DNA of 64,000 nt from Terriglobia bacterium (GTDB lineage Bacteria > Acidobacteriota > Terriglobia > Terriglobales > Acidobacteriaceae). Shown one piece after another: positions 1 through 64,000 of this stretch. The stretch is taken from assembly GCA_020073465.1 (NCBI GenBank), contig JAIQFC010000008.1, positions 1 through 64,000 on the forward strand. The letters run 5' to 3'. Every line of letters begins with the position of its first letter. Positions within the stretch are counted from its first letter, which is position 1. A model generated the notes under the pieces. The model was given only the letters and a program-made list of their open reading frames with translations. It ran no database searches and was not told where the DNA came from. The position numbers were made by a program, and so were the translations under genes.

Positions 1-2
1 AG

Positions 3-272
3 ACTCTGCGGCTGCAGCGGAGTGTGGCACAGATGCAGGCGGCGCGCGACGTGGCGGAACTGGAATATGAGATCGCGCAGAAGGGTCTGGAGGCCGTCCA
101 TACGCGCATCGATGCGGGGACGGCGACGCTGCATGATCTGGACGACGCGCGGGGCCAGGCGAGCGAGCGGTTTATCGCGCTGCAGGACGTTACATTTGAG
201 CTCGAGCGGACGCAGGTGGGGCTGATGCGGGCCACGGGCGATTTGGAGAGATGGGCGATGGGGGCACACTAG
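3..272 (+). CDS. C-terminal part of a TolC-like outer-membrane efflux protein (5' end outside window)
   Basis: The frame is open from the left edge and ends in TAG at 270-272, so only about 90 C-terminal residues are present. They are helical, rich in Ala, Glu, Gln and Leu, with a pattern (QAARDVAELEYEIAQKGLE..., then LHDLDDARGQASERF) like the periplasmic helical barrel of TolC-family proteins, ending in a short ERWAMGAH tail. The family's role is as the outer-membrane duct of tripartite efflux or type I export. The other pump genes would lie upstream, outside the window. The stop codon lies just before a structured repeat. The assignment rests on helical periodicity and composition rather than a diagnostic motif, so it is moderate. 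Confidence 0.55.
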   Translation, partial: TLRLQRSVAQMQAARDVAELEYEIAQKGLEAVHTRIDAGTATLHDLDDARGQASERFIALQDVTFELERTQVGLMRATGDLERWAMGAH

Positions 273-279
273 GCAGTGC

Positions 280-362
280 CGCCCCTACGGGACTCGCTCG
301 AGCTTCCCACTCTACCCGGCACTTCCGTGCCGGGCTATCACATACCGCCCCTACGGGGCTGG
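280..362 (+). repeat. 83-nt multi-hairpin repeat, copy 1
   Basis: Layout: a 14-nt hairpin (280-293, CGCCCCTACGGGAC), a 21-nt spacer, a 20-nt hairpin (315-334, CCCGGCAC-TTCC-GTGCCGGG), an 11-nt linker and a 17-nt hairpin (346-362, CGCCCCTACGGGGCTGG). The copy at 16406-16488 has exactly the same block lengths, but its stem sequences differ with compensating changes. It starts 8 bp after the TolC-like gene. Confidence 0.8.
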
Positions 363-713
363 AATTTGCTGATCCCTTCCACGTCTTCATTCGGAATTCA
401 GTTCTCACCCTCACTTTGAAACCGTTCCATCCTTGGGGACGCCAGCCGGTGGCCGCCGGGACGGCGGCGCTACTTTCGCGTCGCCCCGACCCGTTTACCT
501 CGTTCCCGCTCAGCGCGTCTTTTGCCTGTTCAGGGCATCTAAAGTTCTATTCGACTGATGAGGGTTCCCTCCCCCGAGGCTAGCTAGTAGATTGAAAGCA
601 CGGCATTTCCTGTTGCAACAGTCCGTGTCCTTCTGGGGTTGGGGAACCTGCGGAAATACTGGGTCGAACCGAGAAACTCCGGGCCCGAATGCTAAAATAA
701 TTGGATACTCACT
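363..713. other. Intergenic region upstream of hpnJ
   Basis: I see no convincing gene. It holds GC-rich hairpin-prone sequence (around 430-475, GGTGGCCGCCGGGACGGCGG) and, close to hpnJ, an AT-rich TAAAAT at 693-698 that could be a -10 box about 16 nt before the start codon; no good -35 box accompanies it. Confidence 0.4.
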
Positions 714-2183
714 ATGCCTCTAAAAACACTGTTTCTGAACCCCCCTTCGTTTGAGAACTTCGACGGAGGCGCCGGCTCGCGCTGGCCTGCCACCCGCGAG
801 ATAGAAAGCTATTGGTACCCCGTTTGGCTGGCTTATCCGGCGGGCATGCTGGAGGGGTCGCGGCTTCTGGATGCGCCTCCGCATTATGTAACGGCGGAGC
901 AGACGATCGAGATTGCCAAGGAATACGAGTTCCTGGTGCTGTTCACCTCAACTCCGGGGTTTCCGGGGGACATTCGGCTGTCGCAGGCGATTAAGAAGGG
1001 GAATCCGAAGATCAAGATCGCTTTCGTCGGACCGCATGTGACGGTGCTGCCGGAGAAGTCGCTGCGGGATTGTCCGGCGATCGATTTCATCTGCCGCAAG
1101 GAATTTGATTACGCAGTAGTCGATTACGCCAAGGGCAAGCCACTCGCGGAGATTCCGGGAGTGTCCTTCCTGAAGGATGGGAAGGTTGTACACAATCCGG
1201 ACGCGCCACAGATTCAAGATCTGGATGCGCTGCCGCACGTGACCGACATCTACAAGCGCGATCTGGACGTGACGCGGTACAACGTGCCGTTTCTGTTGAA
1301 TCCGTATGTTTCGCTTTATACGACGCGTGGCTGTCCGGCGCAATGCACGTTCTGCCTGTGGCCGCAGACGTTGAGCGGGCATCCTTGGCGGAAGCGCTCG
1401 ACCGATGATGTGGCGCGGGAGATGGCGAAGGCCAAGGAATATTGGCCGAACGTAAGAGAATTCTTCTTCGACGATGACACGTTCAACATCCAGAAGGCGC
1501 GCACCATCGAGCTTTGCGCGAAGCTGAAGCCGCTGGGGCTGACGTGGTCTTGCACCTCCCGTGTGACCACCGACTACGAAACGCTCAAGGCGATGAAGGA
1601 AGCGGGATGCCGGCTGCTTATCGTCGGCTACGAGTCGGGCGACCAGCAGATCCTGAAGAACATCAAGAAGGGAGCGACCGTCGAGCGGGCGCGGCAGTTT
1701 ACTAAGGACTGCCACAAGCTGGGGCTGGTCATCCATGGCGACTTCATCATGGGGCTGCCGGGCGAAACGCACGAGACCATCAACAACACGATTGCGTTTG
1801 CCAAGGAGCTGGACGTGGAGACCATCCAGGTATCGGTGGCGCACGCTTATCCGGGCACCGAACTCTACGACTACGCGGTGAAGAACGGGTTCATGGCGGC
1901 GGACAACAAAATGGTGGACGAAGGCGGACACCAACTGGCGCACATCCAGTATCCGGGGCTTCCGGCCGACGACATTCTCTCCGCGGTCCATCGCTTCTAC
2001 GACGAGTATTACTTCCGGCCGAAGGCTGTGTTCCGCATTCTGAAGAAGGCGGCGTTCGACGGCTCGGAGCGGAAGCGGTTGTACAAGGAAGCGAAAACCT
2101 TCCTGAAGGTGCGGTCGATGCGCAACAAGCTGGTGAAGCAGCACAGCGATGAAGCGGCGGCCGCGGCCGCCGGAGCCGATTGA
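714..2183 (+). CDS. hpnJ: Hopanoid biosynthesis B12-binding-type radical SAM protein HpnJ
   Basis: 489 residues. The N-terminal ~170 residues resemble a cobalamin-binding Rossmann domain. The radical-SAM cluster motif CPAQCTFC (C-x3-C-x2-C) lies near residue 205, in the context TRGCPAQCTFCLWPQTLSG characteristic of HpnJ, followed by a B12-radical-SAM core (FFFDDDTFN, GYESGD, GDFIMGLPGET). In the family HpnJ acts late on the bacteriohopanetetrol side chain, in forming the cyclitol ether head group from the glucosamine form. The core hopanoid genes lie 14 kb away on the other strand, so this is a separate locus; two small membrane proteins follow. The C-terminal Ala-rich tail (EAAAAAAGAD) looks non-conserved. 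The ATG follows an AT-rich leader. Confidence 0.9.
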   Translation: MPLKTLFLNPPSFENFDGGAGSRWPATREIESYWYPVWLAYPAGMLEGSRLLDAPPHYVTAEQTIEIAKEYEFLVLFTSTPGFPGDIRLSQAIKKGNPKIKIAFVGPHVTVLPEKSLRDCPAIDFICRKEFDYAVVDYAKGKPLAEIPGVSFLKDGKVVHNPDAPQIQDLDALPHVTDIYKRDLDVTRYNVPFLLNPYVSLYTTRGCPAQCTFCLWPQTLSGHPWRKRSTDDVAREMAKAKEYWPNVREFFFDDDTFNIQKARTIELCAKLKPLGLTWSCTSRVTTDYETLKAMKEAGCRLLIVGYESGDQQILKNIKKGATVERARQFTKDCHKLGLVIHGDFIMGLPGETHETINNTIAFAKELDVETIQVSVAHAYPGTELYDYAVKNGFMAADNKMVDEGGHQLAHIQYPGLPADDILSAVHRFYDEYYFRPKAVFRILKKAAFDGSERKRLYKEAKTFLKVRSMRNKLVKQHSDEAAAAAAGAD

Positions 2184-2200
2184 AGCAAAACAGACTTGTT

Positions 2201-2284
2201 ACCACGGAGGCACGAAGACACAGAGAAAGTCACTTATTGTTCTTGTTTTTCTTTTCTTACTCCGTGTCTCCGTGCCTGTGTGGT
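2201..2284. repeat. Inverted-repeat element (ACCACGGAGGCACGAAGACAC family)
   Basis: The left arm 2201-2228 (ACCACGGAGGCACGAAGACA...) and right arm 2255-2284 (...TCCGTGTCTCCGTGCCTGTG) are imperfect inverted copies around a T-rich centre. Similar CACGGAG/CTCCGTG palindromes are widespread small dispersed elements in environmental genomes. It sits between hpnJ and the next gene, so it may act as an RNA hairpin within one transcript. Confidence 0.7.
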
Positions 2285-2298
2285 GAGTTAATCTTCAC

Positions 2299-2748
2299 GT
2301 GACTTTTCGCAAGTATCTGGTGGTGGCGGGAGTAACCGTCTTTGCGGCGGCGGGTGACTCCATGCTCTCGCATGGGATGAAGCAGGCCGGCAACATTTCC
2401 CTACACCATCTGTCGAGCCTCTTTCTGGCGCTGTTGAATCCCTGGGTAGCGGTGGGGATTCTACTCCTGCTGGCCTTCTTCGCAGCCTACATGAACGCCC
2501 TTTCCTGGGCAGACCTTACTTACGTACTGCCGGCGACTTCGCTGGGATATGTGTTGCTGGCCCTGGTGGCGAAGTTTGCGCTGCATGAGCAGATCAGTCC
2601 GATGCGCTGGCTGGGAATTGCGCTGATTTCTGGCGGCGTGGGATTTGTGGCGGGAGGCGAGGCGCTGACCTCGCATGCCCATCATGAACATGCCCCGCGC
2701 AGCGTGGAAGCGGAGCCGATCGCGATTCCCAGTGGAGCGGAATCATGA
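2299..2748 (+). CDS. EamA/SMR-type small membrane transporter, first of a pair
   Basis: 149 residues with GTG start at 2299. Four predicted membrane segments (about residues 5-20, 45-62, 70-90 and 97-118) and the DMT-superfamily pattern ALSWADLTYVLPATSLGYV and LHEQISPMRWLGIALI, which resembles one half of EamA or a small multidrug resistance/ArnE-F-type protein. The C-terminus carries a His cluster (SHAHHEHAP). The stop overlaps the ATG of a paralogous gene (ATGA), so the two are translationally coupled and probably form a heterodimer. Downstream of hpnJ, a role in moving a lipid or head-group intermediate across the inner membrane is possible but only inferred. Confidence 0.8.
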   Translation: MTFRKYLVVAGVTVFAAAGDSMLSHGMKQAGNISLHHLSSLFLALLNPWVAVGILLLLAFFAAYMNALSWADLTYVLPATSLGYVLLALVAKFALHEQISPMRWLGIALISGGVGFVAGGEALTSHAHHEHAPRSVEAEPIAIPSGAES

Positions 2749-3125
2749 AACATCTCCATACGTGGGGCGCGATTTTCGTGATTGTGTTCGCGTCGGTTGT
2801 GGGCGATGTACTGCTGACACGCGCCATGAAGCAGGTGGGAGACGTTCATGCCCTGCTGCGCCGCTCGGGATTGTGGACGGTGGCGGGGCGCGTGTTGAGT
2901 AATCAGAATTTTGTGTTGGGCGTGGCGGCGATGGCCGTCGCGTTCTTCAGCCTGCTGTTTGCCCTGTCCTGGGGAGACGTCAGCCTGGTCGCGCCCGCGG
3001 CCGCTTCGCTGACGTTCATCGGCAATGCGTTTGCCGCCAGAATTTTTCTGCATGAGCGCGTCGACCGCCGGCGGTGGATTGCGGCTTCCCTCGTGGCGGC
3101 GGGTGTGGCGCTGCTGGCGGGGTGA
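2745..3125 (+). CDS. EamA/SMR-type small membrane transporter, second of a pair
   Basis: 126 residues, starting inside the stop of the preceding gene (ATGA overlap). Four hydrophobic segments; ALSWGDVSLVAPAAASLTFIGNAFAARIFLHERVDRRRWIAASLVAAGVALL matches the C-terminal half-pattern of EamA/ArnF-like DMT proteins. It is a diverged paralogue of its partner (shared GD.(M/L)L...AMKQ(A/V)G near the N-terminus and ALSW(A/G)D). Such pairs usually assemble as antiparallel heterodimers. The substrate cannot be read from the sequence; the hpnJ context suggests a lipid-linked one. Confidence 0.8.
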   Translation: MKHLHTWGAIFVIVFASVVGDVLLTRAMKQVGDVHALLRRSGLWTVAGRVLSNQNFVLGVAAMAVAFFSLLFALSWGDVSLVAPAAASLTFIGNAFAARIFLHERVDRRRWIAASLVAAGVALLAG

Positions 3126-3146
3126 AATGCGTTGAAAGGGCACGTC

Positions 3147-3174
3147 CCCGTGTGGGGACGGACACTCCTGTCCG
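3147..3174 (+). repeat. CCCGTGTGGGG-GGACACTCCTGTCCG repeat, copy 1
   Basis: A 28-bp unit of two small hairpins. An almost identical copy (one base shorter) lies on the opposite strand at 5466-5492, so the two copies bracket the pentapeptide-repeat gene in inverted orientation. A separate hairpin, GGCGCGGCT-CTA-AGCCGCGCC, follows near 3282-3302. Confidence 0.75.
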
Positions 3175-3382
3175 TCGCCCTTGACGTTGATCTTGATTTT
3201 GACGCTGATCTCCCAGAGCACCGAGGCTGCCCATTTGCCAGCACATCAGCAGCGTACTGAATCGACTCCATTTTGAAAAGGGCGCGGCTCTAAGCCGCGC
3301 CGTATGCGTCTCAAGCTCAGAGCACGCCATCCTGTTGAGGTCCGTGGTTCCCCGCTTTCGAAGTACCAAGTCCTCTTGATCG

Positions 3383-4942
3383 TCAGCGGCGAAACCGTCT
3401 CCGTACTGCCAAGAGCAACAGTGCCGCTTGGATTGGAACTAGCACTTGCTCCGCAATCACGATCAACCGTCCCCGCCTCAAGGTAAAGGCGTACACCGCG
3501 TCCCTCTGAAAGGTCGCGACCTGGAGAGAGTGAAATAGGCCAGCGGGACAGCGCCTCAACCACGAGGAGGCCATTTGCACAGCTCCGGGGTTGCCTCGTG
3601 CTGGGCCAAGCTCTAGCCATGGAATAGCGAAAACGAAACCGGTGACTAAAACAATCCCCAGCAGGACGAGCAAGGCCTGCACATAGTTGCTCCCGTACGA
3701 ACTGGCTAGCTTGTACACGCTAAGAACTGCCCTTGAAGACAACGACTCCTTAGGGTCACGCCGCTTCATCTCCATTGCTCCACAAAAACAATCCTCAGCG
3801 AGGTCCAAAGCGCGGACATTGTCGAAGTTATTGATCAACTTGCGGTAGGCAATCGCGACAAGTTCGTATTCGGAATGACCCGCTCCCGCGTCAACGGTTC
3901 TCTCTTTTTCCCTACCGCCCTCCAAGATGTCTAGCTCGTCCTGCAACACCATGCGCCCCGACCGCCGACGATGCCAACGCACGTCTTCCAAGTTCACGTG
4001 TTCCACATCACAGTTGAGGAACCGCGCCCGCAGACCTCCCTTGGAGCCTTTATTGACTTGTGTAAACCACACCCGAGTCGGCTTCTCAAATTGCACGTCG
4101 CTGAAATCTGCAACCACCTTATTGCCAGTGCTGTCGCTCCCGAAAGTTGAAAGCTGAAACTCCGCCTCGCCGGAAAACGTTGCTCCGTCAAATGTTGCAC
4201 CCAGCTGGAATCGGGCTGCCCCGAACCTAGCACTGCCGAACTTTGCCCGCTCGAAGGAGGCTCGGCCGTCGAATGCGGCGTGTCCAAACTCCGCCAGTTC
4301 CGAGAACTCCGCCCAGTCGAAACTAGCGGTTCCATGAAATGTCGCCCGGAAGAACGATGCACCACCGCAGAACCTAGTGAAAGTAAAGTTTCCCGCCTCA
4401 AAGCTGGCATTGTTGAAGTCAGCCTGGACGCGAAAAGCCGCAGTGCCAAAATCTGCAAGACTGCCAAACCTACTGTTGCCAAATGACACCCGACTGTGGA
4501 AATCAGCAGACTTGAAAATTGCCTCGCCGAACTCTGCGCCACCGAAGGTGGTAACCGCCTCGAAACGAGCCTCCTCGAAATTGGCTTTCTGCTTAAAGAT
4601 CGCCTCGATAAAATTCGCCTCGCTTCTATTGAACGTCGCCCTAGCAAACACCACGTTTTCTTCGAACATAGCAGAACCGAAGTTGCACCCATAGAACGTT
4701 GCCTGTGTGAAGTTTCCGTCTTTCGCGAATCTAGCACCACAAAATGAGACCGGCCCCGGAAACGCCACACCGATGAAACACGCGTATTCAGAAAAGACTG
4801 CCCCTTCAAAGTTCACTCCTGGCGGAAAGTAGAAACTCCTGAAATCTAGTACTCCCAATGTAGTGCGTTGAGACTTGCCCGCAATCAGTGCCTCCACCTC
4901 GAACTGGAAGAGGTCGACTGGCTTGGTCCCAGCATAGTGCAT
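3383..4942 (-). CDS. Pentapeptide-repeat-like protein with C-terminal membrane domain
   Basis: 519 residues. Residues ~30-290 are a long run of degenerate xFxxAxF units (ADFNNASFEAGNFTFTRF, SFDWAEFSELAEFGHAAF) predicted to form a right-handed quadrilateral beta helix, followed by a charged linker and two hydrophobic segments (around QALLVLLGIVLVTGFVFAI and VLVPIQAALLLLAV) near the C-terminus. Pentapeptide proteins of this build (soluble solenoid plus C-terminal pair of helices) occur as membrane proteins of unknown or channel-like function. By eye its base composition is more AT-rich than the neighbours and it sits between inverted repeat copies, hinting at acquisition. Direct function is unknown. 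Confidence 0.75.
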   Translation of the reverse strand: MHYAGTKPVDLFQFEVEALIAGKSQRTTLGVLDFRSFYFPPGVNFEGAVFSEYACFIGVAFPGPVSFCGARFAKDGNFTQATFYGCNFGSAMFEENVVFARATFNRSEANFIEAIFKQKANFEEARFEAVTTFGGAEFGEAIFKSADFHSRVSFGNSRFGSLADFGTAAFRVQADFNNASFEAGNFTFTRFCGGASFFRATFHGTASFDWAEFSELAEFGHAAFDGRASFERAKFGSARFGAARFQLGATFDGATFSGEAEFQLSTFGSDSTGNKVVADFSDVQFEKPTRVWFTQVNKGSKGGLRARFLNCDVEHVNLEDVRWHRRRSGRMVLQDELDILEGGREKERTVDAGAGHSEYELVAIAYRKLINNFDNVRALDLAEDCFCGAMEMKRRDPKESLSSRAVLSVYKLASSYGSNYVQALLVLLGIVLVTGFVFAIPWLELGPARGNPGAVQMASSWLRRCPAGLFHSLQVATFQRDAVYAFTLRRGRLIVIAEQVLVPIQAALLLLAVRRRFRR

Positions 4943-5040
4943 CAGGCACTTTGATTCGGGGGGGCGGCGTTGCTCCCGTATAACGGTCTACCGCAAGGCT
5001 TGTGATCGGCCATCTCGACTGGGCAACCGTCCATAGAGCT

Positions 5041-5185
5041 GTCCCACCCTTCTGCTGCTGCGTTGGGCCCACCACTGCAGAGGTTGCCCCATCTTTGCGC
5101 ACTTTGCAAGGTTGGGCCCACTCTGCGGACTTGTGCTTCCTCGCGTGCTAGGTTGCCCCACCGTTCGTTTCTTGAAGGGTGGGAT
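5041..5185. repeat. Cluster of three degenerate GGGTGCCCCA-type REP units
   Basis: Three successive imperfect hairpins: 5041-5070 (GTCCCACCCTT...TTGGGCCC), 5082-5120 (GTTGCCCCATCTTTGCGC...TTTGCAAGGTTGGGCCC) and 5152-5184 (GTTGCCCCACC...GAAGGGTGGGA). They belong to the family found better preserved at 6438, 14535, 27839, 62982 and 63339. Confidence 0.65.
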
Positions 5186-5465
5186 TCCACGTCGTGTCCG
5201 GCTTGGGATTTCTCGCTGAGGCCCCAGGCGACCTTCGTCCCCAAGGCGCACTGATGATCCCCATCGCTCACCGTCTTCGCAGTGCGGGGAAAGGATGTTG
5301 CACTCCGGCCTCGCAAGAGTTGGGGCCCTCTACGGCGAGAACGATCAAGGCACCGGGGCTAAAGCCGGTTTTGTTTCCGGCTTACACGGCGCTGAAAGCG
5401 CCGCCCTTCCATGGTGGCGAAGTGGATCGTGGTGGTTAACAAGAGTTGAGGTGGGACAGGGCGGG

Positions 5466-5492
5466 CGGACAGGAGTGTCCGCCCCACACGGG
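5466..5492 (-). repeat. CCCGTGTGGGG-GGACACTCCTGTCCG repeat, copy 2 (inverted)
   Basis: Reverse complement of 3147-3174 with one missing base. Together the two copies flank a 2.3-kb segment carrying the pentapeptide-repeat gene. Confidence 0.75.
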
Positions 5493-5542
5493 CACTGCAT
5501 ACCTCATTGGCGCTCCATTCACCGTGGTGGTCTTCACTCACT

Positions 5543-5575
5543 TACGTAAGGTCCCCTTCGGCTTCGCTCAGGGCA
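5543..5575 (+). repeat. Fragment of the GGTCCCCTTCG...CTCAGGGCAGG repeat
   Basis: GTCCCCTTCGGCTTCGCTCAGGGCAGG matches the internal block of the MITE-like element at 35625-35825 (GGTCCCCTTCGACTCTGCTCAGGGCAGG) and the block inside recN near 27795. Only this part is present; the terminal inverted repeats are missing. Confidence 0.6.
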
Positions 5576-5699
5576 GGCGCTACTGGACTCGCGAAAATCC
5601 GATGCCTACCCAGAGCTCACGCGTCACAGTCGTTCCTCGGAAATGTGTTAGATTACGTCGCCATGACGGGCCACTCGGGCCTGAGGTCAGCGAAAACCA

Positions 5700-6218
5700 A
5701 TGAGACACCAACCCTGGAACCCAAAAGTACCAATTGAGTCGGCCTTGCCAGACAAGGACAAGTACAGTTCTCTGCACGAAGCCTACAAGAAGCACTCCGC
5801 GGAGTTGGCTTCCCTGGAGGATCGCCACAACAAGTCTTTGCTCCTGATTCTCGGGCTTTTCGGGGCAGGCACAACCGCCGCCTCCACCGTCAGCCTGGAG
5901 GGAGAGCCGTGGGCTGCAGGGTGTTTTACCTTGATCGTGTTCTGTATCGGATGTGTGGGCTTACACCTTACTCATGAGGCCGATGATTTAAGAAAGGCCG
6001 TTCGGGATTTGTTGGTGCGGTGTGAGCTGGCGATGCAGTTTTACACCCCGGATGCGTTCGTGAAGGGTAAACCGCTGTATGACGATGCGGAGCGTGAGTA
6101 TCCCACGAAGGGTGGAACTCTGACGATACCGAGCTATGTCGCAATCGCCTTTGCCACAGTCTTGCTCATCTTCCTCATCTGGTACAACTGCTGCCACGGG
6201 CTGCCCAAGAAAGGTTAG
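5700..6218 (+). CDS. Hypothetical three-helix membrane protein
   Basis: 172 residues, ATG start. A hydrophilic, probably coiled N-terminus (YSSLHEAYKKHSAELASLEDRHNK) precedes two hydrophobic segments (about residues 47-65 and 72-92), a hydrophilic stretch of ~50 residues and a third segment near 147-165 (AIAFATVLLIFLIWY). I do not recognise the family. N-terminal coil plus paired helices is seen in several small effector-type membrane proteins, but no partner gene is adjacent, so nothing is assigned. It lies in the repeat-rich accessory stretch downstream of the pentapeptide protein. Confidence 0.6.
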   Translation: MRHQPWNPKVPIESALPDKDKYSSLHEAYKKHSAELASLEDRHNKSLLLILGLFGAGTTAASTVSLEGEPWAAGCFTLIVFCIGCVGLHLTHEADDLRKAVRDLLVRCELAMQFYTPDAFVKGKPLYDDAEREYPTKGGTLTIPSYVAIAFATVLLIFLIWYNCCHGLPKKG

Positions 6219-6622
6219 AGGCGTCCAGCTCCAATGATCTTGAAGGCTGCTCAGGGGGGTCAGTTTCGGGAAGAGGGCGAGTAAGAGCGAGCCGAGCTTT
6301 GCTCGGCCTGGACGGGCGAGGGCGCCCGTCCCTACACGCGCCTTCCCGCACGAGCCCTTCCTTATACAACGGCGGGATCGTCAGCGTGTGCTCGGGAGGC
6401 TTGGCACCTGCTGGGGGAGATGAACCCCGTCCCCCGCTCCTTTCGCAAAGTGCCCGAAAGAATGGGGCACCCGGCTCACATGATGCGGAAAGGTGAGCCA
6501 ACCCATTCATCCAGGTCCGTAACAGATTACTGTCCCAACCATCGGCCTTTTGCTCATGCCGCATGCACCTCCGTCACCTGTCTACGAGCGAGGGCTGCGG
6601 CGTACTCTTTCCGAACCAAACC
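6219..6622. other. Intergenic region with hairpins, no gene
   Basis: Two adjacent hairpins at 6291-6331 (GCCGAGC-TTT-GCTCGGC, then GGACGGGCG-AGGG-CGCCCGTCC) and a REP unit at 6438-6473. I see no coding signal. Confidence 0.6.
6438..6473 (-). repeat. GGGTGCCCCA-type REP unit
   Basis: On the minus strand this reads GGGTGCCCCATTCTTTCGGG followed by CACTTTGCGAAAGGA, the same order of blocks as the copies inside recN and the membrane protein at the right edge. Confidence 0.7.
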
Positions 6623-7051
6623 ATGAACTCAATACCCTCCCCGCAACGACAAGAACGACGTGACACGCGCTATCCTCTGCAACTGCCTGTCTCCGTCAAA
6701 CTCGACTACAAGCAGATGCCCGCGCGCTCGGAGAACATCAGTCTCCGGGGCATTCTCCTTTCCAGCGCGTTCCTGATTCCGGAAGGCTCCACGGTGGATG
6801 TGGCGGTTGGAGTCGCGCATCTGCCCAACCCCGGCATACAGCTCAGCGCGCGCGGCACGGTACTTCGAGTCCAGCCGTGCGTCTCTGGGGCTTTCGCCGT
6901 CGCAATCGCATTGGAGCGCCCTTTCGGGTTTGCGCGCCAACACTCAGACTCAGGCTCCCACGGGAAGGGCTCTCGTGCCGCCGAAGGGAAAGGTAACACC
7001 TCCGCGAGCCGAGGGATGTACTTCGCCCCGGTCTGGTACACGGAGACTTAG
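6623..7051 (+). CDS. PilZ-domain protein
   Basis: 142 residues from the ATG at 6623; the longer in-frame extension upstream looks non-coding. The N-terminal QERRDTRYPLQLPVSVK followed by SENISLRGILLSS fits the PilZ c-di-GMP-binding signature (RxxxR ... D/NxSxxG), though the second motif reads NISLRG. After ~100 residues the sequence turns low-complexity (Ser/Gly/Lys), possibly a disordered tail. PilZ proteins couple c-di-GMP to motility, pili or polysaccharide; a pilin gene lies 8 kb away. No operon partner. Confidence 0.7.
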   Translation: MNSIPSPQRQERRDTRYPLQLPVSVKLDYKQMPARSENISLRGILLSSAFLIPEGSTVDVAVGVAHLPNPGIQLSARGTVLRVQPCVSGAFAVAIALERPFGFARQHSDSGSHGKGSRAAEGKGNTSASRGMYFAPVWYTET

Positions 7052-7133
7052 CCGCGGCCCCCTGTAATGCCCCGGCTCCCATCTCCACTGAGGGCCACGG
7101 TACTCAGGCTCGCTCGAAGGAAGTTCGTCCCAT

Positions 7134-9329
7134 CTACGGCTGAAGTTGTGCGGTGCCCTTGGCAACGGCCTCATCGAGAAGCTGCTTCATCTGGCGGGAA
7201 GCCTGTCGAGCCAGCTCGCCCTGCTTGCGGCCCAGTTCGCCTTGCTGTTCGCCGAGTTTTCCCTGCTTTTCTCCCAAGGCGCCCATTTCCTCACCCAGCT
7301 TCCCTTGCTGCTCGCCGGCCTCGCCCTGCAGGCTCCCGATCTTGCTCTGCAATTCCCCAATCTCGGACTGGATGTGGCCGATTTGCTCCACGGTAGCGGT
7401 GGAATTGAGCTGCTTCAATTCGGCTTTGAGCTTGTCGAGCTCCGCCGTCATGTCCGGAACGTTCACACGAATCTGTTCCATTTTTGCGCCAAGGTCTTCC
7501 TGCTGTTTTCCCAGGGCTTCCTGCTGCTTGCCAAGTTCTTCCTGCTTTTTGCCGAGTTCCTCTTGCGGGGCCCAGAACTTTCTGGCGCGATCGATCGTGG
7601 CCTGGTCGCGAATGATGTAGGACTTTCCGTCGCGCCGGAACCAGATGAAGTCACCCTGGATTGTTTTCCTGAGTTTCTCGACCCTCTCGGCATCTTCTGA
7701 CATGCCGGACATGGTGAAGGAATCGGTCTTGCCGGAGACGATTACGAAGCGCAGGTCGTCGTCGTAGCCGTAGGAATAAGAGAAGCCGTGGCCGGAGGAC
7801 GATCCTGAGGTCCCCAACTGGCCACTCCACCTGGCGGAAGGCAACGGCGGGGCCGGCGCCATCGCACTGGCCGGTGCTATATGTGCGGCAGCCGCGGGAG
7901 CAACACCCGCCACGGGCGCGGCGCCGGGCGGCGGCATTGCGGAGACTTTGCCGCTGATCGTTCCGGGGACAGCGGCCGGTGCGGCAGTTGGCTCAAGTTG
8001 AGAAGCCGGTTCGGGCGGAGGAGTCGCGTCTGACGTCGGAGCCAGGGTAGGCGCCGGGGTGGCATTTGGCGGAACCTCTTGCGCATGCGCAGGATCCGGG
8101 GCCGGCGGTGTCTGGTTTTGCGCGATCTCCAGGCCGCGCGGGCCCGCGGCGTACTTGGCTGGGTGCGCGGAAGCAGCGAGATAAACAGCCGGGACTGCAA
8201 GTGCGAGGACGACAACGGCAATCGATTTCTTGAGACGCATGGCAACCGATCCTTTCCAAGCAAGAATTCTTTCTACTCTTTGTTCGGCCTGACCTACCTT
8301 GGCCATCGAAACGCCCTGCCACCACACCCGTCCCGGGGCAGCGCGCAACGCTTCGAAGAATCCGAGCAGAGTCCGGGCGTAGTCCGTGCGGTCGACACCA
8401 CCGGACAAGGCCGCTTCATCGCTGGCTTGTTCTGCCAGGTCAGACAGATGCCGGTCGAGCCAACAGGCAAGCGGGCTGAACCAGAAAATCGCACGATGCA
8501 GAAGCGACAAGAGCTGCGTGAGCGCGTCGCGCCGCGCGACGTGCGACATCTCATGCGTGACCACGGCGTCGAGCGCAACATCGTCCCATTCACGCCATCC
8601 GGCGGGCAGCAGGATCGTGGAGCGCAGCGCACCGATCGTGACTGGTACCGAAATCAATTCGGATTCGGCAGCCTGCGGGATGAAGGCCAACCCCGAGGCG
8701 CACGCACGCGCGGCAAGCCTACGGGTCAAGCGCGGTTCGTCAATCACCCTTGATGCTTGCATCAGCCTGCGACCGAATGCGAGTCCCACGAAGAGGCGTG
8801 CAAGAAGAAGGAAAGCGACGGTGAGATAAATCCCCGCCGCGACTGTACTCCATCGAATCGAGTGCCACAGAAACGATGCGGAAGCCGCCGGGTGGCCCAC
8901 CGGAGACGGGGACGATAGCTGGCTGCTGACTTCGGCGCGCGATGCCACCTCTACGGTTTCGGTTCGTGCGCTGAGAGCCTCGCCAGCCACAGGACCGAAC
9001 AGAGCGGCGGCAGGAGGCTGCGAGACTCGGACATCCTTGGGTACGAACTGCTCCACTCCATAATACTTCGCCCCATACTGTTCCGCCCCATACTGAAGAA
9101 ACGCCGGCACGGGAACCGGCAGCGGCGGCAACAGCCATCCCAGCACTGGCAAAGCGAGGGCGGCGTAGAGCACAGCAGTCCAGGTGAAGAGGCGCACGGA
9201 AGTGGCTTTTACGCGAAACACCGCCAGGCCGAGCGCCGTGGCGCCAGCCAGGGCGAGGGCGCGCGCAGCTGGATTCACAAGCTGCACGAGAAAGCTTGAA
9301 GACGCTTCGATGGCGGCGTTGGGCGTCAT
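7134..9329 (-). CDS. M56-family (BlaR1-type) membrane metalloprotease with heptad-repeat C-terminus
   Basis: 731 residues. The N-terminal membrane segments (residues ~20-70 and 155-180) lead to the zinc-protease motif HEMSHVARRD near residue 258, diagnostic of M56/BlaR1 proteins. Another membrane helix near 365-385 is followed by a long Pro/Ala-rich linker, a beta-rich stretch and two arrays of 7-residue units (EELGKQQ-type near 585-616 and KLGEQQG-type near 673-713). In BlaR1/MecR1 systems the extracellular part senses a signal and the cytoplasmic protease inactivates the partner repressor, here the overlapping BlaI-type gene. The sensor carries no penicillin-binding motifs, so the ligand is unknown. 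A short duplicated QYGAEQYGAKYYG stretch occurs near residue 80. Confidence 0.85.
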   Translation of the reverse strand: MTPNAAIEASSSFLVQLVNPAARALALAGATALGLAVFRVKATSVRLFTWTAVLYAALALPVLGWLLPPLPVPVPAFLQYGAEQYGAKYYGVEQFVPKDVRVSQPPAAALFGPVAGEALSARTETVEVASRAEVSSQLSSPSPVGHPAASASFLWHSIRWSTVAAGIYLTVAFLLLARLFVGLAFGRRLMQASRVIDEPRLTRRLAARACASGLAFIPQAAESELISVPVTIGALRSTILLPAGWREWDDVALDAVVTHEMSHVARRDALTQLLSLLHRAIFWFSPLACWLDRHLSDLAEQASDEAALSGGVDRTDYARTLLGFFEALRAAPGRVWWQGVSMAKVGQAEQRVERILAWKGSVAMRLKKSIAVVVLALAVPAVYLAASAHPAKYAAGPRGLEIAQNQTPPAPDPAHAQEVPPNATPAPTLAPTSDATPPPEPASQLEPTAAPAAVPGTISGKVSAMPPPGAAPVAGVAPAAAAHIAPASAMAPAPPLPSARWSGQLGTSGSSSGHGFSYSYGYDDDLRFVIVSGKTDSFTMSGMSEDAERVEKLRKTIQGDFIWFRRDGKSYIIRDQATIDRARKFWAPQEELGKKQEELGKQQEALGKQQEDLGAKMEQIRVNVPDMTAELDKLKAELKQLNSTATVEQIGHIQSEIGELQSKIGSLQGEAGEQQGKLGEEMGALGEKQGKLGEQQGELGRKQGELARQASRQMKQLLDEAVAKGTAQLQP

Positions 9330-9724
9330 GGCTTTCCTCCCTTTTTGTCAGCGATCTTGCGGGCCAGGCGCTCCAGTTGTTTTCGGTCGAGCACTGCGTT
9401 GTCCACCATACCGAGGAGGAGCTGCTCGGCCGATCCGCCACAGAAGCGGTCGATGATCGCCTTCACGGCCCGGACCGCCACGTTCTGGCGCGCGTCCGAG
9501 GCTTTGTAAATGAACGTCCGGCCCTGAACCTCGTGGGTGAGATAGCCTTTTTCTTCCAGACGTCGCAGCACGGTGCGGATGGTCGAGTCTTTCATCGGAC
9601 GCGACGAGGCCAGCGCTTCTCTGCAAGCTTCGGAAGAAGATGGGCCGTGCGTCCAGATGTAGTCCATGACAAGCTGCTCGACCTCCCCCAGGTTCCTTAG
9701 ACGCGCCAGCTTTGTGTTAGTCAT
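9326..9724 (-). CDS. BlaI/MecI/CopY-family transcriptional repressor
   Basis: 132 residues. The start is the ATG at 9724 (MTNTKLARLRNLGEVEQLVMDYIW), because the longer frame would run through the promoter. The winged-helix domain shows EVEQLVMDYIWTHGPSSSEACREAL and MKDSTIRTVLRRLEEKGYLTHEVQGRTFIY, the typical BlaI DNA-recognition and wing segments, with a C-terminal dimerisation helix. Its stop overlaps the M56 start (ATGA), so sensor and repressor are co-translated. A perfect inverted repeat lies just upstream (9731-9745), which predicts autorepression. The regulon beyond this pair is unknown. Confidence 0.9.
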   Translation of the reverse strand: MTNTKLARLRNLGEVEQLVMDYIWTHGPSSSEACREALASSRPMKDSTIRTVLRRLEEKGYLTHEVQGRTFIYKASDARQNVAVRAVKAIIDRFCGGSAEQLLLGMVDNAVLDRKQLERLARKIADKKGGKP

Positions 9725-9730
9725 TGTAGC

Positions 9731-9745
9731 GTTACAACGTGTAAC
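9731..9745 (-). promoter_or_regulatory. Palindromic BlaI-type operator
   Basis: GTTACA-ACG-TGTAAC is a perfect 15-bp inverted repeat containing the TACA...TGTA core of BlaI/MecI-family operators. It lies 6 bp upstream of the repressor start codon and covers the expected -10 region. Confidence 0.8.
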
Positions 9746-9766
9746 AGATAAGAGAGGAGCTGTCAA
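9738..9766 (-). promoter_or_regulatory. Promoter of the blaI-like/M56 operon
   Basis: On the minus strand a consensus TTGACA (-35, 9766-9761) is followed after 17 bp by TACACG (a weak -10, 9743-9738) inside the operator. The implied leader is very short. Confidence 0.55.
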
Positions 9767-9813
9767 GCGCGCAATTCAAGATGCCGGGGTTCCCCGCGCT
9801 TCAAGAACTGAGA

Positions 9814-9848
9814 AGGGGCAGCCTCAGCAGATAAAGGGAGCGAAAAGG
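9814..9848 (+). repeat. GGGCAGCCTC-GCAGA repeat, copy 1
   Basis: GGGGCAGCCTCAGCAGATAA... followed by GGGAGCGAAAAGG matches 13232-13264 with few changes. Both copies sit in short intergenic spaces. Confidence 0.55.
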
Positions 9849-9898
9849 AACTGGCCTATCGTGGCTCGCAGAGAAGGCTGGGAATGGGGCATGTGCCC

Positions 9899-10501
9899 CT
9901 ACTGCGACACGGGGACGGTCTGCCTTACCTCGTTCGAACGAGTGCTTTCCACACCCGTAGAACTGACAGCAGTGGTCACGTAGTAATAGGTTGAACCTAG
10001 AGTTACCGTTTGGTCTTCGTAGGACAGCGTCACCAGTGGAGCACTATTCAACTTGAGGTACGGCCCTCCGCTTCGGCTGGAGCGATAGATGTTGTATCCG
10101 ACAACGCCGGCAGTGGCGCTCGGGTGCCAGGAAAGACCGAAGGAATACGGGCCCGAGGGTGATGCCTGCCTGATTTGCGGCTGTCCCAGGGTCAATAGTA
10201 TCTGTTGAATCCCAGTTTCGACGGTGTTCTGCAACCTTGCTATTTGGGCTTGATCCTCGCTGTGCTGCCTGGCGAGCTCTTTTCTGTGATCCTCATCATC
10301 CTGCTGCGATTTGCGCGCTTCCAAGTAGGCAATTCCACCCGAGAGCATGAATCCGATTACGATCCCAGCGAGGGCGACCTTTCCAGCCCGGGTGATCTTA
10401 TGATGTTCGTCCTTGAACTCCTCGAGCAGGCCGTAAATGCCAGATAAGGCCGTCAGCGCATCCGCCAGGATCTTACACACAATGAGCAAGGCGCCGTACA
10501 T
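9899..10501 (-). CDS. Membrane-anchored protein with coiled coil and fibronectin type III-like domain
   Basis: 200 residues. Two hydrophobic segments (about 5-25 and 42-60) are followed by a charged coiled-coil-like stretch (ARKSQQDDEDHRKELARQHSEDQAQIARLQ) and a C-terminal FN3-like beta domain from ~115 (SFGLSWHPSATAGVVGYNIYRSSRSGGPYLKLN ... TYYYVTTAVSSTGVES). The W..S.....YNIYR...YY.VTAV pattern is typical of bacterial FN3 modules that bind carbohydrate or protein partners. The N-terminus (MYGALLIVCKILADALTALSGI) does not look like a cleavable signal. Function unknown; it lies downstream of the ADOP permease on the same strand, 62 bp away. Confidence 0.6.
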   Translation of the reverse strand: MYGALLIVCKILADALTALSGIYGLLEEFKDEHHKITRAGKVALAGIVIGFMLSGGIAYLEARKSQQDDEDHRKELARQHSEDQAQIARLQNTVETGIQQILLTLGQPQIRQASPSGPYSFGLSWHPSATAGVVGYNIYRSSRSGGPYLKLNSAPLVTLSYEDQTVTLGSTYYYVTTAVSSTGVESTRSNEVRQTVPVSQ

Positions 10502-10563
10502 GTTGGAGAGAGTGTACTACCTCACCAGTCGCCAATCGCCAACCCTGAGGATGGGAAACCCAT

Positions 10564-13005
10564 CTATTCCTGGCGCAAGGCGCGCATGGGATCGACTCGC
10601 GCGGCCCGTTGCGCCGGGACGTACGTTGCCAGCATTGCAACCATGAGAATGGCCAAGGGTACTAGGAAGTAGAGCCGCGGCTCGCTAACGTGGAGGTCAT
10701 AGAATATGGCGCCGAAGATCCTCGGCAGCGGCAGGGCCATTGCGAGTCCGACGGCGCCACCCAGCGCCGTCATCTTCATGCCTTCCCTCAGAACCATGCG
10801 CAGGACGTGATGGCTTCCGGCTCCCAAGGCCATACGGATCCCGATTTCGTGGGTTCGCTGGCCTACGGAATAAGCGACCAGCCCGTAAATTCCGATCGCC
10901 GCGAGGATCAGCGCGAAAACCGCGAAGCTGCCCAGCACGCGAACAAAAAAGGGATTCCCTGCCCTCTGGGAGTCGATCACAGCGGGCATGCTCATCACGC
11001 GACCCAGGGGAAGGTCGCTATCCATCTGGGCAACAGTGTTGCGCAGAGCAGAGGCGAGGCTGTCCGGACCGGCAGCGGTACGCATCATAATAGAAACGGA
11101 AGCTACAGCTCGCTGCAGGAACGGCTCGTAGACCTGAGGTTCTTCGCGAGTGGATTCGGAGTACGTTTTCACGTTCCCGACAACCCCGACAATCTCGCTC
11201 CATTCAGGGGATGCACTGCCGACATCCAGCCGGATCTGTTTTCCGAGCACATCCTGGTCGTTCAGAAAGCGATGCACAAACTCCTGATTTACCACGACCA
11301 CACGTGGGGCAGAGTCGTCATCCATCTCAGTGAATGCGCGCCCGCGAAGCAGCGGGATGCCTGCCGTCCGGAAGTAGTCCGGCGTAACCACACCATCGAG
11401 AGCGTTCAGACTCTGGCTCGTCGGTAAGTCCGGCTGACCTTTGATCCGGAAGGTCACACTGCCGGGGCCGGTTGCCGGCAAGTCGGAAGCGGCGGCCACG
11501 GTCTCGGTGCCGGGAAGCTGTTGCAGACGGGAAATCAGGTCCCGCACGAAGAGGACTCGGTGGGAGGCATCCGGATACCGGGCGTCATTCAGGGCCACAC
11601 TGGCCGTCAAAAGATGGTCGGTCTGGAATCCTAGATACTGATGCTCAATCACAAAGAGTCCCCGGAAAAGAAGACCGGTTCCCACCAGGAGAAACAAAGC
11701 CAGCGCGATCTCGCCCGAAACCATCAGGGTCCGCAGACGGCTATGCGAGCGGCCGGGCGAGGCTGTTCGGCTTTCATCCTTCAGGTTCGTAGTGACGTCG
11801 GTTCGTGACGCGTGCAGCGACGGCACGAGGCCGCAGAGCACTGCGCACAGCAAAGAGACACCCGTCGCGAACAGCACAACGTTCCAATCCAGGCTCAGCG
11901 GTACAGCGGCGACTGCTTCGTTGAAGGTCATACTTGCCCGAACAAAACTGATGCCCCAGTAAGAAAGCAGAAGCCCCATACTGCCGCCGAGAAGAGCAGT
12001 CACCAGGCCTTCAGTTAGCAATTGCCGGACAATGCGCAGGCGACCGGCTCCGAGGGCTCTGCGAATCGCCAACTCCTTCCGGCGTCCCACGGCGCGCGCC
12101 AACATCAAGCCAGCCACATTGGCGCAGGCAATCATCAGCACAAACCCGACCGTCGTCATTATCACCGCCAAGGCACTGCGAATCCCGAAGGCGTAAACCA
12201 GGAAGTCGGGCAGCGTGCGCACCGCAGTCCCCCAGCCTTTTTCGATTTCAGGAAAGCTTTCCTCAGCGTGGTGGGCCAACGTGACCAGCTCGGCGCGGGC
12301 TTGTTCGACGCCGACACCGGGTTTCAGACGACCCAGCACGAACAAAGAGCGATTCCTGCGGGCAGCCACTGTTTGATCAGCAGCTGTCAGTACGAGTGGG
12401 GTCCACAGCTGCGGCGTGAAGCCCAGCAAACCGAAACTCGAGGGCATCACACCAATCACGGTGTAGGGTTCCCGGTTCAGGCGGACGGTACGGCCGATGA
12501 GCGATGCGTCCGAGCCGAAGCGCCGCTCCCAGAGCTCGTGGCTGAGAATGACGACGTGATCCTGCCCGGTCTGGTCTTCGCCAGCTATGAAGGTGCGTCC
12601 GAGTTGCGGTGTGACGCTCAGCACGCCGAAATAATTCGGAGACACGGCCGCGGAATGGAGGGCCTCTGACTCGCGCTGTGAAGTCAGACTGACGGTGCGA
12701 TATTCATCCGCGGCGGCGATGTCCGCGAAAACGTGGTTTGCCTCGCGCCATGCAAGATAGTTGGGCACGGAGATAGGGCTCGCGTCCGCTTGGAAGCCCT
12801 GTGCCGGGTCGACTGAACTGACCACCGCGACACGCTCGGGTTTGCGACCCGGCGGTCGCCGCAACAGGAAAGCGCTCACCAGACTAAACATCGTGGCGTT
12901 TACGGCGATGCCCAGGGCCAATGTGAGAACAGCGATCGCGGTGAAGCCCGGGTTCTTGCGCAATTGCCGCAGCGCATATCGCAGATCCTGAAACATCGTT
13001 TTCAT
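10564..13005 (-). CDS. ADOP-family ABC transporter permease (MacB-like, duplicated FtsX domains)
   Basis: 813 residues. The N-terminus LRYALRQLRKNPGFTAIAVLTLALGIAVNATMFSLV is the hallmark of acidobacterial duplicated orphan permeases. A MacB periplasmic core domain (about 50-245) is followed by FtsX segments near 285-375, a second periplasmic domain, and a second FtsX block at the C-terminus (YSVGQRTHEIGIRMALGAGSHHVLRMVLREG). No ATPase or membrane-fusion gene is adjacent, hence 'orphan'. MacB-type proteins are mechanotransmitters rather than channels; the partner ATPase and cargo are unknown. Length is typical of the family (~800). Confidence 0.92.
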   Translation of the reverse strand: MKTMFQDLRYALRQLRKNPGFTAIAVLTLALGIAVNATMFSLVSAFLLRRPPGRKPERVAVVSSVDPAQGFQADASPISVPNYLAWREANHVFADIAAADEYRTVSLTSQRESEALHSAAVSPNYFGVLSVTPQLGRTFIAGEDQTGQDHVVILSHELWERRFGSDASLIGRTVRLNREPYTVIGVMPSSFGLLGFTPQLWTPLVLTAADQTVAARRNRSLFVLGRLKPGVGVEQARAELVTLAHHAEESFPEIEKGWGTAVRTLPDFLVYAFGIRSALAVIMTTVGFVLMIACANVAGLMLARAVGRRKELAIRRALGAGRLRIVRQLLTEGLVTALLGGSMGLLLSYWGISFVRASMTFNEAVAAVPLSLDWNVVLFATGVSLLCAVLCGLVPSLHASRTDVTTNLKDESRTASPGRSHSRLRTLMVSGEIALALFLLVGTGLLFRGLFVIEHQYLGFQTDHLLTASVALNDARYPDASHRVLFVRDLISRLQQLPGTETVAAASDLPATGPGSVTFRIKGQPDLPTSQSLNALDGVVTPDYFRTAGIPLLRGRAFTEMDDDSAPRVVVVNQEFVHRFLNDQDVLGKQIRLDVGSASPEWSEIVGVVGNVKTYSESTREEPQVYEPFLQRAVASVSIMMRTAAGPDSLASALRNTVAQMDSDLPLGRVMSMPAVIDSQRAGNPFFVRVLGSFAVFALILAAIGIYGLVAYSVGQRTHEIGIRMALGAGSHHVLRMVLREGMKMTALGGAVGLAMALPLPRIFGAIFYDLHVSEPRLYFLVPLAILMVAMLATYVPAQRAARVDPMRALRQE

Positions 13006-13321
13006 AGCCTGTGACTCCTACCGCTCCCCATGTGCAGATGTTCTAAGGGACGTTGCCAATCCGCAAGACACAGCAAATATCACACCAAACTCTCTAGCAG
13101 CAGCACGTTGGCATTAAAGGAATAAACGGATCCAGGCAGCCCGCGCACGGGACGATTGCGTCCGATAGTGGACGCCGGTGCCCGAGAACGGACAGTCGCG
13201 GGTAACGAGTGTCCCCGGCGAGAGCCGCAACGGGCAGCCTCGGCAGACGAGGGAACCGAAAAAGGGTGGAGCAACCGAGACAAAACAAGAGTGAAATGTT
13301 ACGCAACTGCTTTGCCGACCC
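13006..13321. other. Intergenic region
   Basis: No coding signal found. It holds the second copy of the GGGCAGCCTC repeat (13232-13264). Confidence 0.5.
13232..13264 (+). repeat. GGGCAGCCTC-GCAGA repeat, copy 2
   Basis: GGGCAGCCTCGGCAGACGAG followed by GGAACCGAAAAAGG; see copy 1 at 9814-9848. Confidence 0.55.
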
Positions 13322-14383
13322 CTACGGATTGGGCGGGGCGTGGTTCGTACCGTTCCGCGACAACTTCTTCACGACAAATTCCTGAAAGAGATTAGCGGCG
13401 CCGGTTGCGCCAATCCCGATCAGCCCGTTTTCGAAAGTTAATCCGGCTCCATTGCGGTCTTCGGCGGGATAGTAGAGGTTTGAGATACCGCCAGCGGCGA
13501 AGTTTCCAAGGATATTCGAGTAGTTCGCCTGCCAGTGTCCATTGTCACCCTTGCAAATCACCGCATTGGCCAGCGCATACAGAATGCGTGATCGCCGGGT
13601 GCCAGTTCCCTTGTAGAAGTAACGGGGATCTTGTTTCAGCAGAGAAGGCAGGATGGCGCTGCCGAGAAACGTGCCCGAAACAACATTGGCATAGGAGGCG
13701 CCGTACCGCTTCGCGTACCCTTGCGTGCCCTGCCCGTACCCGCTGAAATCATTTTGTGCCTGCTGAAGTCCCGCAATGGCCCCGACCACTCCGAAGGTAA
13801 ACGGATCGATGCTCGTTTTCCAGGCGAGCTCGAATTTCTGCTTCGGGCTGAGGGCGACCGGGTGTGGGTCGTACGTGACATAGAAGTTCGGAATGACCCG
13901 CAGCACACGCTGCTTCTCTTCATCCTTGACCTGCGCTTCTGCCACTTCGGGGGGTGAGAGTACGACCTGCACATCAGTTTCGGTGCTGGCAACTGGCAAT
14001 GCGATCGGCGGGACAACATGGACCTCTCCCGAACGCAGGATTCCATTGGATGATTGCGTAGCGAAGCCCGCTGCCGTAATGGTGAGCTGGAAGGGCCCGG
14101 GGGCGACGTTGGCAAAAGAGAATTGCCCGTCATCACCGGACAGCGCATCTCGCTCTGGGGATTGATCCTCGCGTGTAAGGCTCACCCGAGCTCCGGCGAC
14201 GACGGCCCCACTCCCATCCACCACTGTGCCGCTGATACTTCCTGCCTGACGCTGATCGGGGCTTTGCTCGCCGGGGGGACCGGGAATGGGTTCTTGCGGA
14301 GAGGTCTGCCCTGGGCAGAGCGAAGCGCAACTCAGGGCGACACACGTAAGAAATATGAGTCCAGACTTGAATTGGAGGGCCAT
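13322..14383 (-). CDS. Secreted protein with carboxypeptidase-regulatory-like domain
   Basis: 353 residues from the ATG at 14383, chosen because it begins a clear signal peptide (MALQFKSGLIFLTCVALSCA, cleavage near PGQ). Residues ~45-125 form a CarboxypepD_reg/transthyretin-like fold (GSISGTVVDGSGAVVAGARVSL ... GQFSFANVAPGPFQLTITAAGFA), the domain that precedes TonB-dependent barrels in acidobacterial proteins. Here it is followed not by a barrel but by a ~200-residue region of unknown family (FGVVGAIAGLQQAQNDFSGYGQGTQGYAKRYG), probably in the envelope. Single gene with no obvious operon. Confidence 0.7.
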   Translation of the reverse strand: MALQFKSGLIFLTCVALSCASLCPGQTSPQEPIPGPPGEQSPDQRQAGSISGTVVDGSGAVVAGARVSLTREDQSPERDALSGDDGQFSFANVAPGPFQLTITAAGFATQSSNGILRSGEVHVVPPIALPVASTETDVQVVLSPPEVAEAQVKDEEKQRVLRVIPNFYVTYDPHPVALSPKQKFELAWKTSIDPFTFGVVGAIAGLQQAQNDFSGYGQGTQGYAKRYGASYANVVSGTFLGSAILPSLLKQDPRYFYKGTGTRRSRILYALANAVICKGDNGHWQANYSNILGNFAAGGISNLYYPAEDRNGAGLTFENGLIGIGATGAANLFQEFVVKKLSRNGTNHAPPNP

Positions 14384-14534
14384 GCGTAAGTCTCCGTCTC
14401 CTCTCCTGTACTTCCTGTGAAAATCCCCCAAAGTCTTTGCATCGATTCTGCTTGGGGAGGATGGCCTACGCTCATCCCGGAAGGAGTTGGCCTTCCGTTG
14501 CTTCGCTTTGGCTTTCCGGACTACCTCGAACGAG

Positions 14535-14570
14535 GCTGCCGCATCCTTGCGCCTTTTGCAAGGATGGGTA
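14535..14570 (+). repeat. GGGTGCCCCA-type REP unit, diverged
   Basis: CTGCCGCATCCTTGCGCC, then TTTTGCAAGGATGGGTA. It keeps the CATCCTTxCGCxTTTTGC...AAGG core of the family, with the outer stem eroded. Confidence 0.6.
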
Positions 14571-14739
14571 CATCGAGTATTAATCGAAAGTAAGATGATG
14601 GACGCGGCGAACGCGTTGCCGGGGCCGGGTACCCTTTCAAGACGCGAAGGGACAGGGACGGAGTACCCTCAGAAAACACTTGGGGTAAGGCAAGATCTGG
14701 GCTAGTCCCTTTTGTGAAGCTGTTCAGAAAAGACAAAAG

Positions 14740-14763
14740 AGCAGCGGAGTTGCCTCCGCTGCT
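14740..14763 (-). terminator. Rho-independent terminator of the pilin gene
   Basis: A perfect 10-bp stem AGCAGCGGAG/CTCCGCTGCT with a 4-nt loop; on the minus strand it is followed by CTTTTGTCTTTTC. It lies 35 bp downstream of the pilin stop. Confidence 0.85.
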
Positions 14764-14798
14764 CCTGGCTTGTACCCTCCCCGGGTACTTCGCCAAAA

Positions 14799-15314
14799 CT
14801 AGTTGTTCATTGGGTTCAAGCCCAGGCACGCGTTGTAGCTCGCGACCAGGGTGATGGTACCCGCAGCCTGAGTGCGAACCACACCGTCATCCGCAGCGCA
14901 ATACGCCTTGGTACCGGTCGTGTTGGCCAGCGGAGTCGCGGTGGTGTAGAAGTTAAAGCCGGTCGCAGCCGCGCCGCCCGGTGTGGCAGCGAAGGCGTAT
15001 CCGCTCTTACCAGAGCCAGCCGGCGTACCGTTCGAAGCCAGGTTGTTGTCGATCAGGCAGCCGTTGGCCGGAGCCGGAACGCAAGGCGCAGCAGCTCCGC
15101 CCAACGCGCCCAGCGCCGTGTAGCCCACTGTGGGGTACGAGGCGATATATCCAACTTCTGCAGTTACGATGGAGCGTTCGGAAGCGGCCGCAGACGAGTC
15201 GTTGGCTGCCATACGGGCGCGCATCAGGTTTGGAATTGCGATCGCTGCGATGATCAGGATGATCGCAACTACGATCAGCAGCTCAATGAGTGAAAAACCC
15301 TTCTGTGTCCGCAT
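14799..15314 (-). CDS. pilA: Type IV pilin-like major pseudopilin/pilin
   Basis: 171 residues. The N-terminus MRTQKG|FSLIELLIVVAIILIIAAIAIP is a textbook class III prepilin signal: short basic leader, Gly at -1, Phe at +1, Glu at +5 and a hydrophobic alpha helix. The C-terminal body is Gly/Ala/Thr-rich with three Cys pairs' worth of cysteines (CVPAPANGC, YCAADD, ACLGL). The prepilin peptidase and assembly genes are not in the window, so it is a stand-alone pilin gene with its own candidate sigma-54 promoter and a strong terminator, consistent with high expression. A type II secretion pseudopilin is less likely given the Gly/Ala-rich globular part. Confidence 0.9.
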   Translation of the reverse strand: MRTQKGFSLIELLIVVAIILIIAAIAIPNLMRARMAANDSSAAASERSIVTAEVGYIASYPTVGYTALGALGGAAAPCVPAPANGCLIDNNLASNGTPAGSGKSGYAFAATPGGAAATGFNFYTTATPLANTTGTKAYCAADDGVVRTQAAGTITLVASYNACLGLNPMNN

Positions 15315-15365
15315 CTCGATGTTTCCTCTTTTCAGTCTTACGGTTGAATTTCTGTCAATGATGGT

Positions 15366-15381
15366 TGCACCTTACTGGCCA
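15366..15381 (-). promoter_or_regulatory. Candidate sigma-54 promoter of the pilin gene
   Basis: The minus strand reads TGGCCAGTAAGGTGCA: GG and GC dinucleotides separated by exactly 10 nt within TGGC...TGCA, fitting the -24/-12 consensus TGGCAC-N5-TTGC. It lies ~50 nt upstream of the pilin start; pilA is sigma-54-dependent in several bacteria. Confidence 0.45.
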
Positions 15382-15587
15382 ATGTCGTTAGTTACCTCAG
15401 TTCCCTATTTATTGCCGGGAGGGCTTTGTTTGCCGTCTCAAGGCAAACTTAAGTTCGTATCCCTAAGGTATATCTTAGACCCGTTTATGCCACAATCCGT
15501 CGCCAGACTGACAATTCGTGGTTTATCGCGACTGGCGGCGTTGCATTCCGGGAAGCGGTTCGGGGCAGTGTCGAAGTAGGATTGTTC

Positions 15588-15953
15588 ATGCAATCAGGTC
15601 GAATTAGCGTGGATGCGGATCGATACCGCCGTGGGATTCAGCTGTTCAATCGCGAGGAGTTCTTCGAAGCGCATGAGGTTTGGGAAGACGTGTGGCGGGA
15701 GGCGGAAGGCCGAGAAAAGAAGTTTCTGCAAGGATTGATCCAGGTGGCAGTCGCCTTCCATCATCACTCGACGGGGAATCTGGTTGGGGCTCGGTCACTA
15801 CTGGGGCGCGCGAGGAAGAATCTCGCGGGCTATCCGGAGGGATTTCTGGGAATTCGCGTGGCAGGTTTGTTGGAGTCGCTTGCGAAATGGCAGGCAGTAC
15901 TTGCCTCGGGTGGTTCCAAGCCTGCGTTTCCTCAACTTGACCTGACCGAGTAA
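15588..15953 (+). CDS. DUF309-family protein
   Basis: 121 residues from the ATG at 15588. It contains the DUF309 signature RGIQLFNREEFFEAHEVWEDVWREAEGREKKFLQGLIQVAVAFHH: a helical bundle with conserved EFFEAHE...W and HH residues suggestive of a metal site. Known members are small cytoplasmic proteins of unknown function. It converges on hpnE with a 10-bp gap, and its promoter region is shared back to back with the pilin gene. Confidence 0.88.
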   Translation: MQSGRISVDADRYRRGIQLFNREEFFEAHEVWEDVWREAEGREKKFLQGLIQVAVAFHHHSTGNLVGARSLLGRARKNLAGYPEGFLGIRVAGLLESLAKWQAVLASGGSKPAFPQLDLTE

Positions 15954-15963
15954 CGGTGCACAC

Positions 15964-17502
15964 TCAGCCTCGGGCAAACAGGCGCATGAGGCCGGTCGCG
16001 GGGAGATCAGGGACGAGAAATTCCCCAGGGATGAGTCCGGCTGCGCGAGTCAGTGCTTCCGCGGCGTAGTAGCCGCTGCGCACAGCCCCCTCCATAGTGG
16101 CGGGCCAGCCTGTGTCGGTCCAGTCGCCGGCGAGGAAGACACGGGGCCAGGCCGTGATCTGGGAAGAGCGGTATGCGTCAATCCCGGGGCGGGGCGAGTA
16201 GGTGGCGTGGACTTCTTTGATGACGGTGGACTTGACGAGGTTCGCGTCACGGGCCGCAGGGAAAAACTCGCGCAGCTCGCGGAGAGCCAGGTCGACGATG
16301 TCTGAGCGCGATTTTTCGATCAGGCTTTTGGAGGCGCTGACGACAAGTTCGACGTAGCTGCCGATCTTCTGAGGCGCTAAAGCGTCAGTTGCCAGACCAT
16401 TCTTTCGCCCCTCCGGGGCTGAATCGTGTTTGTCTTCTGACCCACGGCTGGCGCCGTGGGCTGCATTCTGTCGCCGCTCCGCGGCTGGTTCAGAGGACAT
16501 CCTTTCAACCCGCATGGGCTGGAGGCGGGATTTGTGGAACATCCATTGGATGGTGCGGTCGAGCAGTACCGCATGATCGAGATCTGAGATGTGGCGGTCG
16601 AACCACAGATGAATGCCGGTGATCGGAGCGCTCTCGAAGTGGCTCAGCATCTCGCGCAGGCGTGTGCTCTCGGGGGCTTCCGGCAGAACGCGGTCGAGAC
16701 CATCGAAGGGGAGCGCGAGCACGAGATAATCAAAGACCTGCTCTCTGTCCGCGAGCTGCAGCCGCACTTGCGAAGGCTCCGCCTGAAATGTGCTGACCGG
16801 GGAGCGGAACTGCAACTCGCCACCGCGGGCTTGGATGTACTCGCCGGCGGCGTTGTAGAGGTCGGTCAGGGGAATCGTGGGCACTCCCATGTGGCGGGCG
16901 GAGGGCGTCTTCATCGACTCGCGGACGACCTGCGCGGCGTAGGGAATGGAGATGAGCTCGAGATCTTCGCTCAGTGCGCTGACCAGAATCGGCTTCCAGA
17001 AGCGGTCGATGGCACGCTGGGTTTGACCGTGTCGTTGCAGCCATTCGGCGAACGACTGTCCAGTGTCCTGCGGCGTAGTGAGGGTCAGCGGGACCATGGC
17101 GCGGGCGATGGCCAGTTTGTCGGTCGCGTCCAGGAATGGAAATCGCAGGAAAGAGGGCACGGTGTGCAGCGGGGCGGGCAACGGGGAGGCGTGCATCACG
17201 GAGGTGCGGCCGCCGGGCTCGATGAAGGTCATTTCGTCGTACCAGCGGATGTGCTGGTCGACTCCGATGCGCTGGTAGAACTCGACGAGGTTGGTACAAA
17301 CGCGAAACAGGACGTGCTGGCAGTTGTCGACGATCTCGCCCGTACCAGGGTGCTCGTAGGAGGAAGCACGGCCACCAAGATATGGGCGGCGCTCAAACAC
17401 GGTGACGCGGAGGCCGGAGCTGGCCAGGGCACAGGCGGCTGCGAGACCGGCGAGTCCGCCTCCGGCGATGGCTACTGTTGGTTTAGTCGGACTCTGGGTC
17501 AT
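15964..17502 (-). CDS. hpnE: Squalene-forming FAD-dependent desaturase/oxidoreductase HpnE
   Basis: 512 residues from the ATG at 17502. The FAD-binding motif AIAGGGLAGLAAACALA and a dinucleotide-contact region ERRPYLGGRASSYEHP mark an amino-oxidase/carotenoid-desaturase-type flavoprotein; HpnE completes the HpnC-HpnD-HpnE route from farnesyl diphosphate to squalene. Its start is 3 bp after the hpnD stop, so it ends the hopanoid operon. Oddity: residues ~334-375 (16378-16500) are a Ser/Ala/Lys/Arg-rich insertion (SEPAAERRQNAAHGASRGSE...) encoded by an 83-nt repeat plus flanking hairpin, between QWMFHKSRLQ and IGSYVELVVSAS. The frame remains open, so the protein may still fold with an extra loop. 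Confidence 0.92.
   Translation of the reverse strand: MTQSPTKPTVAIAGGGLAGLAAACALASSGLRVTVFERRPYLGGRASSYEHPGTGEIVDNCQHVLFRVCTNLVEFYQRIGVDQHIRWYDEMTFIEPGGRTSVMHASPLPAPLHTVPSFLRFPFLDATDKLAIARAMVPLTLTTPQDTGQSFAEWLQRHGQTQRAIDRFWKPILVSALSEDLELISIPYAAQVVRESMKTPSARHMGVPTIPLTDLYNAAGEYIQARGGELQFRSPVSTFQAEPSQVRLQLADREQVFDYLVLALPFDGLDRVLPEAPESTRLREMLSHFESAPITGIHLWFDRHISDLDHAVLLDRTIQWMFHKSRLQPMRVERMSSEPAAERRQNAAHGASRGSEDKHDSAPEGRKNGLATDALAPQKIGSYVELVVSASKSLIEKSRSDIVDLALRELREFFPAARDANLVKSTVIKEVHATYSPRPGIDAYRSSQITAWPRVFLAGDWTDTGWPATMEGAVRSGYYAAEALTRAAGLIPGEFLVPDLPATGLMRLFARG
16406..16488 (+). repeat. 83-nt multi-hairpin repeat, copy 2 (inside hpnE)
   Basis: Blocks: hairpin CGCCCCTCCGGGGC (16406-16419), 21-nt spacer, 20-nt hairpin 16441-16460 (CCCACGGC-TGGC-GCCGTGGG), 11-nt linker and hairpin 16472-16488 (CGCCGCTCCGCGGCTGG). 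All block lengths equal those of the copy at 280-362 while the stems carry compensating differences. A further hairpin, GGCGCTAAAGCGTC, lies just before it, near 16373-16386. Confidence 0.85.
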
Positions 17503-17505
17503 CAA

Positions 17506-18456
17506 TCAGATTAAACGCTGGACGAAGCCTTTGCCCAGAATGCGCAGCTTTTCCGACACCGTGAGGCTGACTTTGCCGCTGAAGACGTCGTACTGGCGTT
17601 CGGCGATTTTTTCCAAGAGGCGCCGGTAGATGCGTACGAGCACCCAGAGCGCGGGCTGGCTGTCTTCCGAGACATAGGGAATCAATTCTTCTCCGGCCTG
17701 ATAAAACTCACGGGCGCGGTCAGCCTCGAAGGCCAGCAGCGGGCGAAAGCGGGCGGGATCGGGGGTTGAAAGCAATTCGGCAGCCGACAAGCCGAACTTT
17801 GCCAGGTCTTCCTCCGGCAGGTAGACTCGGCCCAGCGCGGCGTCTTCTTTCACGTCGCGAAGGATGTTTGTGAGTTGAAAGGCCAGGCCGCAGCGTTCGG
17901 CCAGAGGCTCGGCGGCAGGATCGCGATAGCCGAAGACATGAATGCAGACCAGGCCCACCACCGAGGCCACGCGATAGCAATAGAGACGCAGGTCCTCGAA
18001 AGTCTTGTACTGAATCGCAAGGCCGGGAGTTGAGCTGGGACCCGCGACTGCTTCACCTACGTTCTCGTGTACGTCCATGCCCGTGCCCTGGGCAAGCTCG
18101 TCGAGCAGACCGGCGGGAATCTGGTAGCGGCGCTGGGCATCGGTCAAGGCCAGCAGGACCGCATCGTCGGTGGGGTGGCCCTGTTGCGCGCGGTGAAGAG
18201 CGTCGAGCCATGAGTCCAGTTTCTGGCGGCGCTCTTCGAGGCTGAGGCGGGGATCGTCGGCGATGTCGTCGCACTGCCGCATGAAGGCATAGACGGCGCA
18301 CAGGGCTTCCCGCTTGCGGCGTGGCAGAACCAGGAACGCGTAATAGAAATTCTTTGCGGCCGACCGCGTGATTCCCCGGCAGACGGAATAGGCCATCACC
18401 AGTTGCGGTGGAGCGGGGGTCCAGGGGATGGGGGCTGGCGTGGCTCCTGCGCTCAT
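17506..18456 (-). CDS. hpnD: Presqualene diphosphate synthase HpnD
   Basis: 316 residues. A trans-prenyltransferase (squalene/phytoene synthase) fold with YAFMRQCDDIADD as the first aspartate-rich motif (near 62) and LTNILRDVKEDAALGRVYLPEEDL as the second. HpnD condenses two farnesyl diphosphates to presqualene diphosphate, which HpnC then converts to hydroxysqualene. It overlaps the upstream hpnC by 4 bp (translational coupling), and its stop is 3 bp before hpnE. The N-terminus (SAGATPAPIPWTPAPP) is a Pro-rich extension of no known function. Confidence 0.92.
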   Translation of the reverse strand: MSAGATPAPIPWTPAPPQLVMAYSVCRGITRSAAKNFYYAFLVLPRRKREALCAVYAFMRQCDDIADDPRLSLEERRQKLDSWLDALHRAQQGHPTDDAVLLALTDAQRRYQIPAGLLDELAQGTGMDVHENVGEAVAGPSSTPGLAIQYKTFEDLRLYCYRVASVVGLVCIHVFGYRDPAAEPLAERCGLAFQLTNILRDVKEDAALGRVYLPEEDLAKFGLSAAELLSTPDPARFRPLLAFEADRAREFYQAGEELIPYVSEDSQPALWVLVRIYRRLLEKIAERQYDVFSGKVSLTVSEKLRILGKGFVQRLI

Positions 18457-19415
18457 CCGAGTTCTCCCAGCAGTTTGCCCATGGCAGCGCGTGCGACCAG
18501 GGCCAGCTTGCGTCCCTTGGAAATGGACGGGCGACAGCCGAGCACGGCGAATCCCTGGCGCTCGATGGCATTCAGGATTTCCTGGCCTCCGCGGGTGAAG
18601 AGTTCGAGGTCCACGGCTAACTCGCGATTGACTTTTCCAACCAGGGGCAAGCCCTGTCGAAACCAGTCACGGGCACGTTCGACTTCGAACTTCATCATGG
18701 CGCAGAAGGCGGGAGTATTGTGGGAGGTGGCGATGTCGTGCTCGCTCGCTTCAAAGCGGCGCAGGTCTTCGAGCGGAAGGTAGATGCGACCCTTGGCATA
18801 GTCAACGCTGACGTCCTGCCAGAAGTTTGCAAGTTGCAGCGCGGTGCAGGTGAAGTCGGAAAGCTGCTGGCGTTCTGCATCGCGATAGCCGCAGAGGTAG
18901 AGCACAAGATGGCCTACAGGGTTAGCCGAATAGCGGCAGTACCCCAGCACATCGTTGAAGGTCTCGAAACGCGTGACCGTTTGGTCCTGGCGGAAGGCGC
19001 GAAGCAAGTCGGAGAACTCGTGCCGCGGGATATCGAACTGTCTTGCGGTTTCGGCGAGCGCAACGAAAACCGGGTGCCGCGGCGTACGGTCGTAGCAGGC
19101 GTCTAATTCGGTCTGCCACTGATCGAGCAATTCGAGTGACGCTGCGGTATCGCCGACTTCATCGCTGAGATCGTCGGAGATGCGGCAATAGGCGTAGACG
19201 TTGAAAAAATGCTGACGGAGACGTGCCGGAAGAAACCAGGTGGCGACGGAGAAATTTTCGTAGTGCGAGCGCGCCAGGTGGCGGCAGTAGGCGCGGGCCT
19301 CCTCCAGCGACGGTGCGGTCTCAGGGATTGCGTAGTTGACAGGCAAACGGCTCCATCCCAGGCTCGCCGAGGGCGCGGGCGCAATGCGGGGATCGGGGCT
19401 GGCGATCTGGGGCAT
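18453..19415 (-). CDS. hpnC: Hydroxysqualene synthase HpnC
   Basis: 320 residues. The squalene-synthase-like fold shows YCRISDDLSDEVGD as first aspartate-rich region and LQLANFWQDVSVDYAKGRIYLPLEDL as second. The N-terminal HYENFSVATWFLP segment is typical of HpnC, distinguishing it from HpnD. It acts on presqualene diphosphate from HpnD, giving hydroxysqualene for HpnE. It overlaps hpnD by 4 bp. The 150-bp gap to the dehydrogenase gene upstream contains a repeat copy (19495-19532), so hpnCDE might have its own promoter. Confidence 0.92.
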   Translation of the reverse strand: MPQIASPDPRIAPAPSASLGWSRLPVNYAIPETAPSLEEARAYCRHLARSHYENFSVATWFLPARLRQHFFNVYAYCRISDDLSDEVGDTAASLELLDQWQTELDACYDRTPRHPVFVALAETARQFDIPRHEFSDLLRAFRQDQTVTRFETFNDVLGYCRYSANPVGHLVLYLCGYRDAERQQLSDFTCTALQLANFWQDVSVDYAKGRIYLPLEDLRRFEASEHDIATSHNTPAFCAMMKFEVERARDWFRQGLPLVGKVNRELAVDLELFTRGGQEILNAIERQGFAVLGCRPSISKGRKLALVARAAMGKLLGELG

Positions 19416-19494
19416 GTTCTAAAAGCGTTTCTCGTGTCGAGCAAAACCCTGGGCACGTTGAGAGCTCATTGCATCGCCGGAAGAACTGCGCATA

Positions 19495-19532
19495 TACATG
19501 GGTCCTTCGCTTCGCTCAGGATGACAGTCCCC
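19495..19532 (+). repeat. CCTTCG...CTCAGGATGACAG repeat (short copy)
   Basis: GGGTCCTTCGCTTCGCTCAGGATGACAG. The same ends occur at 27358-27421 and in inverted form at 58486-58600; here the central hairpin is minimal. It sits between the MDR dehydrogenase and hpnC. Confidence 0.7.
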
Positions 19533-19565
19533 TTTCACTCAACTCCTCCGTGGGGACTGTGAAAA

Positions 19566-20615
19566 TCAGTGTCCAGGGATGATCGCGGTCTTGATGTCGC
19601 CGCCGCGGTTCAGCATGTGTCGCAGAACCTGCTGCAGGCGCGAAAGTGGAGCCTCCCCGGTGATGTAGTCGGTGGGACGAATCTTTTTGGCCGCGATCAG
19701 ACCGAAGGCGCGGCGGACGGTCTCAGGCGTGTGGTGGAAGGTCGCCTTGAGCGTGATCTCGGAATAGTGCAGGCGGTTGGTATCGAGCTGGACTTTTGTC
19801 CCGCTGGCACAGCCGCCGAAGAAGTTGACGGTGCCGCCCTTGCGCACCATTTCGATGGCCCACTCCCAGGCTTCGGGACGGCCCACGGCTTCAATTACCA
19901 CATCGCAGCCGCGTTTCTGCGGACTGAGAGCACGCACGGCTTCGACGACATCGGGGACCTTGGTCGTCTGAATAATTTCATGCGCTCCCATCTGCTTGGC
20001 GGCTTCGACCTGGCCGTCGCGCTTGACGACGGAAATAACGTTGCAGCCGATGGCGCGGGCTACCTGCACGAACATCAATCCAATGGGCCCGCCTCCGATG
20101 ATGACCACCGTGTCACCAATCTCGACGCCGGTTTCATGCAAGCCGCGCAGCACACAGGCCAGCGGTTCGGTCATGGCCGCATCTTCGAAGGTCACGTTGG
20201 GTGGAATCACCAGCATGTTGGCTTCGACAATGCGTCTGGGGACGCGAATGTATTCGGCGTAGGCGCCGTTGTTGAACAACAGATCTTCGCAGAGGTTCTC
20301 CTGGTGCTTGGAGCAGTAGAAACACATCTGGCAGGGCGCGGAATTCAGCGCCACGACGCGCATGCCCTTCTTGAAGCCATTGACGCCGGAACCGACTTCT
20401 TCGATCACGCCGGCCAATTCATGGCCGAATAACGCAGGGGGAACAATCATGCGGGCATGGTAGCCGCGCTGGTACACCTTGAGATCGGTACCGCAGGTCA
20501 GCGCCACCTGGACTTTGACCAACACCTCGCCATCTTCTACGCGGGGGATGGGTACTCTTTCAATCTTGAGATCTTCTTTGCCGTACAGGACGGCCGCTGT
20601 CATTTTTCCATTCAC
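19566..20615 (-). CDS. Zinc-dependent medium-chain dehydrogenase (second of the hopanoid-locus pair)
   Basis: 349 residues. The GTG start at 20615 overlaps the TGA of the upstream dehydrogenase (GTGA). Catalytic zinc ligands lie in CGTDLKVYQRGYH and FGHELAG; the structural zinc site is CQMCFYCSKHQENLC (four Cys), and the Rossmann motif is VVIIGGGPIGLMFVQVARA. The build is that of threonine/sorbitol dehydrogenase-type MDR enzymes acting on polyols or aldehydes with NAD(P). It lies in the run hpnG - unknown - MDR1 - MDR2 - hpnC, so a role in reducing the ribosyl side chain of hopanoids is a reasonable inference; substrate specificity cannot be read from sequence. Confidence 0.85.
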   Translation of the reverse strand: MNGKMTAAVLYGKEDLKIERVPIPRVEDGEVLVKVQVALTCGTDLKVYQRGYHARMIVPPALFGHELAGVIEEVGSGVNGFKKGMRVVALNSAPCQMCFYCSKHQENLCEDLLFNNGAYAEYIRVPRRIVEANMLVIPPNVTFEDAAMTEPLACVLRGLHETGVEIGDTVVIIGGGPIGLMFVQVARAIGCNVISVVKRDGQVEAAKQMGAHEIIQTTKVPDVVEAVRALSPQKRGCDVVIEAVGRPEAWEWAIEMVRKGGTVNFFGGCASGTKVQLDTNRLHYSEITLKATFHHTPETVRRAFGLIAAKKIRPTDYITGEAPLSRLQQVLRHMLNRGGDIKTAIIPGH

Positions 20616-21751
20616 TGCGGATTTCCTTCCCGGGAGTTTGGTTCCCAGGTGCTACCCGGCTGAATCACGACCTTCATCGAAGAGGGCTGCGGGTGAGCCG
20701 CCAGGTCCAGAGCTTGCTTGCTCTCGCGCAGCGGGAAACGATGACTGATCAGACGCTCGAACTCCATCTCGCGGTTCATGACAAAACGAACTGATTCCTC
20801 CTGCAGATCAACAGAAGCGCTGTATGAACCTACCAAGGACTTTTCGTCCACGCAGATAGCCGCCGGATCGACGATCGCCTCTCCGCGCTGCGTCTGGGCA
20901 AACAACAACACCCGTCCTCCCGGACGGGCCGCATCCATCGCCGTACGAATCAGACTATTAGCGCCGACAGCGAGCATCACCGCGTCGGCTCCCCGCCCCT
21001 CGGTCAACTCCCGGACACGCTCCACCACGTTCGTCCGCGAAGCATCCATTGTTTGTTCTAACCCGAAGCTTTGTCCTATTCTAAGCCTCTCTGGATACAA
21101 ATCGGAAGTAATTACCGTGGCCCCGGCTCGCCGGGCCAGAACGCTCAGTATGATGCCGATCGGTCCTTGACCGATGGCCAGAACTGTTTCGCCCCCTTCC
21201 AGGCGAAGAGCTTCGATACCCTTCATGCAGGTGTTCACCGGCTCGACAAAGCAGGCCTGCTCGAACGGAATACCCTCTGGAATGCGGACCGTGCCGTGCT
21301 GGACGATCCAATCCATGACACGAACGTACTCGGCGAAACCGCCGCCGGAAGGCTCAAATCCGGCGGTGCAGCCTACCTTCTTATAGGTCGAACATTGAGC
21401 GAAGGTCTGGTGACGGCAGTAGTAGCACTCGCGGCACGGGACGTGGTGGAAAACTACGACGCGATCTCCGGGATGGAAGTTGCGCACGCCCTGGCCGACG
21501 GCTGCGACCACGCCGGAAGTTTCGTGTCCGAAGATGCGCGGGGCGGAGTGCGAGCCGGTGGCAATCTTCTTGAGGTCGGTGCCGCAGACGCCACAGGTGT
21601 GCACCCGCACCAACAGCTCTCCTGGACCGACCTCGGGAACCGGGACGGTTTCCAGGCGGACGTCATTGACTCCGCGATAGACCGCGGCCTGCATGGTACC
21701 GGGGATGCGTAGTGTGCTGTTCTCGACTGCGTACTGTCCGACTATGGCCAT
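20612..21751 (-). CDS. Zinc-dependent medium-chain dehydrogenase (first of the hopanoid-locus pair)
   Basis: 379 residues from the ATG at 21751; an alternative start at MQAAVYRG would remove a short N-terminal extension. Catalytic-zinc motifs are CGVCGTDLKKIATGSH and FGHETSG; the structural zinc cysteines are CRECYYCRHQTFAQC, and the cofactor motif is VLAIGQGPIGIILSVLARRAG. The acidic DLYPERL after the Rossmann fold suggests NAD preference. It is about a third identical by eye to its neighbour, with which it overlaps, so the pair probably arose by duplication and may act together or sequentially. Placed between hpnG and hpnC, it is a candidate for hopanoid side-chain oxidoreduction. Confidence 0.85.
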   Translation of the reverse strand: MAIVGQYAVENSTLRIPGTMQAAVYRGVNDVRLETVPVPEVGPGELLVRVHTCGVCGTDLKKIATGSHSAPRIFGHETSGVVAAVGQGVRNFHPGDRVVVFHHVPCRECYYCRHQTFAQCSTYKKVGCTAGFEPSGGGFAEYVRVMDWIVQHGTVRIPEGIPFEQACFVEPVNTCMKGIEALRLEGGETVLAIGQGPIGIILSVLARRAGATVITSDLYPERLRIGQSFGLEQTMDASRTNVVERVRELTEGRGADAVMLAVGANSLIRTAMDAARPGGRVLLFAQTQRGEAIVDPAAICVDEKSLVGSYSASVDLQEESVRFVMNREMEFERLISHRFPLRESKQALDLAAHPQPSSMKVVIQPGSTWEPNSREGNPQ

Positions 21752-21801
21752 CAATGGTTCGATGAGACTTCCCTTCTAGCTCCCTCTTTTCAATGCACTT
21801 C

Positions 21802-22341
21802 CTATTTCTGCGATCGCGGGTCGGTGTCGCTGAACTTCACCTCGACTACCATGGAATCCAAATACGGCGAGTCCAGCGGGGTGAAGTGATAGGCCTTCAC
21901 CTGGATGACCACATAGAAACTGTCGACCTGGATGATGCGCTGCGCATAGACGGGTACGGGAGCAAAACCGTCCGGGTTCAGCCACCACAAGTTGTTGTTC
22001 GGATCGGAAGAGGGTTCTTGGGCGGCGCGCAGGATGTTGTCGTAGATGGTGTGGTGCAGGTCCCTCAACCTGACGTGCCAGGAAGTGATCTTGTTGTCGC
22101 CTTCCGGCCCCTTGGGAACGATGGTGAACTCGTACCGGTCGTTGCCCCGCAAATCCTTGATGAGTTCGCGGTAGTGGGAATTCCGGGGGTCCAGCTTGAC
22201 CTCGAAGGATTCCTCCGTGACTCGCGTCGCCCCGCGGCGGAAGCTCTCGGCAAAGATGACCTGGGCCGGATTCTGCGCGGCGAGGGGCGCAACCATCGCG
22301 GCCCACACCAGCAGGCGAGGGGCAATCGACTTTATTGCCAT
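21802..22341 (-). CDS. Secreted protein of unknown function in the hopanoid operon
   Basis: 179 residues from the ATG at 22341 (a TTG 9 bp upstream would overlap the hpnG stop). Signal peptide MAIKSIAPRLLVWAAMVAPLAAQ, then a mature domain with alternating beta strands (FEVKLDPRNSHYRELIKDLRGNDRYEFTIVPKGPEGDNK ... QRIIQVDSFYVVIQVKAYHFTP). No family is recognised. Only 5 bp separate it from hpnG and ~50 bp from the dehydrogenase gene, so it is almost certainly in the operon. A periplasmic or outer-membrane role, for example in hopanoid handling, is a guess from context only. Confidence 0.7.
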   Translation of the reverse strand: MAIKSIAPRLLVWAAMVAPLAAQNPAQVIFAESFRRGATRVTEESFEVKLDPRNSHYRELIKDLRGNDRYEFTIVPKGPEGDNKITSWHVRLRDLHHTIYDNILRAAQEPSSDPNNNLWWLNPDGFAPVPVYAQRIIQVDSFYVVIQVKAYHFTPLDSPYLDSMVVEVKFSDTDPRSQK

Positions 22342-22346
22342 CACGC

Positions 22347-23081
22347 TCAAGGTGCAACCTCCACACCGATCTTCGCTAACTCCACCTGCAAATCGTAGCC
22401 CTGAACAGTTTTGTACTCAATCAGACTCCGCAGGGCGGTACACAATTTTTCGGCGGCGAGAGAGCTATTGGCCGCCAAGGCAGCCACTGCGCCCCAGGTA
22501 CGAGGTCGCAAGGCAACGTGCATGGCAAAGGCAGCCGTCCTGAAGGCTCCATCAGCGCTGATGAACTTACCAACGGGTGGCATTTTGAATTGGGCCTCGT
22601 CCGAAATTGACTTGATGGCAACGAACGGCACGTTGTGGGCAGCGGCGGCCTCGGCGACACCGGCAGCCTCCATGTCCACTGCCCAACAGTCAAAGAGTTG
22701 TAACCCGTCAGGAGGCGTGGAGTTTTCCACAACCTGAAATGAAGTCCACAGCCGGCCTCGACCGAACAGCGTTCTAAACGACTTCTTCCCGGCGATGTCA
22801 ACAACCTCGGCCGGAATCGTGATGTCGGCTACATGTTGATCGTAGCGTAATGCGCGGGCAAAGCCGGCTGAAACCACCAACACGGGCTGAACGCTGTTCA
22901 GTATCGCCTCAGCAGCCCTGCGGCCTGCGTTGGCACCCATCCCCCCACAGACAACCACTGCCTGGTCGTTGACATAGGACTCAAAGGTCCTGCCGCTATC
23001 CTCGACGCGCATTGTGGCCCAGCCTCTGACCAGCGGGCGAACCTCGCGCTCCAGCGCTGCGACGATGGCGATTTTAGACAT
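22347..23081 (-). CDS. hpnG: Hopanoid-associated nucleoside phosphorylase HpnG
   Basis: 244 residues. A nucleoside phosphorylase fold (MTA/SAH nucleosidase-like): IAIVAALEREVRPLVRGW, VVVCGGMGANAGRRAAE, and the ribose-binding VDMEAAGVAEAAAAHNVPFVAIKSISDEA. HpnG removes adenine from adenosylhopane (made by HpnH), giving (phospho)ribosylhopane, the precursor of bacteriohopanetetrol and aminotriol. HpnH is not in the window. It overlaps hpnA by 8 bp and is followed within 5 bp by the secreted unknown, marking tight coupling. Confidence 0.9.
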   Translation of the reverse strand: MSKIAIVAALEREVRPLVRGWATMRVEDSGRTFESYVNDQAVVVCGGMGANAGRRAAEAILNSVQPVLVVSAGFARALRYDQHVADITIPAEVVDIAGKKSFRTLFGRGRLWTSFQVVENSTPPDGLQLFDCWAVDMEAAGVAEAAAAHNVPFVAIKSISDEAQFKMPPVGKFISADGAFRTAAFAMHVALRPRTWGAVAALAANSSLAAEKLCTALRSLIEYKTVQGYDLQVELAKIGVEVAP

Positions 23082-24060
23082 AGCCGTTGTCCTGAAACCA
23101 TTTCACGGCGCGGATCAGCGCGTCGTCCACGGGCACAATCTTCCAGCCCAATTCGCGCTCCGCCTTGTCGGAGGCGGCGAACATTTTTTTCTTGCCCATA
23201 CGCACGGTGTCGACGGTGGCGCGAGGCTCGCGCTTGAGTATGCGTCCGGTGATGGCCTCATCGACCACGCCCGCCGCAAATGCAAACACGTAGGGCAACT
23301 TTACCCGCGGCGAGGGCAGGCCCGTGATTTTGGCCAGCTTGTCGAGAATCTGCTTAAGAGTCAAATTCTCGCCGCCGAGAATGTAGCGTTCGCCGGACCT
23401 TCCCTTCTCCAGGGCGGCGACGTGCCCGCGTGCGCATTCTGCAACGTCCACCAGGTTGAGACCAGTTTCTACGTAAGCGGGAAACTTACGTTTCAGGAAA
23501 TCGACGACAATGCGTCCGGTGGGGGTGGGCTTGACGTCCTGTTCACCGACGGGCGTTGTCGGATTCACAACAACCACGCGCATGCCGCTGCGGCCGGCCT
23601 CGAGCGCCAGTTGCTCGGATATGAACTTGGACCGCTTGTAGGGGCCGATCATGTCGGCCAGCGTTACTGGGGAATCCTCGTCTGCGGGATAGCCGTTGGC
23701 GGCGAATCCGACCGTTGCCACACTCGACGTGTGGATGACGTTTCGCACACCATTCTTGCGGGCGGCTTCCAGGATGGCGCGCGTGCCGTCGACGTTGGAG
23801 CGATACATTTCGTTCGGGTCGCGCACCCAGAGCCGGTAGTCGGCGGCCACGTGAAAAACTGTGTCGCAGCCGGCCATCGCCTTCTCGATCGATGCCGGAT
23901 CGCGCAGGTCGCCCGTGGCAGTCTCCGCCCTGAGCCCTTCGAGATTGCGGAGATTGCTGGTGGGACGCACGAGCAGGCGAAGCTCAGCTCCCTGCTGGCT
24001 CAGAACCAGAGCCACGTGGGAGCCGAGAAATCCGGTTGCGCCTGTGACGAAAGCTTTCAA
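23074..24060 (-). CDS. hpnA: Hopanoid-associated sugar epimerase/NAD-dependent SDR HpnA
   Basis: 328 residues. Extended short-chain dehydrogenase: NAD-binding GATGFLGSHVA at the N-terminus, catalytic Ser in HTSSVAT and YKRSK (YxxxK) near 160. HpnA genes are conserved in hopanoid clusters; the exact reaction is not settled (dihydroflavonol-4-reductase/epimerase-like). The 8-bp overlap with hpnG supports shared translation, and shc lies immediately upstream. Its start sits next to a small TTCTCAG tandem repeat. Confidence 0.9.
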   Translation of the reverse strand: MKAFVTGATGFLGSHVALVLSQQGAELRLLVRPTSNLRNLEGLRAETATGDLRDPASIEKAMAGCDTVFHVAADYRLWVRDPNEMYRSNVDGTRAILEAARKNGVRNVIHTSSVATVGFAANGYPADEDSPVTLADMIGPYKRSKFISEQLALEAGRSGMRVVVVNPTTPVGEQDVKPTPTGRIVVDFLKRKFPAYVETGLNLVDVAECARGHVAALEKGRSGERYILGGENLTLKQILDKLAKITGLPSPRVKLPYVFAFAAGVVDEAITGRILKREPRATVDTVRMGKKKMFAASDKAERELGWKIVPVDDALIRAVKWFQDNGYV

Positions 24061-24063
24061 AAG

Positions 24064-24125
24064 CAGTTCTCGGTTCTCAGTTCTCAGTTCTCAGTCTCGA
24101 CCCGTTCCGGTTTTACTGAGAACTA
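24064..24125. repeat. GTTCTCA tandem repeat with inverted arm between hpnA and shc
   Basis: Four near-tandem 7-bp units (GTTCTCGGTTCTCAGTTCTC...) at 24066-24098 are followed by an inverted arm ACTGAGAACT (24115-24124), whose end carries the shc stop codon. They can form a hairpin in the mRNA. Confidence 0.6.
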
Positions 24126-26090
24126 GCTTCCAGCCTTTTCCATCACCTTGGCGCATGTCGTGAACGCGAGCAGGGGGAAATATTGGCGGTAGAGATGGTA
24201 TGTCAGGTAAAACACGCGGGGGAAGCCGGTGCCGGTGTAATAGGCTTCGTCCCAGGAGCCGTCTTTGTTCTGCGTGCGTAGCAGGTACGCGATGCCGCGC
24301 GCGACCGAATCGCTGCGGGTATCGCCAACCGCAAGTAAACCCAGGATGGCCCACGCTGTCTGCGAAGGAGTGCTGGGGCCAACGCCGCGGGTGGCGGGAT
24401 CATCGTAGGAAGCGCAGCTCTCGCCCCATCCACCGTCAGCGTTCTGTACCATGCGCAGCCATTCCGCGGCTTGCTGGATGCAAGGCTCGTGGTTGTCCAT
24501 GCCGATGGCTTCGAGACCACGTAGCACCAGCGCGGTTCCGTAGATGTAGTTCACGCCCCAGCGGCCGAACCAGCTTCCGTCAGGCTCCTGCTCGCTGCGG
24601 ATGAACCGGATGGCGCGCTTCACGGCAGGATGATTCTTGTCGTAACCGTAGGTCGCCATCATTTCCAGAATTCGTCCGGTGATGTCGACGGTCGGCGGAT
24701 CGAGCATGGCGTTGTGGTCGGCGAAAGGAACGTATTGGAAGACCATGCGGTCGTTATCTTTGTCGAAGGATGCCCAGCCTCCGTTCTTGCACTGCATGGA
24801 GAGAATCCAGTCGATGGCGCGCTGCGCCGACTCGCGCTGGTAGCGGCCGTTGGGGTGCTCCACCCGGCTCAGGCCGAGGCAGACCATGGCGCTGTCGTCG
24901 ACGTCGGGATAGAACTCGTTGTTGAACTCGAAGTACCAGCCGCCGGGCTGTCCCTTCTTGTTCTTGACCTTCCAGTCACCGACGGTGCGCACTTGCTTCT
25001 GCAGAATCCAGTCAGCGCACTTCACCATGCGGGGATCGTTCGCGGGCACGCCAGCCTCGCCCAACGCAAAAAGTGCGTAGGCCGTGTCCCACACCGGGGA
25101 CATGCAAGGTTGCATGCGGAAGGTATCGCCTTCTTCGATGCCGAGCTTTTCGAACTCATCGAGAGCGCGGATGACCTGGGGATCGTCGAGCGAATATCCG
25201 AGGCAGCGCAGGGCGATGATGGCGTTCATCATCGAGGGATAGATGGCGCCCAGGCCGTCGCTCATCTCGAAGCGTTCGAGCATCCACTTCTCGGCGCTCT
25301 TCAGCGCAATCGAGCGCAGCGGGCGGACATGAACGCGTTCAAACCAGTGGACCATGCGGTCGATGACCAGGAAGAAGTTGCGCCAGGAAATCAGCTTCTT
25401 GGCCCAGTGCAGGTGCATGCGGGATTTCAGCATGCCGCCCACAAACAGTTCTTCCACTCCCATCTCGCGGGGAATTTTCTTGAACGGTTTCTTGGCGTAG
25501 CAGATGGACAACGGCACCAAGATGGCGCGCGACCACGAGGAAATCTCGTAGATGTTGAACCAGAACCAGTTGGGAAAGAGCACGATCTCGGGCGGGATAG
25601 CCGGGACCGCGTCATAGTCATACTGTCCGAAGAAGCAGAGATAGATCTTGGTAAAGGTGTTGACTTCGGTGACCCCGCCGAGTTCGAGGATCTTTTTGCG
25701 CGCGCACTCCAGGGCAGGATGGTCGGCAGTGTAGCCGGCGAGTTTCAAACCGAAGTATGCCTTCACCGAGGCACTGATGTTCGACGGCCCGCCGCCGTAG
25801 ATGCTCCAGCCGCCGTCTTCATTCTGATGCCGCAGGATGTAGTTCGCGGCTTTCTGAAAGCGCTCAGGACTGCCCGTCCCTAACAGAGTGTGCAGCAGGA
25901 TGTAGTCGGATTCGAGGGTCGTATCGGCTTCGAGTTCGCCGCACCAGTAGCCCTCTTCGTGCTGCTTGGAAAAAAGATACTGGCGGGCGGCCGCGATGGC
26001 CGCGCCCACGCGGCTGGCAAGTTCATCGATTTTACCGAAACGAAGTTGAGGGGTTGACGCTATATGGGAGTCGGGAGAGTTTGTGTCCAT
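24123..26090 (-). CDS. shc: Squalene-hopene cyclase
   Basis: 655 residues, the usual length. The catalytic acid motif reads DVDDSA near residue 395 (consensus DXDDTA, with the Thr replaced by Ser). QW repeats: QNEDGGWSIYGGG, QCKNGGWASFD, EQEPDGSWFGRWG, QNADGGWGESCASYDDP and QNKDGSWDEAYYTGTGFP. It cyclises squalene to hopene/hopanol in the membrane. Immediately upstream lies ispH and downstream hpnA, so precursor supply, cyclisation and side-chain steps are in one run. The stop codon is part of an inverted-repeat arm. Confidence 0.96.
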   Translation of the reverse strand: MDTNSPDSHIASTPQLRFGKIDELASRVGAAIAAARQYLFSKQHEEGYWCGELEADTTLESDYILLHTLLGTGSPERFQKAANYILRHQNEDGGWSIYGGGPSNISASVKAYFGLKLAGYTADHPALECARKKILELGGVTEVNTFTKIYLCFFGQYDYDAVPAIPPEIVLFPNWFWFNIYEISSWSRAILVPLSICYAKKPFKKIPREMGVEELFVGGMLKSRMHLHWAKKLISWRNFFLVIDRMVHWFERVHVRPLRSIALKSAEKWMLERFEMSDGLGAIYPSMMNAIIALRCLGYSLDDPQVIRALDEFEKLGIEEGDTFRMQPCMSPVWDTAYALFALGEAGVPANDPRMVKCADWILQKQVRTVGDWKVKNKKGQPGGWYFEFNNEFYPDVDDSAMVCLGLSRVEHPNGRYQRESAQRAIDWILSMQCKNGGWASFDKDNDRMVFQYVPFADHNAMLDPPTVDITGRILEMMATYGYDKNHPAVKRAIRFIRSEQEPDGSWFGRWGVNYIYGTALVLRGLEAIGMDNHEPCIQQAAEWLRMVQNADGGWGESCASYDDPATRGVGPSTPSQTAWAILGLLAVGDTRSDSVARGIAYLLRTQNKDGSWDEAYYTGTGFPRVFYLTYHLYRQYFPLLAFTTCAKVMEKAGS

Positions 26091-26105
26091 CGATTTGCGT
26101 CTCCG

Positions 26106-27083
26106 TTAGTCCGCGGTGGCGCTGGCCGGAGCGGCGGCAATGGCCTCGACAATCTCCGGGGGCAGGCCGAAGCGCACGTTCTCCGGCATGACTTCGAGTT
26201 CCTGCACATTGGCAAAACCCTTGGTGGACAGGAACTTCATCGTCTCTTCAACCAGGCACTCCGGCGCCGAGGCGCCGGCGGTCAGCGCGATCGTCTTTAC
26301 ATCCTTCAACCACTCGGGCTGGATGTCTTCAAAACTGTCGATGAGATGCGCGTTCGTGCCCAGGTTGCGCGCCACTTCGACCAGGCGATTGGAGTTGGAG
26401 CTGTTCTCCGAGCCTACGACCAGCAGCAGATCGGATTCGGAAGCTACTTGCTTCACGGCGACCTGGCGATTCTCGGTGGCATAACAGATATCCTGCGCGG
26501 CCGGGCCTTTGATGTTGGGGAACTTCCGGCGCAGGGCTGCGATGATGTCTTTGGTCTCATCCAGGCTGAGGGTCGTCTGAGTGAGATACGCCACGCGATT
26601 CGGATCGGGGACTTCCAGCAACTTCACCTGTTCGGGAGAGCCGACAACCTGCGTGACCAGCGGCGCCTCGCCCAACGTTCCGATGACCTCGTCGTGATCC
26701 TTGTGGCCGATCAGGATGAGCGAATAGCCTTCTTTCGCGAACTTCACGGCTTCGACGTGAACCTTGGTCACCAGGGGGCAGGTGGCGTCGATCACACGCA
26801 GGCCGCGCTTCACGCTATTGTCGCGAACTTCGGGCGACACTCCGTGGGCACTGTAGATGATGCGCTCGCCGTTGGGGACTTCGTCTTCACTGTCGACGAA
26901 GATCGCGCCTTTGCCGCGCAGTTCGTCCACCACAAAGCTGTTGTGGACGATCTCCTTGCGGACGTAGATCGGTGGGCCGAAGGCCTCGAGAGCGATGCGG
27001 ACCACGTCGATGGCCCGGACCACGCCGGCGCAGAAACCCCGGGGTTTCAAAAGAAGTAAAGTCTTGCCGTTGGTGTTGGGCAC
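26106..27083 (-). CDS. ispH: 4-Hydroxy-3-methylbut-2-enyl diphosphate reductase
   Basis: 325 residues from a GTG start at 27083 (MPNTNGKTLLLLKPRGFCAGVVRAID); the frame extends further upstream, but with non-family sequence. The three [Fe-S] ligands are the Cys in RGFCAGV, DATCPLV and QDICYATENRQ. Other LytB/IspH hallmarks: HNSFVVDEL and LTAGASAPECLVE. It performs the last step of the MEP pathway, giving IPP and DMAPP, the source of farnesyl diphosphate for the hopanoid genes downstream. It lies 15 bp upstream of shc, so it likely heads this operon. Confidence 0.93.
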   Translation of the reverse strand: MPNTNGKTLLLLKPRGFCAGVVRAIDVVRIALEAFGPPIYVRKEIVHNSFVVDELRGKGAIFVDSEDEVPNGERIIYSAHGVSPEVRDNSVKRGLRVIDATCPLVTKVHVEAVKFAKEGYSLILIGHKDHDEVIGTLGEAPLVTQVVGSPEQVKLLEVPDPNRVAYLTQTTLSLDETKDIIAALRRKFPNIKGPAAQDICYATENRQVAVKQVASESDLLLVVGSENSSNSNRLVEVARNLGTNAHLIDSFEDIQPEWLKDVKTIALTAGASAPECLVEETMKFLSTKGFANVQELEVMPENVRFGLPPEIVEAIAAAPASATAD

Positions 27084-27449
27084 TATTGAACCCCTGCTCC
27101 TGTGATCTTCCCCAGACCGATTCGATGCAAAACCAGGCCAAAAAACCGTATGTATAGGGTACACGATCCCCATTGTGGTGGTACTACTAAGCTACCGAAA
27201 AGTGCCGTTCTGGTCAACGTAAGGTGCAGAAAGGGCGGGAATTAGGGGCGAAAGGGGAGAATCGAAAGGTGAATGGCAAGACGACCTTTTTGACAATTTG
27301 CGCAAACTGGGGCTTACGGGACAACTCCCTGAACGGCCGTCGCGGGTTGGAGAGAATGCAGGGATCCTTCGACTGCGTTGTCGTCCGCTTCGCGCACGAC
27401 AACTTCGCTCAGGATGACAGCGTGTTAAGTAGTCTGATTGCGTCACGCT
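27084..27449. other. Intergenic region between ispH and recN
   Basis: No gene seen. It should carry the promoter of the ispH-hpnE run, but I cannot point to a good -35/-10 pair. It contains the GGATGACA-type repeat at 27358-27421. Confidence 0.5.
27358..27421 (+). repeat. CCTTCG...CTCAGGATGACAG repeat with internal hairpin
   Basis: GGGATCCTTCGACTGCGTT, then an internal hairpin GTTGTCGTCCGCTTCGCGCACGACAAC, then TTCGCTCAGGATGACAG. The ends match 19495-19532 and, inverted, 58486-58600. Confidence 0.75.
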
Positions 27450-29237
27450 TCACCCGTTCGATTTGATCATCTGCTCGGCATGCTTGCGGGAGGTTTCAGT
27501 GAGCTTGGCGCCACTGAGCATGCGGGCAACTTCTTCGGTGCGTTCGTTGCCGGTTACGGGACGGATGGTGGTGCGGGTGCGGCCTCCCGACTCCTTCTTT
27601 TGAATCACGTAGTGGTGGTCGGCGAAGGTGGCGATCTGGGGCAGGTGAGTGACGCAAAGGACTTGGTTGGAGGCAGCAAGCGCTTTAAGCTTTTTGCCTA
27701 CGGCTTCGGCGGCCCGACCTCCGATGCCGGTGTCGATTTCGTCGAAGACCATGGTGCGCTGGGCACGGGAGCTGCCGGCAGCGGCGGGCGAGGGCCCCTT
27801 CGACTCTCGCTCAGGGCAGGTCCGCCCCACACTTGCTTGGGTGCCCCATCCTTCGCGCCTTTTGCGAAGGGTGGGATCGGCTCCAGCCTCTACAGTCGCT
27901 TTCAGCGCGAGCATCACACGTGAGAGTTCGCCGCCGGAGGCAATGTGTTCGAGCTGGCGGAGCGGCTCGCCGGGGTTGGTGGAGATCATGTACACGACCT
28001 GGTCGATGCCGGAGGCCGACCAGCTCCCTTCTTCTTCCGACGTGGTGATCTCGATGCGGAAGGTAGCTTTCATAGCCAGATCGTTGATCTCGTCCTCGAC
28101 CAGTTTTTCCAGCTTGCGGGCTGCCTGAGCCCGCTTTTTTGAGATCGCTCGCGCGGCGGCGAGATAGGCGCCGGCGGCTTCGGCCAAGTCGGCGCGAAGC
28201 TGGCGGAGAATCTCGTCCTTGTTTTCGACCTCGGAAAGTTTGCGCGCGACGTCAGCGCCGAAGTGGATGACGTCGTCGAGGGAGGGACCGTACTTGCGCT
28301 TCAGGCGATCGATCAACGCGAGGCGGTCTTCCACCTGGGCCAGGTGTTCGGGCGAGGCGTGGATGCCGCCAGCATAGTCGCGCAGAGTGGCGCCGACATC
28401 TTCCACGCTGATACGGGCGGTGTCGAGTGCGGACAGCGCCTCGGTGAATTTTGGCTCGTAGCGGGCCAGTTCTTCGATTTGTTTTTGGGCGGCGCGCAGC
28501 GAAGACGACGTCGAGCCGTTGCCTTCATAGAGCAGGTCGAAGGCATTCATGGCGGCGTTGTAAATCTTCTCGGCATTGGCCAGAACGCGTTTCTCGGTTT
28601 CAAGATGCTCGTCTTCGCCGGACTGCAGGCGGGCGTCGTCGATCTCGCGCTTCTGGAAGGTCCACAAGTCGACCAGGCGCAGGCGGTCCTGCTCGCCGTG
28701 TTCGAGGTCGTCAATGCGGGTGCGGATTTCTTTCCAGGCCGAGAATGCACTCGCAGGCTCGTCGAGCTGGCTGCCGGCAAAAGTATCCAGCAGAGCGAGC
28801 CTTGCGGGACCGTCGAACGAGACGAGGGACTCGTTCTGTGCGTGGATGGTCGCCAGGTGGGGGGCGAACTGGCGCAGCACAGCGACTGTCGCAGGTTGAT
28901 TGTTGACGAAGACGCGCCCCTTGCCGGTGGTCGAAATCTCGCGGCGCAGGATCAGCGAGCCGTCATCCGACTCGTCGAGACCGTTGTCCTCTAGAATCTT
29001 GTCGAGCGGCTTTTCGGAAGCCCCCTCCGCCTCAAAGACCGCGGAAATCACGGCTCGTTCGGCGCCGGTGCGGATAACATCACTCGAGGCTTTGTCGCCC
29101 AGCAGCAGGGCCAGAGCATCGATCAGAATAGATTTCCCGGCGCCCGTCTCTCCGGTCAGCAGGTTCAGGCCGGAGGCGAACTCCACGGCTACGTTGTCGA
29201 TGACCGCATAGTTCTCGAGACGAAGTTCGACGAGCAC
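27450..29237 (-). CDS. recN: DNA repair protein RecN (SMC-like ATPase) with a repeat-derived insertion
   Basis: 595 residues from GTG at 29237 (VLVELRLENYAVIDNVAVEF; RecN normally begins M.L.EL.I.NFA). The Walker A GETGAGKS is near residue 32, a long coiled coil follows, then SGGELSRVMLALKATVEA and Walker B TMVFDEIDTGIGG. RecN acts in double-strand break repair, tethering DNA ends. Oddity: about 40 residues (about 446-488, nt 27770-27900) lie between the ABC signature helix and Walker B (GADPTLRKRREGWGTQASV...GSSRAQ), where RecN homologues have only a few residues. They are encoded by fragments of two dispersed repeats. The ORF is intact, so the protein may tolerate the loop. Confidence 0.93.
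   Translation of the reverse strand: MLVELRLENYAVIDNVAVEFASGLNLLTGETGAGKSILIDALALLLGDKASSDVIRTGAERAVISAVFEAEGASEKPLDKILEDNGLDESDDGSLILRREISTTGKGRVFVNNQPATVAVLRQFAPHLATIHAQNESLVSFDGPARLALLDTFAGSQLDEPASAFSAWKEIRTRIDDLEHGEQDRLRLVDLWTFQKREIDDARLQSGEDEHLETEKRVLANAEKIYNAAMNAFDLLYEGNGSTSSSLRAAQKQIEELARYEPKFTEALSALDTARISVEDVGATLRDYAGGIHASPEHLAQVEDRLALIDRLKRKYGPSLDDVIHFGADVARKLSEVENKDEILRQLRADLAEAAGAYLAAARAISKKRAQAARKLEKLVEDEINDLAMKATFRIEITTSEEEGSWSASGIDQVVYMISTNPGEPLRQLEHIASGGELSRVMLALKATVEAGADPTLRKRREGWGTQASVGRTCPERESKGPSPAAAGSSRAQRTMVFDEIDTGIGGRAAEAVGKKLKALAASNQVLCVTHLPQIATFADHHYVIQKKESGGRTRTTIRPVTGNERTEEVARMLSGAKLTETSRKHAEQMIKSNG
27795..27826 (+). repeat. GGTCCCCTTCG...CTCAGGGCAGG fragment inside recN
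   Basis: GCCCCTTCGACTCTCGCTCAGGGCAGG matches the internal block of the MITE-like elements at 35625-35825. It directly precedes the REP unit at 27839. Confidence 0.65.
27839..27876 (+). repeat. GGGTGCCCCA-type REP unit inside recN
   Basis: GGGTGCCCCATCCTTCGCGC followed by CTTTTGCGAAGGGTGGGA: outer and inner arms form an imperfect hairpin. It encodes part of the RecN insertion. Confidence 0.85.
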
Positions 29238-29392
29238 AAACCGTCCTGGGATGTGAAGTTGAGCGCAGCATAGCATGAAAACCAGTTGCCAGTGACCCGT
29301 TGCCCGTACCCAGTTCTTGGGCGGAGCTACTGCATCGAAGAATTGAGTTGCTGGAAGCGGTACGTGCGCCCGGAGATCGCTTCCCCATCATC

Positions 29393-29398
29393 TATAAT
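29393..29398 (+). promoter_or_regulatory. -10 box of the tol-pal operon promoter
   Basis: A perfect TATAAT lies 26 bp before the tolQ ATG, in the divergent region with recN. No good TTGACA is seen at 16-18 bp spacing, so the promoter call rests on the -10 alone. Confidence 0.4.
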
Positions 29399-29423
29399 TG
29401 GTCAGGGCTTTCTCCTAAAACCA

Positions 29424-30131
29424 ATGCAACTTTCCCCCTTGCTTGCTCTCTTTGTCGGCGGCGAAATCCTGGATATGGTTTCGAACACCGGCGCCGTCGC
29501 CAAGCTGGTTCTTTTGTCCCTGCTGGCGTTCAGCCTGATTTCGTGGGCCATCATCCTGACCAAGTGGAAATTGCTGCGGCGGGCGCGCCTGCAGAGCGGG
29601 CGCTTTGTACGCGCATTCCGCAAGGCACAGCGGCTGCAGGATATTGCCGCGGTGGCCGAGCAGTTTCGTCCCAGCCCGCTGGTCGGAGTCTTTGAAGGCG
29701 GGTTTGAAGAATACAAGCGGCAGGTGGGGTCAAGCGGCATGCTGCGCAGCCTTACGGCGGTGCAGCGCGGAATGCAGATCGGGGCCTCGGAGGAGGTCAC
29801 GCGCCTGGAGCGGAATGTGCCGTGGCTGGCGATCACGGCCGCAGTCACTCCGTTTGTGGGGCTGTTCGGGACGGTGTGGGGCATTATCGACGCGTTCCAC
29901 GGATTAGGCACAGCGGGCGCGGCTACGCTGCGCGCAGTTGCACCGGGAATTTCTGAGGCGCTCATCACGACTGCCGCGGGACTGGCAGCTGCGATTCCCG
30001 CAGTTATCGCTTACAACCTGATCGGCAGCTCGATTCGCGAATTTGCGGCGCGCAGTGACGACTTCGCGCTGGAAGTGCTGAACGCGGTCGAGCACACGCA
30101 GGCGCAGCCCGTCGCGGAAGTGAGGCGCTGA
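29424..30131 (+). CDS. tolQ: Tol-Pal proton channel subunit TolQ
   Basis: 235 residues from the ATG at 29424; the upstream in-frame extension looks non-coding. Membrane segments near residues 22-45, 135-160 (LAITAAVTPFVGLFGTVWGIIDAF) and 175-200 (AVAPGISEALITTAAGLAAAIPAVIAYN). The conserved GLFGTVWGI...ISEAL(I/V)TTAAGL(A)AAIPA motif identifies the MotA/TolQ/ExbB family. With TolR it forms the proton-driven motor that energises TolA for outer-membrane constriction at division. The stop shares bases with tolR ATG. Confidence 0.92.
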   Translation: MQLSPLLALFVGGEILDMVSNTGAVAKLVLLSLLAFSLISWAIILTKWKLLRRARLQSGRFVRAFRKAQRLQDIAAVAEQFRPSPLVGVFEGGFEEYKRQVGSSGMLRSLTAVQRGMQIGASEEVTRLERNVPWLAITAAVTPFVGLFGTVWGIIDAFHGLGTAGAATLRAVAPGISEALITTAAGLAAAIPAVIAYNLIGSSIREFAARSDDFALEVLNAVEHTQAQPVAEVRR

Positions 30132-30559
30132 TGGCTTTCACCACCGCCAACGGCCGTACGCAGACGGCGCTTGCCGACATCAACATTACTCCGCTGGTGG
30201 ACGTCGTGCTCGTACTGCTGATCATCTTCATGGTCACGGCGCCGGTGCTGCAGTCGGGAATCGACGTGAGCGTACCCAAGACGCGCACCGTGAAGCAGAT
30301 CACCGAAGAGCGGCTGGTAATCACCATCAACAAGGATCAGCGGGTGTTTCTGGGCAACGATGCCATCAACATCAACGAGATTGGCGGCAAGCTGCGGCAG
30401 AAGATTCGCGATCCCCGCAACCAGTTCATTTTTGTGCGGGCGGACGAGAATGTGCCCTTCGGCGCGTTCGCAACTGTGATGGATGCGGTTAAACAGTCAG
30501 GTATCACGAATGTCAGCATCGTGACACAACCTTTGGATCAACGTGCGGGCAAACGCTGA
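30131..30559 (+). CDS. tolR: Tol-Pal proton channel subunit TolR (ExbD family)
   Basis: 142 residues. One N-terminal membrane helix (INITPLVDVVLVLLIIFMVTAP) carrying the conserved Asp (PLVDVVLVLLIIFM) used in proton translocation, then a periplasmic ExbD/TolR domain (KQITEERLVITINKDQRVFLGND ... FVRADENVPFGAFATVMDAVKQSGI). It begins at the last base of tolQ and overlaps the next gene by 17 bp. Its partners are TolQ and the TolA-like protein. Confidence 0.92.
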   Translation: MAFTTANGRTQTALADINITPLVDVVLVLLIIFMVTAPVLQSGIDVSVPKTRTVKQITEERLVITINKDQRVFLGNDAININEIGGKLRQKIRDPRNQFIFVRADENVPFGAFATVMDAVKQSGITNVSIVTQPLDQRAGKR

Positions 30560-31331
30560 AATCTTTTTCGAGCACGACCGCTGGGGACGGCCACTGGCGT
30601 GGTCGGTAGGCCTGCACGTCGGGATCACGGTGGCGGCGCTCATCTATTCTGCGGTCGCTATGGGTCCCGGCGGCGAGGGATGGGGAGCGGGCGGAGGCGG
30701 AGAGGCCATCGGCGCGACGCTGGTGAGCACTGTGCCGCTGCCGGCAAATCCTGCGCAGACGCAGAATGTGCTGGCCAACGAATCCAAAGGAATCACCAAA
30801 TCGCAGCCCAAGCCGGAAGAAAAAGTAGAGCCGGACGCGATCGAAATTCAGGGCAGGAACGCGAAAATCAAGCCGAAGAAGACTCCCACGGTAACCAAGG
30901 AGAAGCCGCAGCCCGAGCCTGAGGAAGAAACTAACCAGGTCGCTTTCGGCGAAGGCGGGCCGGTCAGCGGGCCTTACGGAACTTTCAGCGCGGCCGGCGC
31001 CAAAGGGGGCTTCGGCTTCACGGGTGGTGGGGGTGATTTTGGCACGCGCTTTGCCTGGTACGTGCAGGGCGTGCAGCGGAAAGTTTCGGAAAACTGGCTG
31101 AAGTACGAAGTCGATCCCCGGATTTCGACGGCACAGCGGGTTTACATCACATTCGACATCATGCGCGACGGGCATCCCGCCAATGTGCAGGTGGAGCAGT
31201 CGAGCGGCGTGCCGTCGCTGGATATCTCCGCATCCCGGGCCATCCAGCGGATCGACACGTTCGGATCGCTCCCGCCGGAGTATTCCGGCAGCAGAGTTTC
31301 GGTTGAGTTCTGGTTCGACTACAAGCGATGA
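30543..31331 (+). CDS. tolA: TolA/TonB-like energy-coupling protein
   Basis: 262 residues, GTG start overlapping tolR. N-terminal membrane helix (WSVGLHVGITVAALIYSAV), a Gly-rich then Pro/Lys/Glu-rich periplasmic spacer (QPKPEEKVEPDAIEIQGR ... KEKPQPEPEEE) and a C-terminal TonB/TolA domain from ~170 (YVQGVQRKVSENWLKYEVDP...YITFDIMRDGHPANVQVEQSSG). It bridges the TolQR motor to TolB/Pal at the outer membrane. The gene order Q-R-A-B-Pal-CpoB supports TolA over TonB, although the C-terminal domain alone is TonB-like. Confidence 0.85.
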   Translation: MRANAEIFFEHDRWGRPLAWSVGLHVGITVAALIYSAVAMGPGGEGWGAGGGGEAIGATLVSTVPLPANPAQTQNVLANESKGITKSQPKPEEKVEPDAIEIQGRNAKIKPKKTPTVTKEKPQPEPEEETNQVAFGEGGPVSGPYGTFSAAGAKGGFGFTGGGGDFGTRFAWYVQGVQRKVSENWLKYEVDPRISTAQRVYITFDIMRDGHPANVQVEQSSGVPSLDISASRAIQRIDTFGSLPPEYSGSRVSVEFWFDYKR

Positions 31332-31505
31332 ACCTGAAGGGTAATCAGCGATGTCTTCCTGATTCTGGGTTGCGCTCCCGAAAAAGCGCACAATGCCTTC
31401 TAAGTTTGTTAACGTTGAATAACCGGGAAGAGGAAGGAAATCTTGCCAAGCAATACCTATCGGATTACGATATTGTCGTGTGGAGGATGTTTCCCCGGAA
31501 AAGGA

Positions 31506-32873
31506 ATGAACGCTAGCGCGAGACTCACCGCGCGTCTCCGACGCCGGAGCGGAAATGCGTTTCTGCTGGTGCTGACACTCTGCCTGTTGGTTCCCTCGCT
31601 CTTCGCGCAGGACTGGATCAAGACCGGAACCGGCTTGGGGGTCGAGAAGGTTCGCCTGGCAGTCTCCGACTTCAAGGCCTCCGCCAGCGATGCGCAGAGC
31701 ACCGCTCTTCTCAAGACTTTCAACGACACGCTCTGGAACGACCTCGATAACTCGGGCGTGGTCGAACTCGTTTCAAAGAGTTTCTATCCTTTACAGGTTC
31801 CGGGTCAGCCGTCGGAGGTGAACTTCATCGCCTGGAACGCGCCGCCTCCGAACGCGGCCATGCTGGCCTTCGGTAACTTGGCAGCGGCGCCGGACAAGCT
31901 GACCATTCAAGGCTGGCTGTATGACGTGAAGAATACAGCCTCGCCGCAAGTGCTGGGCAAGCAGTATGCAGACGCGCCCACCGAGGACGCGGCCCGCCTG
32001 ATCGCCCACAAGTTCGCCGACGAAATCATCATGCGGCTGGGCGGGGGCATTGCCGGCATTTGCGAGAGCAAGATTTATTTCGTCAGCGACCGCAGCGGTC
32101 ACAAGGAAATCTGGGTGATGGACTACGACGGTTCGAACCAACGCCAGATCACCCAACTCGGCTCGACTGCGCTGTCGCCACGAGTCTCCCCCGACGGATC
32201 GCGGATCGCGTTCAGTTCGCTGACCAAAACGGGCTGGGAGATCATGATGTATTCATTGGATCTCAACCGGATGGTCAGTTTCCCGCGCGTCGGAGGTACG
32301 AATCTCTCGCCGGCGTGGTCCGGGGACGGCCTGAAGCTTGCGTTTTCCTCGTCACGGGGTGGCGGGCCGCAGATTTACGTGTCGGACGCTTCCGGCGGCA
32401 ATGCGCGGCGGCTTACCAATAACAAGGGGCCCGATGTATCTCCGGTGTGGAACCGGAAGACGGGAGCGCAGATCGCCTTCGTCAGCGGCCAGACCGGGCT
32501 TCCGCAGGTCTATACCATGGAAGCTGATGGCACCAACCAGCAGCGCGTCACCGACCAGGGCTACGCGGTCTCGCCGGCCTGGGCGCCCAATGGCCAGTTT
32601 CTGTCGCTGGCCTGGATTCGAAAATATGGTCCGGGCGAACCTGGTTCGCGCGACATTTACCTGATGGACATCGCCAGCAAGCAATGGGTACAGCTGACGC
32701 ACGATGGGGGAGCCAACGATTCTCCGTCGTGGTCGCCGGACGGGCGGCACATCGTTTTTCAGTCGAGCCGCTCGGGCAAGGAAGAAATCTGGATGATGCT
32801 GGCCGACGGCACCAAGACCCGGCAATTGACTTTTACAGGACGCAACACCCAACCCAACTGGAGTTGGAAATAA
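31506..32873 (+). CDS. tolB: Periplasmic translocation protein TolB
   Basis: 455 residues from the ATG at 31506, which follows GGAAAAGG and opens a signal peptide (...SGNAFLLVLTLCLLVPSLFAQDW). The N-terminal domain (30-160) is followed by a six-bladed propeller of WD40-like repeats with the classical YVSDRSG-HKEIWVMDYDGSNQRQIT and SPSWSPDGRHIVFQSSRSGKEEIWMM units. TolB binds Pal and the TolA C-terminus in the periplasm. It belongs to the operon, 56 bp before pal. Confidence 0.93.
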   Translation: MNASARLTARLRRRSGNAFLLVLTLCLLVPSLFAQDWIKTGTGLGVEKVRLAVSDFKASASDAQSTALLKTFNDTLWNDLDNSGVVELVSKSFYPLQVPGQPSEVNFIAWNAPPPNAAMLAFGNLAAAPDKLTIQGWLYDVKNTASPQVLGKQYADAPTEDAARLIAHKFADEIIMRLGGGIAGICESKIYFVSDRSGHKEIWVMDYDGSNQRQITQLGSTALSPRVSPDGSRIAFSSLTKTGWEIMMYSLDLNRMVSFPRVGGTNLSPAWSGDGLKLAFSSSRGGGPQIYVSDASGGNARRLTNNKGPDVSPVWNRKTGAQIAFVSGQTGLPQVYTMEADGTNQQRVTDQGYAVSPAWAPNGQFLSLAWIRKYGPGEPGSRDIYLMDIASKQWVQLTHDGGANDSPSWSPDGRHIVFQSSRSGKEEIWMMLADGTKTRQLTFTGRNTQPNWSWK

Positions 32874-32929
32874 ATAACGCTTCGTCGGACCTCGAACGCA
32901 ATCATTTGGGGTCGCAGGGAGGATAATAA

Positions 32930-33667
32930 GTGAAACAGCAAAAGCTGAAGTGGTTCACACTCGTCGTCGCCTTGGGCGCTGTCATGATGTTGGGCGCCTG
33001 CAAGAAGAAAGCAGCTCCGCCGCCACCGCCACCGCCGCCAGCGCCGCCGTCACCCACGGCTTCGATCTCGGTGGATCCGAACACCATCCAGAAGGGACAG
33101 TCCGCGACCCTGGCGTGGCAAACCAGCAATGCCACGGATGTTTCCATCGATGGCATCGGCGCGGTTCAGCCCAGCGGCTCGCAGTCCGTGTCTCCGGCGG
33201 ATTCGACCACGTATCACTTGACGGCAAAGGGTGCGGGAGGGACTCAGGAAGCCACCGCGCGCATCACCGTGACGCCGCCTCCGCCTCCACCGCAGCCGGT
33301 TTCCGCCGGGCCGACCGAGGAGGAACTGTTCGCGCAGAGCGTAAAGGACATTTACTTTGACTACGACAAGTCCGACCTTCGCGCTGACCAGCAGAGCTCG
33401 GTGCAGGCTGACATCGCGTTTTTGAACCAGCATGCCAACGTCAGCTTCACCGTTGAGGGGCACTGCGACGAGCGCGGCTCGACTGAGTACAACCTGGCTC
33501 TGGGCGACCAGCGCGCCTCATCGGTAAAGAATGCGCTGACTGCCGGTGGCGTTGGCGCCAGCCGTATCAAGACGATCAGCTACGGCAAGGAAAAACCGTT
33601 CTGCACGGAAAGCAACGAAGCTTGCTGGCAGCAGAACCGCCGTGGGCATTTCGTTTACCAGAAGTAG
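32930..33667 (+). CDS. pal: Peptidoglycan-associated lipoprotein Pal with extra Ig-like domain
   Basis: 245 residues; GTG start after a strong AGGGAGGA ribosome-binding site. Lipoprotein signal with lipobox MLGAC (Cys near residue 24), a Pro-rich linker, an Ig-like domain (about 42-115: SISVDPNTIQKGQSATLAWQ ... STTYHLTAKGAGGTQEATARITV), a second Pro stretch and a C-terminal OmpA domain (FDYDKSDLRADQQSS ... GHCDERGSTEYNLALGDQRASSVKNAL) that binds diaminopimelate in peptidoglycan. The Ig-like module between lipid anchor and OmpA domain is not part of classical Pal (~170 residues). It ends next to a 14-bp perfect hairpin. Confidence 0.92.
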   Translation: MKQQKLKWFTLVVALGAVMMLGACKKKAAPPPPPPPPAPPSPTASISVDPNTIQKGQSATLAWQTSNATDVSIDGIGAVQPSGSQSVSPADSTTYHLTAKGAGGTQEATARITVTPPPPPPQPVSAGPTEEELFAQSVKDIYFDYDKSDLRADQQSSVQADIAFLNQHANVSFTVEGHCDERGSTEYNLALGDQRASSVKNALTAGGVGASRIKTISYGKEKPFCTESNEACWQQNRRGHFVYQK

Positions 33668-33676
33668 TGGCTTCAC

Positions 33677-33705
33677 GGGGAACGCAGACCAGGTCTGCGT
33701 TCCCC
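33677..33705 (+). terminator. Perfect 14-bp hairpin after pal
   Basis: GGGGAACGCAGACC-A-GGTCTGCGTTCCCC is followed by TTCACTT with only a weak U-run. It may terminate or attenuate between pal and cpoB, or be a small dispersed palindrome. Confidence 0.5.
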
Positions 33706-33886
33706 TTCACTTGAAGTGGTGTGTCTGATTGGCCGTCTCGGCGCTGCGCCAAAGGTTTGGGAACCATTGCGTCTCGGGCATGTTTTGCCCGTGAAGCCTG
33801 CGGTTCGACCCGTGCGCTTTCTCAGCCGATTCCTCACAGCCTGTGGGATACTCAAGGTATCTAACATTGTTTTCAGGGAAATTTCT

Positions 33887-34735
33887 ATGAGACTACAACG
33901 CGTTTCTACCCTTCTCGCCTTGTTCTCCGTGCTCTGGCTGGGAGTGATGCCAGCCTGGGGCGTGAATAAGGAAATGGTTCAGCTGCAGACGCAGGTCGAG
34001 CAACTGCAGCAGCAGATGACTGCCATGCAGCGCAGTTTTGACGAGCGCATGGGCGTGATGAAGAACCTGGTGGAGCAGGATACCGACGCCGTCAACAAAG
34101 TGGCGGCGGCGCTGACCAGCCTGCAGAACACGCTGCAGAAGCAGCAGGGAGACGCAGGCGGCAAGATCGATCAGCTCTCCGGGCAGATCCAGGCGCTGAA
34201 TGACACCATGGATGAGTTGAAGGTCCGCCTGGCCAAGGTCAGCAAACAACTGGAGGACATGCAGGCGGCCCAGCAGAGCCTGGCCGCTTCGCAGGCCCAG
34301 CAGCAGGCGCAACAGCAAGCTCAGGCGCAGGCGCCGCCTCCGGATGTGCTCTACAACAACGCACTGCGCGACTACAACGGCGCCAAGAACGACCTGGCGT
34401 CGCAGGAATTTTCGGACTACATCAAGTTTTATCCGAACACGGACCTGGCGGGAAATTCCTACTTCTATCTGGCGGAGATTCAATACCGCCAGGGGAACTT
34501 CCAGCAGGCGGTGCAGAACTATGATCTGGTGCTGCAGAACTTTCCCAGCGGGAACAAGGCTGCCTCAGCGCAGCTGAAGAAGGGGTTTGCCCTGCTCGAA
34601 CTGGGAAAGCAGGATGACGGCGTTCGCGAATTGCGGCATCTGCTCCAGCGCTATCCGCATTCTCCAGAGGCGCTGCAGGCGCGGGATCGGCTGCGCAAGC
34701 TGGGGGTTCCGGCGACGTCGCGGAGTGGGGAGTAA
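33887..34735 (+). CDS. cpoB: Cell division coordinator CpoB (YbgF-like Tol-Pal accessory)
   Basis: 282 residues from the ATG at 33887 (after CAGGGAAATTTCT), opening a signal peptide (MRLQRVSTLLALFSVLWLGVMPAWG). A Gln-rich coiled coil covers ~30-140 (MVQLQTQVEQLQQQMTAMQ), a QQAQQQAQAQAPP linker follows, and TPR repeats cover ~155-275 (LYNNALRDYNGAKNDLASQEFSDYIKFYPNTDLAGNSYFYLAEIQYRQGNF). CpoB links Tol-Pal to peptidoglycan synthesis at the division site; the N-terminal coil mediates trimerisation and the TPR domain binds TolA. Last gene of the tol-pal cluster. Confidence 0.9.
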   Translation: MRLQRVSTLLALFSVLWLGVMPAWGVNKEMVQLQTQVEQLQQQMTAMQRSFDERMGVMKNLVEQDTDAVNKVAAALTSLQNTLQKQQGDAGGKIDQLSGQIQALNDTMDELKVRLAKVSKQLEDMQAAQQSLAASQAQQQAQQQAQAQAPPPDVLYNNALRDYNGAKNDLASQEFSDYIKFYPNTDLAGNSYFYLAEIQYRQGNFQQAVQNYDLVLQNFPSGNKAASAQLKKGFALLELGKQDDGVRELRHLLQRYPHSPEALQARDRLRKLGVPATSRSGE

Positions 34736-34755
34736 CCTGGCCTGCAACACGCGCA

Positions 34756-34955
34756 CGTCATCGCGACGAGAGCGATAGCTCTCGGAGAGCCTGCCCTGAG
34801 CGGAGTCGAAGGGGACCTCACGACCTGCATGACCCAGCTGCGCTGCAATCGGGAGTAATCTCGCTGCTTGCGTTGGGTGTAGTCCCCGCCCACTACACCG
34901 AAACTGTCGCCCGACGTCAGGTCCCTCACCCGGCTTCGCCGCGTTCGGGATCTCA
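34756..34955 (-). repeat. MITE-like element Z (TGTCATCCCGA termini), inverted copy
   Basis: About 200 bp. Its minus strand repeats the order of blocks in 35625-35825: near-terminal GATCCCGAACGCGG, a GTCCCTCACC/GACGT region, then GGTCCCCTTCGACTCCGCTC and AGCTATCGCTCTCGTCGCGA. The two termini have each lost bases of the 11-bp inverted repeat. It starts 20 bp after the cpoB stop. Confidence 0.75.
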
Positions 34956-34971
34956 TGCCCCGGAAGTTGCG

Positions 34972-35148
34972 CTACACCGTCCGATGGTGCCTCGGCCGGT
35001 GGTGCTTCCCTGCCTTATGCGCGTGGTGGCGCGTTGCGTGGTGCCGCCTGGAGGACACAAGCGTGAGCGCGGATGTGTCCGAGGACCAGCCCGATCCGAG
35101 AGCGGCGAACAGCACGAATGTCACGAGGATCGTGATAAATCGTTTCAT
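34972..35148 (-). CDS. Small secreted His-rich peptide
   Basis: 58 residues from the ATG at 35148. MKRFITILVTFVLFAALGSG is a strong signal peptide, followed by WSSDTSALTLVSSRRHH and a His/Arg/Lys-rich C-terminus (ATRHHAHKAGKHHRPRHHR) with 11 His in the last 25 residues. A secreted, metal-binding (Zn, Cu or Ni) small protein would fit the composition; nothing is known of its function. It lies between elements Z and X. It could also be an accidental open frame, but the combination of signal peptide and strong compositional bias speaks for a gene. Confidence 0.5.
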   Translation of the reverse strand: MKRFITILVTFVLFAALGSGWSSDTSALTLVSSRRHHATRHHAHKAGKHHRPRHHRTV

Positions 35149-35291
35149 GCACCGCCTACCTGAGTGCCGGGTCATACATTATCCCTATTCCCCGACGAAA
35201 ACTTTCGGAGTACCCTCATCGTGTCGGTAAGTTAGAGTCCTGTCGTTAACGCCTTGCCGCCTATCATACGAGAAACCTGGAAGGAGCACGC

Positions 35292-35504
35292 ATGCACGTC
35301 ATAAAGCCAGATCAGGATACAACGAAAGGCGCAACGGAATTGGAAGATCATAGCGTGCCCGGCAACCTCGGCATGCAGAATCAACTGGGCCACCGCGACC
35401 AGGATCCCATGCTCAAGGCCGCAGACACCGACTTCCCCGAGCCTGGTGAAAACCCCGAACATAGCGGCGAACGGGTGGTTGCCCAGGTGACGCGCAGCGT
35501 GTAG
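35292..35504 (+). CDS. Small conserved-looking hydrophilic protein
   Basis: 70 residues, preceded by a strong GGAAGGAG ribosome-binding site 7 bp before the ATG. The composition is acidic and polar, with no membrane segment or signal (KPDQDTTKGATELEDHSVPGN ... AADTDFPEPGENPEHSGERV). I do not recognise the family; the good start context and protein-like composition favour a real gene over chance. It sits between elements Z and X. Confidence 0.55.
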   Translation: MHVIKPDQDTTKGATELEDHSVPGNLGMQNQLGHRDQDPMLKAADTDFPEPGENPEHSGERVVAQVTRSV

Positions 35505-35624
35505 TTCATCGTCTTCAGTTCCCAGTTGTTGCCAGAAGGCCGCCCGCTTTTTGTCGTGCTGACCTGTCTCGGCCTCCGCTGAATGGAGGAACGGTCGCGG
35601 ACACTGAACAGCTCTCTCCAGGCA

Positions 35625-35825
35625 TGTCATCCCGAACGCGGCGATAGCCGCGTGAGGGACCTTACGTCGGGCGGCAGTTTCGGTGCAGTGGGTAGGAGCC
35701 ACCTCCAGCGCATGCACCGAGGTGACGCCCGCCTGCAGCATCCATAGTTCACAAATAGCGTAAGGTCCCCTTCGACTCTGCTCAGGGCAGGCTCTCCGAG
35801 AGCTACCGCTCTCGTCGGGATGACA
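35625..35825 (+). repeat. MITE-like element X (11-bp terminal inverted repeats)
   Basis: 201 bp bounded by TGTCATCCCGA (35625-35635) and TCGGGATGACA (35815-35825), exact inverse complements. The internal order of blocks (AACGCGGC..., GGGACCTTACGTC, CCAGCGCATGCAC, GACGCCCGCCTGCAGCATC, GAGCTACCGCTCTCG) is shared with element Y. I could not find target-site duplications. Its right end overlaps the 3' end of the GIY-YIG gene. Confidence 0.85.
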
Positions 35826-36171
35826 ATGCGAGCGGGAGAGGCGCAACTACGACGCTCCTGCGATCCGGTTGATAGCAGTGCCTCTGGTACCAGCCGTAGC
35901 TTAGGTCTCTCCACGTGGGATTCATCGACTCGATGAGAGTGAGCTTCTTCTCCCGCCGCCAGGCCTTGACTTCCTTCTCACGTCGTATGGCTGTCAGAAC
36001 GGCGCCGTGACGCTCGAAATAGACGAGCGAGGTCACCTTGTACTTTGCAGTAAACCCGCCGAATGTATGCGCTTTGTGTTGGAACACGCGCTGTTCGATA
36101 TTGCTGGTGATGCCTTCGTACAACACGCGCCGCTGGCTGCTCATGATGTAGGTGTAGTAGGTCTTCTGCAT
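35803..36171 (-). CDS. GIY-YIG-family nuclease
   Basis: 122 residues. The N-terminal YYTYIMSSQRRVLYEGITSNIEQRVFQHKAHTFGGFTAKYKVTSLVYFE matches the URI/GIY-YIG domain: YYTYI (GIY analogue), LYEGIT (YIG analogue, with Glu where Val/Ile is usual), the Arg in QRVFQHK, and the expected metal Glu in REKEVKAWRREKKLTLI. GIY-YIG proteins of this size are structure- or sequence-specific endonucleases. The last ~20 residues (APLPLALSSRRER) run into element X, so the C-terminus is repeat-derived. The gene lies between two direct copies (X and Y) of the element. Confidence 0.8.
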   Translation of the reverse strand: MQKTYYTYIMSSQRRVLYEGITSNIEQRVFQHKAHTFGGFTAKYKVTSLVYFERHGAVLTAIRREKEVKAWRREKKLTLIESMNPTWRDLSYGWYQRHCYQPDRRSVVVAPLPLALSSRRER

Positions 36172-36521
36172 CGACCCATGCTCTTTCGACGACTACGAGG
36201 AAGTCTGTGCCGGATGTCACAAGAGAAGACGGAGTTTTCTACTGCTACCGAATTGGGACGGAAGTTATTGGAAACTGAAACAAAGTTTGTCATCCCGAAC
36301 GCGGCGGCAGCCGGGAGAGGGACCTTACGTCATCCAGCAGTTTCTGCGCAGCGGGCAGGAACCATCTCCAGCGCATGCACTGAGGCGACGCCCGCCTGCA
36401 GCATCGATAACTCTTGAGGAAAGTGAGGTCCCTCCTAGAGCTACCGCTCTCGTCGGGATGACATCACGTTTGGAGTGTCTTGCTATCGCGCGACAGCAGG
36501 TGTCGAGCACTGAATACGACC
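36172..36521. other. Intergenic region containing element Y
   Basis: Apart from element Y (36288-36464) I see nothing coding. It lies upstream of the GIY-YIG gene and downstream of korB. Confidence 0.6.
36288..36464 (+). repeat. MITE-like element Y (11-bp terminal inverted repeats)
   Basis: 177 bp bounded by TGTCATCCCGA (36288-36298) and TCGGGATGACA (36454-36464), in the same orientation as element X and clearly homologous along its length. A segment containing the CCCTTCGACTC block has been lost relative to X. Confidence 0.85.
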
Positions 36522-37562
36522 CTACCGCAGCTCCTCCATCGCCGCTTCCAGCACTTCCCTGCCCGGCCGGGTCAGCGATTCCGGCAGCGTGGCCAGGGGT
36601 TGATCGACCATGTTGAGCATGTCGAGGAAGTTGGGGGCCTTGGTGTTGACGTAGAACACTCCGGTCAGCACTTCGCCCTTGTCGTGGGCTTCCGTCAGTC
36701 GTGTAATTGCGCGAACCTTGTCGGTGGGATCGTAGTCTTCTTCCAGCTTGCGCAAATGCAGGCGCGAACCATCGTGCATGGTGACTTCTACCGTCGAGCC
36801 GGGATCGTACTCCACAGAAATATCTTCGAAGCTCGGCACGAAGCTCACGTCCTGCAGGATTTCCTCGTGTTCTTTCACATACTTGTAGGACTTGGTCGAG
36901 CCTTCGTGATCGTTGAAAGTTACGCAGGGTGACACCACATCGAGCATCACGGTTCCCTTGTGCGCGATGGCGGCTTTCAGCATGGCGCCCAGCTGCCGCT
37001 TGTCGCCGGAGAACGACCGACCAACAAATGTCGCGCCGAGCTGGACCGCCAGCGCGCAGGTATCGATCGGCGGCAAGTCGTTGAGCACGCCACTCTTCAA
37101 TTTCGACCCGAGATCGGCCGTCGCCGAAAATTGGCCCTTGGTCAGGCCGTACACGCCGTTGTCTTCGATGATGTAGATGATCGGGAGATTGCGGCGCATG
37201 AGGTGAATGAACTGGCCGATGCCGATCGAGGCCGTATCGCCGTCGCCGCTCACGCCGATGCAGACCAGGCGGCGGTTGGCCAGCATGGCTCCAGTGGCGA
37301 CCGAGGGCATGCGTCCGTGCACGGCATTGAAGCTGTGCGAGCGGTTCAGGAAATAAGCCGGGGTCTTTGAAGAGCAGCCAATTCCGCTGGGCTTGATGAC
37401 GAGTTCGGGCTCCACACCCATCTCGTACATGGCTTCGATGATGCGCTCGGAAATCGCATTGTGGCCACAACCGGCACACAGCGTGGTCTTTCCGCCCTTG
37501 TACTCCATCACGGTCAGGCCGATGCGATTCGTCTTCGGTTCGGCGGCAGGCGTGGTCGCCAT
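36522..37562 (-). CDS. korB: 2-Oxoacid (probably 2-oxoglutarate):ferredoxin oxidoreductase beta subunit
   Basis: 346 residues. Contains the CAGCGHN cluster-ligand motif near the N-terminus and the thiamine diphosphate-binding GVSGDGDTASIGIGQF ... EDNGVYGLTKGQ. With KorA it oxidatively decarboxylates 2-oxoglutarate to succinyl-CoA, reducing ferredoxin, or works in reverse for CO2 fixation. Subunit order korA-korB with adjacent stop and start (1 bp apart) shows an operon. The sequence around the active site fits 2-oxoglutarate/2-oxoacid enzymes but does not strictly fix the substrate. Confidence 0.9.
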   Translation of the reverse strand: MATTPAAEPKTNRIGLTVMEYKGGKTTLCAGCGHNAISERIIEAMYEMGVEPELVIKPSGIGCSSKTPAYFLNRSHSFNAVHGRMPSVATGAMLANRRLVCIGVSGDGDTASIGIGQFIHLMRRNLPIIYIIEDNGVYGLTKGQFSATADLGSKLKSGVLNDLPPIDTCALAVQLGATFVGRSFSGDKRQLGAMLKAAIAHKGTVMLDVVSPCVTFNDHEGSTKSYKYVKEHEEILQDVSFVPSFEDISVEYDPGSTVEVTMHDGSRLHLRKLEEDYDPTDKVRAITRLTEAHDKGEVLTGVFYVNTKAPNFLDMLNMVDQPLATLPESLTRPGREVLEAAMEELR

Positions 37563-39401
37563 CTACTTGCCCTCCATCGTAGTCAGTTCGTCGGTAATGG
37601 ACCGCGCGTCCAGCGGCAGTCCGGTGATGTGCGCAATGCTGTGCAGGCGCGTGATCAGTTCCGGCTTTACGTCGAGCTTGATCAGGCTGAGCATCTGGGC
37701 GTCGCGGTTCTGCTCGACGACGTACACGCGTTCGTGCTGCTCGATGAACTCATGCACTTCGCGGGTGAACGGATATGCCCGTAGCCGTAGGTAGTCCGTC
37801 TCAATGCCGTACTCGTCGCGCAGCTGGTCGCGGCTCTCGGTGATGCCCCAATGCGACGTGCCGTAACCGATGATGCCGATTTTCGCATCGCGGCCTTTCA
37901 TGATCTCGGGCCGAGGAACGAACGAGCGTGCGGTTTCGAACTTACGGTTCAATCGCTCCATGTTCTTTTCGAAATCGTCGGCGCGCTCGCTGTACTGCGC
38001 TTTCTCGTTGTGGCCGCTGCCACGCGCGAAATAGGCGGCTGCGGGGTGCAATGTTCCCGGCAGTGTGCGGTAGCCGATGCCGTCGCCGTCCACATCTTTG
38101 TAGCGGGCGAACCCGCCCAGCTTGTCGAGATCTTCTTTGCGGAGCACCTTGCCACGGTTGATCGGCGCGGTCGGGTATTCGAAAGGATCAGACATCCAGT
38201 TATTCATGCCCAGATCCAGGTCCGACATGACGAACACCAGCGTCTGGAACTGCTCCGCGAGGTTGAACGCTTCCGGCGCCATGCTGAAGCATTCCGCAAC
38301 CGAGCATGGCATCAGCATGATGTGCTTGGTGTCGCCGTGCGAGAGAACCGCAGTCGAGAGAATATCGCCCTGCGAGGTGCGGGTCGGCAGGCCAGTCGAC
38401 GGACCGACTCGCTGGATATCCCATATCACCCCGGGAACTTCCACGTAGTACGCCAGTCCTGCGAATTCCGACATCAGCGAAATGCCAGGCCCCGCAGTGG
38501 CCGTCATCGAGCGAGCGCCCGCCCATCCGGCGCCAATCACCATACCGATCGCGGCCAGTTCGTCCTCCGCCTGCACGATGGCGAACGTCGCTTTGCCATC
38601 GGGACCGATGCGGTGTTCCTTCATGTATTCGATCATGGTCTCGACCAGCGAAGACGACGGCGTGATGGGATACCACGTCACCACCGTGCACCCGGCGAAC
38701 ATGCAGCCCAGAGCCGCGGCGGAGTTGCCGTCGATGATGATCTTGCCCGCGGTCTTGTTCATGCGCTCGATGTAGAACGCGCCACGCTTTACCAGATTGG
38801 CCTTGGCGTAGTCAAAGCCGGCCTGCGCCGCGGCCATATTCAGATTCGCCGCCTTCAGCTTCTTGGCAAACTGTTTGCGGATGGCCTTCTCCACCTCGCC
38901 CATGTCGATTTCCAGCAGTTGCGCCACGACTCCGACATACACCATGTTCTTGACCAGCTTGCGCAGCTTGGCCTCGGGACACACCGCGGCAACGAGCTTG
39001 TCGTAGGGAACGGAGTAAAAAACCAGATCATTGCGAAGCTTGTGCAGAGCCAGCGGCTCGTCGTAAAGAACGGAGGCGCCCGGATCCAGCGACATGGTGT
39101 CTTCCTGGGCAGTCTCCGGATTCATCGCGACCAGGAAGTCGATTTCCTTCTTGCGTCCGATGTAGCCGTTCTTGTTGGCGCGAATCGTGTACCAGGTGGG
39201 CAGCCCGGCGATGTTCGACGGGAACATGTTCTTACCCGAGACCGGCACCCCCATCTGGAAAATGCTGCGCAAAAGTACCGTGTTCGAGCTTTGCGAGCCG
39301 GAACCATTGACCGTCGCGACCTGAATGCTCATGTCGTTGACGATCCGCTTGCGCCCCAACTGACCTCCCGCCTCTTGGGGCACGACATCCGTGGTGGCCA
39401 T
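37563..39401 (-). CDS. korA: 2-Oxoacid:ferredoxin oxidoreductase, fused gamma-alpha subunit
   Basis: 612 residues from the ATG at 39401 (GGAAGG ribosome-binding site). The gamma domain (about 15-200) begins with VNDMSIQVATVNGSGSQSSNTVLLRSIFQMGVPVSGKNMFPSNIAGLPTWY. The alpha domain (about 210-605) shows IDGNSAAALGCMFAGCTVVTWYPITPSSSLVETM and ATAGPGISLMSEFAGLAYYVEVPGVIWDIQRVGPSTGLPT, the pyrimidine-binding region. Gamma-alpha fusions are common in aerobic bacteria using KGOR in the TCA cycle. It is the first gene of the korAB pair; accA lies 180 bp upstream on the same strand. Confidence 0.92.
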   Translation of the reverse strand: MATTDVVPQEAGGQLGRKRIVNDMSIQVATVNGSGSQSSNTVLLRSIFQMGVPVSGKNMFPSNIAGLPTWYTIRANKNGYIGRKKEIDFLVAMNPETAQEDTMSLDPGASVLYDEPLALHKLRNDLVFYSVPYDKLVAAVCPEAKLRKLVKNMVYVGVVAQLLEIDMGEVEKAIRKQFAKKLKAANLNMAAAQAGFDYAKANLVKRGAFYIERMNKTAGKIIIDGNSAAALGCMFAGCTVVTWYPITPSSSLVETMIEYMKEHRIGPDGKATFAIVQAEDELAAIGMVIGAGWAGARSMTATAGPGISLMSEFAGLAYYVEVPGVIWDIQRVGPSTGLPTRTSQGDILSTAVLSHGDTKHIMLMPCSVAECFSMAPEAFNLAEQFQTLVFVMSDLDLGMNNWMSDPFEYPTAPINRGKVLRKEDLDKLGGFARYKDVDGDGIGYRTLPGTLHPAAAYFARGSGHNEKAQYSERADDFEKNMERLNRKFETARSFVPRPEIMKGRDAKIGIIGYGTSHWGITESRDQLRDEYGIETDYLRLRAYPFTREVHEFIEQHERVYVVEQNRDAQMLSLIKLDVKPELITRLHSIAHITGLPLDARSITDELTTMEGK

Positions 39402-39584
39402 TCCTGTACCTTCCTTCAAAAAAAGAACGGAGAATCTCCCCGTTTATGGTTTGGTGGATTGAAGAAGAGAAACATTACATTATACGGCGGCCTGCATTGC
39501 GCTGTCGCTCAATTTGCCTGTCTGGAGCCGAGAGGAACCTGCTTTGGAACGGGAGAGATGCTCTCGCGCTGACGATCTCGGCAC

Positions 39585-40541
39585 TCAGGATTCGGTCTTG
39601 AAGAACTGCGCCATGTTCCGGAACTTATTATATCGTGAGGCGATCAATTGAGCAGGGGGGATCTTTTTGAGCTCGGCGTAGTGCTTTTGCAGGGCGGCAT
39701 CGAGCAAGTTGGCGGCCGCCTCGTGATCGCGATGGGCGCCACCGTCAGGCTCGGGCACAATGTCGTCGATACAACCCAGCTCACTCAGATCGGGCGCCGT
39801 GATCCGCATGGCCTCGGCCGCCAGTTCTTTCTTGGTCGCGTCCCGCCACATGATGGCCGCGCAACCTTCCGGCGAGATGACGGAGTAAATCGAGTTCTCC
39901 ATCATCAAGACTCGATCCGCCACGGCGATGGCCAACGCACCACCGCTTCCGCCAACCCCAATTACGGTGGCGATGATGGGGACCTCGAGCCGGGCCATCT
40001 CGCGCAGGTTGTGTGCGATGGCTTCGGCCTGTCCGCGCTCTTCGGCGTGAATCCCGGGGTAGGCGCCGTCAGTGTCGACGAGGGTAAAAATTGGCCGGTG
40101 GAATTTTTCCGCCACTTTCATGATGCGCAGGGCCTTGCGATATCCCTCGGGATGAGGCGTGCCGAAATTGCGGTGCACACGCTGCTTCATGTCGCGGCCT
40201 TTTTGCGTGCCTATCACCAGGATCTCGTCGCCGTGGAAGCGAGCCATACCGCAGACGATCGCGGCGTCGTCTCCGAAGCCACGGTCACCGTGAATCTCGC
40301 TCCAGTCGGTGAACAGCCGTTCAATGTAATCGAGAGTCTGCGGGCGCTGCGGATGTCGCGCCAGTTCGGTCTTTTGCCAGGCCGTGGAATTGGCGGTGAT
40401 TTCGCGCCGGAGAGTGTCGATGCGTTCGTGCAGACTTGCCAGCTGGCGGCGAGTGGCCTCGTCCTGCTCGGTGGCTTGCATCTCCGCCACCTGGCGCTCG
40501 ACCAATTCCAGTTCTTCCTGCGCTTTTTGTGTCGCTGCCAT
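39585..40541 (-). CDS. accA: Acetyl-CoA carboxylase carboxyltransferase subunit alpha
   Basis: 318 residues from the ATG at 40541 (MAATQKAQEELELVERQVAEMQ). The conserved IHGDRGFGDDAAIVCGMARFHG, FTLVDTDGAYPGIHAEERGQAEAIAHNL and IGVGGSGGALAIAVADRVLMMENSIYSVISPEGCAAIMWRD are hallmark AccA blocks. With AccD (not in the window) it transfers the carboxyl group from biotin to acetyl-CoA, the first step in fatty-acid synthesis. It lies 17 bp downstream of dnaE, an adjacency seen in several bacteria, suggesting co-transcription. Confidence 0.95.
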   Translation of the reverse strand: MAATQKAQEELELVERQVAEMQATEQDEATRRQLASLHERIDTLRREITANSTAWQKTELARHPQRPQTLDYIERLFTDWSEIHGDRGFGDDAAIVCGMARFHGDEILVIGTQKGRDMKQRVHRNFGTPHPEGYRKALRIMKVAEKFHRPIFTLVDTDGAYPGIHAEERGQAEAIAHNLREMARLEVPIIATVIGVGGSGGALAIAVADRVLMMENSIYSVISPEGCAAIMWRDATKKELAAEAMRITAPDLSELGCIDDIVPEPDGGAHRDHEAAANLLDAALQKHYAELKKIPPAQLIASRYNKFRNMAQFFKTES

Positions 40542-40558
40542 GAGTTTCGACTTGGGGT

Positions 40559-43500
40559 TCAGTTGATGATGCGAACGCTGCCGCGACCGCACAACTGTTC
40601 GACCCGTGCGATAAAGTTGCGGTCTGGCAGCACATTATAGCCTTCCGCCTCCATCACCACCATGAAATCACCCGGACGTTCCACGTCAAACAACACCTTC
40701 GCTTCGCCTTTGCGTTCGAGGAACAGGGCGTGCAGGTCGTCGACTGTATTCTCGACGGCGGTGTCGAGAGGCACGCGAATCCGGATGGCGCGCGGCAGCG
40801 GAACCTTGGCGTCTTCGAGCGGCATGATCTCGGCGGCGGTGATTTTCGGATTGGCGCCTTCTTCGATGCGCACGCCCGCCTTCACCAGGACGGGCACCTC
40901 GAGCTTCACCTTCTCTCCGATCTTCTTGAACGCCTCAGGGAAAACAATCATGTCTATTGAGCCGGACATGTCTTCGAGCGTGGCTTGCGCGTAAAAATCA
41001 CCCCGCTTGGACTTCAGCACACGCACATTGGCGATGATGCCGGCGGTGACAATGGTCTCCTCTTTTCCAGTCGAATTCTTCATCGCGGCAATTTCTTCCG
41101 TGGTCAGCGCCTGCAGGTCTTCGAGCTTGTCCTTGTACTTCTCCAGGGGATGGCCCGTGATGAAGAAACCGAGGATTTCCTTCTCGGCCTGCAGGCGTGT
41201 GTGCTCGTCCCAGTCGGGAACGTTGGGCAGCTTGTCGTTGTGCGCTTCGGTGTCTTCCTGCTGAAAGACGCCGAAGAGGCCGTGCTGGCCGGATTCGGCA
41301 TCGCGCTGAGTCTTTTGCGCGCGCTCGATGGCACGGTCGAGAACTTCCATCAGCTGGGCGCGGCGGCCCAGGGAATCCATGGCGCCGCTCTTGATCAGCG
41401 ATTCCAGCACGCGCTTGTTTAGCAGCCGCAGGTCAACGTTCTCGCAGAACTCAAAAATCGATTTGAAGCGTCCCAGCTTCTTCCGTGCGGCCACGATCGA
41501 TTCAATCGCATTGCCGCCAACGTTCTTCACCGCCGCGAGGCCGAAACGGATGGCCTCGCCATGCGGCGTGAAGTTCGCATCGGAGACGTTGATATCGGGC
41601 GCTTCGACCGAGATTCCCATCTCGCGGCATTCGTTGATGTACTTCACCACGTCGTCCGTAGAGCCTGTCACCGAAGTCAGGAGCGCCGCCATGAACTCCA
41701 CGGGATAGTGCGTCTTCAGATACGCGGTGTGGTAGGCAAGCAGCGCATAGGCCGCCGAATGCGATTTGTTAAATCCGTAGCCTGCGAACTGCGCCATAAG
41801 ATCGAAAATCTTCTCAATCTTCTTCGGCGGGAACTTTCGCTGCGCCGCGCCTTCCACGAACCGCTCGCGCTGCTGCGCCATCTCCTCGGCTTTCTTCTTG
41901 CCCATGGCGCGCCGCAGCAGGTCGGCTTCCCCGAGCGAGTATCCTGCCAGGCGGTTCGCGATCTGCATGACCTGCTCCTGATACACGATCACGCCCAGCG
42001 TCTCTTCCAGAATTTCTTTCAGCTCCGGCAACTCGTACTCGACCTTCTTGCGTCCGTGCTTGCGGTCAACAAAGTCGTCGATCATTCCGCCCTGAATCGG
42101 GCCGGGACGGTAGAGGGCATTGAGAGCCGTCAGATCCTCAATCGAATTCGGCTGGTACTTGCGCAGGACGTCGCGCATGCCGTGCGATTCAAACTGAAAG
42201 ACGCCGGAAGTAAGTCCCTTGTGGAAGACCTTCTGGTAGGTCTCCGCGTCCTCCAGCGGAATCTGTTCCAGCGTGATGGGGGTGCCGCGAGTCTGCTGAA
42301 TCAACTTCAGCGTGTCGGTGAGAATCGTCAGCGTGGTCAGGCCGAGAAAATCCATCTTCAGCAGGCCCATCTTCTCGATGGCAACCATGTCGAAGGCGGT
42401 GACGATTTCGTCGTTCTTGGTCTTGTGCAGAGGAACCAGTTCGGTCAGCGGGCGTGGTGAAATCACGACGCCCGCGGCGTGCACTCCCGAGTTGCGCACC
42501 AGCCCTTCGAGCTTCTTGGCGGTCTCCATCAACTCGCGAATCTGCCCGTCCTTTTCAATCGCTTCCCGCAACTGAGGGGAGTCTTCGATGGCCTGCTCGA
42601 TGGTGATGTTGAGCTGGGTCGGAACCATCTTGGCGATGCGGTCGACGTCGCTGTACGGGATATCCATGGCGCGGCCGACGTCTTTGATCGCGGCCTTCGC
42701 CGCCATGGTGCCGAAGGTGATGATCTGCGCCACGTTGTCGCGGCCGTACTTTTGGGTAACGTAATTGATGACCTCGCCGCGCCGGTTCATGCAGAAATCG
42801 ATGTCAATATCGGGCATCGACACGCGCTCCGGATTCAGGAAGCGCTCAAACAGCAACTCGTGCTGCAGGGGATCGATATCCGTGATGCCCAGCGCGTAGG
42901 AAACCAGCGACCCCGCCGCCGATCCCCGTCCGGGCCCTACCGGAATGTCGTGCTCCCTGGCGTAGCGAATGAAATCCCAGACGATCAGAAAATATCCGGG
43001 AAACTTCATCTGCTGGATGATGGCGAGTTCCCGCTCCAGCCGCTGTTCGTAGTCGGCGATCGAACGCTTGAGCTTGCCCTGCTCATGCAGGGGCCGCAAC
43101 GTCTCCATCCGGCGCGCGAAGCCTTCCCGGGCAACATGCACGAAGTAGCTGTCGATGCTGAATCCCGGCGGAACATCGAACTGCGGAAACGGCGTTGCCA
43201 CTTTTTCCAGCCGCAGGTTGCAGCGGTCCGCAATCGTGAGGGTGCGACTGACCACGTCGGGCGAGTCCTTGAACACGCGGTACATCTCGTCGTGGTTCTT
43301 CACGAAGAACTGCGTGCCTTCGAACTTCATGCGCGCGGTGTCGCGGATCGACTTGCCGGTCTGAATGCACACCATCACATCCTGTGCGTGCGCGTCTTCT
43401 TCGCACAGGTAGTGGCTGTCGTTGGTAGCCACCAGCGGCAGGCCAAGATCCTTTTCGAGCTGGAAGAGGCCGGGATGGATGCGGTGCTCCATCGCCAGGC

Positions 43501-44041
43501 CCTGATCCTGAATTTCAAGAAAGAAGTTATCGTTGCCGAAGATATCGCGGAACGTGCCCGCTGCCGTGCGCGCCGCGTCGTAGTTCCCTTCCATCAACCG
43601 CTCGGCCACTTCGCCCTTCAGACACCCTGAAAGTCCGATCAGTCCGCGCGAGTGTTCCGCCAGAAATCTTTTGCTCACCCGCGGCTTGTAGTAAAACCCG
43701 TGCAGGGAAGCTTCCGAGGTGATCTTCACCAGGTTGCGGTAGCCTTCCTCGTTCTCCGCCAGCACTAGCAGGTGGTTGTAGGTATCGCCTTCGGGCGGGG
43801 TGCGCTCGATGTTGTGGTCATCTTTCTTGCACACGTAGAGTTCGCAGCCGACGATGGGCTTCACGTCATACTTATGGGCTGCGTTGACAAAGTGCACCGC
43901 GCCAAAAATGTTGCCGTGGTCAGTCATGGCCACGGCGGGCATACCCAGCTGTTTCACGCGCTGGCAGAGCTTTTCCACGTCACAGGCGCCGTCAAGCAGG
44001 GAGTAGTCGGTGTGCAGGTGGAGGTGGACGAATTGGGACAT
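40559..44041 (-). CDS. dnaE: DNA polymerase III alpha subunit
   Basis: 1160 residues from the ATG at 44041 (an upstream TTG is less likely). PHP domain at the N-terminus (VHLHLHTDYSLLDGACDVEKL, MTDHGNIFGA); C-family polymerase core with the palm aspartates in VSMPDIDIDFCMNRRGEV near residue 410 and GPGRGSAAGSLVSYALGITDIDP before it; HhH/tau-binding segments; an OB-fold near 1000 (NVRVLKSKRGDFYAQATLEDMSGSIDMIVF). It is the replicative polymerase (DnaE1 type by length and domain order). Followed by accA. Nothing unusual. Confidence 0.97.
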   Translation of the reverse strand: MSQFVHLHLHTDYSLLDGACDVEKLCQRVKQLGMPAVAMTDHGNIFGAVHFVNAAHKYDVKPIVGCELYVCKKDDHNIERTPPEGDTYNHLLVLAENEEGYRNLVKITSEASLHGFYYKPRVSKRFLAEHSRGLIGLSGCLKGEVAERLMEGNYDAARTAAGTFRDIFGNDNFFLEIQDQGLAMEHRIHPGLFQLEKDLGLPLVATNDSHYLCEEDAHAQDVMVCIQTGKSIRDTARMKFEGTQFFVKNHDEMYRVFKDSPDVVSRTLTIADRCNLRLEKVATPFPQFDVPPGFSIDSYFVHVAREGFARRMETLRPLHEQGKLKRSIADYEQRLERELAIIQQMKFPGYFLIVWDFIRYAREHDIPVGPGRGSAAGSLVSYALGITDIDPLQHELLFERFLNPERVSMPDIDIDFCMNRRGEVINYVTQKYGRDNVAQIITFGTMAAKAAIKDVGRAMDIPYSDVDRIAKMVPTQLNITIEQAIEDSPQLREAIEKDGQIRELMETAKKLEGLVRNSGVHAAGVVISPRPLTELVPLHKTKNDEIVTAFDMVAIEKMGLLKMDFLGLTTLTILTDTLKLIQQTRGTPITLEQIPLEDAETYQKVFHKGLTSGVFQFESHGMRDVLRKYQPNSIEDLTALNALYRPGPIQGGMIDDFVDRKHGRKKVEYELPELKEILEETLGVIVYQEQVMQIANRLAGYSLGEADLLRRAMGKKKAEEMAQQRERFVEGAAQRKFPPKKIEKIFDLMAQFAGYGFNKSHSAAYALLAYHTAYLKTHYPVEFMAALLTSVTGSTDDVVKYINECREMGISVEAPDINVSDANFTPHGEAIRFGLAAVKNVGGNAIESIVAARKKLGRFKSIFEFCENVDLRLLNKRVLESLIKSGAMDSLGRRAQLMEVLDRAIERAQKTQRDAESGQHGLFGVFQQEDTEAHNDKLPNVPDWDEHTRLQAEKEILGFFITGHPLEKYKDKLEDLQALTTEEIAAMKNSTGKEETIVTAGIIANVRVLKSKRGDFYAQATLEDMSGSIDMIVFPEAFKKIGEKVKLEVPVLVKAGVRIEEGANPKITAAEIMPLEDAKVPLPRAIRIRVPLDTAVENTVDDLHALFLERKGEAKVLFDVERPGDFMVVMEAEGYNVLPDRNFIARVEQLCGRGSVRIIN

Positions 44042-44204
44042 GGGGCTCAAGTTGATTCTACGTCGGCGTCATTCTATCGGGAAAGGCAAGGGAGGAAGGC
44101 ACAAGTTATCCACAGCAATACTCATGTGGAGACAGCCGCCCTCGGCCGTCCGGCCGGGCAAAGCCCGGCATTGCGCTGTACACAATCGTTGCGTCCGAGG
44201 GAAT

Positions 44205-44993
44205 CTACTGACCTTCGCCAAGTCCAGGCACCCGGAAGTCCACGCCCCGCTCGTCATTCGCCTTCGCGGTTGCGGGCAGGTCGAGGTCCGCGAGCGGAAT
44301 CTTCTGGGTGCGCTGCGGAGCGAAACTCCACAGCGTCTGGCCGATGATAGCGTAGTTCTGGATCTCCAGCTTGTGCTGGTCGCGGAACACCAGCACCGTA
44401 GCCAGCGCGGGCGGTTCGGGAGTTTCTGCTTCCCGCGCCCGCGGCGCAGGATCGGACCGCGCATACAAATCCTGATCTTCCGACTCGTGCATTCTCCGCT
44501 GCTGTTCGAGGCTCCGCGCATTCATCTCGTTGGCCAGCTGAATCTCGCGCTCGCGATCTTCGTCGTAGGAGGAATGCGAGTCCCAATACCAGTACGGATC
44601 GTAGTAGCCGGAATACAGCCAGGGCCATCCGCCCCCAAAGCAGCCAAAGCAGTTTCGGAACCCGAAGCTGTGGAACCGGTGATCGCGGAAGCGGCCTCTG
44701 CGGAAACGATCACCCTGGAAGCGGTCTCCTCGAAAGAAGTTTGGCTGATGAAAGGAAGGACCGCGGTTGAAGCTGCGCGACTGGAAGTGCGGTCCGGAGA
44801 AGGTCCTGCCGGAAGGCATGCCACCGAACACGTGACCCCCACCGCCGTGACCGCCGAAACTGCCGTGTCCAGCGAAACCACCGTGCCCGCCAAATGAGCC
44901 GTGACCACCGCCACGCATCTGCGCCGAGGCAGGCGCCAGGCTCAGCACGAGCACAAACGTCGCAATGGAACAAAGGCGACGCATCAAGGACAT
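44205..44993 (-). CDS. Secreted Gly/His/Phe-rich protein of unknown function
   Basis: 262 residues. Signal peptide MSLMRRLCSIATFVLVLSLAPASA, then four GHGSFGGHGGF-type repeats (about 28-60), a stretch of FNRGPSFHQPNFFRGDRFQGDRF with alternating aromatic and basic residues, a short CFGCFGGGWP segment, a charged coil (DEDREREIQLANEMNARSLEQQRR) and a C-terminal domain (ATVLVFRDQHKLEIQNYAIIGQTLWSFAPQRTQKIPLADLDL) resembling a conserved acidobacterial tail. The function is unknown; repeats and secretion suggest a surface or matrix-associated protein. No operon partner. Confidence 0.65.
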   Translation of the reverse strand: MSLMRRLCSIATFVLVLSLAPASAQMRGGGHGSFGGHGGFAGHGSFGGHGGGGHVFGGMPSGRTFSGPHFQSRSFNRGPSFHQPNFFRGDRFQGDRFRRGRFRDHRFHSFGFRNCFGCFGGGWPWLYSGYYDPYWYWDSHSSYDEDREREIQLANEMNARSLEQQRRMHESEDQDLYARSDPAPRAREAETPEPPALATVLVFRDQHKLEIQNYAIIGQTLWSFAPQRTQKIPLADLDLPATAKANDERGVDFRVPGLGEGQ

Positions 44994-45023
44994 TATACTT
45001 CCGGCGGCTGGGGAAGTTCTGGG

Positions 45024-46013
45024 CTAATTCTGGTCCCCACCCCCGTGCTTCTGTTTACAGAGTCTGCAGTACGTCGGAGGCAGCGTGTTGTCCACCCGAT
45101 GCTTGACTGGCTTCACCGTGCGCAGATACGCAAAAATGGCTTTCAGGTCGTCATCATTCAGGTTCTGGAGTTCCCCGAAGGGCATGATCGAACTCAGTTT
45201 TCGCGCACCCACGTATCCGGTTCGCAGCGCCTTGATGAAGGTCGCCTCATCGTAGTAGCTGATGCCGGACGGATCCGGCGTGATGTTGGCGCTGGTCACG
45301 TCTCCCCATGGCCCTTTCAGATTCTCTCCACCGCCATAGGGGCGGCTCTCCACCGCGCGGTGGCAGCCGCACCCAAGAGTTGCGTAGTACTTCCCGGTCG
45401 CAACCCGATCCGCGAGATTAGGACCAGACACAGGTTCAGTCACCGGCTCCGGCGCACCGCGAACCAGATAGTTCACGGGAAACTTTACTTGCGTCGGCTG
45501 TAGTGGATTACGCACGCCCGGTAGCGACCGGAGATACGCCACAACCGAAGCTAGATCTTCATCAGAAAGATTTTTGTAGGCGTCATAGGGCATGATGGGA
45601 AAAATGGTGCGCCCGTCATGTCCGATGCCCTCGCGAATGGCCCGCGCGAATTCGTCGTCCGTCCAATTGCCTCCTCCGGTCTCGCGATCCGGTGTGATAT
45701 TGGCGGCCGTAACTGAGCCAGGGAGAGCCGGCAACGGCAGCACCTGGCCGGCGAGTTCCATTCCCGCCAAGTTGGGTGCGCCATGCGCGGTCCAGTCCTT
45801 GGGGGAATGGCAGGTCTCGCAGCCCAGCAACCCCTGCACCAGGTAACGGCCGCGGGCCAGGCGCTCCGGGGTTGGCTCAAACTGCCGGTTGGTCACGGCA
45901 CGCATCCTCGGACCGAGGAATGGCCGCCAGCCAATGGTGAACGTAATCCCCACCGCCAGCAGCACAGCAAGCACAAGCAAGCTGATGCGCAGAATTTTCC
46001 CTGCTCTTTTCAC
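45024..46013 (-). CDS. Membrane-anchored di-haem cytochrome c with atypical second haem site
   Basis: 329 residues. N-terminal membrane anchor (residues 8-28). The first domain has CETCH (Cys65-His69) and a likely Met ligand in PIMPYDA (141). The second domain repeats the pattern (ANITPDPSG, SIMPFGELQNLNDDDLKAIFAYLR) but its haem site reads LGCGCHRA (Cys215, Cys217, His218), i.e. CxCH instead of CxxCH. A further CRLCK (316-320) lies near the C-terminus. Homologues transfer electrons in the periplasm. Whether the second haem is bound is uncertain. No oxidase or dehydrogenase partner is adjacent. Confidence 0.85.
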   Translation of the reverse strand: MKRAGKILRISLLVLAVLLAVGITFTIGWRPFLGPRMRAVTNRQFEPTPERLARGRYLVQGLLGCETCHSPKDWTAHGAPNLAGMELAGQVLPLPALPGSVTAANITPDRETGGGNWTDDEFARAIREGIGHDGRTIFPIMPYDAYKNLSDEDLASVVAYLRSLPGVRNPLQPTQVKFPVNYLVRGAPEPVTEPVSGPNLADRVATGKYYATLGCGCHRAVESRPYGGGENLKGPWGDVTSANITPDPSGISYYDEATFIKALRTGYVGARKLSSIMPFGELQNLNDDDLKAIFAYLRTVKPVKHRVDNTLPPTYCRLCKQKHGGGDQN

Positions 46014-46078
46014 AAGCTCACCTCATAGATTGATTTGGCGCTCGGAACGGGGGCTGAGCGCGTCAACGACAGAGCCTT

Positions 46079-47632
46079 CTACCGCTTCTTCGCCTTCTTC
46101 GCTGGAGCTTTCTTCCTCACCGGCGCGGCCGGACGCTTGGGCACGGGCTTGCTCGCTGGCTTGGCAGGCTTGGCAGCAGCCGGCTTCCCCTTCGTTTTCG
46201 GATCCGCGGCGACCGGGGGAGGCGCGGGCACAGGCACCGGAGCCGCCTTCCCTTTGCCCTTCGGAGCCTCTCCCTTCTTGCCAGCCGCCGTCGCAGCGCC
46301 CTCAGCCACAGCCTTGGCAGCACGCCCACGCCGGGGCGGCGGTGGAGGAGGAGGCGGCGGTGGCGCGAATGGCTTCAGGAACTTCAGCGTCTCGGTACGC
46401 GAACGCAGTTTGCCATCGAGCAGCAGCATGAACACGTCGCGCGCGATCTTGGGATATTCCGGCAGTTGCGGCGTGATCAGCAACTCCGTCATTTCCGGAA
46501 GAGGAATCTTCTGCTGCACCTGGCGCCACTTGGTCAGGAAGTTCTTGATCTTCTGCTCGACCGCCTGCTGCCGCGCCGTAATCCCGAGGAACAATATCAT
46601 CTCGGGCCGCGCGCTCGATAGTAGTTGCCAGGTCCGCGATGGGGTGGCTGCTTCTTTCCCGGTTAGCCGCTTGGCGAGTTCCTTGGCGTGGTCCTCGATG
46701 TCGCGCCACGCTTCCACCAGGTCCTTGCGCGGAATCTGCTTGCGCAAATCCGCGATGTCCTTGTCGGACAACTTCGAAGTCAGGAAGTACATCACCGCCG
46801 GCCCTGCATCGGGCGCGTACCCCAGATCGACCATCTGCTGCCGCGTCTTCATCAGCTGAGCCAGCCCGTTGGCGTCCACTCTGGCGGTCGTCCAACGGGG
46901 GTGCAGAATCTCCAGCCAGCCTTCCTTCTCCAGCATCTTCACCACGTGCAGAGGATCATCTTCGTGCGCCAGCGCGGCGATCTCATGTCCGATCGAGCTG
47001 CGCAGGATGTGCTCAATGTACTTGCCCTCTTTAGCCGCGTCGTAGCGCGCCTGCGTGCGTTCTTCGAGCGGCCAGTGAAAGCGGGCCGCAAAGCGCGTGG
47101 CACGAATCATCCGCGAGGGATCTTCGAGGAACGAGTAGTTATGCAGGATGCGGATCAGCTTGGCTTCAATGTCGGCCACGCCGTTGAAGGGATCGAGCAA
47201 CAGCCCGCGCGAGCCCTCGTTGAGCGACAGCGCCATGGCATTCACGCTGAAGTCGCGACGCCGCAAATCCTCGTGAATGGTGGCGGGGCCCACAATGGGA
47301 GGCTTGCCCGTTTTCTCGAAGCGCTCCGTTCGCGCCATGCTGATTTCGGCGCGCGCGTTTCCCGGCAACTGCAGAAAAATAGTCCGCATGTCCTCTTCGA
47401 CGGCGGCAATCTGCGCCCCCGCCCTCTCAAAGTCTTTTTGCAGCTTGAGAGGATTACCCTGGACGGTGAAGTCCAGATCGCGGATCGTAAAACCGCTGAT
47501 GATGTCGCGGATTGCGCCACCGGTCAGGTAGAGGTTCATGCCTGCGGCGCGACATACGTCCTGGACCAGGCTGACGCCTTTCAACTGGTCCGGCGTCAAC
47601 CGGATCTCCATGGTGTAAATGTAATCAGCCAT
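46079..47632 (-). CDS. CCA-adding/poly(A) polymerase-family nucleotidyltransferase with Lys/Ala/Pro-rich tail
   Basis: 517 residues. Class II nucleotidyltransferase head: LYLTGGAIRDIISGFTIRDLDFTVQG (GG and DxD motifs near 36-57), then RRRDFSVNAMALSL and the neck segment FLEDPSRMIRATRFAARF. This is the tRNA CCA-adding/poly(A) polymerase superfamily; which activity applies is not decided by sequence here. Oddity: after FKPFAPPPPPPPPPPRRGR (around 420) the last ~100 residues are Lys/Ala/Pro-rich (KGKGKAAPVPVPAP, KPAAAKPAKPASKPVPKRPA, APAKKAKKR), like histone H1 or bacterial H1-like tails, probably an RNA/DNA-binding disordered tail. Confidence 0.88.
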   Translation of the reverse strand: MADYIYTMEIRLTPDQLKGVSLVQDVCRAAGMNLYLTGGAIRDIISGFTIRDLDFTVQGNPLKLQKDFERAGAQIAAVEEDMRTIFLQLPGNARAEISMARTERFEKTGKPPIVGPATIHEDLRRRDFSVNAMALSLNEGSRGLLLDPFNGVADIEAKLIRILHNYSFLEDPSRMIRATRFAARFHWPLEERTQARYDAAKEGKYIEHILRSSIGHEIAALAHEDDPLHVVKMLEKEGWLEILHPRWTTARVDANGLAQLMKTRQQMVDLGYAPDAGPAVMYFLTSKLSDKDIADLRKQIPRKDLVEAWRDIEDHAKELAKRLTGKEAATPSRTWQLLSSARPEMILFLGITARQQAVEQKIKNFLTKWRQVQQKIPLPEMTELLITPQLPEYPKIARDVFMLLLDGKLRSRTETLKFLKPFAPPPPPPPPPPRRGRAAKAVAEGAATAAGKKGEAPKGKGKAAPVPVPAPPPVAADPKTKGKPAAAKPAKPASKPVPKRPAAPVRKKAPAKKAKKR

Positions 47633-48026
47633 TCGCTTTCAACCGGCCTTCAGGCCGTCGTTTCTGCTGCGGGCCGGGGCTGGACGGTACCCAACTTTCC
47701 ACAAGATTTCCACAGGGGCCCACCGCCGGGCACAAAAGCCCATCCGCCACTCGAATGCAAGTGGCTTAATACAAAGTACTTAGACAAAGCGGAGTAGCGG
47801 GTGACAAGCTACAGAAAATAACACAACGTTTATAATTTGGCTACTGCCATCGTGTATCCCGCCAGTTTCTGCCGGAAAAGTGGGAGAATCGCATTGCGGC
47901 TGTCGGGCTTCGGCTATCGGGCTTCGGCAAAACCGCAACCGGGATGAGGTTCTAGGAATACCCTGACTTCTGAGCCTTGGAGGAGTCGATTCTGCCGAAG
48001 CCCGAAGCCCGATAGCCGAGCGCCGA
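47633..48026. other. Intergenic region with an inverted-repeat element
   Basis: Holds a hairpin near 47648-47666 (CGGCCTTCAGGCCG) and the inverted repeat at 47901-48021. I see no coding signal. Confidence 0.5.
47901..48021. repeat. Inverted repeat of GCTTCGGCTATCGGGCTTCGGCA type
   Basis: Left arm 47901-47929 (TGTCGGGCTTCGGCTATCGG...) and right arm 47992-48021 (...CCGAAGCCCGAAGCCCGATA) are near-exact inverse complements ~60 bp apart. The right arm ends 5 bp before the start codon of the next gene, so it may affect its translation. Confidence 0.75.
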
Positions 48027-48506
48027 ATGCCCTCAACTCACAAGAAAGTTATCGTCCGTAAGATGGACCGGGACTCGGTCTCGGGCTACGTCTCCCCGTC
48101 GCAGTTCGTGCACGACGGCAAACTCGAACTGCTGAATACTTCCGGCACCGTGATCGCGATCGACCTGCGCGAGATCAAGGGCGTCTACTTCGTGCGCGAG
48201 TTTGGCGATTCGGAGTCGCTTACGCGCAAGACGTTTACCTCGCGGCCCCGGTCGGAAGGACTATGGGTGCGCCTGCGCTTCAAGGACAGCGAGATTCTCG
48301 AAGCCCTCATGCCCGCTGATCTGACTCAGACCATGCCCGAAGGTTTCCTGGTCAACCCTCCCGACCAGCGCTCCAACACACAGCGCATCTTTGTCCCGCG
48401 CACCGCGCTTGAGTCCCTGACCGTGCTGGCCGTCATCGGCGCCACCCGCCGCCAGCGTCGCGGCGGCACCACCGATCAGCGCCAGGTCCCGATGTTTGAA
48501 GAGTGA
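48027..48506 (+). CDS. Conserved small protein (DUF6982-like)
   Basis: 159 residues. MPSTHKKVIVRKMDRDSVSGYVSPSQFVHDGKLELLNTSGTVIAIDLREIKGVYFVREFGD matches a conserved acidobacterial family of unknown function (KKV.VRK.DR.S..GYV.P..F, IK.VYFVR(D/E)F); the PilZ-like or beta-sandwich character of this part is only my impression. The start at 48027 keeps the conserved KKVIVRK; it has no good Shine-Dalgarno and follows an inverted-repeat arm. The function is unknown. Confidence 0.7.
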   Translation: MPSTHKKVIVRKMDRDSVSGYVSPSQFVHDGKLELLNTSGTVIAIDLREIKGVYFVREFGDSESLTRKTFTSRPRSEGLWVRLRFKDSEILEALMPADLTQTMPEGFLVNPPDQRSNTQRIFVPRTALESLTVLAVIGATRRQRRGGTTDQRQVPMFEE

Positions 48507-48700
48507 TTTCCCTCCGTTGACCCCGCGCCTGGCAGGGACTTGCCCCGCCACGAGCACAGGGCCATTCCACGCGTGATTCTGATCACATGCGGTTGTGACC
48601 GGTCCTACGGTTTCACAGTCACACCTGTGATGAGATCCTTCTCAACCGTTAGGTGGAACCCGTTGCGGATCGCGGCTTTCAGGGTGGGTGTGAGGATTAT

Positions 48701-49192
48701 ATGTGTGAGCAGTACATCCAGTCCGCGACCACGCTCCTTCCTCGGGATCGAGTCTGGCAACTCCTAACTGACATCGACAACTGGGTAACCTGTTCCGACG
48801 TCTACGCCAGCCTGCGCTGGTCGGGATTCCCCTGGCAGCCCGGCAGTTGTGTGCTGGGCCAACTCAAGTATCCCATCACGCTTCACTTTCGACACGTCCT
48901 TGAAGAGTTCCGGCCTCCCCGCCTCATCCGCTACATCGCGCACAGCACGGAGGCAGGGTTCGCAATCTCCAGAACCATCCGCCTGGAGGAGCACAACGGG
49001 GGAACGTTGATCACCACCGCGGCCTATGCCGTGGGGATCCCCGTGATTGACCTTCCCGGAGGCACGATGGGGTTCCAGAAGATGCTGTCAGAACGTTTCT
49101 TCCCGGATTTCGCCAACTTCTGCGATGCCCAGGCACAAAAGCTGGTGAGGCACTCGCCCGCGGGATTGGCCACATCCAAATTGCTCGCCTGA
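48701..49192 (+). CDS. SRPBCC (polyketide cyclase/START-like) superfamily protein
   Basis: 163 residues from the ATG at 48701 (GTGAGGATTAT upstream). The pattern EQYIQSATTLLPRDRVWQLLTDIDNWVTCSDVYASLRW ... WQPGSCVLGQLKYPITLHFRHVLEEFRPPRLIRYIAHS fits the helix-grip fold of SRPBCC proteins, which bind hydrophobic ligands. The substrate is unknown. No operon partner; the next gene downstream is the sedolisin-like protein. Confidence 0.8.
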   Translation: MCEQYIQSATTLLPRDRVWQLLTDIDNWVTCSDVYASLRWSGFPWQPGSCVLGQLKYPITLHFRHVLEEFRPPRLIRYIAHSTEAGFAISRTIRLEEHNGGTLITTAAYAVGIPVIDLPGGTMGFQKMLSERFFPDFANFCDAQAQKLVRHSPAGLATSKLLA

Positions 49193-49506
49193 AGTGCGCG
49201 CGATCGTCCAGCCTGGACCTTCGTACTCGTGACCGTGCGCTGCGTACACCGGGCAAACCCGTGCCCACTGGGCGATCCGGGCCGCGAGGTTTGCAACAAT
49301 CTGCACGCGATTGGTGATCAGAATTATTGCAATCCGGCCAAAGATGGAGTACCGTTCTCTGCTCCCAGACGCAGGTCAGGTACCCTGCGTGCGAAAGAGA
49401 ACGATCAGGCCACTTCCCTTCCTCCTGCCTGGCTCCGATCTCTAAGGGCGTAGCCACATCCTCGTAGAGGTGCCAAGTAGAGGTGCCAAGTAGAGGTGCC
49501 AAGACT
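49193..49506. other. Intergenic region upstream of the sedolisin gene
   Basis: No gene found. Its last part is a 13-bp tandem repeat (49464-49502) carrying ribosome-binding-site-like AGAGG sequences. Confidence 0.6.
49464..49502 (+). repeat. Three perfect tandem copies of GTAGAGGTGCCAA at the ribosome-binding site
   Basis: 13-bp units at 49464-49476, 49477-49489 and 49490-49502, immediately before the ATG at 49507. Each unit contains AGAGG; that of the last unit lies 10 nt before the start codon. Copy number could change by slippage. Confidence 0.9.
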
Positions 49507-52500
49507 ATGCGAGCCACTTCAGGGTTCTTCCCCAGAACGCATCTTGTTGTCTCGACCTTTGTCCTTGCGACAATCTGCTGCATTGCTTCGGTGGGACAGG
49601 ATTCTGCTGCAGCCCAGCCAATGTCCGGGATGACGACCACGCGCCCGTTGATCACCCAGCCCATTGACGAGGCGCGCCTCACGACGCTCCGGGGCAATAC
49701 GCACCCGCTGGCACGCCCCGAGTTTGATCTCGGCACGGCCCCCGCAAGCCTGCCCATGCAGCGCATGCTGCTGGTACTCAAGCGCAGCCCCGAGCAGGAA
49801 TCTGCGCTCAAGAAACTGCTCGACGACCAGCAGGACAAATCCTCGCCCAATTACCACAAATGGCTCACCCCCGAGCAGTTCGGCCAGCAATACGGCCCCA
49901 CCGACGCCGACATCCAGACAGTCACGTCGTGGCTGCAATCGCACGGATTCGAGGTCGGCACAACCAAGGGCCGCACCGTATTGGAATTCTCCGGCTCCGC
50001 CAGCCAAGTCCAGGAAGCCTTCCACACCACGATTCACAAGTATCTGGTGAATGGTGAGCAACACTGGGCCAACAGCAGCGACCCGCAGATTCCAACCGCG
50101 CTGGCGGGAGCGGTGGCGGGGATTGATTCCCTGCACAATTTCCTGCGGAAGGCCATGAATTCTCTTGTCGGAACCTACTCGGAGGAAACGAAACAGTTAA
50201 CTTCAGCAGAACCGAATTTTACCTTTTCCTGTGGCAATGGCCAGGTCTGTTACGGCGTGGTTCCCTACGATTTCGCCGCAATCTACGATGTGCTCCCGCT
50301 TTGGAATGCGGGCATCGACGGCACCGGCCAGACCATCGCAATTGTGGGACGCACCAACATCAATCAGTCCGACGCGACCACGTTTTGGTCCCTGTTCGGT
50401 CTTACCGTGCCGCAGAACAAGTTGACGGTTACCCTCAATGGACCAGACCCGGGAATCAATAGCGATGAAGGCGAAGCTGACATCGACATCCAATGGTCAG
50501 GCGCAGTCGCACCTAAAGCGGCGATCAATTTTGTGACCTCACAATCTACCAACACAACAGACGGTGTGGACCTCTCCGCGGTGTACATCGTCGAGAACAA
50601 TCTGGCCCCTGTGATGAGCGAGAGCTATGGAGCGTGCGAGTTGGGACTGGGCACAGCGGGAAATCAGTTCTTCTCCACGCTCTGGGCACAGGCTGCCGCG
50701 GAAGGGATCAGCGTCTTTGTGTCGTCTGGAGACAACGGGTCCGCGGGTTGCGACTATCCCGGCGGTCCAGCCCAGTACGGGCTGAATGTGAGCGGAATCG
50801 CCTCTACGGCGTTCAATGCTGCGGTGGGCGGGACCGATTTCAATCAGTACAAGAAGGAGTCCACTTACTGGAATTCGACGAACAATGCGACCACTCAGCA
50901 ATCGGCGAAGGGATACATTCCGGAAACGACGTGGAACGATTCCTGCACGAATGCTCTTGCCGTCACCCTGGGCTACGGCAGCAATGCGGAACAGGCCTGC
51001 AACAATCCGCAAATGATCCAGGCCGGCGGACTGAACTCCATCGCCGGTAGCGGTGGGCCGAGCAGCTGCGTCGTTAATACTCAGGGAGTCGTCGGCAGTT
51101 GCACGAGCGGTTACGCGAAACCTTCCTGGCAGACTGGGACGGGAACGCAGACGGATCAGTTGCGCGACCTTCCAGATATCTCGCTGTTTGCCAGCAACGG
51201 ATTCCTCGGAAGTTTCTACGTGGTCTGCCAGCAGGATCAAACCTTTGGAGTCTGCAACCTGAACAATTTCGCCGGCTATGGCGGCACGTCCGTGGCTTCG
51301 CCGGCCTTTGCCGGAATCATGGCTTTGGTCAACCAGAAGATGGCATCGCCGCAGGGCGTTCCGGGCTTCGCGCTCTATAAGCTCGTGAGCAAGCAGGCGA
51401 ATGCGTTCCACGACATTCCCTCCGGGTCCACGATTGGCCCGCCATGCTACACGGGCAGTCCGAACTGCAAGACCAACACCCCGGGGGATAGTTACGGCAT
51501 CTTGACCGGGTACAGCACCGCAACGGGATATGATCTGGCGACGGGTTTGGGATCAGTTGATGCCGCCAATCTTGTCAACAACTGGAATAAAGCGACGTTT
51601 ACGGCCACAGCCGCTACCCTCACGCTGAACAATGGGAATGCCATCAATACCACGCACGGGACGGCGGTGTCGGTCAATATCGCCCTCAGTCCTACGGCTG
51701 CTACGGGGAACGCAGCCCTTCTCGTGGATGTCGGGCCGGGAACCACCACCGGCAAGGCGATCGACTTCTTCACGCTAAGTGCCGGATCGTTTTCCGGCAA
51801 CACTAGCCTGCTTCCCGCCGGCACCTACGACGTGATCGCCCACTACGGCGGCGATGGCACCTACGGCGGCAGCTATTCCAACTCTGTCAGTGTCACCGTG
51901 AGCAAGGAGAACAGCACGGTGTATCTGCCGGGGCTGCAGCTTGGGGGAGCGGCTGTCACCACTGTCAAATACGACGATCCCTACACGTTGCTGGCCGGTG
52001 TGGAGAACGCAAGCGGAATGCTCTGCAACCCTCCGCCGTATGGTCAGATCGTATGTCCGATCGGAACCATAAGCCTGAGCGACGGCAGCGTTTCCCTTGG
52101 AAACGGGCCATACACGCTGGACAACACTGGCTTCGTCCAGACACCCGCCCAAGCATTCATCCTGACGACCGGGAAACATACGCTGACAGCACAGTACAGC
52201 GGCGACTCAAACTACAACGCCGGATCGGCTTCAGTTGCGGTCACGGTTAATCCGGCCTCCACGTTCATGTCGGCTCCGAATGTCTACAACGGAACGGTGG
52301 GTCAAGATCTGCCGATGTTTATTGAGGTAAGTACGACAAGCCATGGGATCGCACCAACGGGCACGGTCACGTTTTATGCCAATGGGAAAGCTCTAACTGG
52401 AACGTATTCCTCCAATTCCCAGAACGGAGGCACCGGATATTACGCATGGCTAGACGTCTGGTTTGACAGCGATCCGAACGCATTTCCAGCACCTGGGAAC

Positions 52501-53706
52501 TACACGATTACAGCGACGTATAGCGGAGATACGAACTACACGGGCTCGACGTCGTCCGCCGCAAACATAACGATGCTTTATCCAGCGCCCAGCTTAACAG
52601 TGACGCCACAGAGCCAGATTGTGAACTACGGAGGAACGGCGACGTTGACAGCTTTAGTTTCCAGCGGCGACAAGAAGGTTTATCCGACTGGTACCGTCAC
52701 TTTCCTCGATGCTCAAACGCAAGCGACACTATCGGGACCGACAACCTGCGCGAAGACGACGGACAGCAGCGGGAATTACGCGTGCCATGCTTCGGCGAGC
52801 TACACAGTAACCGACGGGTCTGGTGTGTATGTGAACTACAGTGGGGACAGTAACTATCCCGGCAATTCTGCCTGGGTTTACGTCGGCATGCCGGATTTTT
52901 ACCTGAATTCGAATCCTTATCAGGTGAACGTGACGGCCGGCCAATCGCAGGACGTTACGCTCAGTGTTGGTTCCTATGCCAGCTTCAATGGGAATGTGAC
53001 GAACTTCAGTTGTTCCGGTCTGCCGGCAGAAACAACTTGCACCTTCAACCCTCCTCAGTTGACGGCTGATCCGAATCAATGGGTTTCCACCACGCTGACG
53101 ATCACGACTACGGCACTAGGACAATCGCGCAATCGGCTGCGGGCTGGCAAGCTCGGAACTGGTTGGTTACCGGCTGCGGGGCTGCTTTTGATGGGAGCAT
53201 GCTTCATCGGCCTTTCGAATCCACGCAAGCGGGGGCTCCCTGTCGTGTTGCTGCTGTTGGCGATTACGCTAACCTTGCCAAGTTGCGGTGGCGGTAGCGG
53301 AGGCGGTGGTGGAGGCGGCGGTGGCGGCGGTGGTGGACAAAACAATCCCGCACCGTCGATCACGTCCCTGAGCCCCGCGAAGGTCGCGGCTGGATCGCAG
53401 ATTTACCCTGGCATCACCGTCAACGGAACAAACTTCATGAGTACTTCGACGGTGACATTAGGTGGCGCCGTAGCGGGGTCGTATATGAGCCCAACTCAGA
53501 TGTTGATCACCCCGACGACGAGCCAACTGGCGACGGTGGCGCAACTTCCGGTGGTTGTGACCAACCCGGCTCCCGGCGGCGGTCCTTCGAACGCAGTCAA
53601 TTTTGTGGTAACAACCGGCACTCCGACTGGCAATTTCAACGTCACTATAACGGCCAGCGGTGGTGGATTTACGCACACCACGACGCTTTATCTGTACGTG
53701 CAGTAA
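49507..53706 (+). CDS. Secreted sedolisin (S53, pro-kumamolisin) with Ig-like repeats, membrane segments and IPT/TIG domain
   Basis: 1399 residues from the ATG at 49507. Signal peptide (~1-38), pro-domain (~70-200: LKRSPEQESALKKLLDDQQDKSSPNYHKWLTPEQFGQQYGP), catalytic domain ~225-620 with the Glu/Asp pair in DEGEADIDIQW (~321), SSGDNGSAGC (~407) and the Ser in GYGGTSVASPAFAGIM (~592). Ig-like 3-type repeats span ~710-1100 (TYDVIAHYGGDGTYGGS, HTLTAQYSGDSNYNAGS, NYTITATYSGDTNYTGS). Near 1219-1259 come two hydrophobic segments and LTLPSCGGGSGGGG poly-Gly, then an IPT/TIG-like domain and a final strand GNFNVTITASGGGFTHTTTLYLYVQ. It is a probable surface protease. Confidence 0.93.
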   Translation: MRATSGFFPRTHLVVSTFVLATICCIASVGQDSAAAQPMSGMTTTRPLITQPIDEARLTTLRGNTHPLARPEFDLGTAPASLPMQRMLLVLKRSPEQESALKKLLDDQQDKSSPNYHKWLTPEQFGQQYGPTDADIQTVTSWLQSHGFEVGTTKGRTVLEFSGSASQVQEAFHTTIHKYLVNGEQHWANSSDPQIPTALAGAVAGIDSLHNFLRKAMNSLVGTYSEETKQLTSAEPNFTFSCGNGQVCYGVVPYDFAAIYDVLPLWNAGIDGTGQTIAIVGRTNINQSDATTFWSLFGLTVPQNKLTVTLNGPDPGINSDEGEADIDIQWSGAVAPKAAINFVTSQSTNTTDGVDLSAVYIVENNLAPVMSESYGACELGLGTAGNQFFSTLWAQAAAEGISVFVSSGDNGSAGCDYPGGPAQYGLNVSGIASTAFNAAVGGTDFNQYKKESTYWNSTNNATTQQSAKGYIPETTWNDSCTNALAVTLGYGSNAEQACNNPQMIQAGGLNSIAGSGGPSSCVVNTQGVVGSCTSGYAKPSWQTGTGTQTDQLRDLPDISLFASNGFLGSFYVVCQQDQTFGVCNLNNFAGYGGTSVASPAFAGIMALVNQKMASPQGVPGFALYKLVSKQANAFHDIPSGSTIGPPCYTGSPNCKTNTPGDSYGILTGYSTATGYDLATGLGSVDAANLVNNWNKATFTATAATLTLNNGNAINTTHGTAVSVNIALSPTAATGNAALLVDVGPGTTTGKAIDFFTLSAGSFSGNTSLLPAGTYDVIAHYGGDGTYGGSYSNSVSVTVSKENSTVYLPGLQLGGAAVTTVKYDDPYTLLAGVENASGMLCNPPPYGQIVCPIGTISLSDGSVSLGNGPYTLDNTGFVQTPAQAFILTTGKHTLTAQYSGDSNYNAGSASVAVTVNPASTFMSAPNVYNGTVGQDLPMFIEVSTTSHGIAPTGTVTFYANGKALTGTYSSNSQNGGTGYYAWLDVWFDSDPNAFPAPGNYTITATYSGDTNYTGSTSSAANITMLYPAPSLTVTPQSQIVNYGGTATLTALVSSGDKKVYPTGTVTFLDAQTQATLSGPTTCAKTTDSSGNYACHASASYTVTDGSGVYVNYSGDSNYPGNSAWVYVGMPDFYLNSNPYQVNVTAGQSQDVTLSVGSYASFNGNVTNFSCSGLPAETTCTFNPPQLTADPNQWVSTTLTITTTALGQSRNRLRAGKLGTGWLPAAGLLLMGACFIGLSNPRKRGLPVVLLLLAITLTLPSCGGGSGGGGGGGGGGGGGQNNPAPSITSLSPAKVAAGSQIYPGITVNGTNFMSTSTVTLGGAVAGSYMSPTQMLITPTTSQLATVAQLPVVVTNPAPGGGPSNAVNFVVTTGTPTGNFNVTITASGGGFTHTTTLYLYVQ

Positions 53707-53871
53707 ACAGAAAGCTTCGGGCAGAGCATCAGCCAAAAGCCCCGTGTCTCGCGCTGGCGACACGCGAAACATGGGACACTCCGAGTATCGCCAGACTCCA
53801 CATCTCTGCAATCCCCTAAAATCGATGCGCGGAGCCTGGTGTACGATTGACTTGTATCCCAAACCATCACC

Positions 53872-54873
53872 ATGAAACTTTCCACCATCGCCACCGCCCT
53901 CGACGCCCGCCTCGACAACGGCTCTCCCGACACCGAAATCACCGGCCTCAACGGCATTGAGCAGGCCGGCCCCGGAGAGCTTACCTTCGTTTCGAATCCC
54001 AAATACGCGGCTGCGGCTCGCTCTACAAAGGCTTCCGCCGTGATCGTGGCCGACGACTTCCCTGCCATTCCCGTGGCCATGCTGCGCGCGAAGAATCCTT
54101 ATCTCAGCTTCGCGAAGGCGCTGGAACTCTTCTACAAGCCGCTGGCTTATGAACCAGGCGTTCATCCGACCGCGGTGATCGATCCGACGGCAAAGCTCGG
54201 GAAGCATGCGCACCTCGGTCCCTACGTCGTAATCGGAGAGCACGTCGAGATCGGCGTCAACGCAGTCTTGCTTGCGCACGTCGTCATCTATCGCGGCGTG
54301 ACGATTGGCGATAACTTCTTCGCGCACGCGCACTCCGTGGTTCGAGAGAATTGCCGTCTCGGCAACAACGTGCTGCTGCAGAATGGCGTGGTGATCGGCG
54401 CCGACGGCTTCGGCTTTGCCAAGACCGACGACGGCCGTTGGCACAAGATTCCGCAGCCTGCGCCGGTCGTGATCGGGGACGACGTGGAAGTCCAGGCCAA
54501 CTCCTGCATTGACCGCGCCAGCGTGGGCGAAACCCGCATTGGCCGCGGCGTGAAGGTCGACAATCTCGTTCAGGTCGGACACGGCTCCCAGGTAGGCGAA
54601 GACGCGCTGCTGTGCGCGCAAGTCGGGCTGGGAGGCTCCAGCGAAATCGGAAACAAGGTCATTCTGACGGGACAGGTCGGCGTGGTTGGACACTGCGAGG
54701 TCGGCGACGGCACCATCGTTACTCCACAGAGCGGCGTGGCTCACGACATTCCTGCGGGCGCATTGGTCAGCGGCTCGCCCGCCGTCGATCACAAGTTGTG
54801 GCTGAAATACTCCGCGCTGCTGCCCAAGCTGCCGGAGATCGCACGGGCGGCACGGGGCAAATCCAAAGACTAA
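53872..54873 (+). CDS. lpxD: UDP-3-O-acylglucosamine N-acyltransferase LpxD
   Basis: 333 residues. N-terminal uridine-binding domain (GLNGIEQAGPGELTFVSNPKYAAAARSTKASAVIV), then left-handed beta-helix hexapeptide repeats (HPTAVIDPTAKLGKHAHLGPYVVIGEHVEIG ... VGHGSQVGEDALLCAQVGLGGSSEIGNKVILTGQVGVVGHCEVGDG). The catalytic His is expected in VQVGHGSQVG (E. coli IAHNV). It catalyses the third committed step of lipid A synthesis in the cytoplasm. Here it stands alone; lpxA, fabZ and bamA are not adjacent. Confidence 0.95.
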   Translation: MKLSTIATALDARLDNGSPDTEITGLNGIEQAGPGELTFVSNPKYAAAARSTKASAVIVADDFPAIPVAMLRAKNPYLSFAKALELFYKPLAYEPGVHPTAVIDPTAKLGKHAHLGPYVVIGEHVEIGVNAVLLAHVVIYRGVTIGDNFFAHAHSVVRENCRLGNNVLLQNGVVIGADGFGFAKTDDGRWHKIPQPAPVVIGDDVEVQANSCIDRASVGETRIGRGVKVDNLVQVGHGSQVGEDALLCAQVGLGGSSEIGNKVILTGQVGVVGHCEVGDGTIVTPQSGVAHDIPAGALVSGSPAVDHKLWLKYSALLPKLPEIARAARGKSKD

Positions 54874-54883
54874 ACCGCAACCT

Positions 54884-55840
54884 TCACTGTTGTTGCGACG
54901 GGGAATCGCCTGTCCCAGGAGGATTTGTGGGCCCGACCTCATGGAGTTCGAAGGGCTGCAGTCGCGATCCATCCGGCTTCGAGAAGTTGCCGGTGAGCAC
55001 TTGGCAGTTCTGCGAGAGCTTTCCCTTGAAAATTCCAGTCACACGATCTCTCGGGTAGCGCTCCTCAATCTCAAAGTTGCCCATCGAGTCCGCCGTCCCC
55101 TGTAGCCAGAGCGTCTCCCCAATCCGGGCATACTGTTCCGTGCCAGAAAGCGTCTCGCCTTCTCTCATCAACTGCACCCTGATGCTGGAACCAGCACCAA
55201 TTGTGCCGACAAGGCTCTTCTTGAATTTCGGGCACGAGGTCTCTGCGCGAGGCACGGTGTTGACGATGACAAAGTCTCCGTCGCGCAAAAGAATGCGGAA
55301 GGAAAACTTGGGATTCGCAAACACTTGAAAAAGGAATTCTTTTTGGTCGGGTGAAACTGGAAACAGGTCCCAGTATTCTGCGGTCCCGCTCCGATTGAAG
55401 TGAACATCGTAGACACCGGGGGAGCCAGAAAACGGTGTGAAGCCCGAAGGAGTCAGCTCCAAGGGAGCCTCGAGGTCTCCTTCCACGTCCTTTACCAAGG
55501 CCAAACCACTGGAGGAATACTGCTCCGTAGAAACTACCCCCGGCAACTTCGCCTGGAACCGCAACGCGAGTACGTAGGGGCGCTCCCGGAAGAAGTGAGG
55601 CGATTCAGAAGGGCTTTTCTCTCGACCTTTGGCCTGCATTTCCGGCGAGTCCGCCGGGCCCCAAGCAATGCCTATGAGCGATATCTCCGCGGCTCCCGAC
55701 TTCCACTGAACGGGCGACGGAAAGGCCACCGTCTTCTCAAGCGTGTTCGATACAGTGCCGCCGCGCGCGCTGTCTGACGCGCACAGAAGCGCCAGAGCAC
55801 CAGCGATTCCCAGCAACCATCTTCTTCCCAAGTCCGCCAT
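54884..55840 (-). CDS. Secreted protein of unknown function
   Basis: 318 residues from the ATG at 55840, which begins a clear signal peptide (MADLGRRWLLGIAGALALLC, cleavage after SARG); the longer frame upstream lacks one. The mature protein looks beta-rich (KTVAFPSPVQWKSGAAEISLIGIAWGP, YVLALRFQAKLPGVVSTEQYSSSGLALVKD, GVYDVHFNRSGTAEYWDLFPVSP, FRILLRDGDFVIVNT). No family recognised. It converges on lpxD with a 10-bp gap. Confidence 0.6.
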   Translation of the reverse strand: MADLGRRWLLGIAGALALLCASDSARGGTVSNTLEKTVAFPSPVQWKSGAAEISLIGIAWGPADSPEMQAKGREKSPSESPHFFRERPYVLALRFQAKLPGVVSTEQYSSSGLALVKDVEGDLEAPLELTPSGFTPFSGSPGVYDVHFNRSGTAEYWDLFPVSPDQKEFLFQVFANPKFSFRILLRDGDFVIVNTVPRAETSCPKFKKSLVGTIGAGSSIRVQLMREGETLSGTEQYARIGETLWLQGTADSMGNFEIEERYPRDRVTGIFKGKLSQNCQVLTGNFSKPDGSRLQPFELHEVGPTNPPGTGDSPSQQQ

Positions 55841-55919
55841 GGAGACATTGTAGGGCGCGCCAGTGCACCGGCAAAGTTGCGATGGGTCATGTACCGAGAA
55901 CGATTGAGGGGTTGCCTGA

Positions 55920-56657
55920 TCAGACTTGCAGTGCGTCTTTTGCAGAGGAGGTACTCCGGTACTCGTCCGGCAACCCACTCTCAATCACCGCCCTTACTTT
56001 TTCCATCAGGCACTCTCGGCCGCCGAAGTCCTTCGGCTCAATCGCCGAATGAAAGATCACCTTCACCAGCCCCGGCTTGATCGCGAATCTCTTTTTCGGC
56101 ATGGCGTAGTGTGTGCCCACGATGGTCACCGGCACCACCGGCACGCCGCACTCCACCGCCAGATAGAACGGCCCTTTCTTGAACGGCATCAGCTTGCCAT
56201 CAAACGAGCGCTTGCCTTCTGCATAAATCAGCATGCTGATTCCCTTTTGTACGACTTCCTTTGCTGCCTTCACCGCCTCGATCCCCGCATCCCGATTGCC
56301 GCGGTCCACCGGCACCAGCGATGCCAACTTCATCGCAGGCCCCAGGATCGGCGTCTTGAACAATTCCTTCTTCACCATCACCGAGGTGCGACCCGGGATC
56401 AGCGGCATTTGGATCGGCGGATCCAGGTTCGACACATGATTGGTCATGTAGATGTAGGCGCACGCCGGATCGAGTTTGTCCAGCCCCACCGTTTCCACCC
56501 GGACACCGGTCAGCCATACGCCAGCGAATGCTCCCCAGGTGAATACCCGGTAGAGCACGCTGATATCGCCCGTGATAAACGTCCACGAAAATCCGATCAC
56601 CGCCGCCACCGGAGCTGCCAGGCCCCAGAAGGTCAGCATCAGGATTGTGCGGATCAT
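55920..56657 (-). CDS. 1-Acyl-sn-glycerol-3-phosphate acyltransferase (PlsC family)
   Basis: 245 residues from the ATG at 56657. Membrane segment near residues 2-25, the catalytic NHVSNLDPP (Hx4D) motif near 70, VMVKKELFKTPILGPAMKLASLVPVDRGNRDAG, and the EGKRS substrate-binding motif near 145. It acylates lysophosphatidate to phosphatidate at the inner membrane; the family also includes lipid A or ornithine-lipid enzymes, so the name is provisional. It follows the M61 protease gene by 13 bp on the same strand. Confidence 0.87.
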   Translation of the reverse strand: MIRTILMLTFWGLAAPVAAVIGFSWTFITGDISVLYRVFTWGAFAGVWLTGVRVETVGLDKLDPACAYIYMTNHVSNLDPPIQMPLIPGRTSVMVKKELFKTPILGPAMKLASLVPVDRGNRDAGIEAVKAAKEVVQKGISMLIYAEGKRSFDGKLMPFKKGPFYLAVECGVPVVPVTIVGTHYAMPKKRFAIKPGLVKVIFHSAIEPKDFGGRECLMEKVRAVIESGLPDEYRSTSSAKDALQV

Positions 56658-56670
56658 TGCTTTCCAGTCC

Positions 56671-58491
56671 TCATCTTGCGGCCCCCGCCTTGTCGCGCGT
56701 CTCTTTCTTCGACTGTGCCTCACCCTTCAGCCATGCCGCACGCCGGGCACGCTGGCCTTCGGAGGCATTCTCCAGGTCTTTCACTTCGTAGGAGATTTCC
56801 TCGCGGCTGCCAATCTTCCACTTCAGCTCGCGCTCGCCTCCGCGCCGGCCGCGAACTTTCACGGAAAGCGTGCCTCCGGGATTCAATCGTGCCAGGTCTT
56901 GCCTGGACTCCTGCCCGGCAGGCCTGCCTTGCATCTCCAGAATCGTGTCTCCCACCTGCAAGCCAGCCCGCTCGGCTTCGCTGCCCGCGGTCACCGCGCC
57001 CACGATCATGGGTCCATCAAAGTCTCGAGACGCCGCAAAACCAGCGTCCGGCACGGTATTTGGAGTTTCGACTACCCTCAACCCCACGCCGCGGAGAAAA
57101 TCATTCCACGGAATTTCTTCATTTCCGGCCACGTACTTCGAGAAGAACCAGCCCAGGTCCGCGTGGCTGACGGCTTCGGCCGCCTCGCGCACGCCGTCGG
57201 AGTCTTTGAAGCAGCGCCCTTTCTTTGCGTAGTTCTGATTCATCCACTGCAGCACTTCGCGTAACGACGCCTGGCCGTGGCTTGCCTCTCTCACCTGCAG
57301 GTCAAGCATCACCCCCAGCAACTCGCCTTTGTTGTAATAAGAAATACTGCGTTCAGGCCGCCGGTAGTAGGCATTGCCCTCCAGCCACGCATCGAGACTC
57401 GATTCCTCCGCCGACTGCGTCAGGTGCGCCGGACGGCGTTCCAGTTCCGTGATTTCATCCCCCAATCGCTGCAGGTATCTTTTTTCGTCAAGTAGTCCGG
57501 CGCGCAAGTTGATGGTCCCTTCGGCTGTGCTGGTCACGCCCTCGCTGAACCACAGCGCCCGCGTGTAATTCTCCTTTGTGTAGTCGACCGGCTCCAGGGT
57601 CTGCGGCCGGATCCTCTTTACATTCCACAGGTGGAAGAATTCGTGGGACGTGACTCCCGGCAGCGCGCCGGCACTCTTCAGCACCTCCGCATTCAGATCG
57701 ATCGCGGTGGAGTAGGCATGCTCCATGCCGCCTCCCGCCGGTCCTCGCGGAAAGTGGTAAAGAAACATGTAGCGATCAAAGGGACGGTCTTGCATCCAGC
57801 CGGTCGCCGCCGCAACAATCTTGTGCAGCTCGGGGACGATCTTCTCCATGTCGTAGTCGCCGGACTCAGCGTCGACGATCACGCGATAGTGCCCGCCGCC
57901 TTCCTCGAAATCGGCTTCGTGAAATTCGCCAATCTCAACCGGAGAGTCGACCATCCGGTCGTAGTTATCCGCACCGAACCTGCCGTCCGGTAGATCGGCG
58001 AGTGGCGTGGCAATGTGCCAGGCCTCAGGCACGCCGGTGAAGCGCACCGTCATCGGCGACGCGCGCGCGTCCACCGGATACATGAGAACCTGCGCCAGGT
58101 TGAAAAACGCGTGGTGGGCACTCAGCTGCGCGCCAAACGGACCTGGACTGTCGACGAATATCTGATACTCCACCACCGCGCCGTTTCCCGTGCCTGCAAT
58201 CTGCCACTGGCTCTTGTCCAGTTCGTGCACGGCAAGCGGCCGTCCGGCACGGTCTTTCGCCCGCACCCAGTTCACGTACTGCGCGAAGTCGCGCACCTGG
58301 TACAGCGCATTCCACACTGGAAGCTGCAGTTCCCGCCGCGCCGCACCCCCGGGCAGGAGGATTTGCACATTGACGAGGTGCTGCGCTGGTGCGACGAGTG
58401 AAATTGTGTAAGCCACAGCTTGCGGCGACTCGGCAAGCCCGGGGAGGGTAACGGAAAGAATGCAAGTCGCCAACAGAAAACGAATTGTCAT
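56671..58491 (-). CDS. M61-family (glycyl aminopeptidase-like) secreted protease with PDZ domain
   Basis: 606 residues from the ATG at 58491 (MTIRFLLATCILSVTLPGLA, signal peptide). An N-terminal beta domain precedes the M61 catalytic region: GGGMEHAYSTAIDL, then HEFFHLWNVKRIRP (HExxH, zinc ligands) near residue 297 and WFSEGVTSTAEG supplying the third ligand Glu. A PDZ domain sits near 480-565 (GPMIVGAVTAGSEAERAGLQVGDTILEMQGRPA). M61 enzymes cleave Gly/Ala N-terminally. The start codon lies inside a dispersed repeat (58486-58600). Confidence 0.9.
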   Translation of the reverse strand: MTIRFLLATCILSVTLPGLAESPQAVAYTISLVAPAQHLVNVQILLPGGAARRELQLPVWNALYQVRDFAQYVNWVRAKDRAGRPLAVHELDKSQWQIAGTGNGAVVEYQIFVDSPGPFGAQLSAHHAFFNLAQVLMYPVDARASPMTVRFTGVPEAWHIATPLADLPDGRFGADNYDRMVDSPVEIGEFHEADFEEGGGHYRVIVDAESGDYDMEKIVPELHKIVAAATGWMQDRPFDRYMFLYHFPRGPAGGGMEHAYSTAIDLNAEVLKSAGALPGVTSHEFFHLWNVKRIRPQTLEPVDYTKENYTRALWFSEGVTSTAEGTINLRAGLLDEKRYLQRLGDEITELERRPAHLTQSAEESSLDAWLEGNAYYRRPERSISYYNKGELLGVMLDLQVREASHGQASLREVLQWMNQNYAKKGRCFKDSDGVREAAEAVSHADLGWFFSKYVAGNEEIPWNDFLRGVGLRVVETPNTVPDAGFAASRDFDGPMIVGAVTAGSEAERAGLQVGDTILEMQGRPAGQESRQDLARLNPGGTLSVKVRGRRGGERELKWKIGSREEISYEVKDLENASEGQRARRAAWLKGEAQSKKETRDKAGAAR

Positions 58492-58600
58492 CCTGAGCGG
58501 AGTGGCGGCTTCGCGAACGCGAAGCCGTCGCGCAGTCGAAGGACCCCACATCTGCTCGCACCATCCCCAAGCTCCGACAGGCATTCTCTCCACGATCCCC
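58486..58600 (-). repeat. Inverted CCTTCG...CTCAGGATGACA repeat overlapping the M61 start codon
   Basis: On the plus strand: TGTCATCCTGAGCGG (58486-58500), then hairpin GGCTTCGCGAACGCGAAGCC and CAGTCGAAGGACCCC. On the minus strand its last bases read CTCAGGATGACA, in which ATG is the start codon of the M61 gene. Same family as 27358 and 19495. Confidence 0.8.
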
Positions 58601-58645
58601 TCAGTTCTTTGGTTGATATCTCCTAGAAAAACGCGCCGGGAGAGT

Positions 58646-60118
58646 TCATCCCTTTCCCACCGCATTCACCGATCCACTCACCACATCGCCCGCTAACTTC
58701 CGCAAGCGCGCTGGAAGCTTCTCGTAAATTCCGCCAAAGCCCCCATTCGACAAAATTGCCACCACATCGCCGCTGCGCATCTCAGGGGCAACTGCCTCGA
58801 CAATCGCGTTCGCGTCAGCCAGCAGCCGCGCCGCACGCCCGCTGCTTTGAATTTCCGCCGCCAGTGCCGGCAATTCCAGACGCTCATTCTCCGGCACCGC
58901 CTCCGATCGGAATACTCCCGCTACGACTACTTCATCCGCCAGGGCCAGACTGCGGGCGAGATCGCTCTGCAGCACCCGCCGCCGCAGCGTGTTGGACCGT
59001 GGCTCCAGAATCGCCCACAACCGCGCCCCCGGATACCGTGACCGCAACGCCTTCAGCGTCCCCGCAATGGCAGTGGGATGATGCGCAAAGTCGTCGATGA
59101 TCGTGATCCCGTTCACCTGCGCCTTCACCTCCAGCCGCCGCTTCACGCTCTTGAAGGTCTTCAGCGCCGCCGCAATCTCCTCTTTCGCGATGCCGCAACC
59201 GGCCGCCAAAGCTGCTGCCGCCGTGGCATTCCACACGTTGTACTCGCCCGCGAGCGCAAATTCGAAATCAGCCCAGGGCCGGCCGTCGTGCGTGACGGTC
59301 CAGGAAGTTCGCCCCGGTTCTAGTCGCAAGTTCAAAACTTGCCAGTTCGAGCGCGCGCCTGCGCCGTACCTTTCCACCGGACAAAATGCCTTTCCCAAAC
59401 AGCGCTCCAGGCTCGCACTCTCCCGCACCTCGCCGGCCACGCCATCAAAAGCCACAATCCGCCCGCGCCGGGGAATCAGGTTTACCAGTCGCTTGAACGC
59501 TGTTTCCACCGCGTCGAGATCCTTGTAGATGTCGGCATGATCGAATTCCACCGAAGTCAGGATCACCGCGTCCGGGAAATAGTGCAGGAACTTCGGCCCC
59601 TTGTCGAAGAACGCCGTGTCGTACTCGTCTCCCTCGAGGATGAAATGCTTCCCTTGTCCGAGATGAAAACTTGATCCAAAGTTCTCCGCGATGCCGCCAA
59701 TCAGAAACGAAGGCTGCAGTCCCACCGCGTGGAAAATCCACGCCAGCATCGACGTGGTCGTGGTCTTGCCGTGAGTTCCGGCCACCACCAGCACTTCCTT
59801 GCCTCGCAGAAACTCATCGTGCAGCAACTGGGGCAGTGAGCAAAACGGAATGCGCTGGTCGAGCAGGTGTTCCAACTCCACATTGCCGCGAGACATCGCG
59901 TTGCCGACAACCACGAGGTCCGGCCTGGGCTCCAGATTCCGAGGATCAAATGGCTGTGCCACCGGAATGCCCAACTCCCGCAAAAAGTCCGACATCGGGG
60001 GATATGCCGCCGCGTCCGACCCGGTCACGCGAAACCCGCGCTGCTTCAGCATTCCCGCCAGCGACGCCATGGCCGTCCCGCAGATGCCGATCAAGTGAAT
60101 GTGCTTCTTTTCGTTCAT
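58646..60118 (-). CDS. mpl: UDP-N-acetylmuramate:L-alanyl-gamma-D-glutamyl-meso-diaminopimelate ligase
   Basis: 490 residues. The N-terminal HIHLIGICGTAMASLAGMLKQRGFRVTGSD differs from MurC (GIGG) and fits Mpl. The ATP loop GTHGKTTTTSMLAWIFHAVGLQPSFLIGGI, GDEYDTAFFDKGPKF and DDFAHHPTAIAGTLKALR complete the Mur-ligase pattern. Mpl recycles the tripeptide from peptidoglycan turnover onto UDP-MurNAc. It is followed by ldcA (LD-carboxypeptidase), dapF and others, so this is a peptidoglycan recycling and meso-DAP region. Confidence 0.93.
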   Translation of the reverse strand: MNEKKHIHLIGICGTAMASLAGMLKQRGFRVTGSDAAAYPPMSDFLRELGIPVAQPFDPRNLEPRPDLVVVGNAMSRGNVELEHLLDQRIPFCSLPQLLHDEFLRGKEVLVVAGTHGKTTTTSMLAWIFHAVGLQPSFLIGGIAENFGSSFHLGQGKHFILEGDEYDTAFFDKGPKFLHYFPDAVILTSVEFDHADIYKDLDAVETAFKRLVNLIPRRGRIVAFDGVAGEVRESASLERCLGKAFCPVERYGAGARSNWQVLNLRLEPGRTSWTVTHDGRPWADFEFALAGEYNVWNATAAAALAAGCGIAKEEIAAALKTFKSVKRRLEVKAQVNGITIIDDFAHHPTAIAGTLKALRSRYPGARLWAILEPRSNTLRRRVLQSDLARSLALADEVVVAGVFRSEAVPENERLELPALAAEIQSSGRAARLLADANAIVEAVAPEMRSGDVVAILSNGGFGGIYEKLPARLRKLAGDVVSGSVNAVGKG

Positions 60119-60144
60119 CCCGTTTGCCCAGTCGCTGCTTGTTC

Positions 60145-61101
60145 TCAGGCCTCCATCACCGCCGCTTCGAGAATCCTTAGCTTTACCTTCCCCCCATGCA
60201 CCGTCATCGTCGCCCGCACTCCAATCGGCAGGGTGATGTTCCCCGCCGTCACGTGCCCCGACCGCACTCCATAGGCCACAGGCACACCCAGCTCGCCCAC
60301 GATGCGCTTCACCACTTCCTGCAGCGTGTATCCCTGGTTCGCAGTCTGCGCGCAGTCGAGCATCTCGCCGAAGACGATACCCCTTACCTCATCGAACTTG
60401 CCCGCGAGCTTCAGCTGCAGCAGCATGCGATCGATCTGAAACGGCTTGGCTGAGAGATCCTCAAGAAACAGAATCGCACCCTTGGTATTGACCTCATAAG
60501 GAGTGCCCAGGGATGCAACCAGCAGCGAAAGACACCCACCATACAGAGTCCCTTCCGCATCGCCGTCGACCAGACCACTCACTCCCGAACCTGACCCCAA
60601 ATCCAGCTCCCACCCAGTCTTCCCCGACAGCGCCGCCTGCCACGAATTCAAATCCACGCCATCGTCATGCGTCCAGTCCTTCGCCACCATCGGTCCATGA
60701 AATGTCACGAACCCGCCCGCATCCGCAAAATACGTGAGCAGCGTCGTGATGTCGCTGTACCCCACAAAAATCTTGGGATGGGCCTTGATCTTCCTGAGAT
60801 CCAGGGCCTGCAGCAGATAATTCGCACCATAGCCTCCGCGCGCGCACACGATGGCTTTCACATCATCCCGCACAAACATCTCTTCGAGTTCGTGCGCCCG
60901 TCGATCCACGGACCCGGCAAAGTAAAGATCCTGCTCCAGGATGGAATCGAAATAGAACGGCTGGTATCCCGCGCGCCGCAGCGCGTCGCACCCTGCCTCC
61001 AAATCGGACCGCTTGATGTTGCTGGCTGGAGCGACAATGCCTACGGTATCCCCCAGACGCAGGGCCGTGGGCTTGATTCGCGGAGTAGTTGGCGAAGACA
61101 T
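60145..61101 (-). CDS. ldcA: LD-carboxypeptidase (murein tetrapeptide carboxypeptidase, S66 family)
   Basis: 318 residues. LRLGDTVGIVAPASNI at the start, ARGGYGANYLLQ, and the S66 triad: Ser in FVGYSDITTLLTYF, Glu in LFLEDLSAKPFQIDRML, His in VRSGHVTAGNITLPIG. It removes the terminal D-Ala from cytoplasmic tetrapeptides before Mpl re-uses the tripeptide; the ldcA-mpl gap is only 26 bp, supporting a recycling operon. Confidence 0.93.
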   Translation of the reverse strand: MSSPTTPRIKPTALRLGDTVGIVAPASNIKRSDLEAGCDALRRAGYQPFYFDSILEQDLYFAGSVDRRAHELEEMFVRDDVKAIVCARGGYGANYLLQALDLRKIKAHPKIFVGYSDITTLLTYFADAGGFVTFHGPMVAKDWTHDDGVDLNSWQAALSGKTGWELDLGSGSGVSGLVDGDAEGTLYGGCLSLLVASLGTPYEVNTKGAILFLEDLSAKPFQIDRMLLQLKLAGKFDEVRGIVFGEMLDCAQTANQGYTLQEVVKRIVGELGVPVAYGVRSGHVTAGNITLPIGVRATMTVHGGKVKLRILEAAVMEA

Positions 61102-61184
61102 GCAATAAGAGGTCGATTACGAAATCAATGACGAAGATGAACCCGACAGCCCCGGTCCGGAGAACCATGCACTCGCCAGCATGA

Positions 61185-61988
61185 TCAGCGGCCCAGAAAA
61201 AACTCCCCGCGGCACACCAACTGGGCCGGACCCCGCAAGAAAACCTTGCCTCCATCCCGGCGCACAGTCTGCGTTCCACCCGCCGCATGCACCCGCACGG
61301 GAGACTGCGCTTTGCCCGTCGCTATCGCCGCGGCCGCCGAGGCGCACGAACCTGTTCCCGAAGACTGCGTCTCCCCCACTCCACGCTCAAAAATCCGCAC
61401 GCTAATATCGTGCAGCGAATCCGCCTTCACGAATTCGACATTCACCCCTTGCTTGAACTGCCCGCTATCCTGTATCCGGGCGGCCAGCGCCCTCCAATCT
61501 TGCGGGAACTCATCCACGAATAGCACGTAGTGCGGATTCCCCATCGACACCGGAATCCCGCGGACTTTGTCTCCGCCAAGAAGGAAACACAACTCCGGCC
61601 AAACCTCGGCCGAGCCCATCTCCATTTCGAACTCGTATTCACCATCGCGCCGCGCGGTGAGCGTGCAAGTCTTCAGACCCGCTCCCGTAAGAATCGCAAC
61701 CTTCTCAAGTTCTCGCTCGGAGCAAAGATACGTGGCCACACACCTGGTGCCGTTTCCCGAAATCTCTGCCTCGGAACCATCCGCATTGATCAGGCGAATC
61801 TCGATATCGGCCGAGGCATGCGGATGCATCCACTCCACACCATCGGCACCGACCCCCTCATGCCGGTCGCAAATCCGTCGCGTGAAGGCACTGATGTCGC
61901 CGGGCGCCTGCGCACCCTCGATGAGCAGGAAATCGTTGCCGCAGGCGCTGGCCTTCACAAATGGAATCGTATTCATCCCCTTCGTCAT
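61185..61988 (-). CDS. dapF: Diaminopimelate epimerase
   Basis: 267 residues. The start at 61988 overlaps the stop of the upstream remnant (ATGA); an alternative Met is at 61976. The two catalytic Cys lie in GNGTRCVATYL and SGTGSCASAAA; other DapF signatures are CGNDFLLIEG, MGNPHYVLFVDE, and NVEFVKADSLHDISVRIFERGVGETQSSGTGSC. It interconverts LL- and meso-diaminopimelate for peptidoglycan and lysine. It lies 83 bp upstream of ldcA, giving a compact dapF-ldcA-mpl run. Confidence 0.94.
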   Translation of the reverse strand: MTKGMNTIPFVKASACGNDFLLIEGAQAPGDISAFTRRICDRHEGVGADGVEWMHPHASADIEIRLINADGSEAEISGNGTRCVATYLCSERELEKVAILTGAGLKTCTLTARRDGEYEFEMEMGSAEVWPELCFLLGGDKVRGIPVSMGNPHYVLFVDEFPQDWRALAARIQDSGQFKQGVNVEFVKADSLHDISVRIFERGVGETQSSGTGSCASAAAAIATGKAQSPVRVHAAGGTQTVRRDGGKVFLRGPAQLVCRGEFFLGR

Positions 61989-62233
61989 TCCCGGTCCACC
62001 GGCCCGATCCACGCCACGCTTCCCAGCACCCGCGACGCCTTCAGTTGCTCCAGCAGCCGTTTCTGCTCGCGCTGCGTCCTAGTGCGCAGCCCTGCCGGTT
62101 TGTGCTTGAGTTCGCGCTCCAGCCCGATGATTCCGACCAGAATCGCGGCCAGCACCAGACGGGCCATCGAACTCGAGACGATGCCGCTCGACATCTCGCC
62201 GCGCAGCAAGTCGATGACGTGCCGCCAGTTCAC
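61985..62233 (-). pseudogene. Small MgtC/SapB-like remnant or membrane peptide
   Basis: 82 residues. Residues ~24-51 (ARLVLAAILVGIIGLERELKHKPAGLRT) match the conserved first helix and GLERE...AGLRT motif of the MgtC/SapB family, which normally runs ~150-230 residues with several helices. Here the membrane core is absent and the sequence passes directly to RTQREQKRLLEQLKASRVLGSVAWIGPVDRE, like the extreme C-terminus of the family. It looks like a large in-frame internal deletion. It overlaps dapF by 4 bp. Alternatively it is a genuine short protein. Confidence 0.5.
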
Positions 62234-62315
62234 TGGTTCCGCCGCATGGAATAAGGTGGCTGGATTTTATCACCGCCACGCGCCGCTGCCCGAGACCGCT
62301 ACGTAACCCGCGTGA

Positions 62316-64000
62316 TTACCGCGCGCGGTAGACGATCGCTCGCCGTTGCCCAGTCACGTTGATCTCCACCAGCTCCGGCAGGTGCCGGGTGTGCACCGCC
62401 TGCCAGACAGCATCGCCCTCGAAAGCAACTACGTAGTCCGCCAACTCCGATGGATTGGCCAGCGCCCGCTCCCACAATCCCTCGGGATCCACCGGCCGCT
62501 TCCACACCCGGTGGTTGCCTTCATTGATCACGCGTTTCAGGGGGATGACCGCCTGCTGCACCGCGCCAGGATGCTCCCCCAGATACATCAGCAGCGTGCA
62601 GTTCGGCGGCAACGAGCTAAGCCAGCCCGCCAGTTGCTTCTCCAGCGCATTCCGGGTGCGCATGTTGACCGCAGCCTCGGTGTAGCAGATAGGCTGCGCC
62701 ACCCAGATCGAGACGTAACTGATGCCTGCAACGGCGATCACTCCTGTGACTGACGCACGGCGCAACCACGCAGGCCAGTCGTCCGAGCGCAGCGCCACAT
62801 AAACCAGAAAGGCCGCAGCCGTGGCGAACAGTGGCAGCAGCTGCAATCCATAGCGAACGTTGTAGTGCGTAAACGGCCACCACGCTGGAATGAAAATGGG
62901 GACGCCGCCGTACGCGACAGACAGCGCGTAGAACGGGAGCGGCACCAAGAGAAAAACGAGCGGCAGCGACGGCACAAACCTGGGTGCCCCATCTTCGCGT
63001 TCTTTGCGAAGGTGGGGATTTCCCACTGCCAGCGCCAACACGCACGCAATAGCCAGCACAATCCACAATCTCTGCAGCCACTCGTTCTCCGCGAGATTTG
63101 CCTCCGCCGACTTGAGAAAATACAGGCCCCCTACAACCGGATTCCCCGACCCCGGATGTCCTGGCGATCCCGATGTCTCCGTTCTCTTCTCAATCGCCTT
63201 CGCCGAATATGGCCCATTCTCAAACTCCAGCGGATTGTGATAGACCACCGCGTTGTAACCGAGCCAGAGCGCAGGCGCTGCTGCTGCGAACAAGACAAAC
63301 TTGATGAGCGTCTTCCGCCACGCAGGCTCCGAGAACCAGGGTGCCCCATTTCTCGCGTCCTTTGCGAGAAGTGGGGCCTTTGTTACTGCCACCACTCCCA
63401 CGACCAACGCCGCCGCCAGAAACCATGCGTCGTAGCGCGTCAAACAGGCAGCCGTCAGACACAGCCCACACTTGGTAGGCGCCTTCTCCTCGCCACGGGC
63501 AAACTCGGAGAAATAGACCACCGCCCAAATGAAGAATGCCAGATACAGCGCCTCTCCCATGGCGGTGGTCTGCATGTAAATCAGATTCGGATTCGCCCCA
63601 TAGATCGCGGCTGCGGCCCACGCTGCCGCCCGTGCTGCCACGCCAGGTTCGGCCTTACGTGCCAGCGCCCCCCGCACCAGCCGGAACATCCCGATCACGC
63701 CGAAGACATACGCCGCCATCGACGGAATCGACCCGCCCACCCCGCTCCGCCACAGCCGATCGGAAATCAGAAAAGGAATCATCAGCAGATGCGGCAGCGG
63801 CAGCCACACTGTTCCCAACTGCAACAGCCCGGGAGTGCTGGAATCAAATACGCGCCGCGCGATATTGATATGCGCCACTGCATCCCCGTAGAGCATCACC
63901 TCTCCGCGCCGGAAATAAAACAGGAAGGAAAAAACAGAAACGCAGACCGCCAGCAAGGCTAGCAGCCTGACCTCGTAGTCCCAGCGAGAGCTGCCCGGCG
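62316..64000 (-). CDS. Large polytopic membrane protein, glycosyltransferase-39-like (5' end outside window)
   Basis: 561 residues visible; the frame stays open to the right edge (PGSSRWDYEVRLLALLAVCVSVF...), so the start lies outside. About 8-10 membrane segments; the early loop YGDAVAHINIARRVFDSSTPGLLQLGTVWLPLPHLLMI with DAxxH and a later NPNLIYMQTT fit GT39/ArnT-like or DUF glycosyltransferases using lipid-linked sugars; the substrate is unknown. Two in-frame repeat-derived stretches occur in loops: LAKDARNGAPWF (63339-63378) and LRKEREDGAPRF (62982-63018). Confidence 0.75.
   Translation of the reverse strand, partial: PGSSRWDYEVRLLALLAVCVSVFSFLFYFRRGEVMLYGDAVAHINIARRVFDSSTPGLLQLGTVWLPLPHLLMIPFLISDRLWRSGVGGSIPSMAAYVFGVIGMFRLVRGALARKAEPGVAARAAAWAAAAIYGANPNLIYMQTTAMGEALYLAFFIWAVVYFSEFARGEEKAPTKCGLCLTAACLTRYDAWFLAAALVVGVVAVTKAPLLAKDARNGAPWFSEPAWRKTLIKFVLFAAAAPALWLGYNAVVYHNPLEFENGPYSAKAIEKRTETSGSPGHPGSGNPVVGGLYFLKSAEANLAENEWLQRLWIVLAIACVLALAVGNPHLRKEREDGAPRFVPSLPLVFLLVPLPFYALSVAYGGVPIFIPAWWPFTHYNVRYGLQLLPLFATAAAFLVYVALRSDDWPAWLRRASVTGVIAVAGISYVSIWVAQPICYTEAAVNMRTRNALEKQLAGWLSSLPPNCTLLMYLGEHPGAVQQAVIPLKRVINEGNHRVWKRPVDPEGLWERALANPSELADYVVAFEGDAVWQAVHTRHLPELVEINVTGQRRAIVYRAR
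62982..63018 (+). repeat. GGGTGCCCCA-type REP unit inside the membrane-protein gene (1)
   Basis: GGGTGCCCCATCTTCGCG and TTCTTTGCGAAGGTGGGGA form the family hairpin. On the minus strand it codes LRKEREDGAP in frame. Confidence 0.85.
63339..63378 (+). repeat. GGGTGCCCCA-type REP unit inside the membrane-protein gene (2)
   Basis: GGGTGCCCCATTTCTCGCG, then TCCTTTGCGAGAAGTGGGGC. On the minus strand it codes KDARNGAPWF in frame, only ~320 bp from the first copy. Confidence 0.85.

Follow-up and report, generated by a model that had tools for sequence, protein, structure and literature searches.

Two copies of a small repeat lie in the window (the whole analysed stretch of 64,000 nucleotides), at positions 280-362 and 16406-16488. 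An earlier note had given them a block plan of 14-21-20-11-17 nt, and the positions, the plan and the quoted stems are all borne out, including the last hairpin (CGCCCC/GGGG in copy 1, CGCCGC/GCGG in copy 2). Their occurrence is far beyond chance. The first block of each copy is a third hairpin (hp1, GTCCC/GGGAC or GCCCC/GGGGC, with a single C.A mismatch in copy 1), and the unit extends beyond the 83 nt by a 5' foot. The features are as follows:

276..362, plus strand: copy 1, subfamily A1; foot GTGC 276-279, hp1 281-293, spacer, hp2 315-334, linker, hp3 346-360, GG.
315-360 and 279-362, plus strand: matches of copy 1 to RF01687 and to model R1, respectively (R1 82.5 bits; the copy sits in the alignment of this whole-element covariance model).
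361..415, plus strand: remnant of the right arm of MITE1, a larger repeat whose arm follows several A-type copies (88% over query 1-56).
15964..17505, minus strand: hpnE (TIGR03467, 450.6 bits); copy 2 lies within a variable loop of this gene, in frame and antisense to it.
16400..16488, plus strand: copy 2, subfamily B; foot TTCTTT 16400-16405, hp1 16407-16419, spacer, hp2 16441-16460, linker, hp3 16472-16486, GG.
16441-16486 and 16405-16488, plus strand: matches of copy 2 to RF01687 and to the whole-element model, respectively (83.8 bits for the latter, this copy also being in the model's own alignment).

Copy 1 had been placed after a TolC-like gene. It does follow the C-terminus of an OEP/TolC-like partial protein ending at 272, but that assignment is weak (PF02321, 18.9 bits at a cut-off of 22). 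The placement of copy 2 within hpnE holds. Scanning the window with the whole-element model gave nothing beyond the two copies better than E=0.25. The hopanoid genes of the window (714-2183 and 15964-19415) comprise hpnJ (TIGR03471), hpnE, hpnC and an HpnD-like gene just under its cut-off.

The earlier note knew of no name for the element. Both copies, however, match the Rfam family RF01687 (Acido-Lenti-1) with 54.3 bits (copy 1) and 50.7 bits (copy 2) at a gathering cut-off of 37, so the element already has one. The family spans two of the three hairpins (hp2 and hp3) and is filed under the type "Gene; sRNA". The motif is listed by Weinberg et al. 2010 (PMC2864571). According to the relevant passages of PMC13298647 (June 2026) little is known of it and a regulation of proteases is proposed, while PMC10059132 just lists it in the corresponding passage. 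A link between Acido-Lenti-1 or RF01687 and a transposase was not found in the literature listings and passages covered.

The complete unit (about 87 nt) consists of hp1 with a 5-bp stem, a spacer of about 21 nt, hp2 with an 8-bp stem and a 4-nt loop, an 11-nt linker and hp3 with a 5-bp stem. The spacing had been called exactly conserved, but across the family the distance between the starts of hp1 and hp2 ranges from 33 to 42 nt (mode 35). This genome contains at least 111 matches to RF01687 at E<=0.001 (at least 95 above the cut-off) and at least 117 full-length matches to the whole-unit model at E<=1e-5; these counts are lower bounds because scoring covered 150 of 1416 candidates in the first search and 150 of 2344 in the second. 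With copy 1 as query, blastn finds 37 places at E<=0.001, copy 1 itself counted. We extracted 105 of the 111 RF01687 matches (six were left out), which fall by hp2 sequence into the subfamilies B (46 copies), A1 (29), A2 (22) and C (8). The 46 copies used to train model R1 all come from this genome, and none of them flanks a transposase gene. Alignment A3 has 46 rows: window copy 1 and the 45 that were left once the redundancy and hairpin filters had been applied and the transposase-flanking copy taken out.

Over 46 non-redundant rows the three stems are paired in 99.4% of 824 cells, with two-sided changes in 9 of the 18 pairs; sliding the stem partners as a control lowers the pairing to 31-52%. 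This covariation reflects few events, because much of the two-sided change separates subfamilies, and the measure of further pair types shows no excess over its shuffles (261 of 500). The proposal of a conserved, covarying element under structural constraint is upheld: copies do occur outside the window, and stems varying without compensation are not what the family shows.

The constraint is distributed unevenly. Between copies of one subfamily the 46-nt core is 84-93% identical and the spacer 47-52% (25-32% when shuffled), comparing pairs of equal spacer length only (25, 7 and 150 pairs from 15 A1, 8 A2 and 30 B copies); linker identity is 71% in A1, 87% in B and 100% in A2 (few pairs). With the core kept and the spacer variable, neutral decay of dead inserts is no explanation, and the hairpins could be kept in place for a function; they may be maintained or homogenised, or the spacer may be changing fast. 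The borders are sharp in subfamily B, where conservation stops right before TTCTTT (anchored in 41 of 46 copies) and right after GCGGCT. They are less clear for A copies because several of these lie in a larger repeat. Within one unit the foot of hp1 resembles that of hp3 (0.526 against 0.398 when shuffled, sd 0.012, 150 units), the foot types in the copies and units shown being TCTT, TCAG and GTGC. Some units are broken by a palindromic insert of about 24 nt, CCTTCGAC...GCTCAGGGCAGG (L019, G000:C6:11588-11695, C16:63290-63398).

A small number of copies lie inside genes: 10 of the 105 are in a frame open on both sides by our thresholds, and two such genes were followed. In hpnE, copy 2 forms an in-frame insert in a variable loop. 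Reading the insert classes by eye in 19 relatives, we find the same insert in two loci (in one of them, L093, other sequence replaces the hp1 part), another insert in three (two clearly palindromic), a short linker in ten, a longer unrelated linker in three and a truncated locus in one. The second gene encodes a PF02636 methyltransferase (L044:1-1296, G000:C64:197663-198958) and contains a B unit in frame, with frame and orientation as in hpnE. Its 21 relatives show a B unit in the same frame in three cases, a short linker in 14, another insert in three (DNA seen for one) and an ambiguous state in one. One relative has GTTCC/GGAAC instead of GCCCC/GGGGC in hp1, which is still paired, and one mismatch in hp2. 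Among four carriers compared, hp2 is identical at 20-21 of 21 positions and the spacer at 7-13 of 21; the carriers may have the insert by common descent or may have gained it separately. Other palindromic inserts (e.g. GGGCACGACTTCAGTCGTGCC with GGGGGCTTTAGCTCCC) occur in the same protein loops of relatives (L081, L092, L290). The hpnE and methyltransferase loops are insertion hot spots.

Several A copies, together with B copies, sit in MITE1 and MITE2, two larger repeats that have terminal inverted repeats of their own. All 10 MITE1 end matches and all nine right-arm matches adjoin an element copy; each of the eight MITE2 places shown holds a B unit. Reversed-pattern controls of two end searches also match (4 and 2 times, against 11 and 10 real matches), so single weak end matches may be due to chance. 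A simple MITE, suggested in the first flank alignment by an apparent terminal inverted repeat GTGCGTGAGAACT, was rejected: this sequence is not part of the unit but of a larger repeat that surrounds some of the A and B copies. No empty site was obtained from element-free MITE1 or MITE2, as every matched place adjoins or holds an element copy. In the hpnE loci of relatives the linkers are too divergent for exact insert borders to be defined, and a base-exact empty site for the unit was found neither among these linkers nor among the MITE1 and MITE2 places.

Nesting is seen by eye at further places. A repeat of about 162 nt with the terminal inverted repeat GGAGTCTGTGTCGTAGCTT, itself carrying a B unit, lies in the loop of hp1-type hairpins (L004:1311-1635 in G000:C52; also C39, C47:331906 and C25) and seems to target hairpin loops of units. 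A second larger repeat with ends AGTGTGCGTGAGAAC holds an A2 or B unit (L111 and L136; G000:C24:45509-45664, C19:199352-199505), and its C24 copy sits in a CCTCAGGGGCTAAAG/AAAGCCC palindrome.

The family also flanks a particular transposase gene. The protein (about 148 aa) is an IS200-type HuH/Y1 transposase with the motif Y---Q--HH. It matches PF01797 (Y1_Tnp) and the NCBIfam IS200/IS605 model NF033573 (58 bits, cut-off 55), and HxH and Y are invariant across 11 aligned proteins. Its profile matches solved TnpA chains (best E 1e-14) of ISHp608 and of what we take to be an ISDra2-like element, the structure table saying "transposase" only. Two genes of this type are present in the genome, an intact one on C23 and one with in-frame stops on C49, and inverted units bracket both. 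Of 17 Y1 transposase loci of the genome scanned with R1, the other 15 were rejected as partners, since the 150 nt next to the matched stretch held no unit.

The same arrangement recurs in relatives. At 20 loci, RF01687 matches (E<=0.1) within 150 nt, on the minus strand before and the plus strand after the gene, were found on both sides in 11, on one side in eight and not at all in one; with R1, 29 loci of relatives have a unit on both sides in 23 cases and on one side in six. From the best 80 of at least 566 named loci, 75 extend more than 150 nt on each side. Counting R1 matches down to 23.5 bits within 150 nt of the gene, 51 of these have units on both sides, seven before the gene only, five after it only and 12 on neither side. 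Median distances to the gene at the best 80 are 20 nt before and 14 nt after it, and a unit of the opposite orientation is nearby in 10 of 80 cases before the gene and 7 of 80 after it. The sets of 29 and 80 loci partly overlap (e.g. L065 and L228, with identical unit coordinates and scores). As these sequences show, the gene is bracketed by two complete inverted units in most loci examined. Two-sided loci among the best 80 of at least 566, mostly from metagenome bins, are labelled Acidobacteria, Planctomycetes, Verrucomicrobia, Calditrichaceae, Thermodesulfobacteriota, Hydrogenedentota, Armatimonadetes, Fibrobacter, Parachlamydiaceae and Scalindua. Unit arrays also occur, with spacings of about 74 and 158 nt on the two sides of the gene at L072 and of about 290 nt at L071.

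Unit type follows the transposase. Over 48 loci, the two units of one gene are more alike than units of different genes in hp2 (identity 0.904 vs 0.642) and in the foot (0.801 vs 0.549), and transposase distance correlates with unit distance (r=0.645, none of 1000 permutations as high), to which linked inheritance contributes. The 78 loci behind this sample (150 of 212 matches aligned) were picked for having flanking units, so the comparison tests agreement and not presence. For the B consensus of this genome, core identity to units at the transposase loci L071 and L256 is 0.93-0.96; the best matches of A1 (0.82) are at L226, L220 and L066, those of A2 (0.76) at L228, L069 and L065. The best-matching candidate transposases for the two subfamilies of the window copies thus lie in relatives. 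A search of this genome for the transposase yielded the C23 gene, the C49 gene in two pieces and a pair of weak matches (24% and 32% identity); no cognate gene of A1, B or A2 was found among them, although 97 of the 105 extracted copies are A or B.

Across 61 genomes, transposase and RF01687 are both found in 30, the transposase only in one, the element only in 11 and neither in 19 (Fisher p=2.9e-7, in a test that ignores phylogeny and with transposase calls that include weak matches at E<=0.001). At least three of the 11 genomes with the element and no detected transposase are 95-100% complete. Within the genus the median element count is 24 with a transposase match and 9 without.

The family brackets transposase genes in many bacteria and has copies dispersed over the genome, some of them within genes, and so resembles mobile repeat DNA more than it does an RNA gene. 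We consider it very probable, judging from sequence comparison, that the element (Acido-Lenti-1 plus one more hairpin) is the repeat DNA of an IS200-type single-strand transposase. The window copies are best read as REP-like, non-autonomous repeat DNA putatively recognised by its transposase. The transposase would recognise a folded single strand in which hp2 is enclosed by two small hairpins, hp1 and hp3, that have similar feet on their 5' sides, and it would mobilise solo units in trans, by analogy with TnpA on IS200/IS605 ends and with REPs as proposed. Copies 1 and 2 would then be non-autonomous inserts, of subfamily A1 and subfamily B respectively. A few copies may have landed in frame in protein loops (hpnE, the PF02636 methyltransferase) and been tolerated. 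Mobilisation, strand choice and chemistry of the unit are what we infer. Weighing against this reading, target duplication, excision product and base-exact empty site are not in evidence, so that movement as such is inferred; moreover, 12 of 75 loci are unit-free at the threshold used, 11 of 61 genomes have the element with no transposase detected, and no cognate gene was found here for the 97 A and B copies. The contrast between the variable spacer and the well-kept core, which neutral decay of dead inserts does not account for, also weighs against it.

The earlier note had left it undecided whether the selected structure is RNA or DNA, and on this point the evidence favours DNA. In the alternative represented by the Rfam entry, the element would be an RNA, either a small structured one or one acting in cis from a 3' UTR, with regulation of nearby proteases suggested by passages of the 2026 Tannerella/Porphyromonas paper (PMC13298647). 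Its type in Rfam, the strong stem covariation, hairpins better preserved than the spacer and that suggested regulation all speak for such an RNA. Selection on RNA pairing should, however, favour G.U, and no excess of G.U over A.C is seen: the imperfect pairs are G.T 5, A.C 10 and other 11 among 1816 cells in hp2, and G.T 3 and A.C 2 among 355 cells in hp3. These small numbers leave out badly broken stems, as stems with fewer than 6 of 8 (hp2) or 4 of 5 (hp3) Watson-Crick pairs were dropped, retaining 98 of 105 solo and 129 of 150 flanking stems for hp2 and 71 of 72 for hp3. Nor does orientation fit well, since the element lies opposite to the neighbouring gene's strand in 36 and on the same strand in 17 of 53 confidently called flanks (a rough codon-based caller, with 59 of 105 copies having no call on either side). 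A unit that lies before the transposase gene is antisense to that gene, as copy 2 is to the coding sequence that contains it. Altogether an RNA role seems improbable to us. We judge equally poorly of the idea that the element serves the host, as a terminator, an mRNA stabiliser or a protein-binding site, and was adopted by the transposase as landing site: published abstracts give REP-like repeats such roles and the core is kept while the spacer varies, but two inverted units near the gene that track the transposase sequence, and hpnE and methyltransferase inserts present in some relatives and missing from most compared, are hard to reconcile with it.

Descriptions of the Rfam family associate Acido-Lenti-1 with group II introns, and the element might accordingly mark intron sites. 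Beyond this association nothing points that way: the main text of PMC2864571 does not once use the term "group II intron", and a genome with more than 100 copies gives no match to PF08388, the group II maturase domain, at E<=0.001. The link is disfavoured for this genome and hardly credible as an explanation. Closer to our own reading is the idea that units are mobile only within larger elements, either terminal-repeat MITEs or the whole transposase unit, with solo copies as remnants. The A and B copies inside MITE1 and MITE2, and the element copy beside each MITE1 end and right-arm match (10/10 and 9/9), argue for it; against it, B copies end sharply at the unit borders and by eye only about a dozen of the 46 lie in MITE1 or MITE2. 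We regard it as unlikely, though less so than the alternatives above. The opposite, stronger version of the transposase reading is plausible, if somewhat short of probable: each unit of about 87 nt may be an independently mobile single-stranded DNA mini-element, with hp2 framed by two ends that each consist of a foot and a hairpin (hp1 on the left, hp3 on the right). Every hairpin type would have its own transposase lineage feeding a population of solo units, which would outlive loss of the transposase and repeatedly add in-frame protein loops, and RF01687 would then be no RNA family.

Should the repeat-DNA reading hold, an RNA family unexplained since 2010 would gain a concrete, testable identity. 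It would also provide a candidate end structure for a HuH/Y1 transposase group described as being without IS properties and generally without typical ends, and a further case of repeat DNA building protein loops.

Compared with known systems, the unit agrees with RF01687 in sequence and structure from hp2 through the linker to hp3, and the two window copies score above the gathering score. It differs by adding hp1, the foot, the variable spacer and the tie to a transposase gene, and the pairing statistics give no support to the RNA status. With IS200/IS605 it has in common a HuH/Y1 TnpA and hairpins at the ends, but in our case a complete unit stands on each side of the gene, the two in inverted orientation, and the majority of units in this genome are solo. 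IS200/IS605 transposition leaves no target duplication, and the cleavage sites are paired to the hairpin foot. REP/BIME sequences with RAYT (REPtrons) resemble our system in having many dispersed small palindromes in high copy number (here at least 117 full-length copies at E<=1e-5), clusters, a bracketed Y1 transposase gene and occasional intragenic copies. The differences are three hairpins per unit, feet of the TCTT/TCAG/GTGC type instead of GTAG, and a transposase that resembles IS200 TnpA (Y---Q--HH against the Y---N-type motifs of class 2) and is not of the RAYT class. Rickettsial palindromic elements insert in frame in protein genes. The likeness to them is in such in-frame palindromic repeats (two genes examined here); the sequence family is another one.

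TIRYTs or TIRtrons (Di Nocera et al. 2013, PMC3733652) come close as well, with a Y1 transposase between long terminal inverted repeats, as seen here in 51 of 75 loci (from the best 80 of at least 566). Passages of that paper report that some TIRYT repeats are self-complementary and repeated in the genome, include Acidobacteria and mention rickettsial palindromic elements. TIRYTs are further marked by a conserved GGGGWSAS motif and a RAYT-like protein. In the part of Quentin et al. 2018 concerned (PMC6006769), 20 of 26 TIRYTs are placed in subclass 2.1, with HTH tails, whereas the protein here has about 148 aa and Y---Q--HH. This signature is found in TnpA subclass 1.2 of the same authors, which the relevant passages describe as being without IS properties, generally without typical ends and mostly from Cyanobacteria and Bacteroidetes; a specific C-terminal domain and a short core also mark that subclass. 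Class 3 of that scheme is similar in its high-copy hairpins in Acidobacteria, but is described there with Y----Q and a CnGA foot. The word Rfam has 0 occurrences in PMC3733652 and in PMC6006769. Overall, our verdict is that the element belongs by its score to RF01687, that in its way of working it is comparable to the REP or TIR units, here with a transposase of IS200 type, and that it stands outside the GTAG REP/RAYT class.
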